In this document: positions 1 through 64,000 of the stretch, in pieces | Layout: each line of letters starts with the position of its first letter | Numbering within the stretch: the stretch's first letter is position 1 | Assembly: GCF_900291465.1 (NCBI RefSeq) | Contig: NZ_LT985808.1 | Span: 3,048,539-3,112,538 of the forward strand | Reading direction: 5' to 3' | DNA from: Bacteroides sp. Marseille-P3684 | GTDB lineage: Bacteria; Bacteroidota; Bacteroidia; Bacteroidales; Bacteroidaceae | DNA length: 64,000 nucleotides | Program-made: the position numbers and the translations under genes | Notes under the pieces: model-generated | Databases searched by the model: none | What the model was told of the DNA's origin: nothing | What the model saw: the letters and a program-made list of their open reading frames with translations, nothing else

Positions 1-1032
1 GTCAGTGTCAAGTTTCGACGTCGTATGCACGATGCGTTCCGGGTGGTGGATGAAATAGGCGTTGTCGGTCAGGTCGGTTTTCGTGTCCGTCTGTATCACG
101 GTCATCAGCCGCTCGTCCTGCGACATTTCCTTCTTGCTGAGGTTCTTTTGCAGGACAATCAGGTCGCTGCCCACCTCCGTCCCCGCGTTGTCCGTGAACA
201 GGTTGTTGGGCAGGCGTATCGCGGATACCAGATTGGCCTGACTGAACAGCTCGTTACGCACGGAGGTCTTGGTGCTATTCAATACCCCTTGCGAGGTGAT
301 GAACGCCACGATACCGCCGTCACGCACGGCATCCAGTCCTTTGAGAAAGAAATAGTTGTGGATGGTTTTCTGGGCGGAGCGTCTGCCGAAAGAGTCGCTC
401 CGCTGAAACTCCGCGTCGAACACGGCAATGTCACCGAACGGAATGTTGGACACCGCCAAGTCGAAATAATTGTTGAACGGTCTTTCGATTTTCTCAAAAC
501 CGCAGGTGCGCATTTTCTGGTCGGGATAGAGATGCCTCAAGATTGTACCCGTGAGCAGATCCTTCTCGAAAGCCATCACATCCGCATTGGGGCTGTGCCG
601 TAGCATGGAATCCACGAACACGCCGACACCTGCCGACGGTTCGAGCATACGGGCGGGGCGGACGCTGTAATCTGCCAGCACGTCCGCGATGGTGTCGGTT
701 ATCTCTTTGGGGGTGTAGAAAGCGGTCAGCACGGACGCTTTCAGCGAATCCACAAACCGCTTGTACTCTGTTTCGTCCTTGCTGTTCTCACGGATAAGCC
801 TGTGCAGCTCCACCGTCGGGGCGAACAGTTCGAGGTCGGATTTCGCCCACCGGACGGCATCCGTCAGTTCCTTTGCAGGGTTGAGGATACATTTCAGACC
901 GCCGAAACCGCAGTACCTTTGAAGTATGGCACGCTCTTCGGTTGTCGCTGTCCTGTTTTCCCTGTCAAGGATGAATGCCGTCCGTATCGCCTCGATGTTG
1001 TCCCGCAGTTTCTGTTTGCGGTTAAACGCCAT
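1..1032 (-). CDS. N-6 adenine methylase-type giant ICE protein (N-terminal part only)
   Basis: Only the first 344 codons are present; the frame is still open at base 1. The ATG at 1032-1030 overlaps the last 11 bases of the gene upstream, suggesting translational coupling. An AdoMet-pocket-like stretch (LEPSAGVGVF) is near residue 129 and SNIPFGD near residue 195 stands where N-6 adenine methylases have NPPY/F. Known of the family: Bacteroides conjugative elements carry very large proteins that start with such a methylase domain and continue into SNF2-type helicase domains. The helicase part would lie outside the window and is inferred. The protein may protect or process the transferred element, but its role is not established. 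Confidence 0.8.
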   Translation of the reverse strand, partial: MAFNRKQKLRDNIEAIRTAFILDRENRTATTEERAILQRYCGFGGLKCILNPAKELTDAVRWAKSDLELFAPTVELHRLIRENSKDETEYKRFVDSLKASVLTAFYTPKEITDTIADVLADYSVRPARMLEPSAGVGVFVDSMLRHSPNADVMAFEKDLLTGTILRHLYPDQKMRTCGFEKIERPFNNYFDLAVSNIPFGDIAVFDAEFQRSDSFGRRSAQKTIHNYFFLKGLDAVRDGGIVAFITSQGVLNSTKTSVRNELFSQANLVSAIRLPNNLFTDNAGTEVGSDLIVLQKNLSKKEMSQDERLMTVIQTDTKTDLTDNAYFIHHPERIVHTTSKLDTD

Positions 1033-1474
1033 ATTCGTCTAAGTAAAGGACGGTTGCTCCCGTCAGCTCCGTGTAGAGCAGGTCGTAATCGGAAGACAGG
1101 GCGAAATTGTCATCCGAGAGGTCATAGACGGAGAACACGTTGCCGACAAGCGGCAGCAGTTTCAGGACAAAGGCTTCACGCTTCTCTTCCGGCACTTCAT
1201 CGGCAAACTCGTTTTCCACGACTTCGCGGAGGATGGCGTAACGGGAATAATGCAGCCCGCGCAGCAGCGTGTCCATCGCCAGTTCCTGCGCACCATCGGC
1301 GGGATAGCCTTCAAGCCGTGCCCTCTCATACGTTTCGGCGGCACGGTCGGCCCGTTCCCGTATGAAAGCGGTGTCGTCAGCCTGTTCAAACTTGTTCGTG
1401 CGGAGATAGTCCAGCAGGTACAGACCGTAATAGGAAAAGTCGGTCTGACCCTCGTTTTTCTTCTTGTTGTTCAT
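1022..1474 (-). CDS. DUF1896 family protein
   Basis: A 150-residue acidic soluble protein beginning MNNKKKNEGQTDFSYYGLYL. Size and the motifs LLDYLRTNKF and YERARLEGYPADGAQELA fit DUF1896, a family found almost only in Bacteroidetes conjugative elements between the topoisomerase and the large methylase/helicase gene, as here. The frame runs open to 1621, but the upstream residues look like untranslated leader and contain a terminator-like hairpin, so the ATG at 1474 was chosen. It overlaps the next gene by 11 bases. Function is unknown. Confidence 0.75.
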   Translation of the reverse strand: MNNKKKNEGQTDFSYYGLYLLDYLRTNKFEQADDTAFIRERADRAAETYERARLEGYPADGAQELAMDTLLRGLHYSRYAILREVVENEFADEVPEEKREAFVLKLLPLVGNVFSVYDLSDDNFALSSDYDLLYTELTGATVLYLDEYGV

Positions 1475-1577
1475 TACTTTGGATTTAGCGGATTGATAAT
1501 TAACGGGATAATCGGTTGGAAAAAGGAAGAAAAAGGCACTCGGTATCCCTCCGAGTGCCACCACTAAATCCAAAGTA
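1475..1577. repeat. 14-bp perfect inverted repeat flanking a hairpin
   Basis: TACTTTGGATTTAG at 1475-1488 and its exact reverse complement CTAAATCCAAAGTA at 1564-1577 enclose 75 bases with a terminator-like hairpin. The core TACTTTGGATTT recurs at 3746-3757 just upstream of the topoisomerase start, so this short sequence precedes two genes of the element. It may be a regulator site or a remnant of shuffling between gene modules. Confidence 0.5.
1524..1559 (-). terminator. Rho-independent terminator or attenuator after the topoisomerase gene
   Basis: Read on the minus strand, a 9-bp stem GGCACTCGG/CCGAGTGCC with a 7-base loop is followed by TTTTTCTTCC. It lies between the topoisomerase stop (1637) and the DUF1896 start (1474), so it would limit read-through inside an otherwise continuous gene series. 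Confidence 0.65.
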
Positions 1578-1636
1578 TGAGTGTAATCCGGTATCGAAGA
1601 ACAATTCATTACTCTGAACAAGTGGCAAAGTTAATA

Positions 1637-3724
1637 CTATTTCTTCCGTCCTGAAAATTTCTTGCCCTTTTTAGCCTCCGGGAACACAAAAGTCGTGTTA
1701 TATTCCCCGTCAAAGGCGACAACAGCATCGAAACTCTTGCCCTGTTTGCTCTTGAACCCTTTGAGCAGCTTGGTATGCCCTTCGGTGAGCAGGTCTTTGA
1801 TTTCATCGTCGGACAGGGTGCGTCCCGCTTTCAGCCGGAACACGGGCAGTCCGCACTCCGTGTTGTCGCAGCGTACCACCTTGCCGTAGAACCGCATCCT
1901 GCCCGTGCCACACTTGGGACACGCGCAGCCGGAGTCACGGCTGCCGAAGAGCTTGTCGCACGAGAGCAGTTCGGAGGTTATCTCACGTGTGTACGCCTCT
2001 ATCTCCTTGCGGAAGGTGTCGGCGGACAGTTCCCCGCGCTCGATACGCGCCAGCTCCTTTTCCCATTCGCCCGTCATGGCAACATCGGCGATGCGCATCG
2101 TCTTGACGACGGAATTGAGGGCAAGTCCTTTTTCGGTGGGAACAAGCGACTTCTTGCAGCGTTCCATGTAACCGCGCTTGAAAAGCGTTTCGATGATGGA
2201 GGCGCGTGTGGCGGGAGTACCGATGCCACAGTCCTTCATCGCCTGCCGCAGTGCGTCGTCCTCAATTTCCTTGCCCGCCGTTTCCATTGCCGAGAGCAGG
2301 GTGGCTTCGGTATGCAGCGGCTTGGGTTTGGTCTTTCCTTCGGTAATGGACGAGCCTTTCGGTGTCAGCGTGTCGCCTTCCTGCCAGCCGGGGATGGTAA
2401 TTTCCTCTTTTTCCTCGCCATAGACGGCACGCCATCCGGTTTGCTTCACGACGCTGCCTTTTACGGTAAACTCCACTCCGGCACATTCCGCCGTGACAGT
2501 GGTCACATCCTTGACGCATTTCTCAGAGAATGCCTCGACCATGCGCCCGGCAATCATCTGATAGATGGTATTGTCCTCTTTGGAGAGGAAGAGCGGTTTC
2601 TCACCCGTGACGAGCAGGGCATGGTGGTCTGTCACCTTGCCGTCGTCCACGCTGCGGCGTGTCGGGGCGGCTTTTGCCCGCACCTTGTCTTTCCATTCGG
2701 GCTGTGTGCCGATGAAAGCGAGCAGTTTGGGAATTTCGGCAAACACGTCTTCGGGGATGTAGCGGCTTCCCGTTCTCGGATAGGTTATCAACTTCTTTTC
2801 GTAGAGTTTCTGCGCGATTTCAAGCGTCTGTTCCGCCGTGAAGCCGTGCTTGGCGTTGGCTTCTTTCTGGAGCGTGGTCAGGTCGTAGAGCAAGGGAGTT
2901 TCCTCCGTCTTCTCCTTGCGCTCGGCTTTCGTGACAGTGGCGCAACCTGCCGCCTTTACCTTATTATATAGTTCCATCGCCGGTTCTTTCTCTTTCCATT
3001 TCTCGGAGGATGAGAATTTCACGACTTCGCCGTCGCAACCGTCCGTTGCGATATGGAGCAGCCAGAATGCTTCGGACGTAAAGCGGCGGTTCTCCCAGTA
3101 GCGTTCACATACCATAGCCAACGTTGGTGTCTGCACCCGCCCCACGGAATACGTGCCGTGTCCGGCGGCGATGGATAACGCCTGTGTGCCGTTGATGCCC
3201 ACGAGCCAGTCGGATTCGCTCCGCGCTTTGGCGGCGAGGTAGAGGTTGTCGTATTTGCTGCCGTCTTCGAGTTTCCGCAGTCCCTCACGGATAGCTTTGT
3301 CGGTGAGAGAGCTGATCCACAGGCGCACGAAAGGAGTGGTGCAACCCGTATAGTGGTAGAGGTAGCGGAAGATAAGCTCTCCCTCGCGTCCGGCATCGGT
3401 CGCCACGATGATATGTTCGCTTGTGTCGAACAGTCTTTTGATGACTTTTATCTGCGACACCACGCCGCTGTCGGGCTTGTAACCTTTCTCCGTCCTGACC
3501 TGACGGGGGACGAGCGTGAATGTGTCGGGAATAATCGGGAGGTTGTCACGGACAAATCCGCGCACGCCGTAGCCGTCGGGCATGGCAAGCTGAACGAGGT
3601 GTCCGAATGCCCATGTCACGGCATAGCCGCCTCCCTCGAAATATCCTTCCTCTCTCTTTGTCGCGCCCACGATGCGGGCGATTTCACGTGCCACGGAGGG
3701 CTTTTCTGCAATGATTGTCTTCAT
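1637..3724 (-). CDS. topB: Type IA DNA topoisomerase III (Exc-like)
   Basis: A 695-residue topoisomerase III. The N-terminal Toprim domain starts MKTIIAEKPSVAREIARIVG and has DAGREGE near residue 110. The active-site tyrosine is in ITYPRTGSRYIPED near residue 314, and a CxCPKCG...C...C zinc-binding tail begins near residue 600. Such enzymes break and rejoin single strands to separate linked DNA. In CTnDOT the equivalent gene, exc, is the last of the excision operon xis2c-xis2d-orf3-exc, and the order here matches. The ATG at 3724 was chosen because the Toprim motif begins exactly there; the frame is open to 3781. This is almost certainly an element-borne copy and not the chromosomal housekeeping enzyme. 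Confidence 0.92.
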   Translation of the reverse strand: MKTIIAEKPSVAREIARIVGATKREEGYFEGGGYAVTWAFGHLVQLAMPDGYGVRGFVRDNLPIIPDTFTLVPRQVRTEKGYKPDSGVVSQIKVIKRLFDTSEHIIVATDAGREGELIFRYLYHYTGCTTPFVRLWISSLTDKAIREGLRKLEDGSKYDNLYLAAKARSESDWLVGINGTQALSIAAGHGTYSVGRVQTPTLAMVCERYWENRRFTSEAFWLLHIATDGCDGEVVKFSSSEKWKEKEPAMELYNKVKAAGCATVTKAERKEKTEETPLLYDLTTLQKEANAKHGFTAEQTLEIAQKLYEKKLITYPRTGSRYIPEDVFAEIPKLLAFIGTQPEWKDKVRAKAAPTRRSVDDGKVTDHHALLVTGEKPLFLSKEDNTIYQMIAGRMVEAFSEKCVKDVTTVTAECAGVEFTVKGSVVKQTGWRAVYGEEKEEITIPGWQEGDTLTPKGSSITEGKTKPKPLHTEATLLSAMETAGKEIEDDALRQAMKDCGIGTPATRASIIETLFKRGYMERCKKSLVPTEKGLALNSVVKTMRIADVAMTGEWEKELARIERGELSADTFRKEIEAYTREITSELLSCDKLFGSRDSGCACPKCGTGRMRFYGKVVRCDNTECGLPVFRLKAGRTLSDDEIKDLLTEGHTKLLKGFKSKQGKSFDAVVAFDGEYNTTFVFPEAKKGKKFSGRKK

Positions 3725-3785
3725 GTTTTCTTGCTTTTTTGTTGATACTTTGGATTTTATTTTGGATTCAGTGGCGGACACGGGA

Positions 3786-5354
3786 TTACATTTTCATGCC
3801 TTTGTTGTTCTTCTTTTTCGGCTTCTCCTGCTGCTGTTGCTGGCGGTCGTCCTTCGGGGCGGTCTGACCTTTCTGCAAAGGCTCTTTCAGGTTCTTTGTC
3901 GCCTCGTTGGTTTTGCCCTCGTTGTTCACCGCCACCTGTGTGCGGCTCTCGTTGGACGGGGCGACCTGCTGGGCGTTGTCGGGGTTCGTTTCGTAGCGGT
4001 ACGGGCGGCCCTTCTCCGGGTTGAACTTGATATACATCGTGGCATGGAAGCCCTGCTTGTCGGTCACGTTCTCCAGTTTCACGGCTTTACCCGCCACGTA
4101 GTCGGCTTTCTGCTTGTCGGTGAAGTTCACGCCGCTCCATTTGCTGATGGGGCGGATGCTGCCGTCCTCGTTCATCCACGTGTTGCGGCGTTGCTCCTTC
4201 TTGGTCTGTGCGGCATTTTCCCCGCCTTGCGCCTGACTTTTCGAGGTGTCACCTTTGGCTTCCTGCGTCTGTGCGGTACGGGGCGACCTTCCGGTTCCCG
4301 GCACGAACTCCACGCCGCGCTGCTCCACGTTCACTTGAAGGGTGGTGACGAACTTCCTGCCGTCGTTGCGCTCGATGAGCTTGTCGCGCACGGGCAGTCC
4401 GGCGCGGAGCATGTCCTGCTCCTGTTTGGTGATTTCCGTCTTGCCGATGCGCTCCGGGATGCGCACCTTGTTTGCCGGAATGTCCGTGATTTCATTCGTC
4501 TTGCGGTCGATGCTGATGTAGGAGGGGATGATTTCGCCCGTTTCCCTGTCCTCAATGTCCACGACCCTGCCGAGGTTGCCCGTTTCGCGCAGGTTCTTCC
4601 GGTCATCGTCGGAGAATTTGTGTTCCTTGTACTCATCTAACTTCTGCTCCTTGCGGATGAAGTGCGGCACGAGGCTGACATTTCCCTCACCGTCCTTCTT
4701 GAAGGAGAGGCGGGCGTCCAGCTCGAATGATTCGCCGCCGAAGGTGGGCTTGACCTTTACCAAGTCGGACTTGCCGTAGTGGAGCATCTTCGTAAGGTCT
4801 CCGGACTTTTCAAGGTCGTCACGCTTCACGCCCCATCTGTCCTCCAGCTCCTGCCAGTTGATTTTGCTCTCGTTGATGGGTTGGTAGCCCTGTCTGCCCT
4901 GCGTCTGTTGCGGGCTTTCCTGCTGTTCTTTCTGTTGTTCCATGTTTTCCTGTTTTTGAGGTTCTTGTTTCTCTGTCTTTTGTGCCGCCATCTCTTCCTG
5001 CACCTGCTGTTGATAAGGGAAGGTGTCGATTTTGTGCGGTGCAAGGATTTGTTTGTTCTGGTACGGATGCTGAAGCAGGTCTTTCATCACGCCAAGCATG
5101 GAATCCACTTGGTCTGCCGCGATGCGGTAGAAACCGAAGCGGCTGGGTTCCTTGCACTGCCGGAAGAAGTTCTTGAAGAAGTTGTCCAGCACGTCGCCTT
5201 GTCGGTCGAATTGCAGGAAACTCTGCGCGTTCTCAGCTTTCGCAGGGGTACGCTTGGGTGTGCCGTCTGCATTCAGCCCGGCTACCACGCTGATCTCGCC
5301 CGTCTTCTCATCACGGACTACCAGCACGTCCTTTTCGTCTTTTTTCTTTGCCAT
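3786..5354 (-). CDS. DUF3945/DUF4099 protein (CTnDOT orf3-like position)
   Basis: A 522-residue, charged, glutamine-rich protein with no signal peptide. Residues 1-110 form a conserved start (SFLQFDRQGDVLDNFF). Residues 115-155 are a low-complexity QKQEN/EQQKEQQ linker. The centre, with NWQELEDRWGVKRDDLEKSG and later repeats such as GKTEITKQEQDMLRAGLPV, matches my recollection of DUF4099/DUF3945. The C-terminus is a basic KPKKKNNKG tail that could bind DNA. It lies between the xis-like genes and the topoisomerase, as orf3 does in CTnDOT. The biochemical role is unknown. Confidence 0.8.
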   Translation of the reverse strand: MAKKKDEKDVLVVRDEKTGEISVVAGLNADGTPKRTPAKAENAQSFLQFDRQGDVLDNFFKNFFRQCKEPSRFGFYRIAADQVDSMLGVMKDLLQHPYQNKQILAPHKIDTFPYQQQVQEEMAAQKTEKQEPQKQENMEQQKEQQESPQQTQGRQGYQPINESKINWQELEDRWGVKRDDLEKSGDLTKMLHYGKSDLVKVKPTFGGESFELDARLSFKKDGEGNVSLVPHFIRKEQKLDEYKEHKFSDDDRKNLRETGNLGRVVDIEDRETGEIIPSYISIDRKTNEITDIPANKVRIPERIGKTEITKQEQDMLRAGLPVRDKLIERNDGRKFVTTLQVNVEQRGVEFVPGTGRSPRTAQTQEAKGDTSKSQAQGGENAAQTKKEQRRNTWMNEDGSIRPISKWSGVNFTDKQKADYVAGKAVKLENVTDKQGFHATMYIKFNPEKGRPYRYETNPDNAQQVAPSNESRTQVAVNNEGKTNEATKNLKEPLQKGQTAPKDDRQQQQQEKPKKKNNKGMKM

Positions 5355-5374
5355 TTGAAAAATGTTTTAATGGG

Positions 5375-5725
5375 TTATTTATGAAAGAAATTATGGATAC
5401 GAGCCTTGTAGAAGGCTATATCTTCTTTTTTGAAGTCCTTGATATGGTTGGAAAGGAATGTCAGCACATCCTCCTCGCTGTAATAGGTTTTCTTGCCCAG
5501 TGTCTTGTAGGGCAATGCGCCGACACTGCGGTAGCGTTGCAGTGTGCGCTTGCTTATCTGGAGCAGCATGCACAAATCCTGATTGTCGAAAAGGCGGATG
5601 CTTTCCGTGATAGTAGGCTGTTTCCCCTCAGCCTTCATCGCCAGCAGCAGTTCGTCCTGACGGTCGAGCCGTTCCATCAGCTTCTGCATCCAGCCCTCGA
5701 AGTTGTTTCGTGTGAGCAGTTCCAT
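5375..5725 (-). CDS. Small HTH DNA-binding protein, Xis2d-like
   Basis: A 116-residue protein with a C-terminal helix-turn-helix of the excisionase/MerR type (DLCMLLQISKRTLQRYRSVG, then LPYKTLGKKTYYSEEDVLTFL). It starts 3 bases after the stop of the similar gene upstream. CTnDOT encodes two such proteins, Xis2c and Xis2d, that bend DNA with the integrase during excision. The assignment rests on order and domain type. Confidence 0.75.
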   Translation of the reverse strand: MELLTRNNFEGWMQKLMERLDRQDELLLAMKAEGKQPTITESIRLFDNQDLCMLLQISKRTLQRYRSVGALPYKTLGKKTYYSEEDVLTFLSNHIKDFKKEDIAFYKARIHNFFHK

Positions 5726-5728
5726 GAC

Positions 5729-6085
5729 CTATGTCCTCCTTCCTTTTGGTTTGCCGCCAGTGCGCAGCGTGTGGTTGCGTTTCAATTCCTGCGGTGTCGC
5801 CGCGTCCTCGTTGACGGCACACGCTTCAAGCAGGCGGTCTATTTCCGACTGCCGGTAGCGGCATTTACCGCGAAGCACGACATAACCGATGCGTTGCTCG
5901 CTGCGCATACGCTGGAGGGTGCGGGTACTCACGTTAAGCAGGTGCGCCGCCTCGCGTGTGGTGAGCAACCTGTCGGGCGATGCCGCTTTCTTGTCGCCGG
6001 AGGCGGCACGGACGTGTGCCGCAATCTCCGCTATCTGTTCCGTCAATGACCGGAAGGCGGAACTTTCCATCGTTATCACTTTCAT
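5729..6085 (-). CDS. Small HTH DNA-binding protein, Xis2c-like
   Basis: A 118-residue protein starting MKVITMESSAFRSLTEQIAE. A short amphipathic N-terminus is followed by an excisionase-type HTH (LTTREAAHLLNVSTRTLQRM, then YVVLRGKCRYRQSEIDRLLE). It is first of the leftward set xis2c-xis2d-DUF3945-topB. The ATG at 6085 was preferred over upstream starts because those run through the shared control region with the divergent gene. Likely role: excision cofactor and possibly activator of transfer genes, as for CTnDOT. Confidence 0.72.
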   Translation of the reverse strand: MKVITMESSAFRSLTEQIAEIAAHVRAASGDKKAASPDRLLTTREAAHLLNVSTRTLQRMRSEQRIGYVVLRGKCRYRQSEIDRLLEACAVNEDAATPQELKRNHTLRTGGKPKGRRT

Positions 6086-6153
6086 ATTCAGTCCTTTCTT
6101 TTTGTTTCTGCAGCAAAAATCGGCAATAAACAAAAGGGGCTTTAACAACTCAC

Positions 6154-6168
6154 TACGTGACTCACGTA
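6154..6168. promoter_or_regulatory. Palindromic operator candidate between divergent HTH genes
   Basis: TACGTGA-C-TCACGTA is a perfect 7-bp inverted repeat with one central base. It sits 68 bases upstream of the xis2c-like start and about 120 bases upstream of the divergent HTH gene. One of the four HTH proteins around it could bind it. A comparable dyad, GTGAGTTA-TCGG-TAACTCAC, lies at 8720-8739 upstream of the integrase. Confidence 0.4.
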
Positions 6169-6260
6169 AGATTTTTACGGAAGATGGCTCCGTAACCCGG
6201 TCAAACGGCGCAACAGGCAGCCTTTCAGCGGAAAACGGCACGTGTTCAGGACCGTACCGT

Positions 6261-6268
6261 TACCTTTG
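6261..6268 (+). promoter_or_regulatory. Bacteroides -7 box for the rightward HTH pair
   Basis: TACCTTTG matches the Bacteroides -7 consensus TAnnTTTG and lies 20 bases before the ATG at 6288. No convincing -33 TTTG is seen. Confidence 0.5.
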
Positions 6269-6287
6269 CGGGCAAACCGATAATTGC

Positions 6288-6587
6288 ATGAATATGGAAA
6301 TAGTATCTATCGAGAAAAAGACTTTCGAGATGATGGTGGCGGCATTCGGCGCACTCTCGGAGAAGGTCGCCGCCCTGAGGCGCAAAAGCGACACGAGGCG
6401 CATGGAAAGATGGCTCACGGGCGAGGAAGTCTGTAGGCAGTTGAGAATAAGTTCGCGCACGTTGCAGACGCTGCGCGACAGGCGGCTTATCGGCTACTCG
6501 CAGATAAACCGCAGGTTTTATTACAAGCCGGAGGAGGTGAAGCGGCTGATACCGCTTATCGGCACGCTCTATCCGCACGGCAGATGA
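6288..6587 (+). CDS. HTH domain protein of the ICE
   Basis: A 99-residue protein (MNMEIVSIEKKTFEMMVAAF). Residues 1-40 are a short helical segment and residues 45-99 an excisionase/MerR-type HTH (LTGEEVCRQLRISSRTLQTL, YSQINRRFYYKPEEVKRL). It is a paralogue of the three other HTH proteins nearby and is transcribed away from xis2c. It may be a regulator of excision or transfer. A second possible start lies two codons downstream (6294). Confidence 0.7.
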   Translation: MNMEIVSIEKKTFEMMVAAFGALSEKVAALRRKSDTRRMERWLTGEEVCRQLRISSRTLQTLRDRRLIGYSQINRRFYYKPEEVKRLIPLIGTLYPHGR

Positions 6588-6618
6588 TTTGATTTATTCA
6601 CCCACTGAATCCGAAGTT

Positions 6619-6924
6619 ATGATGAACGAGAACAACGATGTTTTTACGATGGAAGACGAGCCGATAGCCTCTGTGGTGCAGGATATGCGCAAAGGCTCGA
6701 AATGGCTGTCCGCCTTTCTGGAAAGTTACCGTCCTCTGCTGGACGGGGAACGTTACCTGACGGACGGCGAGGTGGCGGAACTGCTCCGCGTAAGCCGACG
6801 CACATTGCAGGAATACCGCAACAACCGCGTGTTGCCCTTCATACTTTTGGGAGGGAAGGTGCTTTACCCGGAAACGGGGCTGCGTGAAGTGCTGGAAGCA
6901 AATTACCGCAAGCCGCTGGAGTGA
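6619..6924 (+). CDS. HTH domain protein of the ICE
   Basis: A 101-residue protein with acidic N-terminus and a C-terminal HTH (LTDGEVAELLRVSRRTLQEY, then LPFILLGGKVLYPETGLREV). It follows the previous HTH gene by 31 bases and is probably cotranscribed. Two adjacent ATGs (6619 and 6622) could serve as the start. In conjugative elements of this kind such pairs are annotated only as helix-turn-helix proteins; the target is unknown. Confidence 0.68.
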   Translation: MMNENNDVFTMEDEPIASVVQDMRKGSKWLSAFLESYRPLLDGERYLTDGEVAELLRVSRRTLQEYRNNRVLPFILLGGKVLYPETGLREVLEANYRKPLE

Positions 6925-6931
6925 GCGCGGT

Positions 6932-6984
6932 TGGCAAGAAAAAAGGAAACGGGCGACACTTTTTGTGGTGCTGCCCGTTTCCTT
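6932..6984 (-). terminator. Strong terminator between convergent genes
   Basis: Arms AAGGAAACGGGC (6943-6954) and GCCCGTTTCCTT (6973-6984) form a 12-bp stem with further inner CAC/GTG pairing. On the minus strand the stem is followed by TTTTTTCTTGCC, a classic intrinsic terminator for the integrase/RhuM-like unit. It may also stop rightward transcripts, weakly. Confidence 0.75.
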
Positions 6985-7004
6985 GTCTTATGTGGTATGC
7001 GCAA

Positions 7005-7367
7005 TCAGCAGTACCCGGCTTTTCCGTTCTGTATGAACATCACGTATGCCTGCCGTTTCTCTTTGGCGAGAGCTTTTCCCACCAGCCATGTGCGGAACAG
7101 GTGGGTGTTGTAGGTGTTCAGCCGGAAGGCGACGGGGATGATGATTTCAAGCGCGTACACATCTGCGTACAGTCCGTTTTCAAGTTGCATGTAGCGGCAC
7201 ACCTCGTAGTCGTTAAGCACGTCCGACTTGCGGATGGCTTTGATGGCGGCGTTCACTGCCGGGACGGTCGTATGGAACAGTCCGGCGATTTCGGTGGCGG
7301 TCATCCACACGTCGTTACCGGTTACGCTGACCGCCTTGTCCTCTATGATGATTATGTCACGTTTCAT
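7005..7367 (-). CDS. RhuM-like small protein downstream of integrase
   Basis: A 120-residue protein (MKRDIIIIEDKAVSVTGNDV). The central part, ATEIAGLFHTTVPAVNAAIK, then YALEIIIPVAFRLNTYNTHL and FRTWLVGKAL, resembles the DNA-binding-like N-terminal half of RhuM family proteins. It starts 12 bases after the integrase stop and is probably cotranscribed with it. RhuM function is not firmly known; an accessory or regulatory role in recombination is only inferred from position. Confidence 0.6.
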   Translation of the reverse strand: MKRDIIIIEDKAVSVTGNDVWMTATEIAGLFHTTVPAVNAAIKAIRKSDVLNDYEVCRYMQLENGLYADVYALEIIIPVAFRLNTYNTHLFRTWLVGKALAKEKRQAYVMFIQNGKAGYC

Positions 7368-7379
7368 GGCTTCTCTTTT

Positions 7380-8615
7380 TTAGATGGTGCAACCTGCAAA
7401 TTCCTCAACACTGTTCAACCTTGCGGCAAGGTTCTTCATGTCCTGATTGAGTTTTTCTTTGGTTATCTTCGCGTAAATCTGCGTCGTCTTTATGCTCTTG
7501 TGTCCGAGCATGGAGCTGACGGTTTCGATAGGTACGCCATTAGAGAGAAATACCGTCGTGGCTGCCGTGTGGCGGCTCTGATGCCACGTGATATGCTTGG
7601 TGATGCCGCAACGCTTGGCGACGGCACGGATACCGGCAAGGCACGTGTTATAATGCGGGACGGGGAATATCTTGCCGTTCTCGCACAGCCCACGGTATTT
7701 GCCGATTATGCGGTTGGCGATGTCAAGCAGGCGGATGTTGGACACCACGCCCGTTTTCTGGCGGTTGATGTTTATCCACTCGTGTTCGTCGAAGTAGGTG
7801 CGGATATTCTCTTCCGTGAGGTTGCGCATATCCGAGAACGACAACCCGGTGAAAGCGCAGAACAGGTAGAGGTCACGGTACAGTTCCTGTTTGGCGTTTT
7901 TCAGTTTCCCGTCCATCAGCAGGCGTATTTCCTCTTTGGTCAGAAAACTGCGTGTTGTTTCCTCCTTCTTGATTTCATACTCGCGGAACGGGTCGCGTGT
8001 CAGCCACTCGTTGTTGATGGCGATGAACACCATCGTCCGTAGCGGGCAGACGTACAGCCACACGGTATTGGTGCAGCAGTGTTTGTCCGTGCGCAGGAAC
8101 ATCTCGAAGTCGGAGATGAAAGCGGGGGTAAGCTCTTTCAGTGCGATGTCCTTCACATGGTAGCGGATGTCGAGGAACTCTTGCAGGTGCTTGTAAACGA
8201 TACGGTACTTTTCCAGTGTACCTTTTGCTTTCATGCCTGCTTCCACCTGTTTCTCATAGTCCTCATTGTGACGACGGTACACCTGCATCAGCGTGTGGTA
8301 GCGGTGTTCCAGTCCGAGAAAAGCGTTCTTCACCTTCTCAGCCGTGACGAAGTTGTCACGTTCCATGATTTCCTGATAGTGCCTATTGATGCGCACCCGC
8401 ATCTTGTCAAGCATACGGTTCGTTTCGAGTGCCGCCGCGCTTCTGCCTGTGACACGTCCACCTTTGGTGTCCCACAGTTTCGGATCGACTGTCAGCTTGC
8501 AGCTGAACTGCGTCTGGCTGCCGTCCACCGTGATGCGTCCCATGACGGGTACTGTCCCGTCCTTTTTCACTACCTGACGCTTGAGGTAATAGATTACTGA
8601 AAATGTACTCTTCAT
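7380..8615 (-). CDS. Tyrosine recombinase, IntDOT-type integrase
   Basis: A 411-residue integrase, the same length I recall for IntDOT. The N-terminal arm-binding domain starts MKSTFSVIYYLKRQVVKKDG, followed by a SAM-like core-binding domain and a catalytic domain. The first catalytic arginine of the family is replaced by serine (Ser259 in TGLSFSD), as in IntDOT. His345 and Arg348 lie in HQSRH, His372 in LGHKS and the nucleophile Tyr381 in TTQIYAKI. The ATG at 8615 was chosen because upstream residues are not integrase-like. It would carry out integration and excision with the HTH proteins at 5375-6085. The nearby chromosome junction fits its place at the element end. Confidence 0.93.
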   Translation of the reverse strand: MKSTFSVIYYLKRQVVKKDGTVPVMGRITVDGSQTQFSCKLTVDPKLWDTKGGRVTGRSAAALETNRMLDKMRVRINRHYQEIMERDNFVTAEKVKNAFLGLEHRYHTLMQVYRRHNEDYEKQVEAGMKAKGTLEKYRIVYKHLQEFLDIRYHVKDIALKELTPAFISDFEMFLRTDKHCCTNTVWLYVCPLRTMVFIAINNEWLTRDPFREYEIKKEETTRSFLTKEEIRLLMDGKLKNAKQELYRDLYLFCAFTGLSFSDMRNLTEENIRTYFDEHEWININRQKTGVVSNIRLLDIANRIIGKYRGLCENGKIFPVPHYNTCLAGIRAVAKRCGITKHITWHQSRHTAATTVFLSNGVPIETVSSMLGHKSIKTTQIYAKITKEKLNQDMKNLAARLNSVEEFAGCTI

Positions 8616-8976
8616 CGTCCTTAATTTTTTGGTTTCAAAATTAGTTGGTGAAGAGTCCGGTGTCGGTACGCAAAACGGGGAGGAACAGAGCAATCTTTTT
8701 CCGTAACCGAAATTTTTGCGTGAGTTATCGGTAACTCACTATTCCTTAACGTATTGTTTCGCTATCCGTACCCGTTTGTCGCATTTTCGGGCATGGTTAC
8801 GAACAAGTAACGTTGCGGCGTCAGGATTTGGCTTCGGCAGGGATTGTAATGGCTTCACGAATTATCGCCACTTCAACTAAAACCCTTGTAACTCAATTCT
8901 ATCACTATAACTTTCCGCATTTCACTTTTTTGTAGTAACTTTGTACTATCAAACAGACCTATTAAAAAGAAAGCGT
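8616..8976. other. ICE right end and chromosome junction region
   Basis: This stretch has no supportable gene. It holds the dyad GTGAGTTA-TCGG-TAACTCAC (8720-8739), likely an integrase-arm or regulator site, and AAATTTTTGC at 8710-8719. At 8935-8944 is GTAACTTTGT, one base from the CTnDOT target consensus GTAnnTTTGC, lying over the -7 box of the asmA-like gene. The exact junction cannot be fixed without the other end of the element or an empty site. Confidence 0.5.
8936..8943 (+). promoter_or_regulatory. -7 box of the asmA-like gene, overlapping the putative att site
   Basis: TAACTTTG matches TAnnTTTG and lies 33 bases before the ATG at 8977. CTnDOT insertion sites resemble this promoter element, so insertion would rebuild the promoter here. 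Confidence 0.55.
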
Positions 8977-11475
8977 ATGAAGAAAGTTTTTAAGATTGCC
9001 GCCATTGTCATAGGCGTACTCATTGTGCTGCTTCTGGCACTGCCCTTCCTGTTCCGCGGCAAGATTGCCGACCTGGTCAAGACCGAAGGCAACAAGATGC
9101 TGAATGCCGAGTTCGACTTTGCCTCCCTGGACATCAGCCTCATCCGGCACTTTCCCCAGGCATCCCTGACGTTGGAGGACTTCTGGCTGAAGGGGAAAGG
9201 CGACTTTGCCAACGATACTCTCGTACAAGCCGGAGAACTGACCGCCACGGTCAATCTGTTCTCGCTCTTCGGCAACAGCGGATACGATATCTCCCGCATC
9301 TACATAGAAGACACCCGGCTCCATGCCATCGTCCTTCCCGACGGACGCGCGAACTGGGACGTGATGAAGTCCGACAGTACCGCCACGGAGGAGACGTCGG
9401 CCGGGAGCGATGCCTTCCGTGTCAAACTCCAGCGTGTGGAGCTGGACAACGTGGACCTCATCTACGATGACCGCCAAGGCAAGATGTATGCCGAGGTCGA
9501 GGGACTGGACCTGGGCTGCCGGGGCGACCTCTCGGGCGAACGTTCCACCCTTCAGCTGAAGGGAGAGACACAGGGAGTGACCTACCGCATGGACGGTATC
9601 CCCTTCCTCAACCGTGCCCGCATCACTGCCAAGCTGGACGTAGATGCCGACTTTGCCAACGGACGATATACACTGAAGGACAACACCCTGACGCTGAATG
9701 CCATCGAGGCGAACCTCGACGGATGGTTCCAGATGAAGGGGGCACAGACGGACATGGATGTGAAGCTCCACACGAACGACATGGGCTTCAAGGAGGTGCT
9801 GTCACTCATCCCCGCCATCTATGCCAAGGACTTTGACAAGCTGAAGACGGACGGCACCGCCACCCTCTCGGCTTACGCCAAAGGTACTCTGCTGGGCGAC
9901 ACCGTACCGGCATTCAAGGTACTGCTCGACGTGAAGAACGCCATGTTCCGCTATCCGAGCCTCCCCGCCGGTGTGGACCAGATCAACGTACAGGCATGCG
10001 TGGAGAACCCCGGCGGTTCGGTGGACAGCACGCTCGTGACCATCAAGCCCCTCTCCTTCCGTCTGGCGGACAACCCCTTCACGCTGAACGCCGTGGTGAA
10101 GACTCCCGTCAGCGACCCGGACTTTGCCGTCAGCGCACGGGGCACCATCGACCTGGGGATGCTCAAGCAGGTCTATCCGCTCGAGGACATGGAACTGAAC
10201 GGTGTGGTCAAGGCGGACGCCAATGTGTCCGGACGCCTGTCCTACATCGAGAAGGAGCAATATGACGCCGTGAAGGCAGGGGGCACCATCGCCCTGAGCA
10301 ACATGAAGCTGAAGATGAAGGACATGCCGGACGTCGACATCCGGCAGTCGCTACTCACCTTCACGCCCCAATATCTGCAACTGAGCGAAACGACGGTGAA
10401 CATCGGCAAGAACGACCTCACCGCGGACAGCCGCTTTGAGAACTACATGGGCTATGCACTGAAAGGCTCCACGTTGCGGGGCACCCTCAACCTCCGTTCG
10501 AACCACCTCAACCTGAATGACTTCATGTCGTCGGCTACCGACACGACGGCTGTGGCTGCCGACACGACGGCGACCGCAACCAGCGGGGAAGGTTCGCTGC
10601 TCATCGTACCCAAGAACATCGACTTCGCCATGCAGGCGGACATGAAACAGGTGCTGTTCGACACGATGACCTTCAACAACGTCAAGGGCAAGCTCACGGT
10701 GCGCGGCGGCAAAGTGGACATGCAGAACCTTTCACTCGGGACCATGGGCGGCAACGTGCTGCTCAACGGAAGCTACTCCACCGCCGACCCCAAGACACCG
10801 ACCTTCAACGCCGGACTGAAGATGACCGACCTGGGCTTTGCACAGACCTACAAGGAGCTGAACATGGTGAAGCAGCTCGCCCCCGTCTTTGAGCACCTGA
10901 AGGGAACGTACTCCGGCAGCCTGAACATTGATACACAGCTCGACCAGACCATGAGTCCCGTCCTGCAGACCATGACGGGCAACGGCAGCCTCTCGACCCG
11001 CGACCTGAACCTGAGCGGCGTGAAGTCCATCGACCTCATTGCCGACGCCATCAAGAAGCCGGGCATGAAGGACTTGAGTGTGAAAGACATGAACCTCGAC
11101 TTCACCATCGACAAGGGCCGTGTGTCCACCAAGCCGTTCGACATCAAGCTGGGCGACTACAACCTGAACCTCTCCGGTACGACAGGGCTGGACCAGACCA
11201 TCGACTACACGGGCAAGATACAGCTCCCGTCATCCGCCGGGAAGATTGCCGAGCTCACCACCTTCGACCTGAAGATTGGCGGCACCTTCACCTCGCCCAA
11301 GGTGAAAGTCGACGCCAAGAGCATGGTCAACCAGGCCTTGCAGTCTGCCGGCGAGAAAGCCATCGACAAGCTCACTGACAAGCTGATTGGCAAGAAGGAC
11401 ACGACCGGCGCCGCACAAGACGAGAAGAAGAACGTGGTCAACAAAGTGCTGGACATCTTTAAGAAGAAGAAGTAA
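8977..11475 (+). CDS. AsmA family protein
   Basis: An 832-residue protein with an uncleaved N-terminal membrane anchor (IAAIVIGVLIVLLLALPFLF). A long beta-rich periplasmic region follows with AsmA-type segments such as ADFDFASLDISLI-like repeats, RVELDNVDLIYDDRQGKMYA and, near the end, SLSTRDLNLSGVKSIDLIAD. The tail is lysine-rich. AsmA-like proteins form long hydrophobic grooves that are thought to carry phospholipids between the membranes. The ATG at 8977 begins the anchor; earlier in-frame codons overlap the promoter. It is the first chromosomal gene after the integrated element. Confidence 0.85.
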   Translation: MKKVFKIAAIVIGVLIVLLLALPFLFRGKIADLVKTEGNKMLNAEFDFASLDISLIRHFPQASLTLEDFWLKGKGDFANDTLVQAGELTATVNLFSLFGNSGYDISRIYIEDTRLHAIVLPDGRANWDVMKSDSTATEETSAGSDAFRVKLQRVELDNVDLIYDDRQGKMYAEVEGLDLGCRGDLSGERSTLQLKGETQGVTYRMDGIPFLNRARITAKLDVDADFANGRYTLKDNTLTLNAIEANLDGWFQMKGAQTDMDVKLHTNDMGFKEVLSLIPAIYAKDFDKLKTDGTATLSAYAKGTLLGDTVPAFKVLLDVKNAMFRYPSLPAGVDQINVQACVENPGGSVDSTLVTIKPLSFRLADNPFTLNAVVKTPVSDPDFAVSARGTIDLGMLKQVYPLEDMELNGVVKADANVSGRLSYIEKEQYDAVKAGGTIALSNMKLKMKDMPDVDIRQSLLTFTPQYLQLSETTVNIGKNDLTADSRFENYMGYALKGSTLRGTLNLRSNHLNLNDFMSSATDTTAVAADTTATATSGEGSLLIVPKNIDFAMQADMKQVLFDTMTFNNVKGKLTVRGGKVDMQNLSLGTMGGNVLLNGSYSTADPKTPTFNAGLKMTDLGFAQTYKELNMVKQLAPVFEHLKGTYSGSLNIDTQLDQTMSPVLQTMTGNGSLSTRDLNLSGVKSIDLIADAIKKPGMKDLSVKDMNLDFTIDKGRVSTKPFDIKLGDYNLNLSGTTGLDQTIDYTGKIQLPSSAGKIAELTTFDLKIGGTFTSPKVKVDAKSMVNQALQSAGEKAIDKLTDKLIGKKDTTGAAQDEKKNVVNKVLDIFKKKK

Positions 11476-11489
11476 ACCTACCCTTAGAC

Positions 11490-12857
11490 ATGAACAAAGA
11501 CTTGCTACTCCGTACCCTGGAACGCTGGCACGACGAAGACCAGCATCAGAAAATCATCGATACCATCCACGACCTTCCGGAAGAGGACGTCGACTACACG
11601 CTGAAGAGCCTGCTGGCACGCGCCCTCAACAACCTCGACCGCATGGAGGATGCCGTGCAGGTGCTGCTCTCCATCGAGTCGGAAGGCACCGACGACCCGA
11701 TGTGGTACTACCGGCTGGGGTATGCCTACTACTACCTGCACCGGGAGGAGGAAGCTCTTCCGTTGTTCCAACGTGCCTACGAGCTGGCTCCGAACGAAGA
11801 CACCCAACGCTTCATCGACCTCTGCGAACAGGGAGCTCCCCAACCGGGAGGACCGGTCATGTACAGCGAGGAGGAGCAGACAGCCATCGAACAGCACATC
11901 GCCCGTTACTTCGGTCCCAACGAGAACGTGTTTCACGAACTCATCTCCTACGACATCCATGTGGACATCTACATCGTCGAGCCGACCCCGGAACGCAACT
12001 ACTACACCCTGGTGACAGGAGGCATGGGGGCACGTCCGATGAACGTCCCCGAGGAACTGGAGGACGAGGAAGTGGACCGTGCCGAACTGCTCATCACCCT
12101 TCCGCCAGACTGGAACCTGCAGAGCCGGGACGAGAACGACTACTGGCCCATCTACTGGCTGAAGGTCCTGGCACGTCTGCCCATCAATGAGAACGACTGG
12201 CTGGGCTACGGACACACCATCGAAACGGGAGAGGGAGACGAGACCATCGCGCCCGACGCTCCCTTCCAGGGACTGATGCTGGTCACTCCGCAAGAAGTAC
12301 CCGAGGCGGCACACACCTGCCGTCTGCCCAATGGAGATGCCGTCCGTTTCTACCAGGTCATCCCGCTATTCAAGGAGGAAATGGACTACAAGCTCGACCA
12401 TGATGCCGACGCACTCATCGACCGCATGGAGCATGTCAGCCACGTGGTGAATATCTATCGCAAGAACACCTGCGCCTCGGTGCAGGACCTGCAACAGACG
12501 GAGAAAGACTTCTATCTGAAGGCGGACGAAATCTATCCACTGCTGAACGGATGGGACGAGGCGGACGGCTGCTTTGCCTCCGACCGCATCACGGTGGACG
12601 GTTGCAAGGTGGGCTACATGTACCGCGAGACGCCCGATGAAGAATGGACTGCTGACAGCGGGTGGCGCTTCCTTGCCGGCGACGAGGACGAAGCCTACAT
12701 GGACGACCCCGACAAGGTGGGACTGTACAGCCTCAACACGGTGTGCAACTACGACCGGGACATCATCCCCCTGCTGCATGCGCCCTACAACACGGCTTAC
12801 GAACGGGGCGACGACGGCAAGTTCCACGAATGTGAGTTTACCCCTTCAACTGAATAA
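11490..12857 (+). CDS. TPR - SUFU-like - DUF2185 three-domain protein
   Basis: A 455-residue soluble acidic protein. Residues 20-110 carry TPR-type helices (MWYYRLGYAYYYLHREEEAL). Residues 125-300 look like a SUFU (suppressor of fused) domain, with HELISYDIHVDIYIVEPTPE and LGYGHTIETGE. Residues 350-450 look like DUF2185 (GCFASDRITVDGCKVGYMYR, DSGWRFLAGDEDEAYMDD). SUFU and DUF2185/Imm33-like domains occur in immunity proteins of bacterial toxin systems, but no toxin gene adjoins. It starts 14 bases after asmA and 5 bases before the DUF169 gene, so it may be cotranscribed. Domain calls are from memory of the families. Confidence 0.75.
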   Translation: MNKDLLLRTLERWHDEDQHQKIIDTIHDLPEEDVDYTLKSLLARALNNLDRMEDAVQVLLSIESEGTDDPMWYYRLGYAYYYLHREEEALPLFQRAYELAPNEDTQRFIDLCEQGAPQPGGPVMYSEEEQTAIEQHIARYFGPNENVFHELISYDIHVDIYIVEPTPERNYYTLVTGGMGARPMNVPEELEDEEVDRAELLITLPPDWNLQSRDENDYWPIYWLKVLARLPINENDWLGYGHTIETGEGDETIAPDAPFQGLMLVTPQEVPEAAHTCRLPNGDAVRFYQVIPLFKEEMDYKLDHDADALIDRMEHVSHVVNIYRKNTCASVQDLQQTEKDFYLKADEIYPLLNGWDEADGCFASDRITVDGCKVGYMYRETPDEEWTADSGWRFLAGDEDEAYMDDPDKVGLYSLNTVCNYDRDIIPLLHAPYNTAYERGDDGKFHECEFTPSTE

Positions 12858-12862
12858 ATACC

Positions 12863-13585
12863 ATGGACATTGCAACCTTTATCACCAACTACCGGGAGGC
12901 ATTCGGAGCACAGGCTCCCCTGCCTCTGCTCTTTGCCTACAGCGACACGCCGCTGGCAACCACCGCGAAGGTCGGCGGATGCTTCTTCAAACAGCTTGAC
13001 ACTGCCCGTCGGGGAACCCCCGTCAGCCTCAACGCCGACAACATCGGCTGCGGCGGAGGACGCTTCTACACGGGCTTCTCACCCATGGGCGAGCACATCC
13101 CGACCTTTGTCTCCCTCAAAGAACGCTACAAACAGACGCCGGACATGGTGCTCGACTACACCCGTCAGCTCTCCATCCAGGCAGCCCCGAAGGCTTACCT
13201 GAACTTCGTCCGCATCGACCAGGCAGAGAGCTTTGACGGCATGGAAGGGCTGTTCTTCTATGCTACGCCGGACATCCTGTCGGGACTGTGTGCATGGGCC
13301 TTCTACGACTGCAACGAGCCGGATGCCGTATGTACCCCCTTCGGCTCGGGATGCGGCACCACGATTGCAACTGCCGTCCGGGAAAACCGCCGGCAAGGCT
13401 ACCGCACGTTCATCGGACTGTTCGACCCTTCGGTGCGTCCGTATGTGGAAGCCGACGAACTGGGCTTCGTCATTCCCGCCTCACGGTTCCGCACGATGTA
13501 TGAGACCATGCGTTCCACCTGCCTCTTCGGCACCAACGCCTGGAGCAAGGTGAAGGCACGCATCGAACCGGACACCGCTCAATGA
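12863..13585 (+). CDS. DUF169 family protein
   Basis: A 240-residue soluble protein with DUF169 features: a glycine/cysteine loop (NIGCGGGRFYTGF), CWAWAF-like region (LSGLCAWAFYDCNEPDAVCT) and FGSGCGTTIATAV. Several conserved cysteines suggest metal or cofactor binding, but no activity is established for the family. It follows the SUFU/DUF2185 gene by 5 bases. Confidence 0.75.
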   Translation: MDIATFITNYREAFGAQAPLPLLFAYSDTPLATTAKVGGCFFKQLDTARRGTPVSLNADNIGCGGGRFYTGFSPMGEHIPTFVSLKERYKQTPDMVLDYTRQLSIQAAPKAYLNFVRIDQAESFDGMEGLFFYATPDILSGLCAWAFYDCNEPDAVCTPFGSGCGTTIATAVRENRRQGYRTFIGLFDPSVRPYVEADELGFVIPASRFRTMYETMRSTCLFGTNAWSKVKARIEPDTAQ

Positions 13586-13621
13586 TTCTTTTTTACAAAC
13601 TCTAAACCCTCTGACTGAAAT

Positions 13622-14260
13622 ATGAAAGCATTAGTCATCGGTGGCACAGGAGCCACCGGAAAGCACCTGGTGCAGGACCTGCTGCAAGACGACAGCACGA
13701 CGGAAGTACACATCTTCGTCCGTCGGCAGGTGAACCTGAGCCACCCGAAGCTGCACGTACATGTCGTCGACTTTGAACATCCCGAACAATGGGCAGACCT
13801 CGTGCAGGGCGACGCTGCCTTCTCCTGTCTGGGCACTTCCCTGAAAGAGGCAGGCAGCAAGGAAGCCCAACACCGCATCGACGTCGACTACCAGCTGTCA
13901 TTCGCACGGACGGCACGCCGGAACGGTGTCCATACCTTTGCCCTGATTTCCGCCGTAGGGGCAAACGTACACTCCCGTCTGTTCTACAACCGGCTGAAAG
14001 GGGAAGTGGAGGAAGGACTGAAGGCCCTGCAGTTTGGGCGGACGGTCATCCTGCAACCCAGCTTCCTCAACCGGGGTGCCAAGGGACGGTTCCGGGAAGA
14101 CGTCGGCATGAAAGTCTTCAAGGTCCTCAACCGCATCGGGCTGTTGCGCCGCTTGCGCCCCATCACCACCGAGATGCTGGCTGCCCGGATGCTGAAGCTT
14201 GCCAAGACGCTCCCCGACGGACTGCACACGGTGACGGCGGACGCCATCCACCGCGCCTGA
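13622..14260 (+). CDS. NAD(P)-binding short-chain oxidoreductase (HTATIP2/TIP30-like)
   Basis: A 212-residue atypical short-chain dehydrogenase. The Rossmann glycine motif is at the N-terminus (LVIGGTGATGKHLVQDLL). The middle has AAFSCLGTSLKEAGSK and ALISAVGANVHSRLFYNRLK, where Tyr-x3-Lys (YNRLK) is the likely catalytic pair. A third strand motif is RTVILQPSFLNRG. Members act as NAD(P)H-dependent reductases or NAD(P)H-binding proteins; the substrate is unknown. It lies 36 bases after the DUF169 gene. Confidence 0.82.
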   Translation: MKALVIGGTGATGKHLVQDLLQDDSTTEVHIFVRRQVNLSHPKLHVHVVDFEHPEQWADLVQGDAAFSCLGTSLKEAGSKEAQHRIDVDYQLSFARTARRNGVHTFALISAVGANVHSRLFYNRLKGEVEEGLKALQFGRTVILQPSFLNRGAKGRFREDVGMKVFKVLNRIGLLRRLRPITTEMLAARMLKLAKTLPDGLHTVTADAIHRA

Positions 14261-14272
14261 TGGTCCGGTCCG

Positions 14273-15358
14273 TTATCGCTTCACAAAGCCAATCTTGGCA
14301 TTCAGCTTGAAGAAGTAGGCACCGTTCTCACGCTCCAGGTAGCCATACTTGTCCTTCTCCAACGAACCTTTCTCGAAGCGTGTGTTCCGGAAAAGGAAGT
14401 CCTCGAACGTCCCCTTGTCCGCCTTCTGGTAGCACACCGGGCATCCCTCGGTGTCGACCATGATGAACCCTTCGACTGCCGAATCGGTTCCGTTGAACAG
14501 CTTTGCCGGACGCATGCCCAGAGCCAGTACCAGCAGGAACTGCTTCATCTTGTACTCGTAGAACCGGTGCTTGGTGATCAGTTCCTCCTTTATCTTGAGC
14601 GGATTGATTTCGCGGATGCGTTCCGTCAGTTCACTCACACGGGTCATGTCCTCGACATACATCGTGCGTACCATCTCAGCCAGCAGGCGGGGGAAGTGCA
14701 AATCAATCATCGAAAGATTGCTGCGGAACACCTTGTCCGCCACATCGCTGTACTTCAGCACGCCACCCAGCCGGTCAATCATCCGCATGCGGTCGATGAC
14801 CTCGTTGGGAGATTCCAGCGCATTGATTTTGTTCACCGTCGGAGTCGCGAACTTGACACCCGTCTGCTCGAACTTCAGGTTTGCCGTACGTCCGCCATCC
14901 AGCAAGGGGTTCATCGGGGCGAGGCGTGAACAGACACGGAAGCCCACCAACGGAGCCTCCACCGTCCAGAAGCCGATGTGGTAATCCGTACGGTCGTCCG
15001 TCTTTGCCTCCAGGTCGTAGACGGCAATCTCGTCCAGGAACTCTTCCACCCCATCGGGCGACTCCATCCCGTCGGTGTGCGTCCGCTTCATCGCATCGAC
15101 TATCAATTCGGCTGCCGCCTTGAAATATTCCCGGGGAACCCGCTTGTCCATCTTCTCACCCACGATGTGGATGTCATCTCCCTCGATGAGGTACCGGCGG
15201 GTTCCGTCGTGCTCTTCACGTTGCACGACCGCAATCCGGTAAGGACGTTCCGTACATGCCTCACCCGTCGGTGTGCCTGCACAGACATACCCGTCAGCTA
15301 ACAGACGCAGGAAGGACTGCACCTCTCCCCACTCTCTTTTGGTTGCTTCAAATGCCAT
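14273..15358 (-). CDS. HpaII family type II restriction endonuclease
   Basis: A 361-residue protein that I recognise as HpaII-family by the start TKREWGEVQSFLRLLADG and the segments YDLEAKTDDRTDYHIGFW, GGRTANLKFEQTGVKFATPT and FEKGSLEKDKYGYLERENGA. HpaII cuts CCGG. The length fits the family (about 360). No cytosine methyltransferase gene adjoins: the neighbours are an oxidoreductase and crcB. CCGG sites are frequent in this window, including inside this gene, so the genome must be methylated from elsewhere or the enzyme must be silent or altered. Many Bacteroidales appear to carry such lone copies, as I recall. Confidence 0.78.
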   Translation of the reverse strand: MAFEATKREWGEVQSFLRLLADGYVCAGTPTGEACTERPYRIAVVQREEHDGTRRYLIEGDDIHIVGEKMDKRVPREYFKAAAELIVDAMKRTHTDGMESPDGVEEFLDEIAVYDLEAKTDDRTDYHIGFWTVEAPLVGFRVCSRLAPMNPLLDGGRTANLKFEQTGVKFATPTVNKINALESPNEVIDRMRMIDRLGGVLKYSDVADKVFRSNLSMIDLHFPRLLAEMVRTMYVEDMTRVSELTERIREINPLKIKEELITKHRFYEYKMKQFLLVLALGMRPAKLFNGTDSAVEGFIMVDTEGCPVCYQKADKGTFEDFLFRNTRFEKGSLEKDKYGYLERENGAYFFKLNAKIGFVKR

Positions 15359-15440
15359 AAATCAGTAGTATATTATTAAAAAAAATGTTATAGCTCACCA
15401 TTTTCCCCTTCTGCCACTTGGACATTACCGGGGAAGCCTC

Positions 15441-15516
15441 TATCTTTGCCGTGTGTTTTTCATAGTATTAGATTTAAGGTTAACAAAAGGTTGGGTCAAA
15501 GCGTTGACCCTTTTTT
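15441..15516 (+). ncRNA. Candidate small RNA: promoter, about 60-base transcript and terminator
   Basis: TATCTTTG at 15441-15448 is a good -7 box and TTG near 15418 a plausible -33 element. About 38 bases after the expected start is a 7-bp stem GGGTCAA/TTGACCC with AGCG loop, then TTTTTT (15493-15516), an intrinsic terminator. No gene fits between them. The segment reads away from the HpaII gene and toward the convergent crcB. The AT-rich part (CATAGTATTAGATTTAAGGT) resembles a short sequence I believe recurs in Bacteroides genomes, which I cannot verify here. Confidence 0.5.
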
Positions 15517-15528
15517 CATGCCCGTCGG

Positions 15529-15909
15529 TCAACCCCATGCCTTCACCAACGCATAGCCAGCCCACACTGCCAGGAGTCCGAGCAACAGGCTGAACGCCGC
15601 ATAAAGCGCCATCCACAGAAACTGTTCCCCCTTCAACAACTGGAGATTCTCATTCATGAACGTGGAAAACGTGGTGAACCCGCCACATACGCCGACCGTC
15701 AGAAACAGACGCAAGTCGGGATGCAGGATGTGTCCCCGCTCAAAACAGCCGTAGAACAATCCGATGGCAAGGCATCCCAGGATATTCACCACGAAAGTCC
15801 CGAGCGGAAACGGATGGTGAATGTACTGCTTGGCAAGTCCGGACAACAGGAAGCGCAAGCCTCCACCCACAAAGCTTCCCAGTCCGACAACTATCAAAGA
15901 ACGTATCAT
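15529..15909 (-). CDS. crcB: Fluoride channel CrcB/Fluc
   Basis: A 126-residue four-helix membrane protein. Family motifs are GLGSFVGGGLRFLLSG at the N-terminus, GTFVVNILGCLAIGLFYG in helix 2 and GVCGGFTTFSTFMNENLQLL in helix 3, which holds the phenylalanine/threonine fluoride pathway. Fluc proteins work as antiparallel dimers in the inner membrane and export fluoride. Start at 15909 was chosen for the family-like MIRSLIVVG; 15918 is also possible. A -7 box TACCTTTG lies on the minus strand at 15937-15944. There is no room for a fluoride riboswitch. Confidence 0.92.
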   Translation of the reverse strand: MIRSLIVVGLGSFVGGGLRFLLSGLAKQYIHHPFPLGTFVVNILGCLAIGLFYGCFERGHILHPDLRLFLTVGVCGGFTTFSTFMNENLQLLKGEQFLWMALYAAFSLLLGLLAVWAGYALVKAWG

Positions 15910-15936
15910 AGATTCCATTTGCTTTTTTACCGGGCG

Positions 15937-15971
15937 CAAAGGTAGCAAATCCTCCTTTATTTATAACTTTG
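15937..15971. promoter_or_regulatory. Divergent -7 boxes for crcB and the DUF1573 gene
   Basis: On the minus strand, TACCTTTG (15937-15944) serves crcB. On the plus strand, TAACTTTG (15964-15971) lies 26 bases before the ATG at 15998. Confidence 0.6.
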
Positions 15972-15997
15972 CCCGAACTCCATTTACCGTCAGCCTT

Positions 15998-16441
15998 ATG
16001 AACCTGCGCAAGATTCTCCTGCTCCTGTTCCTTTCTGCCGGCATCTTCCTGCATGCCCAGGTGAGGTTCGACCGGACGACGTATGACCTGGGCAACTGTC
16101 CGGAAGACACCGTCCGCCTTCCCCGGTGCGAGTTTACGTTCACCAACCTGAGCAAACGTGCCGTCAGCATTGCGGAAGTGAAGACGAGCTGCGGCTGCCT
16201 GAAGGCCTCGTTCGACCGACGCCCCGTGCAGCCGGGAAAGACCGGACGCGTCGTCCTCACTTTTGACCCACAGGGACATCCGGGCAACTTCCTCCGCAAG
16301 GTCACCGTCTACTTCAGCCAACAGCCTCTCCCCTGCATCTTACAGATAAAAGGGAACGTCCGCCCGGCGTCCCGACCTCGGAGAAGCATTTTCCCAGCGC
16401 CTCCCCTTCCTCATCGCAACTCGCCCGTGCTTCTCAAGTAG
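15998..16441 (+). CDS. DUF1573 exported protein
   Basis: A 147-residue protein with a signal peptide (LRKILLLLFLSAGIFLHAQ) and a single Ig-like DUF1573 domain: FDRTTYDLGNCPEDTVRLP, FTFTNLSKRAVSIAEVKTSC, GCLKASFDRRPVQPGKTGRV. DUF1573 proteins of Bacteroidetes are small periplasmic or surface proteins of unknown function. The ATG at 15998 starts the signal peptide and follows the -7 box. The 3' end overlaps the convergent dehydrogenase-like gene by 31 bases, and the last 20 residues are basic and proline-rich, perhaps an extended tail. Confidence 0.8.
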   Translation: MNLRKILLLLFLSAGIFLHAQVRFDRTTYDLGNCPEDTVRLPRCEFTFTNLSKRAVSIAEVKTSCGCLKASFDRRPVQPGKTGRVVLTFDPQGHPGNFLRKVTVYFSQQPLPCILQIKGNVRPASRPRRSIFPAPPLPHRNSPVLLK

Positions 16442-17322
16442 GTCTCGATGTTGGCAAGTGCCTTTTGCGACAGCCTGCCGACGCTCTGTATGGACTTCCC
16501 TGCCACCACCGGGGTGTACATGACCTGCGGACAGCCCGCCAGCTCATCAGCCAACGTCCCCATCCCTGTCCCGTCGCAGAAATAGAAACTGTTGTCGTTG
16601 GACTTCAGCCATGCTTTCAAAGCCGCCACATCGAACGTCGCCCCGATGGAGGTATTCATCAGGATGCGGTTATTCCCCATCAGGCGGAACTCCTCCTCGC
16701 CCAGCAAAAAGGTATTCCGCGGAAGGCACGTGCATACGATATCCGACTGCCGCAACAGGTCATGCAACGGATAATAAGTGATGCCGGCAGCTTCAGCATC
16801 CGGCTTGCGCGTCCGGCTGTAGTACCCCACTTCAGCCCCCAGAAAACGGAAGGCGTCTGCCAGCATACGTCCGGTACGTCCCAGTCCAATGATGCCCAAT
16901 CGCTGACGGGTCAGCTCATATTTGTCCGCTTTCCACTGACGGTCTCCGAAGCCATGCAGGAAACGCACCAGTTCGCTGACAGCATATTCCACTACACCCT
17001 CATCGCCGTAATCCTTCACACCCACGACCGTTATGCCCTTCCGGCGAGCTTCCACCACATCGACATTGCATGCCTTCTCATCATAGAGGGTGCAGCACAT
17101 ACCGATATACCGGATATTCGGACAGGCATCCAGCACACATTTACGAATCGGACTTTTGAAAGAAACCAACACGGCGTCGGCATCGCCTATCCGACGGATA
17201 ATCTCGGCGTCATCCACCGGACGCTCGTTGTACAACTCCACCTGCACGGCATAGTCAGAAAGCTTCTTCAAGGCTTCCGCGCTCAGCAAGGTGTCTTCGA
17301 TAGCTACAAGTTTCTGAAACAT
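16411..17322 (-). CDS. D-2-hydroxyacid dehydrogenase-like protein lacking catalytic residues
   Basis: A 303-residue protein with the two-domain fold of D-isomer hydroxyacid dehydrogenases. The N-terminal region has VLVSFKSPIRKCVLDACPNI and the NAD site GIIGLGRTGRMLADAFRFLG. The family's catalytic residues appear lost: the usual INxARG arginine is replaced in LMNTSIGATFD, no glutamate follows at the usual GTG position, and the NPHxAG histidine is valine in TPVVAGKSIQS. It probably binds NAD but may not be a normal dehydrogenase. It may be a sensor, structural paralogue or altered-substrate enzyme. It is convergent with DUF1573. Confidence 0.72.
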   Translation of the reverse strand: MFQKLVAIEDTLLSAEALKKLSDYAVQVELYNERPVDDAEIIRRIGDADAVLVSFKSPIRKCVLDACPNIRYIGMCCTLYDEKACNVDVVEARRKGITVVGVKDYGDEGVVEYAVSELVRFLHGFGDRQWKADKYELTRQRLGIIGLGRTGRMLADAFRFLGAEVGYYSRTRKPDAEAAGITYYPLHDLLRQSDIVCTCLPRNTFLLGEEEFRLMGNNRILMNTSIGATFDVAALKAWLKSNDNSFYFCDGTGMGTLADELAGCPQVMYTPVVAGKSIQSVGRLSQKALANIETYLRSTGELR

Positions 17323-17419
17323 ATCTTCTCTGAATTACTCTAAAATTAGTTACAAAGATAGCCTTTGGGAAGAAATTAAATGATACATTCGCGAAAGATT
17401 TCAAAACAGCAACTACATT

Positions 17420-17902
17420 ATGAACGAACAACCTCAACTCAACGAACACAACAAGCAAGAATTTCCTCCTGCACACACAGCAGAGCATATCCTCAACCAG
17501 ACCATGGTACGCATGTTCGGCTGCGAACGTTCCCGACATACACACATTGAACGCAAAAAGAGCAAGCTGGATTATCCGCTCCCGACCTGTCCCACCGCCG
17601 AACAGGTAGCAGAGATTGAAAGACGGGTTAACGATGTCATCGCCCAACACCTCCCGGTGACCATGGAATACATGCCTCAGGAAGAGGCAGCCCGACGTTA
17701 TGACCTGGGGAAGTTGCCCGAAGATGCCAGTCCGACGTTGCGCATCGTCCGTGTGGGCGACTACGATGCCTGCCCCTGCATCGGCACGCATGTGACGAAC
17801 ACGGCAGAAATAGGCCGTTTCCGCATCAGCAGCACCCGTTATGCCGACGGCATGTTCCGCATTGTCTTCCGGCTTGACTTACCTGAACAGGGAGAGGCGT
17901 AA
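17420..17902 (+). CDS. AlaX-like alanyl-tRNA editing protein
   Basis: A 160-residue trans-editing domain of the threonyl/alanyl-tRNA synthetase second additional domain type. Zinc ligands are His19 and His23 in HTAEHIL and the cysteine and histidine of CPCIGTHV near residues 120-124. AlaX proteins hydrolyse Ser-tRNA(Ala) or Gly-tRNA(Ala) mischarged by AlaRS. The small size fits a free-standing editor. Promoter details are unclear. Confidence 0.85.
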   Translation: MNEQPQLNEHNKQEFPPAHTAEHILNQTMVRMFGCERSRHTHIERKKSKLDYPLPTCPTAEQVAEIERRVNDVIAQHLPVTMEYMPQEEAARRYDLGKLPEDASPTLRIVRVGDYDACPCIGTHVTNTAEIGRFRISSTRYADGMFRIVFRLDLPEQGEA

Positions 17903-17966
17903 TCCGTCCTCAGCTGCCGGGTTTCATGGCGGTATACCGGAAGACGATAAGAAAGCTATTTCCGGA

Positions 17967-18508
17967 TTTTGCTTGACAGAATCTCCCCAACAGCCGTTTT
18001 CTGCTAACTCACCTTTGATAAGATTCCGGTAATCTAGCGGACAATTGCAAAGGAATGCAAACAAAAATACGCAAAAGCACCTTCCATTTTAGAAAACTAT
18101 ACATTTCATTTTCGGAATATGGACAAAACGTGCCCGGAACAATATTGTTTCGCGAGCCAAACAATATAGTTTGAGGCGTCAAACAATATAGTTTCACCCG
18201 CCAAACACTATTGTTTCGTGCCCGGAAGTCAAATGTTTGGAAAATGGAAGAGAAGAATTTCGAGTTTCGTTCTCCAGAAGGTGAGCGGTGTCAACAAATC
18301 GGAAGGTATCATCAGGCATGTAGAATGGTGCCTCAAGGAATCGTTGTGAAGGAGCACGCATCCATGATGTGTCACAATCATGTGACAGGAAGCCAATCTG
18401 CATCAATGTGTATTTTGCGAATCGCCTGAGAAGGGCCTCGGAATCCACCAGACTGTATTTTGGTGCGAGGAAAGGCACTGTGGAGACCTTCGTTTGACAT
18501 TTTGACAG
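17967..18508 (+). repeat. 542-bp dispersed repeat, copy 1
   Basis: Runs from TTTTGCTTGACAGA to CGTTTGACATTTTGACAG. Read against the reverse complement of 49272-49812 it keeps order and almost the same length (542 versus 541 bases). Matching blocks include GCAAAGGAATGCAAAC, GAAAACTATACATTTCATTT and the palindromic array. The copies differ by many substitutions and shift frame, so the element looks non-coding or long decayed. No terminal inverted repeats or transposase are seen. Confidence 0.8.
18136..18223. repeat. Four 22-bp palindromic units (array A)
   Basis: Units start at 18136, 18158, 18180 and 18202. Each has a 14-16-base palindrome of the type CAAACAATATAGTTTG followed by about six variable bases. 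22 bp is two DNA turns, so the palindromes lie on one face. No T-run follows, which argues against simple terminators. Confidence 0.8.
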
Positions 18509-18592
18509 AAGGAATGGAACGGCAGAAGTAATCCGTGCTTTGTGGGAGGTGTCGCCTTTCCCGAAGAACAAGAAACAAACTAGTATACCCTT

Positions 18593-19105
18593 ATGCTCTC
18601 ACTGGATATCAGACTTTCAAAGGCACAAGTAATGGCAATAGCCGACCAACTCCATCACGACGAAGGTGGTATTGAGGCCATGCTTATTCAAATGAAACAA
18701 ACGGACCATCCTCGTGTGGCTTATAATGCAGCGTGGGTGCTGTCCCATTTATCCAAGGAGGACAAAAGGATTTATCTTCTTCCGCACTACGGGGAACTGG
18801 TTGCTCTGGCAACCTCCACAGCACTTTGTTTCCGCCGTGGGCTGCTGCTGGCTGTTCTCGCAGACTTCCCGACGGATGAAGTGAACGGTAAATTACTGGA
18901 TTTTTGTCTTCTACATCTGACTGACCCCAAAGAAAGCGACAGCGCACGTCCTGCCATGATTAAACTTGCCGCCAGGATGTGTAAACCTTATCCTGAATTG
19001 TGCAAGGAACTGATGTTGCATTTGGACATGATGCCGCAAGATTCATCTCCCAGCATCGCGGCTGCGAAGAGAAACGCCTTGAAGAGGATTCAAAGAGGGT
19101 GGTGA
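18593..19105 (+). CDS. HEAT-repeat-like hypothetical protein
   Basis: A 170-residue all-helical soluble protein. Helix pairs such as VAYNAAWVLSHLSKEDKRIY, FRRGLLLAVLADFPTDEV and SARPAMIKLAARMCKPYPEL resemble HEAT repeats, which mediate protein contacts. It follows the repeat element directly and ends before a strong hairpin. No specific function is known to me; I believe similar proteins are common in Bacteroides. Confidence 0.7.
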   Translation: MLSLDIRLSKAQVMAIADQLHHDEGGIEAMLIQMKQTDHPRVAYNAAWVLSHLSKEDKRIYLLPHYGELVALATSTALCFRRGLLLAVLADFPTDEVNGKLLDFCLLHLTDPKESDSARPAMIKLAARMCKPYPELCKELMLHLDMMPQDSSPSIAAAKRNALKRIQRGW

Positions 19106-19123
19106 GGTCGCAGAGCCGTATAA

Positions 19124-19163
19124 AGCAACAGAGGAACTTCATTACTGAAGTTCCTCTGTTGCT
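19124..19163. terminator. 18-bp perfect hairpin between HEAT gene and tRNA-Ala
   Basis: Arms AGCAACAGAGGAACTTCA (19124-19141) and its exact reverse complement (19146-19163) enclose the loop TTAC. It lies 19 bases past the HEAT gene stop and 4 bases past the tRNA 3' end, so it would end both convergent transcripts. There is no long T-run on either strand. Confidence 0.7.
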
Positions 19164-19167
19164 TTCG

Positions 19168-19241
19168 TGGAGCGTACGAGACTCGAACTCGTCACCTCGA
19201 CACTGCCAGTGTCGCGCTCTAGCCAGATGAGCTAACGCCCC
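19168..19241 (-). tRNA. tRNA-Ala (GGC)
   Basis: A 74-base cloverleaf beginning GGGGCGTTAGCTC. The anticodon stem is CGACA/TGTCG with loop CTGGCAG, giving anticodon GGC. The T arm carries GTTCGAGTC. The acceptor stem has the G3-U70 pair that marks alanine tRNAs. CCA is not encoded. Confidence 0.95.
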
Positions 19242-19294
19242 TCCTTTGTTTTTGCGGTGCAAAGATACGTATATTCTTGAAAGGAGCAAATGCT

Positions 19295-19660
19295 TTATCT
19301 TCTTTTTTTGAATTCCTCCATTCTTTTTTTACGTGCCTCCTCACGCTTCTCTTCCCGTTTCTTCCCGATATACCAACCAATGGCTGATGCGATGAAAGAG
19401 ATTCCGGCATAGCCTATCACGTAATGCCAGTCGGAGGGATGATAGTATATATATAAGGTAGGAACAAACAGGGCTACAAGAATGAGCGGGAACCACCAGC
19501 CATACGGACGTACCGCTCCATACGAATAGGAACAGATAAAACAGATGATGGGATTGATGGTCGTCGGGAACCAATCGGCTACGGTCTCCACACTGCAGAA
19601 CAAGGGGAACACATAAAAGCCGATAACAGCAATAATCAGGTAAGTAATCAGTTCTCTCAT
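19295..19660 (-). CDS. Small membrane protein of unknown function
   Basis: A 121-residue protein with about four predicted membrane segments (LITYLIIAVIGFYVFPLF, INPIICFICSYSYG, WWFPLILVALFVPTLYIYY, VIGYAGISFIASAIGWYIG). The C-terminus is a highly charged KKREEKREEARKKRMEEFKK tail. I do not recognise a family. It is 10 bases downstream of the RsmI-like gene and probably in its operon. Confidence 0.65.
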   Translation of the reverse strand: MRELITYLIIAVIGFYVFPLFCSVETVADWFPTTINPIICFICSYSYGAVRPYGWWFPLILVALFVPTLYIYYHPSDWHYVIGYAGISFIASAIGWYIGKKREEKREEARKKRMEEFKKRR

Positions 19661-19670
19661 GGGGATTGTG

Positions 19671-20375
19671 TCATTTGTAAAGTAAGAATATGCAAGGGAT
19701 TTTGTTCAGATCGGGCAACTTGCCCTTCCAGTCCCTGATGCTGCGGGTACGGATATACTCCCCTTCACACGTCAGGTTGGCGGCAATGCACAGCCGGGTC
19801 TGCGGACGGCAGGTCTTCAGTATATCTTCCAGCATCTTATGGTTCCGGTAGGGAGTCTCAATGAACAGCTGGGTCTGGTCTTCCGAATAGATACGTTGTT
19901 CCAGCTGCTTTAAGGCTTTTGCACGTTCACCCGCCTCTATGGGCAGATAACCATGAAAGGCAAAACTTTGTCCGTTGAATCCTGAACCCATTACGGAAAG
20001 GATGATGGACGAAGGTCCTACCAGGGGAACGACTTTCAAGCCCTTCCGCTGGGCAATGGCAACCACGTCGGCACCCGGGTCGGCAACTGCCGGACATCCG
20101 GCTTCCGAGATGACCCCCATGGACTGCCCTTCTTCCAACGGCTTCAAATAGCCGGAAAGGGCTTCGGCAGACGTATGCTTGTTCAGCGGATAAAAAGTCA
20201 AGCTGTCTATGTCGATGGACGGGTCCACCTTTTTCAGGAAACGACGTGCCGAACGGACGTCTTCCACAATGAAATGCCTGATGTGAGGGATGATGGCACA
20301 GTTGCGTGCAGGCAACACCGCATCGACCGGGGTGTCACCCAGCGTAACCGGGAGCAGATAGAGGGCTGTATCCAT
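19671..20375 (-). CDS. RsmI-like SAM-dependent methyltransferase (tetrapyrrole methylase fold)
   Basis: A 234-residue protein starting MDTALYLLPVTLGDTPVDAV. Family motifs include GVISEAGCPAVADPGADVV, which binds AdoMet, and VPLVGPSSIILSVMGSGFNG followed by FAFHGYLP. RsmI 2'-O-methylates C1402 of 16S rRNA. This shorter copy lacks part of the usual C-terminus and may be a second paralogue with a different target, which I recall Bacteroidetes having. The ATG at 20375 was chosen because homology starts there. Confidence 0.8.
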   Translation of the reverse strand: MDTALYLLPVTLGDTPVDAVLPARNCAIIPHIRHFIVEDVRSARRFLKKVDPSIDIDSLTFYPLNKHTSAEALSGYLKPLEEGQSMGVISEAGCPAVADPGADVVAIAQRKGLKVVPLVGPSSIILSVMGSGFNGQSFAFHGYLPIEAGERAKALKQLEQRIYSEDQTQLFIETPYRNHKMLEDILKTCRPQTRLCIAANLTCEGEYIRTRSIRDWKGKLPDLNKIPCIFLLYK

Positions 20376-20480
20376 GATGTTTGAAACAGATGATTGATGG
20401 ATGTAATAAGAAAAAGAACGCATGCCGCTCCGTCATACGTCGGGAAGCAGGCTCTGCGTTCTCAAAAAGTGGTAGGGGGA

Positions 20481-21338
20481 TTATCCGTAGATAATCTTTC
20501 CGTTTTCGTCCTTGTATTCGTCAAGACCCTTCTCGTAGGTAGCCATGGCACGCAAGCTCATGCCGACGCTGGAGAATCCGCCATCGTGATACAGGTTCTG
20601 CATGGTCACCTTCTTGGTCAGGTCAGAGAACATCACGATGCAGTAGTCTGCACACTCGGCAGCCGAAGCGTTGCCCAGAGGAGACATACGATTGGCGAAG
20701 TCGTAGAGTTTGTCCATTCCCTTCACACCCTGACCGGCCGTTGTCATCGTCGGAGACTGGGAGATGGTGTTCACGCGGACACGGCTCTCGCGTCCGTAGA
20801 TATAACCGAAGCTGCGAGCGATGGACTCCAACAGCGCCTTGGCGTCTGCCATGTCGTTGTAACCGTAGAAGGTACGTTGGGCTGCCACGTAGCTCAAGGC
20901 AACGATGGAGCCTTCTTCAGCAATGGCATCCAACTTCTTTGCCACCTGAATCATCTTATGGAATGAAACGGCTGAAATATCAAGAGTCGTTGACAACATG
21001 TTATAGTCCAAGTCATCGTAAGTACGTTTCTTACGGACGTTGGGAGACATACCGATGGAGTGGAGCACGAAGTCAATTTTTCCACCCAACACTTCAACCG
21101 AGCGCTTGAACACATTCTCCAGGTCTTCCACACTGGTTGCATCGGCGGGGATCACTTCACAGTTGAGTTTCTCAGACAGAGCTGAAACTTGTCCCATGCG
21201 TACAGCTACGGGTGTATTCGATAAGGTAATCGTCGCACCCTCTTCCACGGCTCTTTCAGCTACCTTCCATGCGATGGACTGTTCGTTGAGGGCACCGAAT
21301 ATGATACCTCTTTTTCCTTTCAGTAAGTTATAACTCAT
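20481..21338 (-). CDS. fabI: Enoyl-[acyl-carrier-protein] reductase (NADH), FabI
   Basis: A 285-residue FabI. The start MSYNLLKGKRGIIFGALNEQ matches the family's GKRGLI-GVAN-type cofactor loop. SIAWKVAERAVEEGATITLS and DFVLHSIGMSPN follow. The catalytic region is VALSYVAAQRTFYGYNDMAD then AKALLESIARSFGY, holding the tyrosines and lysine. FabI catalyses the last reduction of each fatty-acid elongation cycle and is the triclosan target. Minus-strand TATCTTTG at 21364-21371 is its -7 box. Confidence 0.95.
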   Translation of the reverse strand: MSYNLLKGKRGIIFGALNEQSIAWKVAERAVEEGATITLSNTPVAVRMGQVSALSEKLNCEVIPADATSVEDLENVFKRSVEVLGGKIDFVLHSIGMSPNVRKKRTYDDLDYNMLSTTLDISAVSFHKMIQVAKKLDAIAEEGSIVALSYVAAQRTFYGYNDMADAKALLESIARSFGYIYGRESRVRVNTISQSPTMTTAGQGVKGMDKLYDFANRMSPLGNASAAECADYCIVMFSDLTKKVTMQNLYHDGGFSSVGMSLRAMATYEKGLDEYKDENGKIIYG

Positions 21339-21363
21339 AAGTCAAAAATTGATTAATTCGGCG

Positions 21364-21371
21364 CAAAGATA
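21364..21371 (-). promoter_or_regulatory. -7 box of fabI
   Basis: TATCTTTG on the minus strand, 25 bases upstream of the fabI start codon, matches TAnnTTTG. Confidence 0.6.
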
Positions 21372-21479
21372 CAATGAATATCTAAGATTTGCCGCAAAAT
21401 GTATGTTTAAAAGCATAAAATAGAAGCATTTTACCGTCCATTTCCGCCAGACGGATGTCATTTTTATGGAATATATTAT

Positions 21480-21487
21480 TACCTTTG
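21480..21487 (+). promoter_or_regulatory. -7 box of the GH28 gene
   Basis: TACCTTTG, 47 bases before the ATG at 21535, matches TAnnTTTG. It probably drives the three-gene pectin set. Confidence 0.55.
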
Positions 21488-21534
21488 CCTGCACATAGGT
21501 TTTGGAAACTATTATTTAACTAACAAATCTCATA

Positions 21535-23136
21535 ATGAACACACATTTTACGAAAGCGCTCGTGGTAGCCTTGGGGCTGGTCGTTCTTTCCTCTTGTCAG
21601 CCTGCTACTTCGACAACGTCCCAACAATCACAATCTACTACACTCATTGACGAAGGTGTCTATGCCGGTCTTCCGTTTGAAATGGAACATGTGAAGCAAC
21701 CTTCTTTCCCCGACTACCAAGTCAACATTCTGGATTTCGGTGCCAAACCCGACGGCATCACCCTGAACACCGAAGCCATCAACAAGGCGATCCGTCAGGT
21801 GAACGAGAAAGGCGGAGGCCGCGTGGTCATTCCTGCCGGACTGTGGCTGACCGGACCGATTGAACTGCTGAGCAATGTCGACCTCCACCTGGAGTACAAC
21901 GCCCTGGTGCTCTTCTCGGCAGACCATACCCTCTACCCCATCATCAGCACCTCCTTCGAGGGACTGGAGACCCGACGTTGCCAGTCGCCCATCTTCGCAC
22001 GGGGAGCTGAAAACATAGCCATCACCGGTTACGGTACGTTCGACGGGAACGGCGATACGTGGCGTCCGGTGAAAAAAAGCAAGCTGACCGAAGGACAATG
22101 GAAAAAGCTCCTGGCTTCGGGAGGTGTGACGAACGAAAAAGGCGACGTGTGGTACCCCAGCGAGGGAGCACGAGACGGAGCCAAGGTCACCTCGGAATTC
22201 AACGTGCCTGACAGCGAGATTGTCAAGGCAAAAGGGGACACGCTGTGGGAATCCATCCGCGACTTTCTCCGTCCCGTGCTGTTGAGCTTCTCTGAGTGCA
22301 AGCAGGTCCTGCTCGAAGGCGTGACTTTCAAGAACTCACCCAGTTGGTGTCTGCACCCGTTGATGTGCGAGCACCTGACGGTCAACAACATCAGTGTTTC
22401 CAACCCATGGTATTCGCAAAACGGCGATGCTCTCGACATCGAGTCATGCACCAATGTGCTGGTGGTCAACTCAACCTTTGATGCCGGCGACGATGCCATC
22501 TGCATCAAGTCTGGAAAGAACGAGGAAGGACGCAAGCGCGGCATCCCCACCCAGAATGTCATTGTCTACAACAACACCGTCCTCCACGGACACGGTGGCT
22601 TCGTGGTGGGCAGCGAGATGTCCGGTGGCGTGAAAAACATCTATGTGGACAACTGTACCTTCCTGGGCACAGACGTCGGTCTGCGCTTCAAGAGTACCCG
22701 CGGACGCGGCGGTATCGTAGAAAACATCCACATCAACCGGGTGAACATGATTAACATCCCCGGTGAACCTGTCCTCTTCGACCTCTTCTACGGAGGTGCG
22801 TCCGTCAAAGACGAAGTGCCCCCCGTCAGCGAAGAGACACCGGTCTTCCGCAACATCTATATCAACGACGTGACTTGCAAGGGCGCCGGACGTGCCATCT
22901 TCTTCAACGGACTGCCTGAAATGCCTATCGAGAACATCAACCTGAAAGGCATTACCATCTCCGATGCTGCCGAAGGTGCCGTGCTGAGCCGTGCCAAGGG
23001 CGTGACCATCGACAACCTGAAGATTCAGACCAAGACTCCTTCACCCACCGTACGCCTGACCAACGTCTCTACCATCAAGGTCAACGGCGAAGAGGTTGCC
23101 GAAGTCGGAGACGAAGGCAAGGAGCTGAACTTCTGA
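21535..23136 (+). CDS. Glycoside hydrolase family 28 (polygalacturonase-like) lipoprotein
   Basis: A 533-residue protein with a lipoprotein signal (VALGLVVLSSCQ), so it is probably membrane-anchored at the cell surface or periplasm. A right-handed beta-helix begins VNILDFGAKPDGITLNTEAI. GH28 active-site motifs are in order: NGDALDIES, DAGDDAICIKSG (catalytic aspartates), GHGGFVVGSEMSGG and RFKSTRGRGG. GH28 enzymes cut alpha-1,4-galacturonide links in homogalacturonan or rhamnogalacturonan. It is first of a three-gene set with DUF4861 and GH43 proteins, consistent with pectin breakdown. Confidence 0.92.
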   Translation: MNTHFTKALVVALGLVVLSSCQPATSTTSQQSQSTTLIDEGVYAGLPFEMEHVKQPSFPDYQVNILDFGAKPDGITLNTEAINKAIRQVNEKGGGRVVIPAGLWLTGPIELLSNVDLHLEYNALVLFSADHTLYPIISTSFEGLETRRCQSPIFARGAENIAITGYGTFDGNGDTWRPVKKSKLTEGQWKKLLASGGVTNEKGDVWYPSEGARDGAKVTSEFNVPDSEIVKAKGDTLWESIRDFLRPVLLSFSECKQVLLEGVTFKNSPSWCLHPLMCEHLTVNNISVSNPWYSQNGDALDIESCTNVLVVNSTFDAGDDAICIKSGKNEEGRKRGIPTQNVIVYNNTVLHGHGGFVVGSEMSGGVKNIYVDNCTFLGTDVGLRFKSTRGRGGIVENIHINRVNMINIPGEPVLFDLFYGGASVKDEVPPVSEETPVFRNIYINDVTCKGAGRAIFFNGLPEMPIENINLKGITISDAAEGAVLSRAKGVTIDNLKIQTKTPSPTVRLTNVSTIKVNGEEVAEVGDEGKELNF

Positions 23137-23200
23137 CCCATCGGTCCGCTACCGGTATTTTACTGATATGCAAGAACACAGATAAACCTAATTTGAATCT

Positions 23201-24448
23201 ATGAAACCTTTTCCTATTCTACTGTTTGCCCTGGCTGCAGGCAATGCGACAGCCCTGGCACAAACCCGTCAGCAGACGCTGGAGGTGACGGTGGAAAACA
23301 ACTGGACTTCTGCCAAGGAGGACGAACCGGTAGTCATCCGGCTTGCCGACGTGAATCCGGGGTTCGAGGTGCAGTCTGCCACTGTGTTCTGCGGGGAGAA
23401 AGAAATCCCTTCGCAGCTCGACGACCTCAACCGTGACACCGAAGCGGACGAACTGGCATTTGTAGCCGACATCCCCGCCCGTTCCAAACAGACGTTCCGG
23501 GTCATCCTGTCCGACCAGCCGTCTGAGAAGACCTACCCGGCACGCACCCATGCACAGATGCGTCTGAGCGACAAGAACCAGAAGTGTCCCCACATCAGCT
23601 ATATCACCTTCGAAGGGACAGTCCCCGTGAAGCAATCCTACAGCGCCATGTATCACCACGGTCCGGCATTCGAGTCGGAACTCGTTGCTTTCCGTGCGTA
23701 CATGGACAACCGCCAGTCCATCGACCTCTACGGGAAGAAATACCAACGCCTGGAGCTGGCAGAAACCAACTTCTACCCGAAGAAGGAACAGCTGGCAGCC
23801 GGCTATGGCGACGATGTGCTGTGGGCGGGTACCAGCATCGGCGTCGGCTCGTTCCGCGGATGGCTGGACAACAAGCTGCAGACCATCGACACGGTGGAGA
23901 GCCGCAGTGCCGGCGTACTGGCCTCCGGACCGGTGCGCTCCGTCGTGGAGTTCTTTGACCGCAACTGGCAGTATGGCGGACGGACGCTGAACATGACACA
24001 ACGTTACACCCTGTACGCCGGACACCGGGACGTGCAGGTCGACATCCGTTTCAAGGAAGCGGACGCAAAGGATGCAACCTTCAGCACCGGCGTACAGAAG
24101 CTGGAACGCGACAATGTGGGATTCCTGCAAGCCGACGGACTGGCAGGTTCCTGGGGCAGCAACCTCGCCTACAAGAACGACACGGTCAACCACCCCCGGG
24201 AAACCGTCGGGCTGGGCATCTGCGTGCCCAAACGCTACGTGACCGCCCATCAGGAGGATGATGTGAACTACCTCTTCCAGATGGATACCGACGGAGGACG
24301 CGAACTGACCTACTACTTTACCTTCAACGCCCTGAAGGAAGACAAGGGATTCAAGGACAGCCCGAGCTGGTTCGCCTACTTGAAGGAGTGGCAGCAAGCA
24401 CTGGCACAGCCCTGCAAAGTAACCATTCATTCACTCCATAACAACTAA
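23201..24448 (+). CDS. DUF4861 exported protein
   Basis: A 415-residue protein with signal peptide (PILLFALAAGNATALAQ). It begins with a beta-sandwich-like region (LEVTVENNWTSAKEDEPVVI) and continues with AMYHHGPAFESELVAFRAYM and LWAGTSIGVGSFRGWLDN, which I match to DUF4861. The family is frequent in Bacteroidetes pectin clusters but lacks an established activity. It may be a lyase or a hydrolase acting on unsaturated galacturonides. It lies 64 bases after GH28 and 5 bases before GH43. Confidence 0.7.
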   Translation: MKPFPILLFALAAGNATALAQTRQQTLEVTVENNWTSAKEDEPVVIRLADVNPGFEVQSATVFCGEKEIPSQLDDLNRDTEADELAFVADIPARSKQTFRVILSDQPSEKTYPARTHAQMRLSDKNQKCPHISYITFEGTVPVKQSYSAMYHHGPAFESELVAFRAYMDNRQSIDLYGKKYQRLELAETNFYPKKEQLAAGYGDDVLWAGTSIGVGSFRGWLDNKLQTIDTVESRSAGVLASGPVRSVVEFFDRNWQYGGRTLNMTQRYTLYAGHRDVQVDIRFKEADAKDATFSTGVQKLERDNVGFLQADGLAGSWGSNLAYKNDTVNHPRETVGLGICVPKRYVTAHQEDDVNYLFQMDTDGGRELTYYFTFNALKEDKGFKDSPSWFAYLKEWQQALAQPCKVTIHSLHNN

Positions 24449-24453
24449 ATCTG

Positions 24454-26130
24454 ATGAAACGAAAAACATTATTGGGAACGTTGTTGCTGGCAATCGCCTT
24501 ACCGCTCGCCGCACAACAAGCCGAGCCTTACCGTTCACAGGTCTGGGTTTCCGACCAGGGGAACGGCACGTATAAGAACCCGGTGCTCTATGCCGACTAT
24601 TCCGACCCGGATGCCTGCCGGGTGGGCGATGACTTCTACATGACTTCATCGAGCTTCAACTGTGTTCCGGGCCTCCAGATTCTCCATTCGAAGGACCTGG
24701 TCAACTGGACCATCATCGGCGCGGCAGTACCCTATGCCGTTCCGCCCGTAACCGACACGAAGCCCGAGCATGGCAACCGCATCTGGGCTCCCTGTATCCG
24801 CCACCACGACGGAGAGTTCTATATCTTCTGGGGCGACCCGGACCAAGGTGCCTTCATGGTGAAAGCCAAGGACCCGCGCGGTCCCTGGAGTGAACCTGTG
24901 CTGGTCAAACCGGGCATTGGTATCATCGACACGACTCCGCTGTGGGACGACGACGGCCGTGTCTACATGGCTCATGCCTACGCCGGCAGTCGCGCACAGC
25001 TCAAGAGTGTCATTGCCGTCTGCGAGCTGAACGCCGACGCGACCAAAGCCATCACCCCCTCACGTATCGTCTTTGACGGACACGAAGGACAAGGCACATG
25101 CGAAGGTCCGAAGTTCTACAAACGCAACGGATACTACTACATCTTCCATCCGGCAGGCGGCGTGCCGACAGGTTTCCAGACCGTGCAACGCTCCAAGAAT
25201 GTCTATGGGCCCTACGAGAACCGCATCGTGCTGGCACAAGGCAAAAGCCCGGTCAACGGTCCTCACCAGGGTGCCTGGGTAGACACACCGACGGGAGAAG
25301 ACTGGTTCCTCCACTTCCAGGACGTGGGTGCCTACGGACGTCTGGTCCACCTGCAACCGATGAAATGGGTCAACGACTGGCCGGTCATCGGCAACGATGA
25401 GGACGGCGATGGCTGTGGCGACCCGGTACTGACCTACCGCAAACCCAACGTCGGTCAGACTTATCCCATCTGTACCCCGCAAGAGAGCGATGAATTCGAC
25501 GGACTGGTACTGGGTCCCCAATGGCAATGGCAAGCCAACTTCAACGAGAAATGGCTCTATTGCGCCGGTGACAAAGGTTACCTCCGCCTGTATTCCTATC
25601 CGGTGGGCGAAGACTACAAGAACCTGTGCGATGTCTCCAACATGCTGATGCAAAAGACCACCGGACCCTCCCAGACTGTCACGACCAAGATGACCTTCAA
25701 ACCCATCGAGAAGTACAAAGGCGAACGCGTCGGTCTGACCGTGTTCGGCCGTGACTATGCCGCCCTCATCGTGGAGAACACCGACAACGGGCTGGTGCTG
25801 TCGCAAGTGGAATGCATGAAAGCCGACAAAGGCTCTGCCGAGAAAGTCAATGGCAAGGTGACACTGAAGGAAAACACCTTCTACCTGCGTGCCAGGATTT
25901 ATGACACGGAGAAGAAAATCAAGGGCAGCGAGGGTGGACATGACCAGGTGGTGATGTGCGAATTCTCCTACAGCACCAACGGCAAGAAGTACCACTCATT
26001 GGGCAAGCCCTTCCAAGTGCGCGAAGGACAATGGATCGGTGCCAAGCACGGCATCTTCTGTGCCCGTCCGCATATCGTGACCAACGACGGCGGCTGGGTG
26101 GATGTTGACTGGTATCGCGTGACGAAATAA
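24454..26130 (+). CDS. Glycoside hydrolase family 43 with C-terminal beta-sandwich
   Basis: A 558-residue exported enzyme (signal LLGTLLLAIALPLAAQQ). The five-bladed propeller domain covers about residues 35-335. The catalytic base aspartate is in LYADYSDPDACR, the pKa-modulating aspartate in TTPLWDDDGRVYM, and the acid glutamate in GQGTCEGPKFYKRNG. Residues 345-558 are the concanavalin-like C-terminal domain (DEFDGLVLGPQWQWQANFNE). The pattern suits the GH43 subgroup of beta-xylosidase/alpha-L-arabinofuranosidase enzymes. With GH28 upstream, arabinose- or xylose-bearing pectin is the likely substrate. Confidence 0.9.
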   Translation: MKRKTLLGTLLLAIALPLAAQQAEPYRSQVWVSDQGNGTYKNPVLYADYSDPDACRVGDDFYMTSSSFNCVPGLQILHSKDLVNWTIIGAAVPYAVPPVTDTKPEHGNRIWAPCIRHHDGEFYIFWGDPDQGAFMVKAKDPRGPWSEPVLVKPGIGIIDTTPLWDDDGRVYMAHAYAGSRAQLKSVIAVCELNADATKAITPSRIVFDGHEGQGTCEGPKFYKRNGYYYIFHPAGGVPTGFQTVQRSKNVYGPYENRIVLAQGKSPVNGPHQGAWVDTPTGEDWFLHFQDVGAYGRLVHLQPMKWVNDWPVIGNDEDGDGCGDPVLTYRKPNVGQTYPICTPQESDEFDGLVLGPQWQWQANFNEKWLYCAGDKGYLRLYSYPVGEDYKNLCDVSNMLMQKTTGPSQTVTTKMTFKPIEKYKGERVGLTVFGRDYAALIVENTDNGLVLSQVECMKADKGSAEKVNGKVTLKENTFYLRARIYDTEKKIKGSEGGHDQVVMCEFSYSTNGKKYHSLGKPFQVREGQWIGAKHGIFCARPHIVTNDGGWVDVDWYRVTK

Positions 26131-26163
26131 TCAGTTTTGCTCTTTCAGGAGCTTCCCCATCAG

Positions 26164-26216
26164 GAGGGTACTTGTCGTGTTTCTCTTTGCAGGCAGGGCA
26201 AGTACCCTCTTTCCGT
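26164..26216 (+). terminator. Possible terminator of the pectin gene set
   Basis: GAGGGTACTTG (26164-26174) pairs with CAAGTACCCTC (26199-26209) over a 24-base loop, followed by TTTCC. The stem is perfect (11 bp) but the loop is long and the T-run short. Confidence 0.45.
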
Positions 26217-26316
26217 TACGAGTTGCTAAATGAACATTGCATTCGGCTACCCTGACGGGAGCAATTCTGACGTTTTTCCAAAATGAAGCCACCCATGCTA
26301 AAAATAATCCTCCTTT

Positions 26317-26349
26317 TTTGTGCTTAGTTTGAGATAATACTTATATTTG
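26317..26349 (+). promoter_or_regulatory. Promoter of the carboxyltransferase gene
   Basis: TTTG (26317-26320) and TATATTTG (26342-26349) are separated by 21 bases and fit the Bacteroides -33/-7 consensus. The leader to the ATG at 26388 is about 30 bases. Confidence 0.7.
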
Positions 26350-26387
26350 TCGAACAAAAAGTTAGAACGTTTAAAATCTATACCTCC

Positions 26388-28163
26388 ATGAAAAAGCAGA
26401 TAAAATTCAGTCTTGTCTACCGCGACATGTTCCAGTCATCTGGTAAATACCAACCGAGAATCGATCAGTTGGAACGGGTTGCCCCCCACATTGTAGATAT
26501 GGGTTGCTTCGCCCGTGTTGAAACCAACGGCGGTGCATTCGAACAAGTCAACCTACTCTATGGGGAGAACCCCAACAAGGCCGTACGTGCTTTCACCAAA
26601 CCGTTCAACGAAGCAGGTATCCAGACCCACATGCTCGACAGAGGTTTGAACGCTCTCCGTATGTATCCGGTTCCCGCCGACGTACGCCGGCTGATGTACA
26701 AGGTAAAAAAGGCGCAAGGCGTTGACATCACACGTATCTTCTGCGGATTGAATGAGGTGAGAAACATCATTCCTTCCATCAAATATGCGCTGGATGCCGG
26801 CATGATTCCTCAAGCCACCCTGTGTATCACAACCTCTCCGGTCCATACGGTAGACTATTACTGCAACATTGCCGACCAGCTCATTGCTGCCGGTGCTCCT
26901 GAAATCTGCTTGAAGGACATGGCAGGTATCGGTCAGCCCGCCATGTTGGGCGAACTGGTCCGCCGCATCAAAGAGAAACATCCCGACATCATCATCCAAT
27001 ATCACGGACACTCGGGTCCGGGCTTGTCGATGGCATCTATCCTGGAAGTGTGCAAGAACGGTGCCGACATCATCGATACTGCCATGGAACCGCTCTCGTG
27101 GGGTAAGGTTCACCCGGACATCATCTCCGTACAGTCCATGCTGAAGAATGCCGGATTCGACGTGCCTGAAATCAACATGAATGCCTACATGAAGGTGCGC
27201 AGCCTGACACAGGAGTTCATCGACGACTTCTTGGGATACTTCATGGACCCGACCAACAAGCACATGTCTTCCCTGTTGCTGGGTTGTGGATTGCCGGGCG
27301 GTATGATGGGCTCCATGATGGCGGACCTGAAAGGTGTTCACTCCGGTATCAACATGATTCTGAAAGGACAAGGCAAAGAACCGCTCAGCCTGGACGATCT
27401 GCTGGTCATGCTGTTCGACGAAGTGGCTTATGTATGGCCGAAGCTCGGCTATCCTCCCTTGGTAACACCGTTCAGCCAATATGTGAAGAACGTAGCCTTG
27501 ATGAACGTCATGCAGCTGGTGAAGGGCGAAGAACGCTTCTCGATGATCGACAACCATACGTGGGACATGATTCTGGGCAAGAGCGGACGTCTGCCTGGAA
27601 AACTGGCTCCCGAAATCATCGAGCTGGCAAAAGCCAAAGGCTACGAGTTCACCGAGGAAGACCCGCAGAGCTACTATCCCGATGAACTGGACAAGTACCG
27701 CAAGGAAATGGACGAGAACGGATGGGAATATGGCGAAGACGACGAAGAGCTCTTCGAACTTGCCATGCACGACCGTCAGTACCGCGACTACAAGTCGGGT
27801 GTTGCCAAACAACGCTTCCTCGACGACCTGCAACGTGCCAAGGATGCAGCCATGGCAAAGAAAGGCTTCGACGAAGAGACCATCCGCAAGATGAAACGTG
27901 CCAAGGCAGACCCGATTGTGGCACCGCGCCGTGGACAAATCCTCTACGGAGTGAACTTCAACGGCGAAGTGATGGAACCGTTCGTCGGCAGAAAGTACCA
28001 GCATGACGAAGTGTTCTGCTCCATCTCAACTCCGTGGGGCGAGAACGAGGAAATCGTTACCGGCTTTACGGGACGTGTCGTTGAGGTCTGCGCCAAACAG
28101 GGACAGACGGTCAATGCCGGTGAGGTGATTGCCTACGTAGAGCGTTCGGAAATCTTCGCTTGA
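26388..28163 (+). CDS. Oxaloacetate decarboxylase alpha / pyruvate carboxylase B-type carboxyltransferase
   Basis: A 591-residue protein. Residues 1-290 form the HMGL-like carboxyltransferase barrel: YRDMFQSSGKYQPRIDQLE, the metal/lysine region PEICLKDMAGIGQPAMLGEL and the histidine pair IIIQYHGHSGPGLSMASI. Residues 290-470 are the conserved PYC/OADA segment (LLLGCGLPGGMMGSMMADLK). A C-terminal biotinyl-like domain (EEIVTGFTGRVVEVCAKQGQ, VNAGEVIAYVERSE) lacks the MKM lysine that carries biotin. The normal reaction moves a carboxyl group between oxaloacetate and biotin. This copy would need a separate biotin carrier or has another substrate. It stands alone with its own promoter and terminator. 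Confidence 0.85.
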   Translation: MKKQIKFSLVYRDMFQSSGKYQPRIDQLERVAPHIVDMGCFARVETNGGAFEQVNLLYGENPNKAVRAFTKPFNEAGIQTHMLDRGLNALRMYPVPADVRRLMYKVKKAQGVDITRIFCGLNEVRNIIPSIKYALDAGMIPQATLCITTSPVHTVDYYCNIADQLIAAGAPEICLKDMAGIGQPAMLGELVRRIKEKHPDIIIQYHGHSGPGLSMASILEVCKNGADIIDTAMEPLSWGKVHPDIISVQSMLKNAGFDVPEINMNAYMKVRSLTQEFIDDFLGYFMDPTNKHMSSLLLGCGLPGGMMGSMMADLKGVHSGINMILKGQGKEPLSLDDLLVMLFDEVAYVWPKLGYPPLVTPFSQYVKNVALMNVMQLVKGEERFSMIDNHTWDMILGKSGRLPGKLAPEIIELAKAKGYEFTEEDPQSYYPDELDKYRKEMDENGWEYGEDDEELFELAMHDRQYRDYKSGVAKQRFLDDLQRAKDAAMAKKGFDEETIRKMKRAKADPIVAPRRGQILYGVNFNGEVMEPFVGRKYQHDEVFCSISTPWGENEEIVTGFTGRVVEVCAKQGQTVNAGEVIAYVERSEIFA

Positions 28164-28202
28164 TGACAACGGCCAGTCAGTAAGAATTGAACTCAATAAG
28201 TC

Positions 28203-28250
28203 GGAGGGTGTGTCAGAGTGATGAACTCAGAAGGACACACCCTCCTTTGT
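28203..28250 (+). terminator. Terminator after the carboxyltransferase gene
   Basis: GGAGGGTGTGTC (28203-28214) and GACACACCCTCC (28234-28245) form a perfect 12-bp stem with 19-base loop, followed by TTTGT. Confidence 0.65.
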
Positions 28251-28289
28251 ATAGATACACGCACCATATACCTTCTTTCTTCCCAACAG

Positions 28290-29375
28290 ATGAAAATACT
28301 CCTTGCTCTTGATTCCTTCAAAGGCTGTCTCACCTCAGAAGAGGTAGAAGACACCCTCGCACACGCTTTGGCTGCACAAGGTATGGAAACCCGCAGCTTC
28401 CCCCTGTCCGATGGAGGAGAAGGGATGCTGGAAGCCTTCGTCGCGGCACTCCACGGACACATCGTCAGCACTTCCGTCCATGACTCTCTGATGCGCAGCA
28501 TCGAAGCTCCTTACGGCATTACGTCCGACGGAACCACCATCATCGAGACGGCACGGGCATGCGGACTGACACTGCTGTCAGCTGAAGAACGCAATCCGCT
28601 GATTGCAACAAGTTATGGGGTGGGCGAACTGATTGCAGACGCACTGCATCGCGGTTGCCGCAAGTTCATCATCGGGCTGGGCGGCAGCGGAACCAGTGAC
28701 GCCGGAAGGGGGATGCTCCGTGCCCTGGTCGACGCATTTGCCCAAGGTGGAACGATGGAAGAGGTGATTACACGTGACACGGCCGATTGCCGGTTTACCC
28801 TGGCATGCGATGTGCGCAATCCGCTGTATGGGAGAAACGGTGCCGCACACGTCTTCGCTCCGCAGAAGGGAGCAACTCCCGACATGGTAGAGGAACTGGA
28901 CCGCCGGGCACGTCATTTTGCCGAAGAGTCGGCACGCCGGCTGGGGTGGGACATGTCTTCCCGTCCGGGTGCAGGGGCAGCCGGAGGATTGGGCTATGCC
29001 TTCATGCAGTATTTTCAGACGGATTCCCGTTCAGGAGCGGACTTGCTGCTCGATTTTATCGGGTTTGATGAGGCATTGCAAGGGGTTGACCTGGTCATTA
29101 CCGGCGAAGGACATGCCGACCGACAGACACTGATGGGCAAACTTCCGGAACGTGTCCTGCAACGGGCGTTGGCACACGGTGTACCGGTCCGGTTGGTCGC
29201 CGGACGGGTGGACGACAAAGACATCCTGACCGCAGCAGGGTTTGCCGGAGTCGATGCCATCACGCCTGACGGCATGGATACAGAGGAAGCGGTCAAGCCC
29301 GAAGTCGCCCGGCAAAACATCCGGGAATGGGTACGGCGGGAATTGGACCCGGTCCATCTGTCGTCCCAACGATAA
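28290..29375 (+). CDS. glxK: Glycerate kinase
   Basis: A 361-residue glycerate kinase of the GlxK/GarK family. It starts MKILLALDSFKGCLTSEEVE, with substrate motif FPLSDGGEGMLEAF, FIIGLGGSGTSDAGRGMLRA and ACDVRNPLYGRNGAAHVFAP near residue 190, then GAGAAGGLGYAFMQYF. It phosphorylates D-glycerate to 2-phosphoglycerate (or 3-) with ATP, feeding lower glycolysis. The frame is open back to 28218, but the family sequence begins at the ATG at 28290, after the terminator of the previous gene. Confidence 0.92.
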   Translation: MKILLALDSFKGCLTSEEVEDTLAHALAAQGMETRSFPLSDGGEGMLEAFVAALHGHIVSTSVHDSLMRSIEAPYGITSDGTTIIETARACGLTLLSAEERNPLIATSYGVGELIADALHRGCRKFIIGLGGSGTSDAGRGMLRALVDAFAQGGTMEEVITRDTADCRFTLACDVRNPLYGRNGAAHVFAPQKGATPDMVEELDRRARHFAEESARRLGWDMSSRPGAGAAGGLGYAFMQYFQTDSRSGADLLLDFIGFDEALQGVDLVITGEGHADRQTLMGKLPERVLQRALAHGVPVRLVAGRVDDKDILTAAGFAGVDAITPDGMDTEEAVKPEVARQNIREWVRRELDPVHLSSQR

Positions 29376-29392
29376 ACCGGATGGCAGGGGAT

Positions 29393-29980
29393 TCAGACGC
29401 GGTCCGCCTCGATATAGCCGTGCATCACGGCATAGATGGCGAGTCCGGAAACAGACTTGATGCCCAGCTTCTCGGTGATGTTCTTCCGATGGGAGATGAC
29501 AGTGGTCAGACTGATGTTCAGCTTCTCGGCAATTTCCTTATTTATCAAACCCTTTGTAATCAGGATGAGTACCTCTATCTCACGGGGAGACAATTCCTGA
29601 GTCTCTTCTGCCGGTACATGGGAAGGATGCGGACGGGACATCCCGTGATGCCCTCTTTCACGCAACTGCAGGACATCCTGTACCAATTGGTCCTGCGGAC
29701 GACAGACATTCAGTGTAGGCACGGGAAGGGATAAATCGCCGACTGAGAGCACAATGCTCTTGGGACGCCGTTCCAAGAAGAAAGGCGTATGTTCGAAGTA
29801 AATCTGGGAAGAGACGAAATAGTGCGCATACATGTCGGGGGTGTCATCCACCAGCTGGTTGAACGACGAGAACACCCGGATGACAGCCTCGGGCAGCATC
29901 TCCTCCAGGATGGTCCGCAAGCCCAGGGCTGCCAGGGTATTTTGTTCGATGATTGCTATTTCCGATATCGGGTGATGCAT
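29393..29980 (-). CDS. LuxR-type response-regulator-like transcription factor
   Basis: A 195-residue protein. Residues 130-190 are a LuxR/FixJ HTH (LSPREIEVLILITKGLINKE, IAEKLNISLTTVISHRKNIT). The N-terminal 115 residues look like a degenerate receiver (IAIIEQNTLAALGLRTILEE) with no clear phosphoacceptor aspartate after strand 3; the segment there is AHYFVSSQIYFEHTPF. It probably responds to something other than a histidine kinase. It lies 10 bases from the FAD dehydrogenase gene, the two being codirectional, so they may share an operon. Confidence 0.8.
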   Translation of the reverse strand: MHHPISEIAIIEQNTLAALGLRTILEEMLPEAVIRVFSSFNQLVDDTPDMYAHYFVSSQIYFEHTPFFLERRPKSIVLSVGDLSLPVPTLNVCRPQDQLVQDVLQLRERGHHGMSRPHPSHVPAEETQELSPREIEVLILITKGLINKEIAEKLNISLTTVISHRKNITEKLGIKSVSGLAIYAVMHGYIEADRV

Positions 29981-29990
29981 ACGGCTGGAA

Positions 29991-31586
29991 TCATTTGGTT
30001 GAATTCTGGTTCAAGTAGGCGGCTACTGCTTCGGCACACCGTTCGCCGTCAATACCTGCCGACACGATGCCGCCGGCATATCCGGCTCCTTCTCCGCAAG
30101 GGAACAGTCCCTGCACACGGACATGCTGGAGGGTGTCGTTGTCACGGAGGATGCGCACCGGAGACGACGTACGGGTCTCCATACCTATCATGACTGCCTC
30201 ATTGGTCAGGAAGCCGTGTGAAGTACGTCCGAATGTCTCAAATCCCTGACGCAGGCGGGAGGTGATGAACTCCGGCATCCAGAAGTGCAGCGGGGAAGAT
30301 ATCAAACCGGGACTGTAGGAGGACCGGGGCAGGTCGTAGCTCAACTTCCGGTTCACAAAGTCCACCATGCGCTGTGCCGGAGCGGTCTGCCGCATGTTGC
30401 CCTGCAGCCAACACTGTTCCTCCAGCTGTTCCTGCAGTTCCAGCATGGACAGCGGCGTGTCGTGCAGAGGTCCGTGCACGGGCTTCAGCGTCGGGTCGTC
30501 CAAGTCTTCCGGACGGATTTCCACCACCATGCCCGAGTTGCTCCACTGCGAACCGCGGTTGGAAGGCGACATTCCGTTGACCACAATCTGGCGCGGACCG
30601 CTGGCTGCCGGCACCACAAAACCACCGGGACACATGCAGAAGCTGTATACGCCGCGACCGTCCGCCTGGGTGACAAAGCTGTACTCGGCAGCAGGCAGGT
30701 ACTTTCCCCTTCCGTTCTTGTTATGGTATTGAATCTGGTCTATCAGCAGCGAGGGATGTTCCAAACGTACACCGATGGCAAGTCCCTTTGCCTCCACCTC
30801 TACCCCGTTGGCATAGAGCCAGCGATAGACGTCGCGTGCCGAATGTCCGGTAGCCAGGATGACAGGTCCCATGTATTCATGACCGTTCTGGGTACGGATG
30901 CCACGCACCCGCCCCTCCTCGATGAGCAGCTCGTCCATGCGCGTCTCAAACCACACTTCTCCGCCGCAACGCAGGATGGTGTTGCGCATCGCCTCGATGA
31001 CGGCGGGCAGCTTGTCCGTTCCGATATGCGGATGTGCATCGGCAAGAATGGATGTGCTGGCTCCATGCTGGCAGAAGACGTTGAGTATCTTCTCCACATT
31101 GCCGCGCTTCTTGCTGCGTGTGTAGAGCTTGCCGTCGGAGTAAGCACCCGCCCCTCCTTCACCGAAGCTGTAGTTTGATTCGGGGTCCACCTTATGGTCG
31201 CGCGAGATGCGGGCAATGTCCTTCTTCCGTTCACGCACATCCTTGCCACGCTCCACCACGATGGGGCGCAGACCCAGCTCGATGAGACGCAGGGCAGCAA
31301 ACAGCCCGCCCGGTCCGGCACCGACAACGACGACCTGCGGACATCCCTTCACCTCCGGATAATGTGTCGGCACGTACGCCTCATCCTGAGGCTGTTCGTT
31401 GATGTAACAACGCACCTTCAGGTTGACGTAGATGGTCCGCTGGCGGGCATCAATACTCCGCTTCAGGATACGCAATGCCGTGAGGGTACGTATGTCGATT
31501 TTCTTCTCACGCGCCACGTAGCGACGGATGTCGGCTTCACTGGTTGCCTGTCCGGGCAATATTCTCAATTGGTATTCTACAATCAT
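29991..31586 (-). CDS. FAD-dependent dehydrogenase (COG2509-like)
   Basis: A 531-residue soluble flavoprotein. An N-terminal 80-residue domain (YQLRILPGQATSEADIRRYV) is followed by the FAD-binding motif VVVVGAGPGGLFAALRLIEL and an NFGEGGAG-like loop (YSFGEGGAGAYSDGKLYTRS). GVYSFCMCPGGFVVPAAS and FPCGEGAGYAGGIVSAGIDG near the end complete the fold. It is widespread in Bacteroidetes and usually left as an uncharacterised dehydrogenase; the substrate is unknown. It precedes the LuxR gene by 10 bases. Confidence 0.85.
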   Translation of the reverse strand: MIVEYQLRILPGQATSEADIRRYVAREKKIDIRTLTALRILKRSIDARQRTIYVNLKVRCYINEQPQDEAYVPTHYPEVKGCPQVVVVGAGPGGLFAALRLIELGLRPIVVERGKDVRERKKDIARISRDHKVDPESNYSFGEGGAGAYSDGKLYTRSKKRGNVEKILNVFCQHGASTSILADAHPHIGTDKLPAVIEAMRNTILRCGGEVWFETRMDELLIEEGRVRGIRTQNGHEYMGPVILATGHSARDVYRWLYANGVEVEAKGLAIGVRLEHPSLLIDQIQYHNKNGRGKYLPAAEYSFVTQADGRGVYSFCMCPGGFVVPAASGPRQIVVNGMSPSNRGSQWSNSGMVVEIRPEDLDDPTLKPVHGPLHDTPLSMLELQEQLEEQCWLQGNMRQTAPAQRMVDFVNRKLSYDLPRSSYSPGLISSPLHFWMPEFITSRLRQGFETFGRTSHGFLTNEAVMIGMETRTSSPVRILRDNDTLQHVRVQGLFPCGEGAGYAGGIVSAGIDGERCAEAVAAYLNQNSTK

Positions 31587-31626
31587 AGTTCTTCAATTCT
31601 TCTAATTAGACACTTGACTTCTTCCG

Positions 31627-33003
31627 TCATCCGAAGAGGAAACGGAACGCTTCTTCCACCTTGCGCACCCCCACCAGCTCAATCTTCACCTTCGACGTGT
31701 CCAGTCCCTGCAGGTTGTGACGCGGGATGAGGATGGACTTGAAGCCCAGCTTCTCCGCCTCCGAGATGCGTTGCTCGATGCGGTTGACGGGACGGATCTC
31801 GCCCGACAGTCCCACTTCGCCTGCCATGCAGACCAGCGGTTCGATGTCGCTGTCCATGTTTGACGAGAGGATGGCACTGATGACTCCCAGGTCGATGGCG
31901 GGGTCGTTCACACGCAGTCCGCCGGCGATGTTGAGGAAGACATCCTTCTGCGCCAGCTTGAACCCGACCCGCTTCTCCAACACCGCCAGGAGCATGTTCA
32001 TGCGACGGATGTCAAACCCGGTGGCTGAACGCTGGGGAGTCCCGTAGGCTGCCGTACTGACCAGCGCCTGGGTCTCGATGAGGAACGGACGTACCCCCTC
32101 GATGGCGCATGCGATGGCGACTCCGCTCATCCCTTCATGGTCGGCGGAAAGGAGGAGCTCGGAGGGATTGCTCACGGGGCGCAACCCGTCCTGCCGCATC
32201 TCGTAAATGCCCAGTTCGGCGGTACTGCCGAAGCGGTTCTTGATGCTACGCAGGATGCGGTACATGTAGTGCTGGTCGCCCTCAAACTGAAGGACGGCAT
32301 CGACGATGTGCTCGAGCACCTTCGGACCGGCGATGCTGCCTTCCTTATTAATATGTCCGATGAGGATGACGGGGGTATTGGTCTCTTTGGCAAACTTCAG
32401 GATGGAGGCGGCGCACTCGCGGACCTGTGCCACACTGCCGGGCGACGACTCGACCAGTTCGGTGGAGATGGTCTGGATGGAGTCGATAATCACCAGCTCG
32501 GGCTGTACGTTCTTGATATGGGTAAAGATGTGTTCCAGCGACGTCTCGCAGACGATGAGACAGTCGGACGAATTATGACGGATGCGGTCGGCACGCAGCT
32601 TCAGCTGGCGGGCACTCTCCTCACCCGACACATAGAGGATGCGCCGTTCGGGCATGCGCAGGACGGTCTGCAACACCAGCGTCGACTTTCCGATGCCTGG
32701 CTCACCACCCAGCAACACCAGGGAGCCGGGCACCAGTCCGCCGCCCAACACCCGGTTGAGCTCATCGTCGTGCATGTCGATGCGCGGCTCTTCACTGCCG
32801 ACGATGTCCGACAGGACCACCGGCTTGTTGCGCTTTCCTTCCGCCGATGCCGTGAAGGCTGTGCGGTGTGAAGCGGCAGGCTCCTTGCGCACCACCTCTT
32901 CCACAAATGTATTCCATGCACCACAAGAGGGACATTTGCCGACCCACTTGGGAGACTCCTGCCCGCAGTTGCTGCATACATAAACGGTCTTTTCCTTTGC
33001 CAT
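31627..33003 (-). CDS. radA: DNA repair protein RadA/Sms
   Basis: A 458-residue RadA. It has the N-terminal zinc finger (CSNCGQESPKWVGKCPSCG), Walker A GGEPGIGKSTL, Walker B-like VIIDSIQT, the RadA-specific KNRFGST motif and a C-terminal Lon-protease-like domain (IAGGLRVNDPAIDLGVISAI, GEIRPVNRIEQRISEAEKLG). RadA is a hexameric helicase that drives branch migration in recombination. The ATG at 33003 was chosen because the zinc finger begins 7 residues on; upstream in-frame residues are unrelated. Confidence 0.96.
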   Translation of the reverse strand: MAKEKTVYVCSNCGQESPKWVGKCPSCGAWNTFVEEVVRKEPAASHRTAFTASAEGKRNKPVVLSDIVGSEEPRIDMHDDELNRVLGGGLVPGSLVLLGGEPGIGKSTLVLQTVLRMPERRILYVSGEESARQLKLRADRIRHNSSDCLIVCETSLEHIFTHIKNVQPELVIIDSIQTISTELVESSPGSVAQVRECAASILKFAKETNTPVILIGHINKEGSIAGPKVLEHIVDAVLQFEGDQHYMYRILRSIKNRFGSTAELGIYEMRQDGLRPVSNPSELLLSADHEGMSGVAIACAIEGVRPFLIETQALVSTAAYGTPQRSATGFDIRRMNMLLAVLEKRVGFKLAQKDVFLNIAGGLRVNDPAIDLGVISAILSSNMDSDIEPLVCMAGEVGLSGEIRPVNRIEQRISEAEKLGFKSILIPRHNLQGLDTSKVKIELVGVRKVEEAFRFLFG

Positions 33004-33076
33004 ATCTTTCTTTTCTCCGTCAGCTGCCTCCCGGTTCATGAGGCGACGCCTGGCGGATGTTTCGGTTCACTTTCTG

Positions 33077-33118
33077 CAAAGGTACAACATCAGATGCTAA
33101 AAAAAGCGATTACTTTTG
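33077..33118. promoter_or_regulatory. Divergent -7 boxes for radA and the HAD gene
   Basis: On the minus strand TACCTTTG (33077-33084) serves radA. On the plus strand TACTTTTG (33111-33118) serves the HAD gene, 19 bases before its ATG. Confidence 0.6.
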
Positions 33119-33137
33119 CCGAAAAATCGAAAACGAC

Positions 33138-33779
33138 ATGAACTATTCGGCTTACTTATTCGACTTTGACTATACGCTGGCAGACTCCTCGACCGGCATT
33201 GTGAAATGTTTTCGCATCGTACTGGAACGACACGGCTTCCTTTCCGTCAGTGAGGAAGCCATCTGCCGCACCATCGGAAAGACCCTGGAAGAGTCGTTCG
33301 CCATCCTCACCGGCGAACACGATGCACAGACGCTGAAGGAGTGGCGGAGCGAATATACCACGGAAGCCAACCGGTACATGAACGCCAACACACGGCTTTA
33401 CCCGGACACGCTGGACACCTTGAGGCGGCTCAAGGCTGACGGGGCACGCATCGGCATCATCTCCACCAAGTACCGGTACCGCATCCTGGACTTCTTCAGC
33501 GACAAGGTGGAACCGGACTTCATCGACCTCGTCGTCGGTGGGGAAGACGTGACACACGCCAAGCCACACCCCGAGGGACTGCTTGCCGCCATGGACCGAC
33601 TGGGAGTAACCCCTTCCCAAGTGCTCTATGTGGGCGACAGCACGGTCGATGCCCTCACGGCACAAGCCGCAGGCACCGACTTTGCAGGAGTACTGACAGG
33701 CGCAACCACCCGTCAGGAGCTGGAAGCATATCCCCACACACGGCTCATGAACTCGCTGGCAGAGCTGGTGGAGCCGTGA
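33138..33779 (+). CDS. HAD family phosphatase (phosphoglycolate phosphatase-like)
   Basis: A 213-residue HAD hydrolase. Motif I is LFDFDYTLADSS (nucleophile Asp and acid Asp), motif II GIISTK, and motif III/IV HAKPHPEGLLAAMDRL with LYVGDSTVDALTAQAAG. A helical cap follows motif I. The sequence resembles Gph-type phosphatases, but substrate cannot be fixed. The start at 33138 begins the family sequence after the -7 box. The gene is convergent with the SpoU gene, 5 bases away. Confidence 0.88.
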   Translation: MNYSAYLFDFDYTLADSSTGIVKCFRIVLERHGFLSVSEEAICRTIGKTLEESFAILTGEHDAQTLKEWRSEYTTEANRYMNANTRLYPDTLDTLRRLKADGARIGIISTKYRYRILDFFSDKVEPDFIDLVVGGEDVTHAKPHPEGLLAAMDRLGVTPSQVLYVGDSTVDALTAQAAGTDFAGVLTGATTRQELEAYPHTRLMNSLAELVEP

Positions 33780-33784
33780 GGCGG

Positions 33785-34591
33785 TCAACGGTCCGTCACC
33801 CGCAATTGCCAGAACGCCACGGCTGAGGCTGCCGCGACATTGAGCGAATCGACTCCGTGTGCCATCGGGATGCGCACGACATAGTCGGCTTCGGCAATTG
33901 CCTCGCGGGAGAGTCCGTCCCCTTCCGTCCCCATGACAATCGCCAGACGCTGCTCGGCAGCAAGGCATGGGTCATCCAGCGAGATGGAGTTGTCGGTCAG
34001 CGCCATCGCCGCCGTACGGAATCCCAACCGGTGAAGTTCGGAGGGGGAACCTTCGAGCCAGGTCCACGGCACCAGGAAGACAGAACCCATCGACACCCGG
34101 ACTGCCCGTCGGTTGAGAGGGTCGCACGAGGAAGGGGTCAGCAGGACAGCATCCATCCCCAACGCGGCTGCCGAACGGAAAATCGCCCCGATGTTGGTCG
34201 TGTCGACTACCCCGTCGATGACCACCACCCGGCGTGCTCCCCGGCAGACTTCGTCCAGGCTGCGCGGTTGCGGACGACGCATGGCGCACAGCACGCCCCG
34301 CGTCAGTACATACCCCGTCAGCCGGGCCAGCAGCTCCCGTTCTCCCGTATAGACCGGGATGTCCCCGCAACGCGCCACAATGTCGGCGGCATCACCCGTC
34401 AGATGACGGCGCTCACAGAGCAATGCCAGCGGTTCGTAACCAGCCTCCAGCGCCACCCGGATGACTTTCGGGCTCTCAGCGATGAAGATGCCCTTGCCGG
34501 GCTCCAGACGGTTGCGCAGCTGCGCTTCGGTCAGTGTGCTGAACACGTCCACTCCGGGATGGTCCAACGTGTTTATCTCCAGTATCGGCAT
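33785..34591 (-). CDS. TrmH/SpoU family RNA 2'-O-methyltransferase
   Basis: A 268-residue SPOUT methylase. A short N-terminal RNA-binding region (GKGIFIAESPKVIRVALEAG) precedes the knotted domain with motif 1 DTTNIGAIFRSAAALGMDAV, motif 2 LAIVMGTEGDGLS and motif 3 VRIPMAHGVDSLNVAAASAV. These methylate ribose 2'-OH groups of rRNA or tRNA; the target base is not known. Minus-strand TACATTTG at 34626-34633 is the likely -7 box. Confidence 0.88.
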   Translation of the reverse strand: MPILEINTLDHPGVDVFSTLTEAQLRNRLEPGKGIFIAESPKVIRVALEAGYEPLALLCERRHLTGDAADIVARCGDIPVYTGERELLARLTGYVLTRGVLCAMRRPQPRSLDEVCRGARRVVVIDGVVDTTNIGAIFRSAAALGMDAVLLTPSSCDPLNRRAVRVSMGSVFLVPWTWLEGSPSELHRLGFRTAAMALTDNSISLDDPCLAAEQRLAIVMGTEGDGLSREAIAEADYVVRIPMAHGVDSLNVAAASAVAFWQLRVTDR

Positions 34592-34625
34592 ACGTTTCTT
34601 TCTTCCTGTTCAACATTCACGGGCG

Positions 34626-34685
34626 CAAATGTAGCTATTTTTCCTGCCCCTCCCTTCCGCCCGACGCAGGAAAGCACTACTTTTG
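34626..34685. promoter_or_regulatory. Divergent -7 boxes for the SpoU and alcohol dehydrogenase genes
   Basis: TACATTTG on the minus strand (34626-34633) and TACTTTTG on the plus strand (34678-34685), the latter 27 bases before the ATG at 34713. Confidence 0.6.
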
Positions 34686-34712
34686 TTCCATCAACCATCC
34701 TTTTACCCGCTC

Positions 34713-35747
34713 ATGAAAGCATACACTTACATCGGACCGGGACGTTTCGGACTGACCGACAAGCCCCGTCCCACCCTGCTCCATCCACGCGACGCCATCG
34801 TGCGTGTGACCTGTAGCAGCATCTGTACCAGCGACCTGCACATCAAACATGGCAGCGTTCCCCGTGCCGTGCCCGGTATCACCGTAGGGCATGAGATGGT
34901 AGGTGTGGTCGAAGAGACCGGCACCGCCATCCACCACCTCCGCCCCGGCGACCGTGTGGCAGTCAATGTAGAGACATTCTGCGGCGAATGCTTCTTCTGC
35001 CGTCACGGCTATGTGAACAATTGTACCGACCCCGACGGGGGCTGGGCACTCGGATGCCGCATCGACGGCGGACAAGCGCCTTACGTCCGTGTCCCCTATG
35101 CCGACCAGGGGCTGACACCTATCCCTGACGGCGTGAGCGATGACGCGGCACTGTTTGTGGGCGATGTGCTTGCCACCGGTTTCTGGGCAGCCCGCATCTC
35201 GGACATCACGCCTGAAGACACGGTGCTCATTCTGGGTGCCGGACCGACGGGCATCTGCACCTTGCTCTGCGTACGGCTGAAGCATCCCCGGCGCATCATC
35301 GTCTGTGAGCCATCGCCCGAGCGGCTCCGCTTCGTCCGCGAACATTACCCCGACGTCCTCCTCACCACGCCCGAGAACTGCCGGGAGTTTGTTGCCGCAC
35401 ACAGCGAGCACGGAGGTGCCGACCGCGTGCTGGAAGTGGCAGGGACCGACACCACCTTCCGGATGGCATGGGAGTGTGCACGCCCCAACGCCATCGTGAC
35501 CATCGTGGCACTCTATGACACGCCTCAGGTGCTCCCCCTCCCCGACATGTACGGCAAAAACCTTGTCTTCAAGACGGGTGGTGTGGACGGTTGCGACTGT
35601 GCGGAAACCTTGCGCCTGATAGCAGCCGGAGAGCTGGACACGACGCCACTCATCACACACCGTTTCCCGTTCAGCCGCATCGAAGAGGCATACCGGCTGT
35701 TCGAGAGCAAGGCGGACGGCGTCCTGAAAATAGCCATCGACATGTGA
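34713..35747 (+). CDS. Zinc-dependent alcohol dehydrogenase family protein
   Basis: A 344-residue medium-chain dehydrogenase. Catalytic zinc ligands lie in TCSSICTSDLH and GITVGHEMVG. The structural zinc lobe is ETFCGECFFCRHGYVNNC. The NAD(P) site is LILGAGPTGICTLLCVRL. It reduces or oxidises an alcohol/aldehyde or polyol; the DLHIKHG and HEM details resemble the threonine/butanediol group, but the substrate is open. The ATG at 34713 was chosen over the in-frame 34683 because it follows the -7 box. Confidence 0.88.
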   Translation: MKAYTYIGPGRFGLTDKPRPTLLHPRDAIVRVTCSSICTSDLHIKHGSVPRAVPGITVGHEMVGVVEETGTAIHHLRPGDRVAVNVETFCGECFFCRHGYVNNCTDPDGGWALGCRIDGGQAPYVRVPYADQGLTPIPDGVSDDAALFVGDVLATGFWAARISDITPEDTVLILGAGPTGICTLLCVRLKHPRRIIVCEPSPERLRFVREHYPDVLLTTPENCREFVAAHSEHGGADRVLEVAGTDTTFRMAWECARPNAIVTIVALYDTPQVLPLPDMYGKNLVFKTGGVDGCDCAETLRLIAAGELDTTPLITHRFPFSRIEEAYRLFESKADGVLKIAIDM

Positions 35748-35922
35748 GAAGCCCTGGATAAGGTGTGAACTCAGAGACACGGGAACACAGCGTTTCGGGA
35801 TGTACCCCGACAGACAATCCGTCTCGCTGTGTCTCTGTGTCCCGGGCTATCCGTATTGTTAATTAATTCAAACGCTCTCTCTTTTCAACGGCACAGAATA
35901 TCCCCTCGCTCATTATATTACC

Positions 35923-35930
35923 TACATTTG
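35923..35930 (+). promoter_or_regulatory. -7 box of the secreted protein gene
   Basis: TACATTTG matches TAnnTTTG and would give a leader of about 60 bases before the ATG at 35999. The preceding 35770-35850 contains an imperfect GC-rich dyad (GAGACACGGGAACACAGCG and CGCTGTGTCTCTGTGTC). Confidence 0.5.
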
Positions 35931-35998
35931 CCGCCAGGAGAATTAATCATTATTCAGTGAAAGCAAGAGCTTTCAACAGACCATAAACCTAAAGCATC

Positions 35999-36565
35999 AT
36001 GAAGAAGTTGTTTATTGCCTTTATCTGCACCCTATTCGCCATGAATATCAGTGCACAAGTAAGTGTAGAAGAACCAGAGTTTGCAGAACAGACCCTACTC
36101 TTAACATCAGACAGTCAAGGAGTACTCTTGAGTCGAGAAAATGCAACCATCAAGACAAAGGCCGGTGCCAGCCTTTATCTCACAGGTATTGGTAAAGTAA
36201 AATCGCGTCTGACCTTGAAAGGAATCAAATCAACCAGTAAAGTGACGGGGAATACTGGAACAAATAAGATTATCATCAAGGCAAAAGACAACGACACTGA
36301 CCCCAATTCGTTCATCAGCATCTTCAAATTCGAAATCAAAGGTAAAGAACGTCGTTACCAACTGGCAGAGGCGGGAACACTGTCAAAAACAGAAACCAAC
36401 AACCTTGCCACCATTGAATACAACGCTTCCAAGTATGGGCAAAGCTCGTACCTCATTGTCCTAAACGATCTTGAACCGGGTGAATATGGCATCATCATGG
36501 GAGACCCCAATAATGCCAATACAAAAAATGGTTTAAAAGTAACCACATTTAGCGTAGTAGAATAA
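35999..36565 (+). CDS. Secreted protein of unknown function
   Basis: A 188-residue exported protein with signal peptide (LFIAFICTLFAMNISAQ). The mature part is beta-rich and polar, with a high share of Lys, Thr and Asn (LTLKGIKSTSKVTGNTGTNK, DLEPGEYGIIMGDPNNANTK). I do not recognise a family. It is clearly more AT-rich in codon use than its neighbours, which suggests recent acquisition or a different selection. It is convergent with the TonB receptor gene. Confidence 0.75.
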   Translation: MKKLFIAFICTLFAMNISAQVSVEEPEFAEQTLLLTSDSQGVLLSRENATIKTKAGASLYLTGIGKVKSRLTLKGIKSTSKVTGNTGTNKIIIKAKDNDTDPNSFISIFKFEIKGKERRYQLAEAGTLSKTETNNLATIEYNASKYGQSSYLIVLNDLEPGEYGIIMGDPNNANTKNGLKVTTFSVVE

Positions 36566-36570
36566 TTACA

Positions 36571-36613
36571 GGTCCGGATAATCATCTCATCTCCATCCAT
36601 CACCATCCGGACC
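36571..36613. terminator. Weak dyad between convergent genes
   Basis: GGTCCGGAT (36571-36579) and ATCCGGACC (36605-36613) form a 9-bp stem with 25-base loop. There is no T-run, so termination is only possible. Confidence 0.35.
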
Positions 36614-36677
36614 CAATCGGCAAGCTGTGCGACGGAAAACCTCCCTTCCAGTTGCACGGCTTGCTTCGTTTATGCTC

Positions 36678-38555
36678 TCAGAAGCGGATGTCCACTCCAC
36701 CCATGAAGGTCGCCCGCGGCATGGGGTAGCCCTGCATGACCTCATAGCGTTGTGCCAGCAGGTTCTCCCCCTTCACATAAAGGGAGGCAAAGCGGCAGAG
36801 GCGATAGGAAGCACGCGCATTCCACAGCACGAAGTCTTCCGTCGTGCCTGAACCGGACGTGGAGGTGTACAGGTCCTTGACGTACTGCACACCGGTCGCC
36901 ACATTCCATCGTCCGTCGCGGAAGGTGATGCCGGCATAGAGCTTATGTTCCGGGGCGGCAAGCACGGGGTGCTCCATGTGCAGCCAGCTGTAGTTGGCAT
37001 CGACGTCCCAGTGTGCGTCCAGGCGGTAGGCGGACGTCAGCTCCACGCCCCAGTTCTCTATCTCGCCGGAGTTGAAATAGCGGGGGACTGTCGGGTCGAG
37101 CAGGATGGTGTTGTCTCCTTTTATATAGTACAGGTTGGCACCGTAGGACAGGCGTCCGCCAGGCAGCCGCTGCGTGAAGGAGAGCTCGTAGTTCATCAGA
37201 CGCTCGGCCTTCAGGTCCGGATTGCGCGGGTTGAACATGTACATCTCGCGGATGGTCGGGTTGCGGAAGCCCTTGCTCACCATGGCACGCAGTTCCGCCT
37301 GCCGCGGCAGGTGGAAGGCCAGTCCGCCCTGTGGCACCAGCTCCGTCCCGACATGCGAATGATGGTCCACACGCAGACCGACGTTGAGCGAAAGCCAATC
37401 GCCGAGCGACTGGCGGAAGTCGGCGTAACCGGCAAACTCATCCTGCTTCTTGTCCACACCGGGACGCTTCTCACCCGTGGCAAGTACCTTGTTCCAGGAC
37501 TCTCCGCCGAAGTGCTGGTAGTCGAAGCCCAGCGTCAGCCGGTTGCCGGCAAAGAGGGTCGCGCTCTGATACCACGACACTCCCATCATGAGGTCCTTGG
37601 AGTGGAAACGGTAGTCGCGTGGAGTGCCTCCGGGACTGTATCCGTCGTCGATGCGGTGGTTGCCCCAGTTGTAGAAGAAGCTCAGGGCACCCGACGTCCG
37701 GTCGTAGTTGTTCTGCAGGGCTACGGACGTCATGCCGCGCGTGATGTGCGAATCATTGTCCACCAGCGGCGCACTCACCGGACCGGGATTGGAGGCGTTG
37801 AAGTGGGTGACGTTCACGTCGGCATACGCTTTCCAGTGCGGGGTGAAGTCGTAGCCCAACTTGGCATAGCCCCCTGCCTGTTCGAAGCCGAGGTCGGCGC
37901 GGTGTCCGTCCGTCCGGTTATAGGAAGCCGCAACGATGCCCGAGAAACGTCCCCGACGCAGGAGGTGGGTAGCCTCCGTCTGCAAGGTGCCGTACGAGCC
38001 TCCTCCCAGCCGGATGTGCGTGTATCCTCCGTCAGCCTGCTGCTGCCGCGTGACGATGTTGAGCACCCCGCCCATGGCATTGGAACCGTAGAGCACCGAC
38101 GCGGGACCGCGCAGGACCTCCACCCGCTCGGCAAGCATCGTCTGATAAGCATCGGCGATGGGATGCCCGAAGAGGCCCATGTACTGCGGATGTCCGTCGA
38201 TGAGCACGAGCATCTGCGACGTACCCCCGATGCCACGCACGGTGATGCTTCCGGCTGCCCCGGTCGAGACGCCATAGCCCATCAGGCTGCGGCTCGTGGT
38301 GAAGAGTCCCGGCACCTGCTCGTTGAGTAGCGGCAGGATGGAGGATTCGTAGCGCTCCTCCAGCTGACGGCGGTCGATGACGGAGAGGGTCATGGGCAGA
38401 TGGTGCACGTCGGTGGCATTGCGTGTCCCGGTGACCACGACCTCGCGGAGGGCACGGTCCCGCAGGATGGAGTCGGCAGGCAGTGTCTGTGCCGACAGTC
38501 CTGCCGAAAGGGTCAGCAGGAACGGGGAAAGAAGGCATTTCTGAAGGTTTGTCAT
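36678..38555 (-). CDS. TonB-dependent outer-membrane receptor
   Basis: A 625-residue receptor of the short BtuB/CirA-type class. Signal peptide: CLLSPFLLTLSAGLSAQ. The TonB box and plug start at LREVVVTGTRNATDVHHLPM; plug continues with GAAGSITVRGIGGTSQMLVL and EVLRGPASVLYGSNAMGGVL. A barrel with aromatic strand ends closes on GGVDIRF, the typical terminal phenylalanine. It imports a small ligand such as a metal chelate, haem or cobamide; which one is not shown. There is no SusD partner. Its promoter carries operator copy 1 exactly 30 bp upstream of the -7 box, shared with the divergent AraC gene. Confidence 0.93.
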   Translation of the reverse strand: MTNLQKCLLSPFLLTLSAGLSAQTLPADSILRDRALREVVVTGTRNATDVHHLPMTLSVIDRRQLEERYESSILPLLNEQVPGLFTTSRSLMGYGVSTGAAGSITVRGIGGTSQMLVLIDGHPQYMGLFGHPIADAYQTMLAERVEVLRGPASVLYGSNAMGGVLNIVTRQQQADGGYTHIRLGGGSYGTLQTEATHLLRRGRFSGIVAASYNRTDGHRADLGFEQAGGYAKLGYDFTPHWKAYADVNVTHFNASNPGPVSAPLVDNDSHITRGMTSVALQNNYDRTSGALSFFYNWGNHRIDDGYSPGGTPRDYRFHSKDLMMGVSWYQSATLFAGNRLTLGFDYQHFGGESWNKVLATGEKRPGVDKKQDEFAGYADFRQSLGDWLSLNVGLRVDHHSHVGTELVPQGGLAFHLPRQAELRAMVSKGFRNPTIREMYMFNPRNPDLKAERLMNYELSFTQRLPGGRLSYGANLYYIKGDNTILLDPTVPRYFNSGEIENWGVELTSAYRLDAHWDVDANYSWLHMEHPVLAAPEHKLYAGITFRDGRWNVATGVQYVKDLYTSTSGSGTTEDFVLWNARASYRLCRFASLYVKGENLLAQRYEVMQGYPMPRATFMGGVDIRF

Positions 38556-38580
38556 GTCTCTGTCTTGGTTTGTCCGGCTG

Positions 38581-38588
38581 CAAAGGTA
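38581..38588 (-). promoter_or_regulatory. -7 box of the TonB receptor gene
   Basis: TACCTTTG on the minus strand, 25 bases from the start codon. Operator copy 1 (38619-38647) begins exactly 30 bp upstream. Confidence 0.7.
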
Positions 38589-38618
38589 ACTGCCTGCCGC
38601 CACAATCGGGGTAGACGG

Positions 38619-38647
38619 ATTACCGCAGTTACTACCCGAATTACGGA
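38619..38647 (-). promoter_or_regulatory. Predicted AraC operator, copy 1
   Basis: A 29-bp site that matches copies 2 and 3, in reverse orientation, at 23 of 29 positions, including TTACGGA and ACCCGA. It is 30 bp upstream of the TonB receptor -7 box. Confidence 0.68.
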
Positions 38648-38674
38648 ACACCGCGCCCCTCCCCGTCCCTCCGT

Positions 38675-38703
38675 TCCGTAACCCGGGTTGCAACATCCGT
38701 AAT
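38675..38703 (+). promoter_or_regulatory. Predicted AraC operator, copy 2
   Basis: A 29-bp site with half-sites CCGTAA at 38676 and 38697, 21 bp apart, around the palindrome AACCCGGGTT. It is 30 bp upstream of the AraC gene's -7 box (38734-38741), so the regulator likely controls itself. Confidence 0.75.
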
Positions 38704-38733
38704 AAAGGTTATGCGTGTTCCCGACCTATCCAC

Positions 38734-38741
38734 TACTTTTG
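38734..38741 (+). promoter_or_regulatory. -7 box of the AraC regulator gene
   Basis: TACTTTTG, 44 bases before the ATG at 38786, matches TAnnTTTG and lies 30 bp after operator copy 2. Confidence 0.65.
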
Positions 38742-38785
38742 CAGACGAAAGAAAACCCTAACGAGTTGACGATTACGCTCCACCT

Positions 38786-39691
38786 ATGGAAGATAAGAAC
38801 CACACACTGGACCTCAAAAGTGTATACGACTGCAACCGCTGCCTGGGATGCCGGACCCTCCATCCGCAGGCGACGCTCATCAACCTGGAGAACCCGGAGC
38901 TGGGGTGCGACGCCGTGAAGTTCGAGTTCTATGCCATCCTGCTCATCGAGGAGTGCCCCGACGGATGCCACTGCTGCGGACGGAAGTACGACGACTTCTC
39001 CACCGCCACCATGGTGTTCCTCACACCGGGAGCCATCTTCCGCATGACCACCGACAACACCCTGCCCGACAAAGGGTGGCTGCTGGCGTTCCACCCCGAC
39101 CTGCTGTTCCGCACGACGCTGGACAACCACATCCGCAACTACACCTTCTTCGGCTACCGCAAGGAGGAGGCGCTCCACCTGTCGCAACGCGAAACCGCCA
39201 CGGTGACCTGCTGCCTGGAGCACATCGAGGAGGAACTGCACCACCCCATCGACACCCATACGCGCACCATCCTCTCCCGCCACATCGAGCTGCTGCTGGA
39301 CTACTGCACACGGTTCTACGAACGTCAGTTCATCACCCGCGAGAACAAGAACAAGGCACTCCTCAGCCGGGCGACCAGGCTGCTCGACACCTACCTGACG
39401 TCCGGCAGGCTGGAGGACGGCAGGCTGCCCACGACCGCCTCGTTTGCCACGGAACTGGGACTCTCGGCTGCCTACTTCGAGGACCTGCTGAAGTTCGAGA
39501 CCGGCAAGACGCCCGACGAGTGCTTCCAGCTCAAACGTCTGAAGATGGCGAAGCACCTGCTGCAGGACCCCGCCCACACCCCTGCGTTCGTGGCGCGCCG
39601 GCTGGGCTACCCGAGCGTGCAGTCGTTCAGCCTGCTCTTCAAGCGGTTCACGGGTGTGTCGCCCGGCGAGTACCGCCTCGGGGGCAGCTGA
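38786..39691 (+). CDS. AraC-family regulator with cysteine-rich N-terminus
   Basis: A 301-residue regulator. Residues 195-295 are the two-HTH AraC domain (FATELGLSAAYFEDLLKFET, ARRLGYPSVQSFSLLFKRFT). The N-terminal ligand domain carries an unusual cysteine set: CNRCLGC near residue 16 and CPDGCHCCGRKYD near residue 57, plus a further TCCLEHIEEELHH. Such CxxC clusters suggest a bound metal, an Fe-S centre or redox control; this is inference. It is divergent from the TonB receptor gene. Two operator copies lie in the shared region and a third precedes the DUF3737 operon, so it probably activates all three. Confidence 0.88.
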   Translation: MEDKNHTLDLKSVYDCNRCLGCRTLHPQATLINLENPELGCDAVKFEFYAILLIEECPDGCHCCGRKYDDFSTATMVFLTPGAIFRMTTDNTLPDKGWLLAFHPDLLFRTTLDNHIRNYTFFGYRKEEALHLSQRETATVTCCLEHIEEELHHPIDTHTRTILSRHIELLLDYCTRFYERQFITRENKNKALLSRATRLLDTYLTSGRLEDGRLPTTASFATELGLSAAYFEDLLKFETGKTPDECFQLKRLKMAKHLLQDPAHTPAFVARRLGYPSVQSFSLLFKRFTGVSPGEYRLGGS

Positions 39692-39716
39692 CACACGGAC
39701 GGGGACGGATGGGATT

Positions 39717-39914
39717 CATGTACGGCACAGACGCGACTAACCCCGGGCCTGTACGGACCAAAGTATTATACTTAGACCCCCTAAGTATTATACTTTGGCA
39801 GCCTAAGTATAATACTTTGGTCTGTCTATCCCCCACATGTACGACGTCTACCCCCTACAGGCACGACGTTCGTCCGCCGCATGTACCGCGCTCCTCCCCC
39901 GTCGGGTGGACGGA
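39717..39914. repeat. Degenerate array of about nine 22-bp units (array C)
   Basis: Units start every 22 bases from 39717. Three AT-rich units (39761, 39783, 39805) have the near-palindrome AAGTATWATACTTTGG. GC-rich units either side share a pattern such as TAYCCCCYACAKGYACGACGT (39827, 39849, 39871). The period equals that of the repeats at 18136 and 49562 although the sequence differs. A 22-bp period cannot be protein-coding. No gene fits between 39692 and 39989. Confidence 0.65.
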
Positions 39915-39942
39915 CTCATTTCACCGTTTGGCGCAATTGATG

Positions 39943-39950
39943 TATCTTTG
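39943..39950 (+). promoter_or_regulatory. -7 box upstream of the FMN reductase remnant and MATE gene
   Basis: TATCTTTG matches TAnnTTTG and lies 39 bases before the ATG at 39990. It probably survives as the promoter of the MATE gene. Confidence 0.5.
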
Positions 39951-39989
39951 CGCCGCCTAAGAATCCTATAACATAAAAAAACAAGTACT

Positions 39990-40172
39990 ATGAAAGTTCT
40001 GTTAATCAATGGTAGCCCTCACCGTGAGGGCAATACCTTCATCGCCTTGTCCGAGGTGGCACGCGTCCCGGAGACACCCCCACACGGCTCATCCGGGAGA
40101 CAGACCCTGAACCTGAAACTGACTTTAAGGAACCCAAAGACTTCTCATGAAACAACAAACAGAAAAGGCTGA
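39990..40172 (+). pseudogene. Truncated NAD(P)H-dependent FMN reductase remnant
   Basis: The first 23 residues (MKVLLINGSPHREGNTFIAL...) are the flavodoxin-fold start with the FMN phosphate loop GSPHREGNT. After residue 23 similarity ends and the frame runs out in basic, low-complexity sequence, stopping at 40172. Full proteins have about 180-210 residues, so an internal deletion removed most of the gene. The remaining frame overlaps the MATE start by 26 bases and may now serve as its leader peptide. Confidence 0.7.
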
Positions 40173-41571
40173 AGCCCTGTTGGCCCTCATCCGTGAAGGC
40201 AAATCACTGACGTTCGGCCAGCAGCTCAAGCTGACCGCCCAGCTGAGTATCCCTTCCATCGTGGCACAGCTCTCCAGCATCGTCATGCAGTACATCGACG
40301 CCTCCATGGTGGGCAGTCTCGGTGCCGACGCCTCGGCATCCATCGGACTGGTATCCACCACGACGTGGCTCTTCGGCGGACTCTGCATGGCAGCCACGGC
40401 AGGCTTCTCCGTCCAGGTCGCCCACCGCATCGGGGCGAACGACTTCACCGAGGCACGTGCCGTGCTGCGTCAGGGTCTGGTTGCCATCGGGCTGTTCGGA
40501 CTGACGCTTGCCCTCATCGGCGTCTCCATCAGCGGCTTCCTGCCCGGGTGGCTGGGCGGCGACGAAGTAATCCGCCGGGATGCCTCGCTCTACTTCTTCA
40601 TCTATGCCCTCTTCCTGCCCGTGCTCCAGATGAACTTCCTCGCCGGAAGCATGCTGCGTTGCAGCGGGAACATGCACATGCCCAGCCTTGCCGGCGTGCT
40701 GATGTGCGTGCTCGACGTCATCTTCAACTTCTTCCTCATCTTCCCCTCGCGGGACATCCGGCTGGGCAGCTTCACGCTCTTCATGCCGGGCGCAGGACTG
40801 GGCGTCGAGGGAGCCGCCCTGGGAACGGTCCTTGCCGAGACCATTGCCGCCGGGTTGCTGCTCTGGTTCCTGCTCACCCGCTCTCCCCAGCTCCGGCTGA
40901 CGAAGGAACACGGACGCTTCCGCCCCACTGCCGCCACCCTCAGGAAGGCTTTGCACATCGGTCTGCCGATGGGCATCGAGCATGCGGTCATCTGCGGCGC
41001 CCAAATCATGACCACGGTCATCGTGGCTCCGCTGGGCATCTTCGCCATTGCCGCCAACTCGTTTGCCATCACCGCCGAGAGCCTCTGCTACATGCCCGGC
41101 TACGGTATAGCCGACGCTGCGACCACCCTCGTGGGGCAGAGCATGGGAGCAGGCAGACGGGACCTGACCCGCCGGTTCGCCTACATCACGGTCTTCATGG
41201 GCATGCTCATCATGGGGCTCATGGGGGTCATCATGTACGTTGCCGCCCCGCAAATCATCGGTGTCATGACTCCCGTCGACGAGATCCGCGAGCTGGGTGT
41301 CATGGCGCTCCGCATCGAGGCATTTGCCGAACCGATGTTCGCGGCAGCCATCGTCGCCTACGGTGTGTTCGTGGGTGCGGCAAGCACGCTCATCCCCTGC
41401 CTGATGAACTTCTTCAGCATCTGGGCGGTGCGTCTGTCACTCGCAGCCCTGCTCGCCCCGACCCTGGGACTGAAGGGCGTCTGGATAGCCATGTGCGTGG
41501 AGCTGTGCTTCCGGGGAATCATCTTCCTCATCCGCCTGTTCCGTGGCAAGTGGCTCAAGACCATCCGGTAG
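40147..41571 (+). CDS. MATE family multidrug/Na+ antiporter
   Basis: A 474-residue inner-membrane protein with 12 predicted segments. Family features: LTAQLSIPSIVAQLSSIVMQ, IDASMVGSLGADASASIGLV and, in the second half, HIGLPMGIEHAVICGAQIMT and DAATTLVGQSMGAGRRDLTR. MATE proteins export drugs or metabolites using Na+ or H+. Start ATG 40147 overlaps the FMN-reductase remnant. A dyad (GATGCC/GGCATC, 41583-41596) after the stop may terminate, and operator copy 3 follows at once. Confidence 0.92.
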   Translation: MKQQTEKAEALLALIREGKSLTFGQQLKLTAQLSIPSIVAQLSSIVMQYIDASMVGSLGADASASIGLVSTTTWLFGGLCMAATAGFSVQVAHRIGANDFTEARAVLRQGLVAIGLFGLTLALIGVSISGFLPGWLGGDEVIRRDASLYFFIYALFLPVLQMNFLAGSMLRCSGNMHMPSLAGVLMCVLDVIFNFFLIFPSRDIRLGSFTLFMPGAGLGVEGAALGTVLAETIAAGLLLWFLLTRSPQLRLTKEHGRFRPTAATLRKALHIGLPMGIEHAVICGAQIMTTVIVAPLGIFAIAANSFAITAESLCYMPGYGIADAATTLVGQSMGAGRRDLTRRFAYITVFMGMLIMGLMGVIMYVAAPQIIGVMTPVDEIRELGVMALRIEAFAEPMFAAAIVAYGVFVGAASTLIPCLMNFFSIWAVRLSLAALLAPTLGLKGVWIAMCVELCFRGIIFLIRLFRGKWLKTIR

Positions 41572-41597
41572 CCTTCGGGTGATGCCCGACGGCATCA

Positions 41598-41626
41598 TCC
41601 GTAATCCAGGTTACAACAACCGTAAT
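41598..41626 (+). promoter_or_regulatory. Predicted AraC operator, copy 3
   Basis: Nearly identical to copy 2 (differences at four of 29 positions), with CCGTAAT half-sites at 41599 and 41620, 21 bp apart. It lies 30 bp before the -7 box at 41657-41664. Confidence 0.78.
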
Positions 41627-41656
41627 TTATCTACAAGGAGAATAACAGGCGCTTTG

Positions 41657-41664
41657 TACTTTTG
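41657..41664 (+). promoter_or_regulatory. -7 box of the DUF3737-PatB operon
   Basis: TACTTTTG matches TAnnTTTG. The leader to the ATG at 41758 is about 87 bases and contains the hairpin GGCATCC-GTC-GGGATGCC. Confidence 0.65.
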
Positions 41665-41757
41665 CATCGTGAACGAAGCCCCGGAAGGGAAGCCCTCCCG
41701 GCATCCGTCGGGATGCCCGCAAAGCGCAACGAATCATCAACTAATATATTATTGTGT

Positions 41758-42618
41758 ATGAAAGAGATCAAGAATCAGGAGTTCGGAGGCGAACGTCCCC
41801 TGTTTGCCTCGCACGACCTCCATTTGGACAACGTCATCATCCGCGCCGGCGAATCTGCCATCAAAGAGTGTAGCAACATCATAGCCACCAACTGTACGTT
41901 TGAAGGGAACTACCCGTTCTGGCATGTGCACGGGTTCACCATCGACCGCTGCTTCTTCGACGTCGGCGGACGTTCGGCACTGTGGTATTCCGACCACCTG
42001 AAGATGACCGACACGCGCATCGATGCCCCGAAGATGTTCCGCGAGATGGACGACATCGAGATAGAGAATGTGGTGATGAACGACGCCGACGAAGTGTTCT
42101 GGCGTTGCAACCGGCTTCACATCAAGAACCTCAAGCTCCACGACGGCACCTACCCCTTCATGTTCAGCAACGACATCTACGTCGACGGACTGGAGAGTGA
42201 CAGCAAGTATGTGTTCCAGTATGTGAAGAACGTCGAAATCCACAACGCACGGATTACGACCAAGGATGCGTTCTGGGAGGTGGAGAACGTCACCATCTAT
42301 GACTCCGAGCTGAACGGCGAGTACCTCGGCTGGCACTCACGCAACCTGCGCCTGGTCAACTGCCACATCACCGGCGAGCAACCGCTCTGCTACGCACAGG
42401 ACCTCGTGCTGGAGAACTGCACCTTCGGTCCCGACTGCGACCGCGCCTTCGAGTACAGCACCGTGAAGGCCGACATCCGCGGCGCCATCACGAACATCAA
42501 GAACCCGACGTCGGGACACATCGTGGCGGACTCCATCGGCTCCATCACCCTCGACGAGAACATCAAGGCGCCCGCCGACTGCGTCATCGAAGAGAGAGGA
42601 GGCAGCCATGCGGTATGA
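41758..42618 (+). CDS. DUF3737 family beta-helix protein
   Basis: A 286-residue cytoplasmic protein of repeated short strands (FTIDRCFFDV, LKMTDTRID, IEIENVVMN, VEIHNARIT, VTIYDSELNGEYLGWHS), the pectate-lyase-like right-handed helix of DUF3737. Family function is unknown; it often adjoins AraC or flavodoxin genes as I recall. Upstream in-frame residues lie in the leader and were left out. Its end overlaps the PatB start by 11 bases. Its promoter carries operator copy 3. Confidence 0.82.
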   Translation: MKEIKNQEFGGERPLFASHDLHLDNVIIRAGESAIKECSNIIATNCTFEGNYPFWHVHGFTIDRCFFDVGGRSALWYSDHLKMTDTRIDAPKMFREMDDIEIENVVMNDADEVFWRCNRLHIKNLKLHDGTYPFMFSNDIYVDGLESDSKYVFQYVKNVEIHNARITTKDAFWEVENVTIYDSELNGEYLGWHSRNLRLVNCHITGEQPLCYAQDLVLENCTFGPDCDRAFEYSTVKADIRGAITNIKNPTSGHIVADSIGSITLDENIKAPADCVIEERGGSHAV

Positions 42619-43783
42619 CTTCGACGAGATAATCCCGCGCCGGAATACCAACTCCTACAAGTGGGACAGTGCGGCGGATGCCGACGTCCTCCCCTTGTGG
42701 GTGGCTGACATGGACTTCCGCACGGCAGCCCCCATCGTGGAGGCGCTGCAACGGCGCGTCGCCCACGGCATCTTCGGCTACACACGGGTACCGGACGCCT
42801 ACTACGATGCCGTCACGGACTGGTTCGCCCGCCGTCACGGCTGGACCATCCGACGCGACTGGATGATTTACACCTCGGGAGTGGTGCCCGCCCTCTCTGC
42901 CGTCATCAAGGCACTGACCGTGCCCGGCGACAAGGTGCTGGTGCAGACTCCGGTCTACAACTGCTTCTTCTCCTCCATCCGCAACAACGGATGCGGGATG
43001 GTCAGCAGCCCCCTGACATACGAGGACCGGACGTACCGCATGGACTTCGAGGACCTGGAACGGAAGGCAGCCGACGAGCGGGTCAAGGTGATGCTGCTCT
43101 GCAATCCCCACAACCCTGCCGGACGTGTCTGGACCCGCGAAGAGCTGACCCGTCTGGGTGACATCTGCCTCCGCCACGGGGTCACGGTCGTCTCGGACGA
43201 GATTCACTGCGAGCTGGTCTACCCGGGACATACCTATACGCCGTTCGCCTCCCTGTCGGAGGAGTTCCGGCAGCACTCGGTGACGTGTGTGTCGCCCAGC
43301 AAATCGTTCAACATGGCGGGCCTGCAGATTGCCACCATCGTAGCTGCCGACGACGACATGCGCCGACGCATCGACAAGGCAATCAACATCAACGAGGTGT
43401 GCGACGTCAATCCCTTCGGCGTACTCGCCACCATCGCCGCCTACAACGAGGGCGAGGAATGGCTCACCCAGCTCCTTGCCTACCTGCATGCCAACTACCG
43501 CTACATGCAGGCTTACTGCGAGGAGCATCTGCCCGACTTCCCCCTCACCCGCCTCGAAGGCACCTACCTGGTGTGGATGGACACCCGTGCGCTCCGTCAG
43601 CCGTCGGAGGAACTGGAACACCGCCTCACACAGGAGGCGCGGCTCTGGCTCAATGCAGGCACGATGTACGGTGCCGAAGGGGAAGGCTTCATGCGGTGGA
43701 ACATCGCCTGCCCGAAGTCCGTACTCCATGAGGGACTCGAACGCTTCCGGCAGTATGCAGAGGCACACAGACAGCACACGTAA
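42608..43783 (+). CDS. MalY/PatB-type aminotransferase (cystathionine beta-lyase-like)
   Basis: A 391-residue fold-type I PLP enzyme. It begins MRYDFDEIIPRRNTNSYKWD and has the family's LPLWVADMDF. PLP contacts are LLCNPHNPAGRVWT and VVSDEIHCEL, and the Schiff-base lysine is in SPSKSFNMAGLQ. MalY/PatB enzymes split C-S bonds of cystathionine or cysteine conjugates. It is translationally coupled to DUF3737 and under the predicted AraC control. A paralogue lies at 50296-51468. Confidence 0.9.
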   Translation: MRYDFDEIIPRRNTNSYKWDSAADADVLPLWVADMDFRTAAPIVEALQRRVAHGIFGYTRVPDAYYDAVTDWFARRHGWTIRRDWMIYTSGVVPALSAVIKALTVPGDKVLVQTPVYNCFFSSIRNNGCGMVSSPLTYEDRTYRMDFEDLERKAADERVKVMLLCNPHNPAGRVWTREELTRLGDICLRHGVTVVSDEIHCELVYPGHTYTPFASLSEEFRQHSVTCVSPSKSFNMAGLQIATIVAADDDMRRRIDKAININEVCDVNPFGVLATIAAYNEGEEWLTQLLAYLHANYRYMQAYCEEHLPDFPLTRLEGTYLVWMDTRALRQPSEELEHRLTQEARLWLNAGTMYGAEGEGFMRWNIACPKSVLHEGLERFRQYAEAHRQHT

Positions 43784-43806
43784 ACAACTCAAGTCATACG
43801 CCAAAC

Positions 43807-43839
43807 GGCATTCAAACAGCATTCAAACTGTATTCAAAA
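43807..43839. repeat. Three 11-bp direct repeats
   Basis: GGCATTCAAAC, AGCATTCAAAC and TGTATTCAAAA follow each other without spacer between the PatB stop and the terminator. Eleven is half the 22-bp period of the palindromic arrays. Possibly chance or a protein-binding stretch. Confidence 0.4.
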
Positions 43840-43840
43840 C

Positions 43841-43882
43841 AAGCGAGGGCGTGCCGGTCAACAGCCGGACACGCCCTCGCTT
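43841..43882. terminator. Bidirectional terminator between patB-like and fucP
   Basis: AAGCGAGGGCGTG (43841-43853) pairs with CACGCCCTCGCTT (43870-43882), with inner CCGG/CCGG pairing. It is GC-rich and placed between convergent stops. Confidence 0.7.
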
Positions 43883-43910
43883 CATAGTATCTGTATGAGT
43901 TTCTTTCCGC

Positions 43911-45224
43911 TTACACTTTCCGTCGGAAGGTACGGAACCCGTAGGCTGCCACCACGATGAAGCAAATCAGCGGAAGCACAAAGGACAGGTTGACTGCCGG
44001 GAAGCCTCCCACGCTGCCCAAGTCGATGATGGAAGCCTGCACCGGGGGAAGTACCGAACCTCCCAGAATCGCCATAATCAGTCCGGCAGCTCCGAACTTG
44101 GCATCATCGCCCAGGCCTTCAAGGGCAATGCCATAGATGGTGGGGAACATCAGCGACATGCAGCCCGACACGCCCACCAGGCAGTAGACCCCGTAACGGT
44201 TCTCCAGTCCGATGACTCCCAGCGTGAAGAAGCCGGCACAGATGGCAAGAATCATCAGCAGCTGCCCCGGATTCAGGTAACGCAGGATGAAGGTACAGAT
44301 GAAGCGGCTGCAGCAGAACAGCACCATGGCATAGATGTTATAACGCTGCGACAGCACTTCCGCCGACCGCTCGTCCATGCCTTCGAGCATGAAGTAATGC
44401 GTGCCGTACTGGATGATGAACGTCCAGCACATAATCTGTGCACCCACATAGAAGAACTGGGCTATCACCCCCTCGCGGTAACGGGGCAGGTGGATGAGCC
44501 GCTTCATGGTGGCACCGAAACGGATGTCGTGCGACTGGTCGCCGTTCTTCGGCATCTTGGTGAAACGGATGATGAGGAACATCAGCAGGATGACGGCAGC
44601 AATGGCGACGTAAGGCGTGATGAGCACCGAGAGGTCCGCCTCCTTCAATGCCTCAAACTCGGCATCGTTGAGTTGGGCACGGGCATCGCTGTCCATCGGG
44701 TTCAGCCGCGCCTGGATGAAGTTCATCGCCACATACATACCCAGCAGGGAGCCCATCGGATTGAACGACTGAGCCAGGTTCAGCCGTCGGGTGGCAGTCT
44801 CCTCCGTACCCATGGAGAGGATGTAGGGATTGGCACTCGTCTCCAGGAACGACAATCCGCACGTCAGGATGAAATAGGCCAACAGGAAGTAGGCATACTC
44901 ACCCAGCATCTTGGCAGGCAGGAAGAGGAAGGCGCCGACGGCATACAGCCCCAGCCCCAGCAGGATACCCGCCTTGTAGGAATAACGCCGGATGAAAATG
45001 GCGGCAGGGAATGCCATGGCGAAGTAGCCTCCGTAGAACGCCACCTGCACCAACGCACCGTCGGTCACACTCATGCGGAAAATCTTGGAGAAGGCTTTCA
45101 CCATCGGATTGGTGATGTCGTTGGCAAAGCCCCACAAGGCAAAGCACGACGTGATGAGGATGAAGGGAAGCACGAAGCTCACCCCATCCTTGTGAAGGAT
45201 AGATGTTTTTTTCGAGGGCTCCAT
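43911..45224 (-). CDS. fucP: L-fucose:H+ symporter
   Basis: A 437-residue major facilitator protein with 12 membrane segments. FucP-type features: FALWGFANDITNPMVKAFSK near residue 28, SFLETSANPYILSMGTEETA and RRLNLAQSFNPMGSLLGMYV. It imports fucose with protons. It lies 13 bases downstream of fucI in the same operon, which makes fucose the likely substrate. Other parts of the usual fucose pathway (fucR, fucA, fucK) are not nearby. Confidence 0.93.
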   Translation of the reverse strand: MEPSKKTSILHKDGVSFVLPFILITSCFALWGFANDITNPMVKAFSKIFRMSVTDGALVQVAFYGGYFAMAFPAAIFIRRYSYKAGILLGLGLYAVGAFLFLPAKMLGEYAYFLLAYFILTCGLSFLETSANPYILSMGTEETATRRLNLAQSFNPMGSLLGMYVAMNFIQARLNPMDSDARAQLNDAEFEALKEADLSVLITPYVAIAAVILLMFLIIRFTKMPKNGDQSHDIRFGATMKRLIHLPRYREGVIAQFFYVGAQIMCWTFIIQYGTHYFMLEGMDERSAEVLSQRYNIYAMVLFCCSRFICTFILRYLNPGQLLMILAICAGFFTLGVIGLENRYGVYCLVGVSGCMSLMFPTIYGIALEGLGDDAKFGAAGLIMAILGGSVLPPVQASIIDLGSVGGFPAVNLSFVLPLICFIVVAAYGFRTFRRKV

Positions 45225-45237
45225 AGCAGTTCAGGTT

Positions 45238-47013
45238 TTATTTGTACAACGGACCGTAAGCGGCGCAGGCACGGTAGTCGGCACCTTCCTTGTCCATGCC
45301 GAATGCGTTCCAGGCTGCCGGACGGAATATCTTGTCCTCTTCCACGTTGTGCATGCATACGGGTATGCGGAGCATGGAAGCCAGCGTAATCAAATCCTGA
45401 CCGATGTGCCCGTAGCTGATGGCACCGTGGTTGGCGCCCCAGTTGTTCATGACGGAATAGACATCGCGGAAGGCAGGCTTGTCACACAGACGCGGTACGA
45501 ACCAGGTCGTCGGCCAGGTCGGGTCGGTACGCTTGTCGAGCACCGCGTGGATTTCCGGGTCGATGTCCACGGTCCATCCTTCGGCAATCTGAAGCACGGG
45601 ACCCAGTCCCTTCACCAGATTCAGACGGCTCATGGTCACCGGCATGCCGCCGCGACTCAGGAAGTTCGACGAGAAGCCTCCGCCACGGAAATAGTCGCGG
45701 TTGGCAGGACGCCAGGTCGTGGCAGCCAGACAAGCCTCCACGTCTTTCTCGTTGATGTTCCACGGCTGTTTCATCACGGGGTTGCCTTCCGCGTCACACT
45801 GACGGCCGGTGCCGTCGAGCGTAGTGGCTCCGGAGTTGATGAGGTGGATGATGCCTCCGGCAGCCCGTCCGGTCAGCTCCTTGCCGGTGACACGCTTCAC
45901 GGCTTCGGGGCTCCAGTAGGTGCGCACGTCGGAGAAGATTTGTCCCGTGTTGGTCAGCAGGTGACCGAACAACATGGCGATGCCGTTGCAGCAGTCGTTC
46001 TCCGTAGCCACCACGAAGGCTTCGCGGATGCCGTTCCAGTCAAACGAGGAGTTGAGCAGCGACTCCGAGAAGTCACCGTTGGGCTTGAAGTCCGTCCACT
46101 GGCGTTGTCCCTGGAATCCGGCAGCGATGGCATTGTGTCCCAGCGCCTCTTCCTTGAAGCCCGCCTCACGCAGCCGCGGATTGCCACGCATCAGGTCGCG
46201 CATGATGATGGTCATCTTCACCACGAACTCCCAGTCAGCATCCTTCTCGGCACGGTTCTTCTTCTTCTCGTCGCGGTTGCCGATGTCCTCGCCTTCATTG
46301 GGCTTGCAGTATTTCTCGGTCCATGCCATCGCCTTGGCAAACTCTTCCTTGTCATAGATGCCCTCCTCGATGCGGCGGAGAATCTCCGTCAGGTCGACCG
46401 ACTCGGCACGGATGCCCAAGTACTCCTGCAAGAAGTCCGGGTTGACAATGGAGCCGGCGATACCCATGGCGACACTTCCCATCGACAAGTAGGACTTGCC
46501 ACGCATCGTCGCCACAGCCTGTGCGGCACGGGCAAAGCGAAGCAACTTCTCGGCTACGTCGGCAGGGATGGTGTTGTCTGCCAGGTCCTGCACGTCATGT
46601 CCGTAAATGCCGAATGCCGGCAACCCCTTCTGTGCATGGGCGGCAAGCACGGCAGCCAGGTAGACGGCTCCCGGACGTTCGGTTCCGTTGAATCCCCATA
46701 CGGCTTTCGGATAATAGGGGTTCATGTCCATCGTCTCCGAACCGTAACACCAGCACGAGGTCACGGTGATGGTGGCACCCACTCCCTCACGCTCGAACTT
46801 CTCGGCGCAGGCAGCAGCCTCGGCCACACGTCCGATGGTGCTGTCGGAAATGACGCACTCCACGGGCGAGCCGTCGCCATTCTTCAGATTATTGGTAATC
46901 AACTCTGCCACTGCCTTTGCCAGGCACATGGTCTTCTCTTCCAGACTTTCACGGATACCGCCTTGACGACCGTCGATGGTCGGGCGGATTCCAATTTTAG
47001 GGTACTTGTTCAT
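45238..47013 (-). CDS. fucI: L-fucose isomerase
   Basis: A 591-residue FucI, the usual family length. It begins [20 protein letters not shown]. Active-site regions include [40 protein letters not shown] with the Mn-binding glutamate, and [13 protein letters not shown]. It converts L-fucose to L-fuculose. It is first of the fucI-fucP operon. Host mucin glycans are a common fucose source for gut Bacteroidales. Confidence 0.96.
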
Positions 47014-47027
47014 TGTATTACATTTAA

Positions 47028-47076
47028 AGCGTTAACGCTGTAGTCCCCCGCAGGAGGCTACAGCGCAACAAATGTA
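47028..47076 (-). promoter_or_regulatory. fucI promoter and structured leader
   Basis: Minus-strand TACATTTG (47069-47076) is the -7 box. The leader holds a hairpin CGCTGTAG/CTACAGCG (47036-47043 and 47058-47065) and the perfect palindrome AGCGTTAACGCT (47028-47039), a candidate site for a fucose-responsive regulator. Confidence 0.5.
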
Positions 47077-47139
47077 GACAAATCTTCCGAGAAGCTCAGC
47101 ACGAATGTCCTGAAAATTGCCTCCCGTTTAAGTATCGTT

Positions 47140-48693
47140 TTACTTTTTCTTCAACGTCACCAGGATAACACCGCTCCTGCCGACAGCACCGTATTTCGCC
47201 TTGGAAGCCTCGTCCTTGAAGACCTCGATGCGCTCGATGGCATTCGGGTCCAGTGCATGCATCATTGCAGGAGTGATTTCCTTGCCGTCGCAGATGACCA
47301 TCGGATTGTCGCCCGACGTCGGGTTGACATCCAGCTTCTGCCCGGTGTCCGTCCCTGACTGCTTGTTCTCTCCCGACGGAGCGGACTGCTTGTCGTTGCG
47401 GAACACGATGGGCACCGTATAACGGACAGCCACCGGCTTACCGCCCTGTCTGCCGGGCACCCAACGAGGCATCAGGTTGATGACCCGCAGCCCTTCGTTA
47501 TCCAGCAACGGACCGGCGGAACGCACGACCTTCGCATCGCTGACCGTTCCATCCTTCCCGACTATAAACTGGATGATGACACGTCCCTCCAGATTCTGCT
47601 TCACGGCTTCCTCCGGATACTTCAGGTTCTTACCGATGAAATTCATCATCTCCATGGTACCACCGGGGAAGTGGGGCATCTGTTCCACCATGTCGAAGAC
47701 CCCCTCCCCATGCTGCGTCGGTTTGACACTGTCAGCCGGAATTTCCGTCTGTTTTGCTTTCACGACTGCTGCCAAATCTGTAACTTTGGCGCTCGATAAC
47801 TGCTCCAACGGAGCGGACACTTCGGGGCGTGCAAAAGCCGCCACCGCCACCGTGGCAAGCGGAAGCAGGCAAAGATACTTCACGCGTGCCCATTGACCGG
47901 ACTTTTTCTTTTTCATCATAGTTATACGTTTTTGAAGTGAACTGTGATTAAAGCTGTTGGCTAGAGAGTAGCGTTTCGTGCCGACAGCTTTTTCTATTAA
48001 CAGCAATTGATAACATCTGGCATCCAACCCCTTGCCCAAGACTCCTTCGTCCGCCTGGAACTCATGCACGTCGTGCAGTTCGCGCTCCAGCATCCATGCC
48101 GACGGGTTGAACCATTGCAGGGCCGTGCACAGTCCTGCCAGCATCAGGTCGGCCGTGTGACGACGGACGATGTGTTCCCGCTCGTGAGTCAGGATGTAAT
48201 CGCCGTGTGCCGACAAGTCCTCCTCGCTGATGACCACACAGTTCCACCAGCTGAACGGAGCCAGGTTGCGTCGGTGTACCACCAGCCATACGCCATCCTC
48301 CAGCCGGGTCCGCCTGCCTGAACGGAGCAGACGCAGCAACTGGAACAGCCCGATTACCCCACGCAGGAAGAAGATTGCCAGCCCTGCCAGATAGAGGGCA
48401 ACCACTGCCGACTGCCAGCTGACGGGACTCCCGGACGCCACTTCCGCCGGAACAGCTTCCGCCGTCGCAACCAGGACAGCCCCGACATCGATTCCTCCGG
48501 ACGAAGGCAACCCCACCAGCCTCATCCACGCCCCACCCAAGGCAGGCAGCACGAACGAAGCCACACAAATCCCCAACAGCGTCGCACGGTTCATCCCGTG
48601 AAGCGTCTCACTCCTCAACCAGAGCCGGTAGCCGGCAAACAACAGTGCCAGGCAAACGGCGGACTTGACCACATAAACCAAAAGTGCTCCCAT
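47140..48693 (-). CDS. M56 (BlaR1-like) metalloprotease with TonB C-terminal and plug-like domains
   Basis: A 517-residue membrane protein. Residues 1-130 hold three or four membrane segments. The M56 zinc site is HEREH at 170-174. A membrane pass follows near LCLLPLATVAVAAFA. Residues 340-420 are a TonB C-terminal domain (YPEEAVKQNLEGRVIIQFIV, RWVPGRQGGKPVAVRYTVPI). The last 60 residues resemble a receptor plug segment (ALDPNAIERIEVFKDEASKA, YGAVGRSGVILVTL). M56 proteins sense signals and free genes by cutting the BlaI repressor encoded upstream. The TonB part suggests the signal comes from the outer membrane. The ATG at 48693 was preferred to a TTG at 48702. Confidence 0.88.
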   Translation of the reverse strand: MGALLVYVVKSAVCLALLFAGYRLWLRSETLHGMNRATLLGICVASFVLPALGGAWMRLVGLPSSGGIDVGAVLVATAEAVPAEVASGSPVSWQSAVVALYLAGLAIFFLRGVIGLFQLLRLLRSGRRTRLEDGVWLVVHRRNLAPFSWWNCVVISEEDLSAHGDYILTHEREHIVRRHTADLMLAGLCTALQWFNPSAWMLERELHDVHEFQADEGVLGKGLDARCYQLLLIEKAVGTKRYSLANSFNHSSLQKRITMMKKKKSGQWARVKYLCLLPLATVAVAAFARPEVSAPLEQLSSAKVTDLAAVVKAKQTEIPADSVKPTQHGEGVFDMVEQMPHFPGGTMEMMNFIGKNLKYPEEAVKQNLEGRVIIQFIVGKDGTVSDAKVVRSAGPLLDNEGLRVINLMPRWVPGRQGGKPVAVRYTVPIVFRNDKQSAPSGENKQSGTDTGQKLDVNPTSGDNPMVICDGKEITPAMMHALDPNAIERIEVFKDEASKAKYGAVGRSGVILVTLKKK

Positions 48694-48698
48694 AAGCT

Positions 48699-49091
48699 TC
48701 AATTTTCAGGATGATTGGCAGGATTGGCATCGCGTCCGGGCTTCTCGACCTCGTCGATCAGCTGCTTCAGTTCGTCCACTGAAATCTTCTCTTCCTTGAC
48801 CAGCGATGACACCACGCTCAGATAAGAATTATTGAAATATTTGCTGATGATACCCTTCAGCGTACGACGCTTGAAGTCGTCGGCAGACACCACGGCATAA
48901 TATTGATAGGTGTTCCCATAAGAGGTATGAGACAGGAAACCCTTCTCCTCCAAGCCGCGGACAATGGTAGACAACGTGTTGAAGTGAGGACGGGGTTCCT
49001 TGTAGAACTCCAGCAGTTGTCTGACGAACAGAGGCCCTTTCTCCCAGAAAAAGCCCATGATTTCTTCTTCTTTTGCAGTCAGTTTATTCAT
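48699..49091 (-). CDS. BlaI/MecI family transcriptional repressor
   Basis: A 130-residue winged-helix repressor: LTAKEEEIMGFFWEKGPLFV, HFNTLSTIVRGLEEKGFLSH and a C-terminal dimerisation helix (SSLVKEEKISVDELKQLIDE). It ends 5 bases before the M56 gene. The pair forms a BlaI-BlaR1-type two-part switch. No beta-lactamase gene adjoins, so the regulated genes are probably elsewhere. Confidence 0.92.
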   Translation of the reverse strand: MNKLTAKEEEIMGFFWEKGPLFVRQLLEFYKEPRPHFNTLSTIVRGLEEKGFLSHTSYGNTYQYYAVVSADDFKRRTLKGIISKYFNNSYLSVVSSLVKEEKISVDELKQLIDEVEKPGRDANPANHPEN

Positions 49092-49126
49092 GGCATCTCT
49101 TGTTTTTCCGCAAATAACTGCATTTT

Positions 49127-49142
49127 TTAGTTACTCAACTAA
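49127..49142. promoter_or_regulatory. Dyad upstream of the BlaI-like gene
   Basis: TTAGTT-ACTC-AACTAA, with an overlapping AACTA/TAGTT dyad to 49152, lies 36 bases upstream of the start. BlaI-type repressors bind such AT-rich dyads next to their own promoter. Confidence 0.5.
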
Positions 49143-49271
49143 TCTTTCTAGTTAATAAATACAAATACCCTGCATATTCCCCCTGAAAGAGCGGTCAACC
49201 CGTTCCGGACTTGTCGGTTTAAAGAGGCGGAAACAACGATGCCGCTTCCGTCCGTGGACGTCCGACTCCGA

Positions 49272-49812
49272 TTGACAAAATGTCAAACGAAGCGCCCGAC
49301 AGGGGCTTTCCCTGCACCAAAATACGGCTTGATGGATTTTTTTGCATTCTCAGGCGATTCGCGAAATACAGTTTGTCGCCCGTTCCGTTGTTTCCGTTTC
49401 CTCCCGGATGTTTCTGCGGGCGGGACCTGCCATCCTGCACCTCCGCATCGGCTTCTCCCCGTTCTTTTCATAGTTTCCGAAATGTTGACTGCCTCCTTCT
49501 TCCAGCGAACGAAACCCGGAATTTTTCACTTCCACTTTCCAAAGATTTGACTTCCGGGCATGAAACAAACGTGTTTGGCGGGTGAAACTATATTGTTTGA
49601 GGCGGCAAACAATATTGTTTGGCTCGCGAAACAATATTGTTCCGGGCACGTTTTGTCAGTATTCCGAAAATGAAATGTATAGTTTTCTAAAATCAAAGGC
49701 ATTTGCCGGGCATTTCGTTTGCATTCCTTTGCAAATCCGTTCCAGTTTGGCGGAATCCTGCAAAGTACGCGTCAGCTGAAAAGAAAGAAAACGGGGAATC
49801 TGTCAAGCAAAA
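49272..49812 (-). repeat. 541-bp dispersed repeat, copy 2
   Basis: Reverse complement of the element at 17967-18508, colinear from end to end with substitutions and small indels that shift reading frames. Conserved parts include CGTTTGACATTTTG, TTCGCGAATCGCCTGAGAA, CCCGGAAGTCAAAT and the array at 49562-49649. Confidence 0.8.
49562..49649. repeat. Four 22-bp palindromic units (array B)
   Basis: Units start at 49562, 49584, 49606 and 49628, each with a GAAACAATATTGTTT-type palindrome and about 6 spacer bases. Unit order and spacers such as GCGGGT, GAGGCGG and GGCTCGC mirror array A. Confidence 0.8.
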
Positions 49813-49955
49813 GGACGGGAAAGCCGTCTTTCTGTCACTTCCGTCCGTCCGATAAAAAAAGACCCGGCAGGGAGGTGCCACGTCCGTCTGTCATAAAAAA
49901 ACGGAGCCGGTACACCTTCCTGCCGGGAATCTATCCGGGGATGCCTCCCCTGCAC

Positions 49956-50249
49956 TCAGAAGGTATAGTCCACGCAGGCGCGTGCCTCCTTGTGAGGCGC
50001 CACGATGGAGGCTGCTGCCACATGAGCCGGATGGCGGGCATACGTACCCACATCCTCCAGCGTCTCCACGACGGCAGTCAGCACCACGTCCCATGTCTCC
50101 GCCGGATTTTCATTGATACCGACTTCGATGCTTTTCAACACGTCGATTTGTGCAGGGAGTGCTTCCAGTGCCGCCTTGAATCGGCGCGACACCTCCAAAC
50201 GTTCCTCCGGAGTCCCTTTCAACTTGAATGCTACAATGTGTCTGATCAT
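49956..50249 (-). CDS. Dabb (stress-responsive A/B barrel) family protein
   Basis: A 97-residue ferredoxin-like fold protein: MIRHIVAFKLKGTPEERLEV, IEVGINENPAETWDVVLTAV, YARHPAHVAAASIVAPH. Dabb proteins are small dimers of varied and mostly unknown function. It lies 46 bases after the PatB-like gene stop (same strand) and may share its transcript. Confidence 0.85.
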   Translation of the reverse strand: MIRHIVAFKLKGTPEERLEVSRRFKAALEALPAQIDVLKSIEVGINENPAETWDVVLTAVVETLEDVGTYARHPAHVAAASIVAPHKEARACVDYTF

Positions 50250-50295
50250 ATCTGTCTAGTCATTTTGATGTAAGTTTCACATGTGTACTTGCAGC

Positions 50296-51468
50296 CTATA
50301 ACCGGGCGTAAGCTTCCTCCAGCTGCTGCAATGCCTGCTCCACAACGCTGCGGGGTGCCGCCACATTCAGGCGCATGAAACCGGTGCCCTCTTCGCCGAA
50401 CATGCTTCCGTTGTTCAGCCCCAGCCGTGCCTCGTTGACAAAGAACGATTCCAGCTCTGCCTGCGTGGCAAAGCCCAGTTCGCGGCAATCCAGGAATATC
50501 AGGAAGGAGGCTTCCGGAAGCACCGCCTTGATTTTAGGCATGCGTTCCTTCAGACGCTCATCCACGAGACGGATGTTTGCCTGTGCATAGTCCAGCATCT
50601 GCGTCAGCCATTCCTCGCCTTCCGTATAGGCAGCCTCGGCTGCAAGGTAGGAGAACACATTGCCCATCGCCAGGTCATTCCGGTCGATGTAACCATAGAA
50701 GCGCTCACGCAGTTCCGGGTTGTAGACAATAGCCTGGGACACGATGATGCCGGGCATGTTGAACACCTTCGAAGGTGCCATGAACGTGACTGTATGTTCC
50801 CGTACCCACGGAGTGACGGTGGCAAACGGACGGTGGCGATGCGGGGCAAACACCATGTCGGCATGGATTTCATCGCTGATGACGGTCACACCGCAAGCCT
50901 CGCAGATACGGGATACCTCCTCCAGCTCTTCCTGTGTCCAGACCACTCCACCCGGATTGTGCGGATTACAAAGGATGAAGAGCTTGCAACCCTCCAAGGC
51001 TCTGCGCAAGGCATCAAAATCCATGCAGAACCGTCCGTCACGCAACACCAGGGGTGCACAGACCGGCACGCGTCCCGTCCCTTCGATAATCTGACGGAAG
51101 GGATGGTACACCGGCGGTTGGATGGCAATCTTGTCTCCTTTCTCCGTCAGTGCACACACGGCGTGGTGTATGCCCGGCACGATGCCCGGGATGTAGTGCA
51201 GGTCGTCTCTTTCCACTTTCATGCCGTAACGTTTGTCCACCCAATGGATGATTGCCTCATAATAGCTGTCTGCCGGGTGTGTGTAGCCGAGCACTTCGTG
51301 GTCCAGCCGACGCCGGATGGCCTCCAGGATAAAAGACGGTGTACGGAAATCCATGTCCGCTACCCACATGGGGATGAGGTCTTCCCTGCCCCACAATTCT
51401 TTCATGGCATCATATTTAATGGCATTGGTACCTCTGCGCTCAATGAGCTCATCAAAATTGTACTTCAT
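50296..51468 (-). CDS. MalY/PatB-type aminotransferase, second copy
   Basis: A 390-residue PLP enzyme parallel to the one at 42608. It begins MKYNFDELIERRGTNAIKYD and has IPMWVADMDFRTP, CNPHNPGGVVWT, VISDEIHADM and the lysine in APSKVFNMPGI. C-S lyase activity on cystathionine or cysteine conjugates is the family expectation. The ATG at 51468 was chosen because homology begins there. Identity with the other copy looks moderate, so it is an old paralogue and not a recent duplication. Confidence 0.9.
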   Translation of the reverse strand: MKYNFDELIERRGTNAIKYDAMKELWGREDLIPMWVADMDFRTPSFILEAIRRRLDHEVLGYTHPADSYYEAIIHWVDKRYGMKVERDDLHYIPGIVPGIHHAVCALTEKGDKIAIQPPVYHPFRQIIEGTGRVPVCAPLVLRDGRFCMDFDALRRALEGCKLFILCNPHNPGGVVWTQEELEEVSRICEACGVTVISDEIHADMVFAPHRHRPFATVTPWVREHTVTFMAPSKVFNMPGIIVSQAIVYNPELRERFYGYIDRNDLAMGNVFSYLAAEAAYTEGEEWLTQMLDYAQANIRLVDERLKERMPKIKAVLPEASFLIFLDCRELGFATQAELESFFVNEARLGLNNGSMFGEEGTGFMRLNVAAPRSVVEQALQQLEEAYARL

Positions 51469-51674
51469 ATCTTCTTTTTGTCTTTGTATGGTTAAATAGG
51501 GCACAAACATACGTAAAAGTTTCACTTTCTTGCAAGTCTGACTTTGAAAACCTCCCCGTTCTATACTGAATTTAACGAAGTTCACGTCCTCTTCCCGAGA
51601 TTCTTCGCAAAAAAATGCGTCCGATATTTGTACTTTCCCCCAAAAGCACTACCTTTGCAACCGCAAATAAGGCT

Positions 51675-51748
<74 letters not shown>

Positions 51749-51924
51749 CAGGGAAAGGAAGTCATTCACATCGAACGGCTTCCTTTTTTCATGCCCGGAA
51801 GCGATGGGTTGCGAGGCTCGGCATGGGAGCCCTTCCTCAAGTTTTATAATGAATAATACCGCCCAAACAAAAAAAATAGGAACTAAGTTTTTACGCCTAA
51901 TTCCTATAATCTGCTTATTATCAG

Positions 51925-52011
51925 CGGAAAGACAGGGATTCGAACCCTGGGAACAGTTGCCCGTTCACCGCATTTCGAGTGCGGCCCGATCGACCACTCC
52001 GGCATCTTTCC
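51925..52011 (-). tRNA. tRNA-Ser (CGA)
   Basis: An 87-base class II tRNA, starting GGAAAGATGCCGGAG. Anticodon stem CCGCA/TGCGG with loop CTCGAAA gives CGA. The long variable arm and GGTTCGAATCC T arm are typical of serine tRNAs. Discriminator G. Confidence 0.93.
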
Positions 52012-52183
52012 TTCGAAAGCGCTGCAAAGGTAAAGGTTCGTTGGCAGAGCTCCAAATATTCAGGGACTCTTTTTCATCTTTTTCAACTTTAAATCTACGT
52101 GCGGACTACCTAAATGTTGCTATTTTATGTTCTACAGCATAAAATTAGGGCTGTTTGTGACGCACATACGGAATTTACAGCTT

Positions 52184-52191
52184 ATCTTTGC
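52184..52191 (+). promoter_or_regulatory. -7 box of pflB
   Basis: TATCTTTG matches TAnnTTTG, giving a leader of about 75 bases before the ATG at 52271. TTTG at 52155-52158 is a possible -33 element, a few bases farther than usual. Confidence 0.55.
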
Positions 52192-52270
52192 GGCTCAAAA
52201 TTTTGGAGGAGGATACGTACCTCCGTTTATGCACTATTATTAATTCAACTTTCACAAGATTATCGGATTT

Positions 52271-54499
52271 ATGGAATTGAACAGAAACTTCAAAGACGGA
52301 CTCTGGACGCAAGAGATCAACGTGACTGATTTCGTAAGCAGAAACATTACCCCTTACGAAGGCGACGCATCCTTCCTGCAAGGCCCCACCGAACGAACCC
52401 GGAAAGTCTGGGAGTGCTGCCTCAAGGCACTCGAAGAGGAACGGAACAACGGGGGAGTACGCTCGCTCGATCCGAACACGGTGTCAACCATCACGTCACA
52501 CAAGGCTGGATACATCGACCGGGAGAACGAACTCATCGTGGGACTGCAGACCGACGAACTGCTCCGGCGTGCCATCAAGCCTTTCGGCGGTATCAAGGTG
52601 GTCGAGAAGGCTTGCCGTGAAAATGGAGTGGAAGTAGACCCGAAGGTGAAAGACATCTTCACACACTATCGCAAGACACACAACGATGGGGTATTTGACG
52701 TATATACGGAGGAGATTCGTTCCTTCCGCTCCCTGGGATTCCTCACCGGACTGCCCGACAACTATGCACGCGGACGGGTCATCGGCGACTACCGACGACT
52801 GGCGCTCTACGGACTGGACAACCTGATTGCTGCCAAACAGGAGGACCTGCGCGACCTCACCGGTCCCATGACCGAGGAACGCATCCGCCTGCGCGAAGAG
52901 GTTGCCGAACAAATCAAGGCGCTCAAGGACATGAAGGTCATGGGCGAATACTACGGACTGGACCTGAGCCGCCCCGCACACAACGCACAGGAAGCAGTGC
53001 AATGGGTCTACATGGCTTACCTGGCTGCCGTCAAGGAACAGGACGGGGCCGCCATGTCGCTGGGCAACACATCCTCCTTCCTCGACATCTACATCGAGTA
53101 TGACCTGGCGCACGGACTCATCGACGAGACCTTCGCACAGGAGCTCATCGACCAGTTCATCATCAAGCTGCGCATGGTGCGCCACCTGCGCATGCAGAGC
53201 TACAACGACATCTTCGCCGGAGACCCGACCTGGGTGACCGAAGCCATCGGCGGACGCTTCAACGACGGACGGACGAAGGTGACGAAGACTTCCTTCCGCT
53301 TCCTCCAGACGCTCTACAACCTCGGCCCGTCGCCTGAACCGAACATGACCGTGCTCTGGAGCCCGCAGCTGCCCGAGGGATTCAAGGACTTCTGCGCACA
53401 GGTGTCGGTCGACACCTCGTCCATCCAGTACGAGAACGACGAGCTGATGCGTGAAGTGCGTCACTCGGACGACTACGGCATCGCCTGCTGCGTGTCGTAC
53501 CAGGACATCGGACGGCACATCCAGTTCTTCGGCGCGCGATGCAACCTGGCGAAAGCCCTCCTGCTCGCCATCAACGGCGGACGTTGCGAGAACACCGGCA
53601 CGCTGATGGTCAAGGACATTCCCGTGCTGACCGGCGACACGCTGAAGTTCGAGGAGGTCATGGCAAACTACAAGAAGGTGCTCAAGGAGATTGCACGCGT
53701 CTACAACGAGGCGATGAACATCATCCACTACATGCACGACAAATATTACTACGAGAAGGCACAGATGGCGTTCGTCGACACCAACCCGCGCATCAACCTG
53801 GCATACGGCGTGGCGGGCATGTCCATCGCCGTCGACTCGCTGTCAGCCATCAAGTATGCACGGGTGAAAGCCGTACGCAATGAAATCGGACTGACGGAGA
53901 GCTTCCAGATTGACGGCGAGTTCCCCTGCTTCGGCAACGACGACGACCGGGTGGACCACCTGGCTGTCGACCTGGTCTACTTCTTCGACGAGGAACTCAA
54001 GAAGCTGCCCGTCTACAAGAACGCACGCCCGACGCTCTCCATCCTCACCATCACCTCGAACGTGATGTATGGCAAGAAGACCGGTGCTACCCCCGACGGA
54101 CGCGCCAAGGGTGTCGCCTTCGCTCCGGGTGCGAACCCCATGCACGGACGGGACAAGAACGGTGCGTTGGCATCACTCAGCTCCGTGGCGAAACTCCGTT
54201 ACCGGGATGCGCAGGACGGCGTCAGCAACACATTCTCCATCGTACCGAAATCGCTCGGACCGACGCGCGAGGAACGCATCGAGAACCTCGTGACGATGAT
54301 TGACGGCTACTTCACCAAGGGCGCACACCACCTGAACGTGAACGTGCTCAACCGCGAGATGCTGGAGGACGCCATGGAGCATCCCGAGAAATACCCGCAA
54401 CTCACCATCCGCGTGTCGGGCTATGCCGTGAACTTCATCAAGCTGAGCCGCGAACATCAGCTGGAGGTCATCTCACGCAGCTTCCACCAGCGCATGTAA
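52271..54499 (+). CDS. pflB: Formate acetyltransferase (pyruvate formate-lyase)
   Basis: A 742-residue glycyl-radical enzyme. Active-site cysteines are Cys406-Cys407 in [11 protein letters not shown]. The radical glycine is Gly717 in RVSGYAVNF near the C-terminus. Other family segments are [20 protein letters not shown] and [20 protein letters not shown]. It splits pyruvate with CoA into acetyl-CoA and formate under anaerobic conditions. pflA follows 104 bases downstream after a terminator-like hairpin. Confidence 0.97.
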
Positions 54500-54538
54500 T
54501 CGGCTGAGAACAGAAATCCGGACACACATAACCGCACA

Positions 54539-54590
54539 GGCACGGAGGAGTTCGACGGCAAAGTCGCCTCCGTGCCTCTGCATTTTTCAT
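54539..54590 (+). terminator. Terminator or attenuator between pflB and pflA
   Basis: GGCACGGAGG (54539-54548) pairs with CCTCCGTGCC (54567-54576) and is followed by TCTGCATTTTTC. Partial read-through would give less activase than lyase. Confidence 0.65.
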
Positions 54591-54603
54591 ACGCATGTAT
54601 CAA

Positions 54604-55353
54604 ATGGAAAACAACCAAACACAACCTGCACTCAACGTCCACTCCTACGAGAGCATGGGCACCTACGACGGACCGGGACTCCGCCTGGTCGTCTTCCTGC
54701 AGGGATGCAACTTCAAGTGCCTCTACTGCGCCAACCCGGACACCATCGACAGCCACGGGGGCAAATCGACGGAAGCGGAAGAAATCGTCCGCATGGCTGT
54801 CAGCCAGAAGGCGTTCTTCGGTCGGCGGGGAGGCATCACCTTCTCCGGCGGGGAACCGACGTTCCAGGCGAAGGCACTAATTCCGCTCTGCCGACGGCTG
54901 AAGGAGGAGGGCATACACATCTGTCTCGACAGCAACGGCGGACTGTGGAACGACGCCGTGGAGGAACTCCTCAGCCTGGTGGACCTCGTGCTGCTCGACG
55001 TGAAGGAGTTTGACAACAGCCGGCACCGCAACCTCACGGGACGCGGCAACGAGCAGACCCTGCGCACCGCCGCATGGCTCGAAGCGCACGCCAAACCCTT
55101 CTGGTTGCGCTATGTGCTCGTGCCGGGCTACAGCGACGCGGAGGGGGACATCCGACAGCTGGGAGAGCACTTCCGCGACTACCGGATGCTGCAAAAAGTG
55201 GAAATCCTCCCCTACCACACCCTGGGCGTGCACAAGTATGAGGCCCTGGGACAGGAATACCGGCTGAAGGGCGTCCGTGAAAACACAACGGAACAGCTCG
55301 AACGGGCGGAAAGGCTCTTCAGGGAATACTTCGACTGCGTGCAGGTGAACTGA
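54604..55353 (+). CDS. pflA: Pyruvate formate-lyase activating enzyme
   Basis: A 249-residue radical SAM enzyme. The 4Fe-4S motif CxxxCxxC is in GCNFKCLYCANP; AdoMet contacts follow in GGITFSGGEPTFQA and LDVKEFDN. It makes the glycyl radical on PflB. The family start is near VHSYESMGTYDGPG. ATG 54604 was taken; 54595 is possible. Confidence 0.95.
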   Translation: MENNQTQPALNVHSYESMGTYDGPGLRLVVFLQGCNFKCLYCANPDTIDSHGGKSTEAEEIVRMAVSQKAFFGRRGGITFSGGEPTFQAKALIPLCRRLKEEGIHICLDSNGGLWNDAVEELLSLVDLVLLDVKEFDNSRHRNLTGRGNEQTLRTAAWLEAHAKPFWLRYVLVPGYSDAEGDIRQLGEHFRDYRMLQKVEILPYHTLGVHKYEALGQEYRLKGVRENTTEQLERAERLFREYFDCVQVN

Positions 55354-55368
55354 CGCCGCCTCATCCCC

Positions 55369-55863
55369 TCACAATATCTCCCGCGCAATCCAGGCACACG
55401 CCTCGGCGTCGGCAAGGGCATGATGGTGCTGCGTCAGGTCGAAACCGCAACGGGCGGCGACCGTCTGCAACTGGTGGTTGGGCAGACTCTTGCCGAACAC
55501 GCGGCGGGAGGCACGGCAGGTGCAGTGGAACGTGTAGCCGGGATATGTCATGCCGTAGTGGCGGAATGCCGCACGCAGGCAGCCCTCGTCAAACGGACTG
55601 TTGTGCGCCACCAGCGGAAGTCCCTCGATGTGGGGCGCAAGCTCCGCCCAGACGACGGGAAACGCAGGCGCCCCGGCGGTGTCCGCCCAACGGATGCCGT
55701 GGACGCGGATGTTCCAGTACTCGTAGGTGTCCGGGTAGGGACGGATGAGGCGGTAGAGCTTCTCGGTGACGATGCCGCCGCGCACCACCACGATGCCCAC
55801 GCTGCAGACGCTCGTCGGCTCGCGGTTTGCCGTCTCGAAGTCGATGGCTGCAAAGTCCTTCAT
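55369..55863 (-). CDS. DEDDh 3'-5' exonuclease (DnaQ-like)
   Basis: A 164-residue exonuclease domain. ExoI is AAIDFETANREPTSVCSVGI (DxE), ExoII LVAHNSPFDEGCLRAAF and ExoIII HHALADAEACAWIA (HxxxxD). It resembles the epsilon-like exonucleases found singly in Bacteroidetes. The start overlaps the WYL gene stop by 4 bases, so they are coupled. Confidence 0.88.
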   Translation of the reverse strand: MKDFAAIDFETANREPTSVCSVGIVVVRGGIVTEKLYRLIRPYPDTYEYWNIRVHGIRWADTAGAPAFPVVWAELAPHIEGLPLVAHNSPFDEGCLRAAFRHYGMTYPGYTFHCTCRASRRVFGKSLPNHQLQTVAARCGFDLTQHHHALADAEACAWIAREIL

Positions 55864-56783
55864 CGCGCGCCTCCTTCCCCATCGGCATAGTGTGCCAGCA
55901 TCGCCTGTACCTTCTCGCGCATCGCCGCGCGCAGCCAGTCGGGAGACAGGACTTCCACCTCGTCGCCGTGGGAGAGCAGCTCCTGCACGAAGTCATACGT
56001 CGGGCGTAGCAGGTAGCTGAACACCGCATAGCCTTCGCCCCGCTCCACCTCGACCTGGGTGTCGTGCAACGGGAGGGCACGCAGATACTTGCACTTCGTG
56101 CCGTACACCTTCAGGCGCACCGACTCCACATCATACTCCTCGTCGACAATGATACCGAAGCTGAAGCGGAAGAACTCCTCCGGGGCGAACGACTTCGGGT
56201 AGTCAAACGCGCGGCTCGTCGCCTCCAGGTCGTGAATGCGGTCGAGCGAGTAAATCATCACCTTGTCATAGTAGGGACTGCGTGCCACCAGGTACCACCG
56301 CTGGCGGAACACCTTCACGCAGTAAGGCTCCACCTCGAACGTGTTCGCCTCGTCGCGTCCGAAGCTCTGGTACGTCAGCTCCACCGTCACGCCGTCGCGC
56401 ATCGCCTCGATGAGCGGCGTCAGGAAGTGCTGCCCCGACGGAATCTGCTCGAAGAGGATGCGCCGCTTCAGGTGGTGGCTCTCGTTGATGAGGTTGTTCA
56501 CCGCAAAGGTGTTGAGCAGCCACGAACGCACGCCGCCCCGCTCCATGTCCTCCGCGTTCTCGATGAAATAGTAGTATCCCCCACCCTTGCTGCACCCGAT
56601 GTTGATGTCGAAGATTTCCTCGATTGCCTTGCGGTGGTTGTGGAAGGTGCGCAGGGGGATTTCCTCTCCCCCACTCATCTCGGTACGCACCCACCGTGCA
56701 TTGATTTCCTCAAAAGTAATCCGGCGCGCCCGATAAATCGTGTCCACGAGCCAGATGTAACGGTTAAACAAGTCTTTTGCCAT
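55860..56783 (-). CDS. WYL domain transcriptional regulator
   Basis: A 307-residue protein. An N-terminal winged helix (LVDTIYRARRITFEEINARW, LRTFHNHRKAIEEIFDINIG) precedes a WYL domain (VFRQRWYLVARSPYYDKVMI, YSLDRIHDLE) and a C-terminal extension (VLSPDWLRAAMREKVQAML). WYL regulators bind nucleotides or nucleic acids and often control defence or DNA-repair genes. It lies 40 bases downstream of the AAA ATPase and is coupled to the exonuclease. Confidence 0.9.
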   Translation of the reverse strand: MAKDLFNRYIWLVDTIYRARRITFEEINARWVRTEMSGGEEIPLRTFHNHRKAIEEIFDINIGCSKGGGYYYFIENAEDMERGGVRSWLLNTFAVNNLINESHHLKRRILFEQIPSGQHFLTPLIEAMRDGVTVELTYQSFGRDEANTFEVEPYCVKVFRQRWYLVARSPYYDKVMIYSLDRIHDLEATSRAFDYPKSFAPEEFFRFSFGIIVDEEYDVESVRLKVYGTKCKYLRALPLHDTQVEVERGEGYAVFSYLLRPTYDFVQELLSHGDEVEVLSPDWLRAAMREKVQAMLAHYADGEGGAR

Positions 56784-56823
56784 ATCGTTTTCTGTTTAAT
56801 TGTCCATTGTCAATTATCCATTG

Positions 56824-58524
56824 TCAATTGACGCCGAATCCGATTTTCCGCCGGCGGTCGGGAGCGGCAATCAGTTCGCTGTCGCAGTACTGCTTCAGCG
56901 TGTCGAGCGAAACGTGCTCCTTGCCGCTCAGGATTTTCTCGACCGTGTGCTTGCGGGCGATGTTCTCGATTTGTCCGCCCGTGAAGTCGTAGCACGCAGC
57001 CAGCTCGCCCGCCTCGTCCGCCGTCAGGTCGGGCAACAACGTCCGCCAGATGGCCTTCTTGGCACGGAGCGACGGACGGGCGAACTCCACCTTGTAGAGG
57101 AAGCGACGCTCGAACGCCTTGTCGAGGTTCTGCGTCAGGTTCGTCGTGGCGATGAGGATGCCGTCGAGCGACTCCATCTCCTGGAGGATGATGTTCTGGA
57201 TGGTATTCTCCATCTTGTCGACGGCACGCTCGGCTCCCTCCTGACGCTTGCCGATGAGGGCGTCCGCCTCGTTGAAGAGCAGGATGGGCGTGACCTCGGA
57301 GTCCCGGACCAGGGCGCGGTAACGGTCGAAGAGCGCCTTGACGTTCTTCTCGCTCTCGCCCACCCAGCAGCTCTTCATCTCGGCGAAGTTCACCGCCATG
57401 ATGTCGCGCCCCGTGAGGCGTGCCAGCTGATAGGCGGTCTCGGTCTTGCCCGTGCCCGGCGCCCCGTAGAAGAGGCAGGCGAAACCCTGACGCATCCCGT
57501 CGGCTGCCAGCCGTTGGCGTATCTCGTCGAAGCGCTCGCGGCTCAGCAACGACGTCAGCTGGGAGATTTGCCGCTCCTCCTGCTCGCCGTAGTAGAGCTG
57601 CCTGGGAACGATGTCGGTGCAGCGCAGCAGGTCTTTACCGGACGCCGCCTGCTGGCTGGAGATGCCCACCTCGCCCAGCAGGTCGTTGATGGTGCCGGCG
57701 GTGAGCTTGAAGTTGCTGCGGTCGGCGAAACCGTCGTTGTTGACATACTCCACCAGCTTGCGCCTTATCAGGTCGTTGTGTCCACGCTCCAGCGAACGCT
57801 CCTGCATGCGGAAGATGGACTTGCCGCCGTACAGACTCTCGTAGTCGCGCGAACAGATGATGTCGTCGTTGCGGTTGACCAGCTCGTGGCAGAAGAGGAG
57901 CAGCAGCACCCAGTCCCACTCCCGGAGTCCGTAGGAGTCCATCCGACGGACGAAGTGCAGCTGCGGGTTGGCGTCGAACAGGCGGTGCACCTCCTCGACG
58001 AATGCCTCGTAGGTCAGCTCGTTGTCCGAACGTTGTTCGAAGAGGTCGTCCAGCTCGTCGAACAAGGCGTCGCACGTCAGGTTGCCCAGCGGCTTCGGCT
58101 CGTAGCAACGGTTCTCCTTGAGCGCCTCGACGACGTACATCGGGACACGGTAGGACTTCGCCCGCCGTTCGCGGCAGCAAATCACCAGCTTGCGTCGCTC
58201 CAGCTCATCGACGTCGCTCATGTAGCGGATGATGCGCACGGTGCGGCAACAGAAGTGGCGGGCGAAGTCGCTCAGGCGGATGTTGTTGTCGTCGCTGTTG
58301 TCGACAAAGATAGCAAAGAGTACCGCCTGAATGGGTGTCAGGTGCATCTTTTTACCGACGTAACGGATGTAACGCGCCGCGTCGGTGAAGAACTGTTCTT
58401 TCAGGCCGGAGCCTTCCGAGAGTTCCACAATCTGTTCGATGGCGTTCAGGAGGTTCAGCCTCTTGGGTTCCGCGATTCCCGGTTTCTGTTCCGGGGTGTC
58501 TTGTCTTTTGATGCTTGGTCTCAT
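56824..58524 (-). CDS. AAA family ATPase with Asn-Glu Walker B
   Basis: A 566-residue protein. Residues 1-310 are a helical N-terminal domain without a family I recognise (LSDFARHFCCRTVRIIRYMS, DWVLLLLFCHELVNRNDDII). Residues 310-566 are a classic AAA module with Walker A FYGAPGTGKTETAYQLARL near 350, Walker B ILLFNEADAL near 415, sensor ILIATTNLTQNLD and arginine finger FERRFLYKVEF. Walker B has Asn in place of the usual Asp, which may be normal for this subgroup. The start at 58524 follows the leader; in-frame codons upstream lie in repeat DNA. Probably remodels protein or nucleic-acid partners. Confidence 0.85.
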   Translation of the reverse strand: MRPSIKRQDTPEQKPGIAEPKRLNLLNAIEQIVELSEGSGLKEQFFTDAARYIRYVGKKMHLTPIQAVLFAIFVDNSDDNNIRLSDFARHFCCRTVRIIRYMSDVDELERRKLVICCRERRAKSYRVPMYVVEALKENRCYEPKPLGNLTCDALFDELDDLFEQRSDNELTYEAFVEEVHRLFDANPQLHFVRRMDSYGLREWDWVLLLLFCHELVNRNDDIICSRDYESLYGGKSIFRMQERSLERGHNDLIRRKLVEYVNNDGFADRSNFKLTAGTINDLLGEVGISSQQAASGKDLLRCTDIVPRQLYYGEQEERQISQLTSLLSRERFDEIRQRLAADGMRQGFACLFYGAPGTGKTETAYQLARLTGRDIMAVNFAEMKSCWVGESEKNVKALFDRYRALVRDSEVTPILLFNEADALIGKRQEGAERAVDKMENTIQNIILQEMESLDGILIATTNLTQNLDKAFERRFLYKVEFARPSLRAKKAIWRTLLPDLTADEAGELAACYDFTGGQIENIARKHTVEKILSGKEHVSLDTLKQYCDSELIAAPDRRRKIGFGVN

Positions 58525-58668
58525 CTTCGTAACGTTTTTTGTTTCTTTTCTCTGAATCACGATGCAAAGATGAGGCACATCTATGCCAAATCGTGGCAGT
58601 GGATGAAAGAAAATAAGATAAAATGAAAAGAAAAGCATCCCGCATCGCCCGGCAATGCCTTCTTTGAA

Positions 58669-58809
58669 TGTAGGGGCGACCGGTCGGGTCGCCCGGTCCA
58701 ATGACATGTCCAACAGGCGTTCAAACATGTGTCGTCCGGCAATTATATTACGTATTGGTGTGGGGAACAATCCGGATTGGACCGGGCGAGCAGACCGCTC
58801 GCCCCTACA
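58669..58809. repeat. 34-bp inverted pair of REP-like hairpins
   Basis: Block 58669-58702 and the reverse complement of 58776-58809 share TGTAGGGGCGA and CGCCCGGTCCAAT at their ends. Each block can itself fold by GGGGCGA/TCGCCC-type pairing. This TGTAGGGGCGA type of sequence is, as I recall, common as intergenic repeats in many bacteria. Confidence 0.7.
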
Positions 58810-58875
58810 TTTTCGGGATTGATTGGACCAAACGGTCAACAGGCGTTTAAGAACATTCAAACATGTGTCGTCCGC

Positions 58876-59162
58876 AGAACTTTTTGGCCCCGGATACGGT
58901 GTATCCTGTTTCCCGCAAAACATTTTGGTCGCGGATACGGCGTTTCTTTAACCTTTCGAAATGTTTTGATACTGGATACAACATATCCTTAACCTTTCGA
59001 AACGTTTTGATGCTGGACACGACATATCATTAACCTTTCGAAACATTTTGAGACCGAATACGGCATTTCCTGCTTCACGCAAAACGTTTTGGTCCTGGAT
59101 ACGACGTTTCCTGCCTCCCGCAAAACGTTTTGGTCCTGGATACGGCGTTGCCAGGGCCTCGC
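58876..59162. repeat. Seven tandem 41-bp units
   Basis: Units begin at 58876, 58917, 58958, 58999, 59040, 59081 and 59122, all exactly 41 bp. Each starts with a near-palindrome (A/G)AAACGTTTT followed by TGG and a GGATACGACGTTTCC-type dyad. The outer units diverge most. 41 is not a multiple of 3, so it is not coding. Confidence 0.85.
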
Positions 59163-59240
59163 AGCAGGGCTGGAAGGCGGAGGAACGCGATTCCGGGGGC
59201 GCGCAGGCGACTTCCGCTGAAAAAAAACCGACTGACCGCC

Positions 59241-60017
59241 TCAACGCCCGGGGAAGAAGCCGGGGAAGGCGTACAGGAACTCGCTGTAGTGCTGCATCAT
59301 CGCATTGTACATCCCCTCGTGGGTGTCGCCGTGGTAGCTGGGGTGCCAACTGTTGACGACCAGCTTGCGGACGGACGGGGAGTACCATATCCAGTCGCTC
59401 ATCCGGCACAGGTCGGGCAGGTAGTGCGCCTGCACGAAATCCTTTATCAGGTCACTGCCGCCGCAGCACAGCAGGATGTCGGCGTCGTAGAGGCGTATCT
59501 GACGCTCCAGCAGGTCGGCGTAGCGGGTGAGGAAGCCTTGCAGGGCGCTGTTCGTCAGCTGACTGCCGCCGGGCTGCTTCTTGCAGTTGACGCGTGCGAC
59601 GGGTGCCTCGTCGTAAAACGGACGGAAGGTGTCCGGGCGGTCGGCTTCGTCAAACGGACGGGTGTTGCCGTGGCGGTCCACCGTCAGCAGTCCGTAGACC
59701 CAGCGCATGAGGTTCTTGTAGAAGGGCGCGGAGACGGTCGCGTCGGCGGGTCCGGAGAAGTTTCGCCTGCCGGTCTCGCAACGGATGTCCCATGCCTCGG
59801 TGTCATTGAGGTCCTTCGTCAGGATGAGTACCCGACGGGGAGCCTGTTCCCAGCGTCGGCATTCGTCACCCGGACGCCGGGTCCAATATCCGTCGGCATA
59901 AGAGAAAAGCCCCCGATAGAGGAGTCCGTCGGGGGCAATCTCTTCGCCGTCGCCGCACTGACGGGAACGTGTCTTCCATTCCTCGAACAGGCGGTCTTCA
60001 AGCGCAGTGTAGTTCAT
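59241..60017 (-). CDS. Uncharacterised protein, possibly uracil-DNA-glycosylase-like
   Basis: A 258-residue soluble protein. Segments such as RVLILTKDLNDTEAWDIRCE, RVNCKKQPGGSQLTNS, ADILLCCGGSDLI and VNSWHPSYHGDTHEGMYNA recall the loop layout of UDG-like folds (HPS near the end), but I cannot place it firmly. The start ATG at 60017 was taken because it lies just after the upstream gene's stop at 60025. It is the last gene of the leftward run before the repeat region. Confidence 0.6.
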   Translation of the reverse strand: MNYTALEDRLFEEWKTRSRQCGDGEEIAPDGLLYRGLFSYADGYWTRRPGDECRRWEQAPRRVLILTKDLNDTEAWDIRCETGRRNFSGPADATVSAPFYKNLMRWVYGLLTVDRHGNTRPFDEADRPDTFRPFYDEAPVARVNCKKQPGGSQLTNSALQGFLTRYADLLERQIRLYDADILLCCGGSDLIKDFVQAHYLPDLCRMSDWIWYSPSVRKLVVNSWHPSYHGDTHEGMYNAMMQHYSEFLYAFPGFFPGR

Positions 60018-60024
60018 CGGAGGG

Positions 60025-60246
60025 TCAGTCCAATTTTCTGAATTCAAAATCGTTCACGGAGCAGCCCGCCTTCTTGTAGTCGAAGTTATAGAGCCGCATA
60101 TAGGCTTCCTGCACTTCCTTCGCTCCGTTGTTGAAGGGCGACGAGGTATGGGTCTGCGTGGTGACGGTCACCACCATTTCGGGGGTGAGCACGGTCCCGT
60201 TGACGCGCTTGATGCGCTTGGGGATTACTTGAAATACTCTTGACAT
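60025..60246 (-). CDS. Small conserved hypothetical protein
   Basis: A 73-residue protein (MSRVFQVIPKRIKRVNGTVL). A basic N-terminus is followed by MVVTVTTQTHTSSPFNNGAK and a C-terminal AYMRLYNFDYKKAGC. No family recognised. It sits between the unknown gene at 59241 (8 bases) and DUF4112 (62 bases), on the same strand. Confidence 0.6.
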   Translation of the reverse strand: MSRVFQVIPKRIKRVNGTVLTPEMVVTVTTQTHTSSPFNNGAKEVQEAYMRLYNFDYKKAGCSVNDFEFRKLD

Positions 60247-60308
60247 GATGTTTTTATTGTTTTATAAGGTTTATATATGGGGTTTCTGTCTGCGCGTGGG
60301 TGCGTCCG

Positions 60309-60905
60309 TCAGCTGAACAAGCTGCTGAAGAAGTGGAAGGTCCAGGCGGTCGCCGCGATGGCAATGGATATCAACCAATAGATGAGGATGCAGCACACGA
60401 CGATGCCCACCCCCATCCAGAAGGCTTTCCGATTGACCTCCCGGATAATCTCGCGGTCGTCCTCCACGAAGCCGACAATCAAGCGGAAGTTCTGCAGGTA
60501 GGCGCGGTTGAAGAAATCGAGGATGTTGCCGACCCAGAACGGTATCAGACCGATTGCCATGTCGCGCAGGACGTTGAAGATGACCGCCAGCGTCAGGGGC
60601 AGCGAACGTACCTTGACGGCAGCCACGTAGATGAACGGGAAGACCAGCAACGACGAGAGGGCATCGCCCAAGCCGGGAATCAACCCAATCAGCGGGTCGA
60701 GGAAGTACTTGTCCATCCAACGGGCGATGGTCTGTGTCATCTGATAGGAGGTCGACAGCTCGATGTCCATCCGCCGTTCCTCCTTGCGCCGGATGCGCTC
60801 CTGTTCTGCCTGCATGGCGCGTGCATCCTGCGCCTGTTCTTTCTCGTCGACGAGTCCCAGTTCCTGCTGGGCCTGCCGGCGGCGGTTGCTTTGCATTTCG
60901 CTCAT
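60309..60905 (-). CDS. DUF4112 membrane protein
   Basis: A 198-residue protein. A charged coiled-coil-like N-terminus (QAEQERIRRKEERRMDIELS) precedes the DUF4112 core DPLIGLIPGLGDALSSLLVF and two more hydrophobic segments (LPLTLAVIFNVLRDMAIGLI, FWMGVGIVVCCILIYWLISI). Function unknown. Its ATG overlaps the stop of the 700-residue coiled-coil gene by 4 bases, so expression is coupled. Confidence 0.8.
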   Translation of the reverse strand: MSEMQSNRRRQAQQELGLVDEKEQAQDARAMQAEQERIRRKEERRMDIELSTSYQMTQTIARWMDKYFLDPLIGLIPGLGDALSSLLVFPFIYVAAVKVRSLPLTLAVIFNVLRDMAIGLIPFWVGNILDFFNRAYLQNFRLIVGFVEDDREIIREVNRKAFWMGVGIVVCCILIYWLISIAIAATAWTFHFFSSLFS

Positions 60906-63004
60906 AGCTCTATGGTTTTAGTTCCTTTCAAAAATTGTTCCCAGTCGTCGTCGGTGAACTTCAGGTCTCCCCCGGCGAGCGACAGCAGTGCCGCCTTCAG
61001 CTCGTCGGGGCTTTGGGCGGTGTTGATGCGCCGCAGGCTCTCGCGCAGCACGGCGCTGCGGTTGTCGATGTTGGCAAGGCGTGCGCGGAACTCCGTCTGC
61101 AGGCGTTCCAGCTCGCGGTCATACTCGCGGTGTGCGAGTGCGCTCGATGCCTTCATTGCCTGCAGGCGTCCCCACTCCTCGAGCAGGGAGACGGTGTTGC
61201 GGACGGCTTCGTTGCCGACGTCGGTCAGTTGCACGAGGTCCTCGTCCGTGGGGCGGGCTTCCTCGGCACCGTCTTCACTGACGAGCTGACGCATGGTGTC
61301 CGTCCCCAAGTTGACCTGTTCGCGGACGGTGTCGGCAAAGAGGCGGAGGCCCTGCTGGATGTCGGGCGGCAGCGCGGTGTCCTGCTCGCGGACGGTGACG
61401 GTGCGCGTGAGCTTCTCATCCAGCCTGCTGTTGGCGATGGAGCGTGCCAGGCGCAGCAGCCGGACGATGTCCTCGAGGTGGGCGAGCATCTTCACGCGCA
61501 GCTCCGGCGTGACACGGATGGTGTCCATCAGCTGACGGTTCAGCGTGTGGAGCTGGCGGCGTACCTCCTCGAGCTGACGGCTGTTCTCCCGGTGTTCCGC
61601 CTGCTGGCGGTTCAGTTCGTCGCCGTCGACCTTGACGTCGAGCTGCAGCTCCTCGAAGCGGGAGACGACAGGGCTGCAAGCCTGGTTCCACTCATAGAGG
61701 CTGCGGTTGTAGCTGCGCGATGCCCCTCCAAGGGTGAACAGGTTGGCGAGGAAGAAGGGTTTCTGCGGCTTGCTTGCCTTCGCCTGGTTGTATTGCGGAC
61801 GCAGACTGTCGAGCAGCGCACGGCACTCCCCGAGGTGAGAGGTATAGTAGCTGATGTTCAGTTCGGCGTCGCTGACGTCCTTCTCCAGCGCTTTGCACGC
61901 TGCCAGCAGGGCGTCACGGCTGTCCTTCAGCTTCCGGACGTCGGCGTCGGCATAGAGCGCGTCGGTCAGCTGCTGCCATTCGCGGGAGAGCACCTGACGG
62001 CTGAACCGGCTGAAGGCTTCCGCCTGGGGGATATACAGTTCGTCGAGCGTCCGGTGGATGACCCACAGACGGCTGAGGTCTCCCTTGACGAGTGTGACGT
62101 CGCGCTTGACGCTGTTCTTCAGTGTGAGCAGTTCCTGCTGGAGGGCGGCAGTCTTCTGTGCGGCGTCGGTGTAGTGCGACACCATGTTGAGGGCAGCCAG
62201 CACGAGTCCAGCCTGCTTGCTGCCTCCGCTGCGGTAGGATGCGCCCGCGCGCCGCACGGACTCCTGGAAGCTGTCGGAGATGTCGCTCATGAGGAGTGCA
62301 CAGCGTTCGGTCACCTTGTCGTAGTCGAGCTGCACGCGTTGCAGCATGTCGCGCAGGTCGAGCCACTGGACGGAGTCGAAGTCGAAGAGTTCGGGGGCTA
62401 CCGCCTTGACGGAGTCGCCGAAGGTGTCGGTCAGTGTGAGGGCGTACTCGCGGTAGATGTCGCAGATGTAGGTGCGGAGCCGCACGAAGTCCGCCATGAG
62501 GGTCTTGATGTGCTGTTTGGCATCGTCATAGCCGGCGACCATCTGCGTGTATCCGTTGAACACGGCGGTGGCTTCGTTGCGCACCTTGACCACGCCCTGT
62601 GTTCCCACCACGGTGTTGAGGAGGCTTCCTCCGCCGGCAATCTGCACGTTCATGGCTTGGGTGACGCGCTGTTCGAGTGCGCGCAGGGCATCGTTTCCTC
62701 CGTCGAGCTGCTTGTGCAGGTAGGGGAAGAGTGCGTCGTCCTGTGTCTCGACGAGGTGTTCCACGCCATACTCGTCGACAAGCCCTCGTTTCCCGTCGTT
62801 ATCGTAGAAGGCTTGCCGTATGGCCTTGTCATCGCGGAAGTTCTTGTATGCTTCCCAGACGAGCATGCCGACTTCGAACCCGTCTTTGGAGATGCCCATT
62901 TCCTGAAGGTCGAACGCAAGGTCCGCCCGTGTATAGGTTCCTCCGTTCTGCTCCAGCCGATGGGCGATGTCGCGAATCTTCTGATAAATCTTTTGTTTGT
63001 CCAT
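60902..63004 (-). CDS. Large coiled-coil protein of unknown function
   Basis: A 700-residue soluble, mostly helical protein. Long heptad stretches are seen at about 265-330 (AALQQELLTLKNSVKRDVTL), 370-410 (LLAACKALEKDVSDAELNIS) and 450-500 (LNRQQAEHRENSRQLEEVRR). A glycine loop (QIAGGGSLLNTVVGTQGVVK) is near residue 120. There is no ATPase motif or membrane span. I recognise no family. It is coupled to DUF4112 downstream and follows a membrane/coiled-coil gene upstream. Confidence 0.8.
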   Translation of the reverse strand: MDKQKIYQKIRDIAHRLEQNGGTYTRADLAFDLQEMGISKDGFEVGMLVWEAYKNFRDDKAIRQAFYDNDGKRGLVDEYGVEHLVETQDDALFPYLHKQLDGGNDALRALEQRVTQAMNVQIAGGGSLLNTVVGTQGVVKVRNEATAVFNGYTQMVAGYDDAKQHIKTLMADFVRLRTYICDIYREYALTLTDTFGDSVKAVAPELFDFDSVQWLDLRDMLQRVQLDYDKVTERCALLMSDISDSFQESVRRAGASYRSGGSKQAGLVLAALNMVSHYTDAAQKTAALQQELLTLKNSVKRDVTLVKGDLSRLWVIHRTLDELYIPQAEAFSRFSRQVLSREWQQLTDALYADADVRKLKDSRDALLAACKALEKDVSDAELNISYYTSHLGECRALLDSLRPQYNQAKASKPQKPFFLANLFTLGGASRSYNRSLYEWNQACSPVVSRFEELQLDVKVDGDELNRQQAEHRENSRQLEEVRRQLHTLNRQLMDTIRVTPELRVKMLAHLEDIVRLLRLARSIANSRLDEKLTRTVTVREQDTALPPDIQQGLRLFADTVREQVNLGTDTMRQLVSEDGAEEARPTDEDLVQLTDVGNEAVRNTVSLLEEWGRLQAMKASSALAHREYDRELERLQTEFRARLANIDNRSAVLRESLRRINTAQSPDELKAALLSLAGGDLKFTDDDWEQFLKGTKTIEL

Positions 63005-63082
63005 GGGTATGGGTTAAATGTGTTTTGTTTGCTGCGAAGTTAGGGGTGAGGTGTGCTAAAGGGAAGCATAGGGGGAAGAAAA

Positions 63083-63748
63083 TTACCCGCAAATGTCATA
63101 CATTGCCTGATAACGTTTCAGCTGCTCCTGGTAAGCCTGCTCGATGGCACCCACATATTGATTTTCAAACTGAGCACAATAATCCTTATACGATTGAATG
63201 TTATGCTCTTTCTCAATCTGGTTCAAAGCAGACAGCACATCCATCATTGAAAATTGAATCACTGAACGACGGATAGCCAAATCCATCATTTTATCTTTTT
63301 CAGATTCCGTCAAGGATGAAGTCTGGATGGCACGCTTCAGCTCCGTACCCTGCGCCATTGAGAACTCATCCCAGGAATTTACGGCAAGCGCATGAATCTC
63401 TCCCAGTTGGGCATTCAACTTTCCGGTGAACATTGCATAGTCTATCTGTTCACTTTCCATCTTTCTGGCACCTTTGCCTTTACTCATGCCGTATATCCCA
63501 ACAGCTGCGACCAATCCTCCTCCGACAGCTACGACATTGGACTTGGTTGCCAAACCAAGAATCAGCAGCAACGCCCCCACTCCAATACAAGATGGATATG
63601 CGGCAGATAATTTTGGCTTTTCAGGCACAAGTTCCGACGCCTGTTGCGGATAAGCAATCTGGCCAATCCGTGATTTCACCATGGATTGCAACTCATTCCT
63701 TTTAGAAGTCAGGGCTTCCATATAAGATTTAATTAATTCCTTGTTCAT
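63083..63748 (-). CDS. Membrane protein with flanking helical regions, unknown
   Basis: A 221-residue protein. Residues 1-45 are helical (MEALTSKRNELQSMVKSRIG). Two close membrane segments follow (CIGVGALLLILGLATKS and VVAVGGGLVAAVGIYGMSKG), then a long helical cytoplasmic part (FSMMDVLSALNQIEKEHNIQ). AT content is higher than in the next genes. Its ATG overlaps the upstream stop by 4 bases. No family recognised. Confidence 0.75.
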   Translation of the reverse strand: MNKELIKSYMEALTSKRNELQSMVKSRIGQIAYPQQASELVPEKPKLSAAYPSCIGVGALLLILGLATKSNVVAVGGGLVAAVGIYGMSKGKGARKMESEQIDYAMFTGKLNAQLGEIHALAVNSWDEFSMAQGTELKRAIQTSSLTESEKDKMMDLAIRRSVIQFSMMDVLSALNQIEKEHNIQSYKDYCAQFENQYVGAIEQAYQEQLKRYQAMYDICG

Positions 63749-64000
63749 AACTTTTCTGCAATCTTTACTAATCCGTTTATTACTTTTTCCATCATGTGCA
63801 GCTCCTGTTCCTTATTCATTAACTGCTGCTCCAACTCGCATCTAAGCTGTTCAGTCTTTTTTCTCACAGAATTCATGAATTCATCTTTTTTGGTGGATAA
63901 TACCGCCAATGTACTCTCACGCGCATTTCTCAGCTCCTGTGGTACCGAAGTTTCCGACATTGTCGACAGGAATTGCCTGATTTTAGTCACAACCCGTTCT
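63745..64000 (-). CDS. Small coiled-coil protein, 5' end outside or at the window edge
   Basis: An almost wholly helical protein (LSTKKDEFMNSVRKKTEQLR, QLMNKEQELHMMEKVINGLV). The frame stays open to base 64000, so the true start may lie outside. A GTG at 63990 and an ATG at 63960 are internal candidates. Its stop overlaps the next gene's ATG (63745-63748). Probably a partner of the coiled-coil proteins downstream. Confidence 0.6.
   Translation of the reverse strand, partial: ERVVTKIRQFLSTMSETSVPQELRNARESTLAVLSTKKDEFMNSVRKKTEQLRCELEQQLMNKEQELHMMEKVINGLVKIAEKL

Follow-up and report, generated by a model that had tools for sequence, protein, structure and literature searches.

In E. coli, araI1-I2 is a class II AraC site. 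The locus described here departs from that arrangement in its half-site, its Bacteroidota -7 box and its Cys-rich sensor, and it holds no sugar operon. Another AraC/XylS activator of E. coli, YqhC, drives the yqhDE response to glyoxal and furfural and, according to excerpts of the paper that describes it, is transcribed away from its targets, an aldehyde reductase and an aldo-keto reductase (PMC5297802). Transcription away from the targets is common to both systems, whereas no aldo/keto reductase is found here among the window proteins scanned, and no Pfam model matched the N-terminal domain of the regulator. RclR, the reactive-chlorine AraC regulator (NF040475), matches our protein weakly and at the C-terminal end (29.6 bits over residues 180-297, against a cut-off of 400 bits), leaving the sensing domain unmatched.

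In the Bacteroidota, sigma-ABfr promoters combine a TTTG element at -33 with a TAnnTTTG box at -7, as excerpts of PMC10620806 have it. The portion consulted of the iron-dependent stimulon tables of B. thetaiotaomicron includes the AraC regulator BT1385 and the CMD protein BT1121 (PMC10434189), and an AraC regulator, PG_2125, is listed in excerpts of PMC12119571. In the literature searched, judged from listings and some passages, no paper was recognised as treating the regulon described below, and none was found for the term DUF3737.

Sites and promoter geometry

The window, meaning the whole 64-kb stretch of DNA analysed, holds three predicted AraC-type sites, which lie before a TonB receptor gene, before the AraC gene itself and before a probable DUF3737-PatB operon (Table 1). 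The initial annotation had described them as 29-bp elements at 38619-38647 (reverse strand), 38675-38703 and 41598-41626 (both forward strand), the last two differing at 4 of 29 positions and each of the three followed, after a spacer of exactly 30 bp, by a TAnnTTTG box. On re-reading the sequence, these positions, differences and spacings all proved correct, and the length alone had to be revised. An alignment of 118 sites gives about 36 bp in place of 29, made up of two direct half-sites at a distance of 21 bp, of which the downstream one ends at position 36, 23 bp before the box; T35 (97%) and A36 (81%) are positions outside those used for choosing the 118 sites. Nearly none of the bases between site and box are conserved in that alignment.

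Table 1. Coordinates of the predicted promoter elements and genes of the locus
Feature	Position	Strand	Basis or remark
TonB-dependent outer-membrane receptor	36678..38555	-	Pfam PF00593, PF07715; start is first ATG after box
-7 box TACCTTTG of TonB receptor	38581..38588	-	exactly 30 bp from 29-bp site
Predicted AraC-type site, TonB receptor promoter	38612..38647	-	sequence reading; 36-bp form from site alignment
Half-sites within TonB receptor promoter site	38647-38633 and 38626-38612	-	
Predicted AraC-type site, AraC gene's own promoter	38675..38710	+	sequence reading; 36-bp form from site alignment
-7 box TACTTTTG of AraC gene	38734..38741	+	sequence reading; exactly 30 bp from 29-bp site
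AraC-family regulator, 301 aa; Cys-rich N-terminal cupin-type domain and C-terminal HTH	38786..39691	+	HTH_18 E 1.9e-17
MATE efflux transporter	40147..41571	+	PF01554 E 7e-44
Predicted AraC-type site, DUF3737-PatB promoter	41598..41633	+	sequence reading; 36-bp form from site alignment
-7 box TACTTTTG of DUF3737-PatB	41657..41664	+	sequence reading; exactly 30 bp from 29-bp site
DUF3737 protein, first gene of probable operon	41758..42618	+	PF12541 E 5.6e-126
PatB-family C-S lyase, overlaps DUF3737 end	42608..43783	+	TIGR04350 482.6 bits (cut-off 340)

A matrix built from the three sites scores above 13 at these three places only in the 64-kb window. TAnnTTTG occurs 42 times on its two strands, so that two more boxes would fall at the spacing fixed by the first with a chance probability of about 1e-7. 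Across the 3.7-Mb genome from which the window is drawn, a pattern made from the three sites and allowing up to 3 mismatches finds these three only, its reversed control also giving 1 match. A relaxed site-plus-box pattern gives four perfect matches, the three sites and an additional one, and none in the control. This fourth site precedes a flavodoxin gene outside the window, and the three-promoter regulon of the initial annotation, sound in its three promoters, was to that extent incomplete.

The -7 boxes follow the Bacteroides consensus, as given in the excerpted description of sigma-ABfr promoters, and differ from that description at -33 (PMC10620806). TTTG at the -33 spacing is found at none of 92 sited promoters compared with 19 of 203 other boxes, a modest contrast given that TTTG stands at an off position in 8 of the 203. 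A class II site has direct half-sites spaced by about 21 bp and abuts the -35/-33 region at a set distance, as is the case here, and the layout fits a class II AraC-type activator, the direction of control being a prediction.

AraC-family proteins can also repress, and divergent sites could loop. That the sites are operators for repression is nonetheless quite improbable in our judgement, as their fixed spacing upstream of the -7 box, their lack of overlap with it and the absence of a -33 element in the spacer all suit activation.

Recurrence across the Bacteroidales

Much of the case for the circuit comes from relatives of the locus. The matrix of the window sites has 62 matches in 43 relative loci, 40 of them with TAnnTTTG exactly 30 bp downstream and 6 with the box at all other offsets together, and none of 60 permuted matrices gives a box at 30 in these loci. 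Site plus box is present in 38 of 392 Bacteroidales genomes, with no match for a reversed control and, likewise, none in the 392 genomes for an off-by-one pattern with one extra N. The argument of the initial annotation that equal spacing speaks against chance is borne out by the spacing counts, and by the permuted matrices, the reversed control and the off-by-one pattern alike. The near-identity of two sites lying 3 kb apart might still have suggested a chance resemblance or a local repeat with no regulatory role, an idea we regard as extremely improbable and have dropped on these three kinds of control; the site-to-box bases are also unlike each other, and the fixed spacing recurs in 38 of the 392 genomes.

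The AraC subfamily is present in 92 of the 392 genomes (E <= 1e-30), including 37 of the 38 with site plus box, a co-occurrence for which Fisher's test gives 2e-25 with shared ancestry ignored. Of the 73 sites compared with the listed AraC genes, 25 have such a gene no farther than 1.2 kb away and 32 have one no farther than 10 kb away. Of the 92 genomes that carry an AraC relative, 55 lack any match to the site-plus-box pattern, while three genomes (G227, G019 and G317) have the site and no AraC relative at E <= 1e-30. A stricter pattern matches one genome alone, G000, among 15 members of the genus.

The initial annotation had held that many copies of the site away from promoters would count against it. 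A search for the 36-bp site without the box finds few copies (53 across 382 genomes, none for the control); 39 of these recur in the site-plus-box list and hence have the box at exactly 30. As to conservation in relatives, site and spacing do recur, but more weakly outside the close clade: of 30 DUF3737 loci across the order, 7 have the site at exactly 30 and two others at 29. For this AraC subfamily, with members in 92 of 392 Bacteroidales genomes, targets can be predicted from the rule of a 36-bp site with TAnnTTTG at 30.

The regulator and its predicted mode of action

A C-terminal AraC-type helix-turn-helix and an N-terminal cupin-type sensing and dimerisation domain place the regulator in the AraC/XylS family. 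Its structure model (pLDDT 88.3) has, by structure comparison, an N domain resembling those of RhaR and AraC ahead of the AraC HTH; a sequence-profile search of solved structures matched it almost solely in the HTH half. Cys16, Cys63 and Cys64 are present in 35 of 35 members of its clade, and tyrosine occupies two of the three positions in paralogues that are less closely related (loci L105-L120 entered the AraC alignment only).

Near-identical sites at the same spacing before three gene starts, recurring beside related regulators, very probably mark a real gene-control circuit, and we consider it probable that the regulator governs it, acting as a class II activator of the AraC type that also controls its own gene. 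What the sequence itself shows is the sites with their spacing and conservation, the link to the AraC subfamily, and the cysteines; binding by the regulator, its action as a dimer, activation and the kind of signal we infer from them. The predicted autoregulation, already proposed in the initial annotation, is supported by the site and box before the AraC gene, which recur beside its relatives. A regulator dimer would bind the direct half-sites TCnGTAAnnnnGGTA and TCnGTAATnnnT/GnTA, 21 bp apart, leaving 23 bp between the downstream end of the site and TAnnTTTG, the -7 box of the Bacteroidota. So bound, it would replace the missing -33 element and recruit RNA polymerase to the genes for the TonB receptor, itself, DUF3737-PatB and perhaps the distant flavodoxin.

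Other genomes have such sites next to paralogues about 40% identical to the regulator, and a Tyr-type protein, or a Cys/Tyr heterodimer, may bind the sites, with the Cys-type protein just one partner. A sited Tyr-type gene (AraC_b) is directly followed by a Cys-type gene in 8 of 42 loci, and three genomes (G330, G316 and G304) with no listed relative of at least 55% identity also have the motif near Tyr-type genes. In the window, however, the Cys-type gene stands alone between the sites. Moreover, in the stretches retrieved around the two AraC paralogues of this identity class in its own genome (C1:1929460 and C1:3253505), no site scores above 6 when the trained matrix is applied, and sites for them were dropped from consideration. 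We think it unlikely that the Tyr-type proteins or a heterodimer are the binders, and retain the Cys-type regulator as the predicted activator.

Predicted target genes and the possible signal

The initial annotation took the locus for a sensing and uptake system, which as a general reading finds no support. Its predicted targets fared better. Eight AraC-neighbouring loci contain DUF3737 and seven of them have a site for it, in agreement with the proposed DUF3737-PatB target, which gives DUF3737 a regulatory context; the divergent TonB/AraC pair with paired sites, seen in the window, appears again in L024 and L026, in favour of the receptor as a target. Many targets in relatives are redox or detoxification genes, the receptor is sited in few of the loci inspected, and the larger sited groups encode other proteins, namely CMD-cupin, DUF3737, alpha/beta hydrolase, FMN reductase and ferredoxin.

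In our view the circuit resembles a response to chemical stress more closely than it does a switch for nutrient uptake, and we read the regulator as a stress-sensing activator with uptake as a lineage-specific branch. A stress-type input, to which the target families point, is put forward tentatively. The regulator would then be a candidate chemical-stress sensor in gut bacteria, its input plausibly a thiol-reactive compound or metal acting through the cluster of cysteines that lies partly on the N-terminal arm and partly on a loop of the cupin-type domain. The output would be a redox and detoxification set of C-S lyase, flavodoxin and receptor, joined in relatives by MATE efflux, FMN reductase, CMD-cupin, aldo/keto reductase, hydrolase and ferredoxin; the aldo/keto reductase is sited in 2 of 42 loci and was not found in the window locus.

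A broader and equally tentative proposal is that of an undescribed Bacteroidales-wide stress regulon under a cysteine-switch AraC subfamily, possibly the Bacteroidota counterpart of the enterobacterial YqhC-type response. A thiol-reactive compound or metal would open or close the sensor through the cysteine cluster on arm and loop. Since the tandem AraC site would take the place of the -33 element, in rigid register, the promoters would be silent without the regulator on the site.

An uptake circuit, as in the initial annotation, would have the AraC protein respond to the TonB receptor's substrate, or to a product of the C-S lyase, by switching on import and breakdown. In its favour are the divergent, doubly sited receptor and regulator of the window, L024 and L026, the receptors of the latter two being 70% and 69% identical, and a receptor fragment from L090, also sited, with 62% identity across 458 residues. 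Receptor homologues nevertheless turned up at just 4 of 42 loci, with one of the four having 37% identity and no site, and the larger sited groups belong to redox and detoxification enzyme families, which makes such a circuit rather unlikely. The best-scoring solved chains for the receptor are those of BtuB (E about 1e-14), but it reaches 140.7 bits with the curated TonB-B12 model TIGR01779, below the cut-off of 599.7, and its identification as the BtuB vitamin B12 receptor was dropped.

The MATE gene between the regulator and the DUF3737-PatB promoter has no site discernible by eye 30 bp before TATCTTTG (39943-39950) and no matrix score above 13, so that a site of its own was dropped as well. 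Members of its blastp group are sited in three other loci (L013, L027 and L073).

Site-to-box spacing in the window and in relatives

The three sites proposed in the initial annotation, their coordinates and their TAnnTTTG boxes were confirmed by re-reading of the window sequence, and with a matrix built from them no other position in the 64-kb window scores above 13. Given the 42 boxes on both window strands, the chance of finding two further boxes at the spacing fixed by the first is about 1e-7. Related loci are a stronger test of non-chance than this window spacing. A search with the AraC protein returned 45 loci (L007-L051), of which 43 were used; L009, which duplicates L008, and the Neobacillus record L051 were set aside. 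The matrix built solely on the window's three sites gave 62 matches scoring >13 in these loci, which are non-independent events from mutually related loci picked by AraC homology; TAnnTTTG lies at exactly 30 in 40 of the 62, and all other offsets of the 68-base scanned stretch account for six together. On the same loci, 60 column-permuted matrices yielded a mean of 2.7 matches and a maximum of 8, and none of them placed a box at 30.

Features of the window and the fourth site of the genome
Feature	Position	Strand	Remark
TonB-dependent receptor gene		-	
Receptor site	38619-38647	-	
Gap between divergent sites	38648-38674		27 bp
AraC-gene site	38675-38703	+	
AraC-family regulator gene		+	
Repeated palindromic AAGTATTATACTT-like units	39759-39830		AraC-MATE intergenic region; visual inspection
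53-aa frame	39990-40148		resembles N-terminal stub of FMN_red-family flavoprotein (PF03358, E 0.002, below cut-off)
MATE transporter gene		+	
DUF3737 site	41598-41626	+	
DUF3737, then PatB C-S lyase genes		+	
Fourth own-genome site	G000:C1:1458732		before Flavodoxin_4 gene; relaxed pattern

Extent of the site and promoter architecture

An alignment of 118 distinct sites, 92 from the loci and 26 from the genome list described below (only part of its 73), revealed a longer element, TCnGTAAnnnnGGTA followed 21 bp later by TCnGTAATnnnT/GnTA. The 29-bp site of the initial annotation is therefore real but too short, as the alignment extends to position 36, with T35 in 97% and A36 in 81% of sites, both unused in the matrix and search pattern. 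Information in positions 38-59 is nearly nil (0.00-0.20 bits each).

The Bacteroides promoter consensus is given as TTTG/TAnnTTTG (PMC10620806). At the -33 spacing, TTTG occurs in 0/92 sited promoters versus 19/203 of the remaining TAnnTTTG boxes upstream of reading frames; for TTG the figures are 7/92 versus 34/203. Off position, the control boxes have TTTG in 8/203 and TTG in 20/203. The simplest reading of these sequences is that an activator would substitute for the -33 element. A similar arrangement is found at araI1-I2.

Gaps between divergent paired sites in the window and in L007, L008, L011, L013, L017, L023, L024, L026, L027, L028, L035, L038 and L039 cluster at 1, 11, 22-24, 33-36 and 54-56 bp, in steps of about one helical turn (vector strength 0.75 at period 11, several loci seeming close kin). 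The window gap, 27 bp, is the outlier.

Distribution among Bacteroidales genomes

The recurrence of site and box at 30 bp, which the initial annotation set as a check, was borne out by a relaxed pattern, GTAAN4GGTN8CNGTAATN30TAnnTTTG, found at 73 places in 38 of 392 genomes; neither the reversed pattern nor one lengthened by one base matched any of the 392. AraC relatives (E<=1e-30) are present in 92 of the 392 genomes and in 37 of the 38 with sites, the exception being G227 (Fisher p 2e-25, ancestry not corrected for), and at least 25 of the 73 sites lie within 1.2 kb, and at least 32 within 10 kb, of a listed AraC gene, start to start. No match to the relaxed pattern was found in the 55 other genomes having an AraC relative, so their sites are either divergent or absent altogether.

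When searched without the box, the full 36-bp site was found at 53 places in 34 of 382 genomes (control, 0). Two of these 34, G019 and G317, are outside the AraC matches. By hand comparison, 39 of the 53 also match the relaxed pattern and therefore have the box at exactly 30; among ten read of the remaining 14, three have TAnnTTTG at 29 or 31, five a near-miss at 29-30, and two neither. The site is thus rare and most copies precede a -7 box, rather than lying in numbers away from promoters, which would have spoken against a regulon.

Within the genus, a stricter pattern requiring AAC in the middle matched only the genome studied here among 15, six of them at least 90% complete. AraC relatives occur in 6 of the 15, and only G001 has a close one (72% identity). 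In G001 this gene and DUF3737 diverge around two back-to-back sites (L104 10076-12076); both lack the middle AAC, and the AraC-side box is at 29, not 30.

Target genes and AraC paralogues

In the window, DUF3737 and PatB probably form one operon, because the PatB start falls within the DUF3737 3' end. Full-length FMN reductase genes with an AraC site are present in some relatives.

The genome has four zero-mismatch sites with the relaxed pattern. Across 42 loci (the window plus L007-L048 minus L009), DUF3737 is present in eight and sited in seven of those; MATE, PatB and TonB genes are found in 12, 7 and 4 loci, respectively. First genes behind the 92 sites were grouped by blastp linkage, each group named from one or two scanned members; because the pattern itself had picked out 30 of the sites, the numbers characterise this set and should not be taken as frequencies. 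They comprise AraC genes (19, plus the window's own), CMD-cupin (12), DUF3737 (10), alpha/beta hydrolase (9), FMN reductase (7), NapH-type ferredoxin (6), a mixed group with flavodoxin and DUF362 (5), TonB (4), hexapeptide transferase (4), MATE (3), aldo/keto reductase (2), a ferredoxin-flavodoxin group (2), seven other singletons and one site without a called gene behind it. Judged by these annotations, the targets look like a redox and detoxification set. The uptake role initially proposed would be only a branch of this set, with sited receptors in four places: the window itself, L024, L026 and L090.

A DUF3737 gene was identified in 30 of 387 genomes, 24 of which also have the AraC family, and G236 has a second copy behind a relaxed-pattern site. 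A site lies close before it with the box at exactly 30 in only 7 of 30 loci read, some of them fragments, and at 29 in two more; the link is therefore strongest near the Cys-type AraC clade, with its invariant Cys16, Cys63 and Cys64.

In E. coli, the gene of the AraC/XylS activator YqhC diverges from those of an aldehyde reductase and an aldo-keto reductase (PMC5297802). It resembles the proposed window circuit in outline; the likeness alone does not establish membership. No paper treating this regulon was recognised in searches of an open-licence library; the regulon's interest lies in its breadth, the sharp site-box rule and the cysteine clade.

A heterodimer of Cys-type proteins with the more distant Tyr-type paralogues is possible. 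Around the two paralogues of the window's AraC gene in its own genome, the stretches covered contain no site above score 6. Tandem paralogues, Tyr-type then Cys-type, stand behind one site in 8 of the 42 loci (L008 5081-6900; also L007, L011, L013, L016, L027, L028 and L032).
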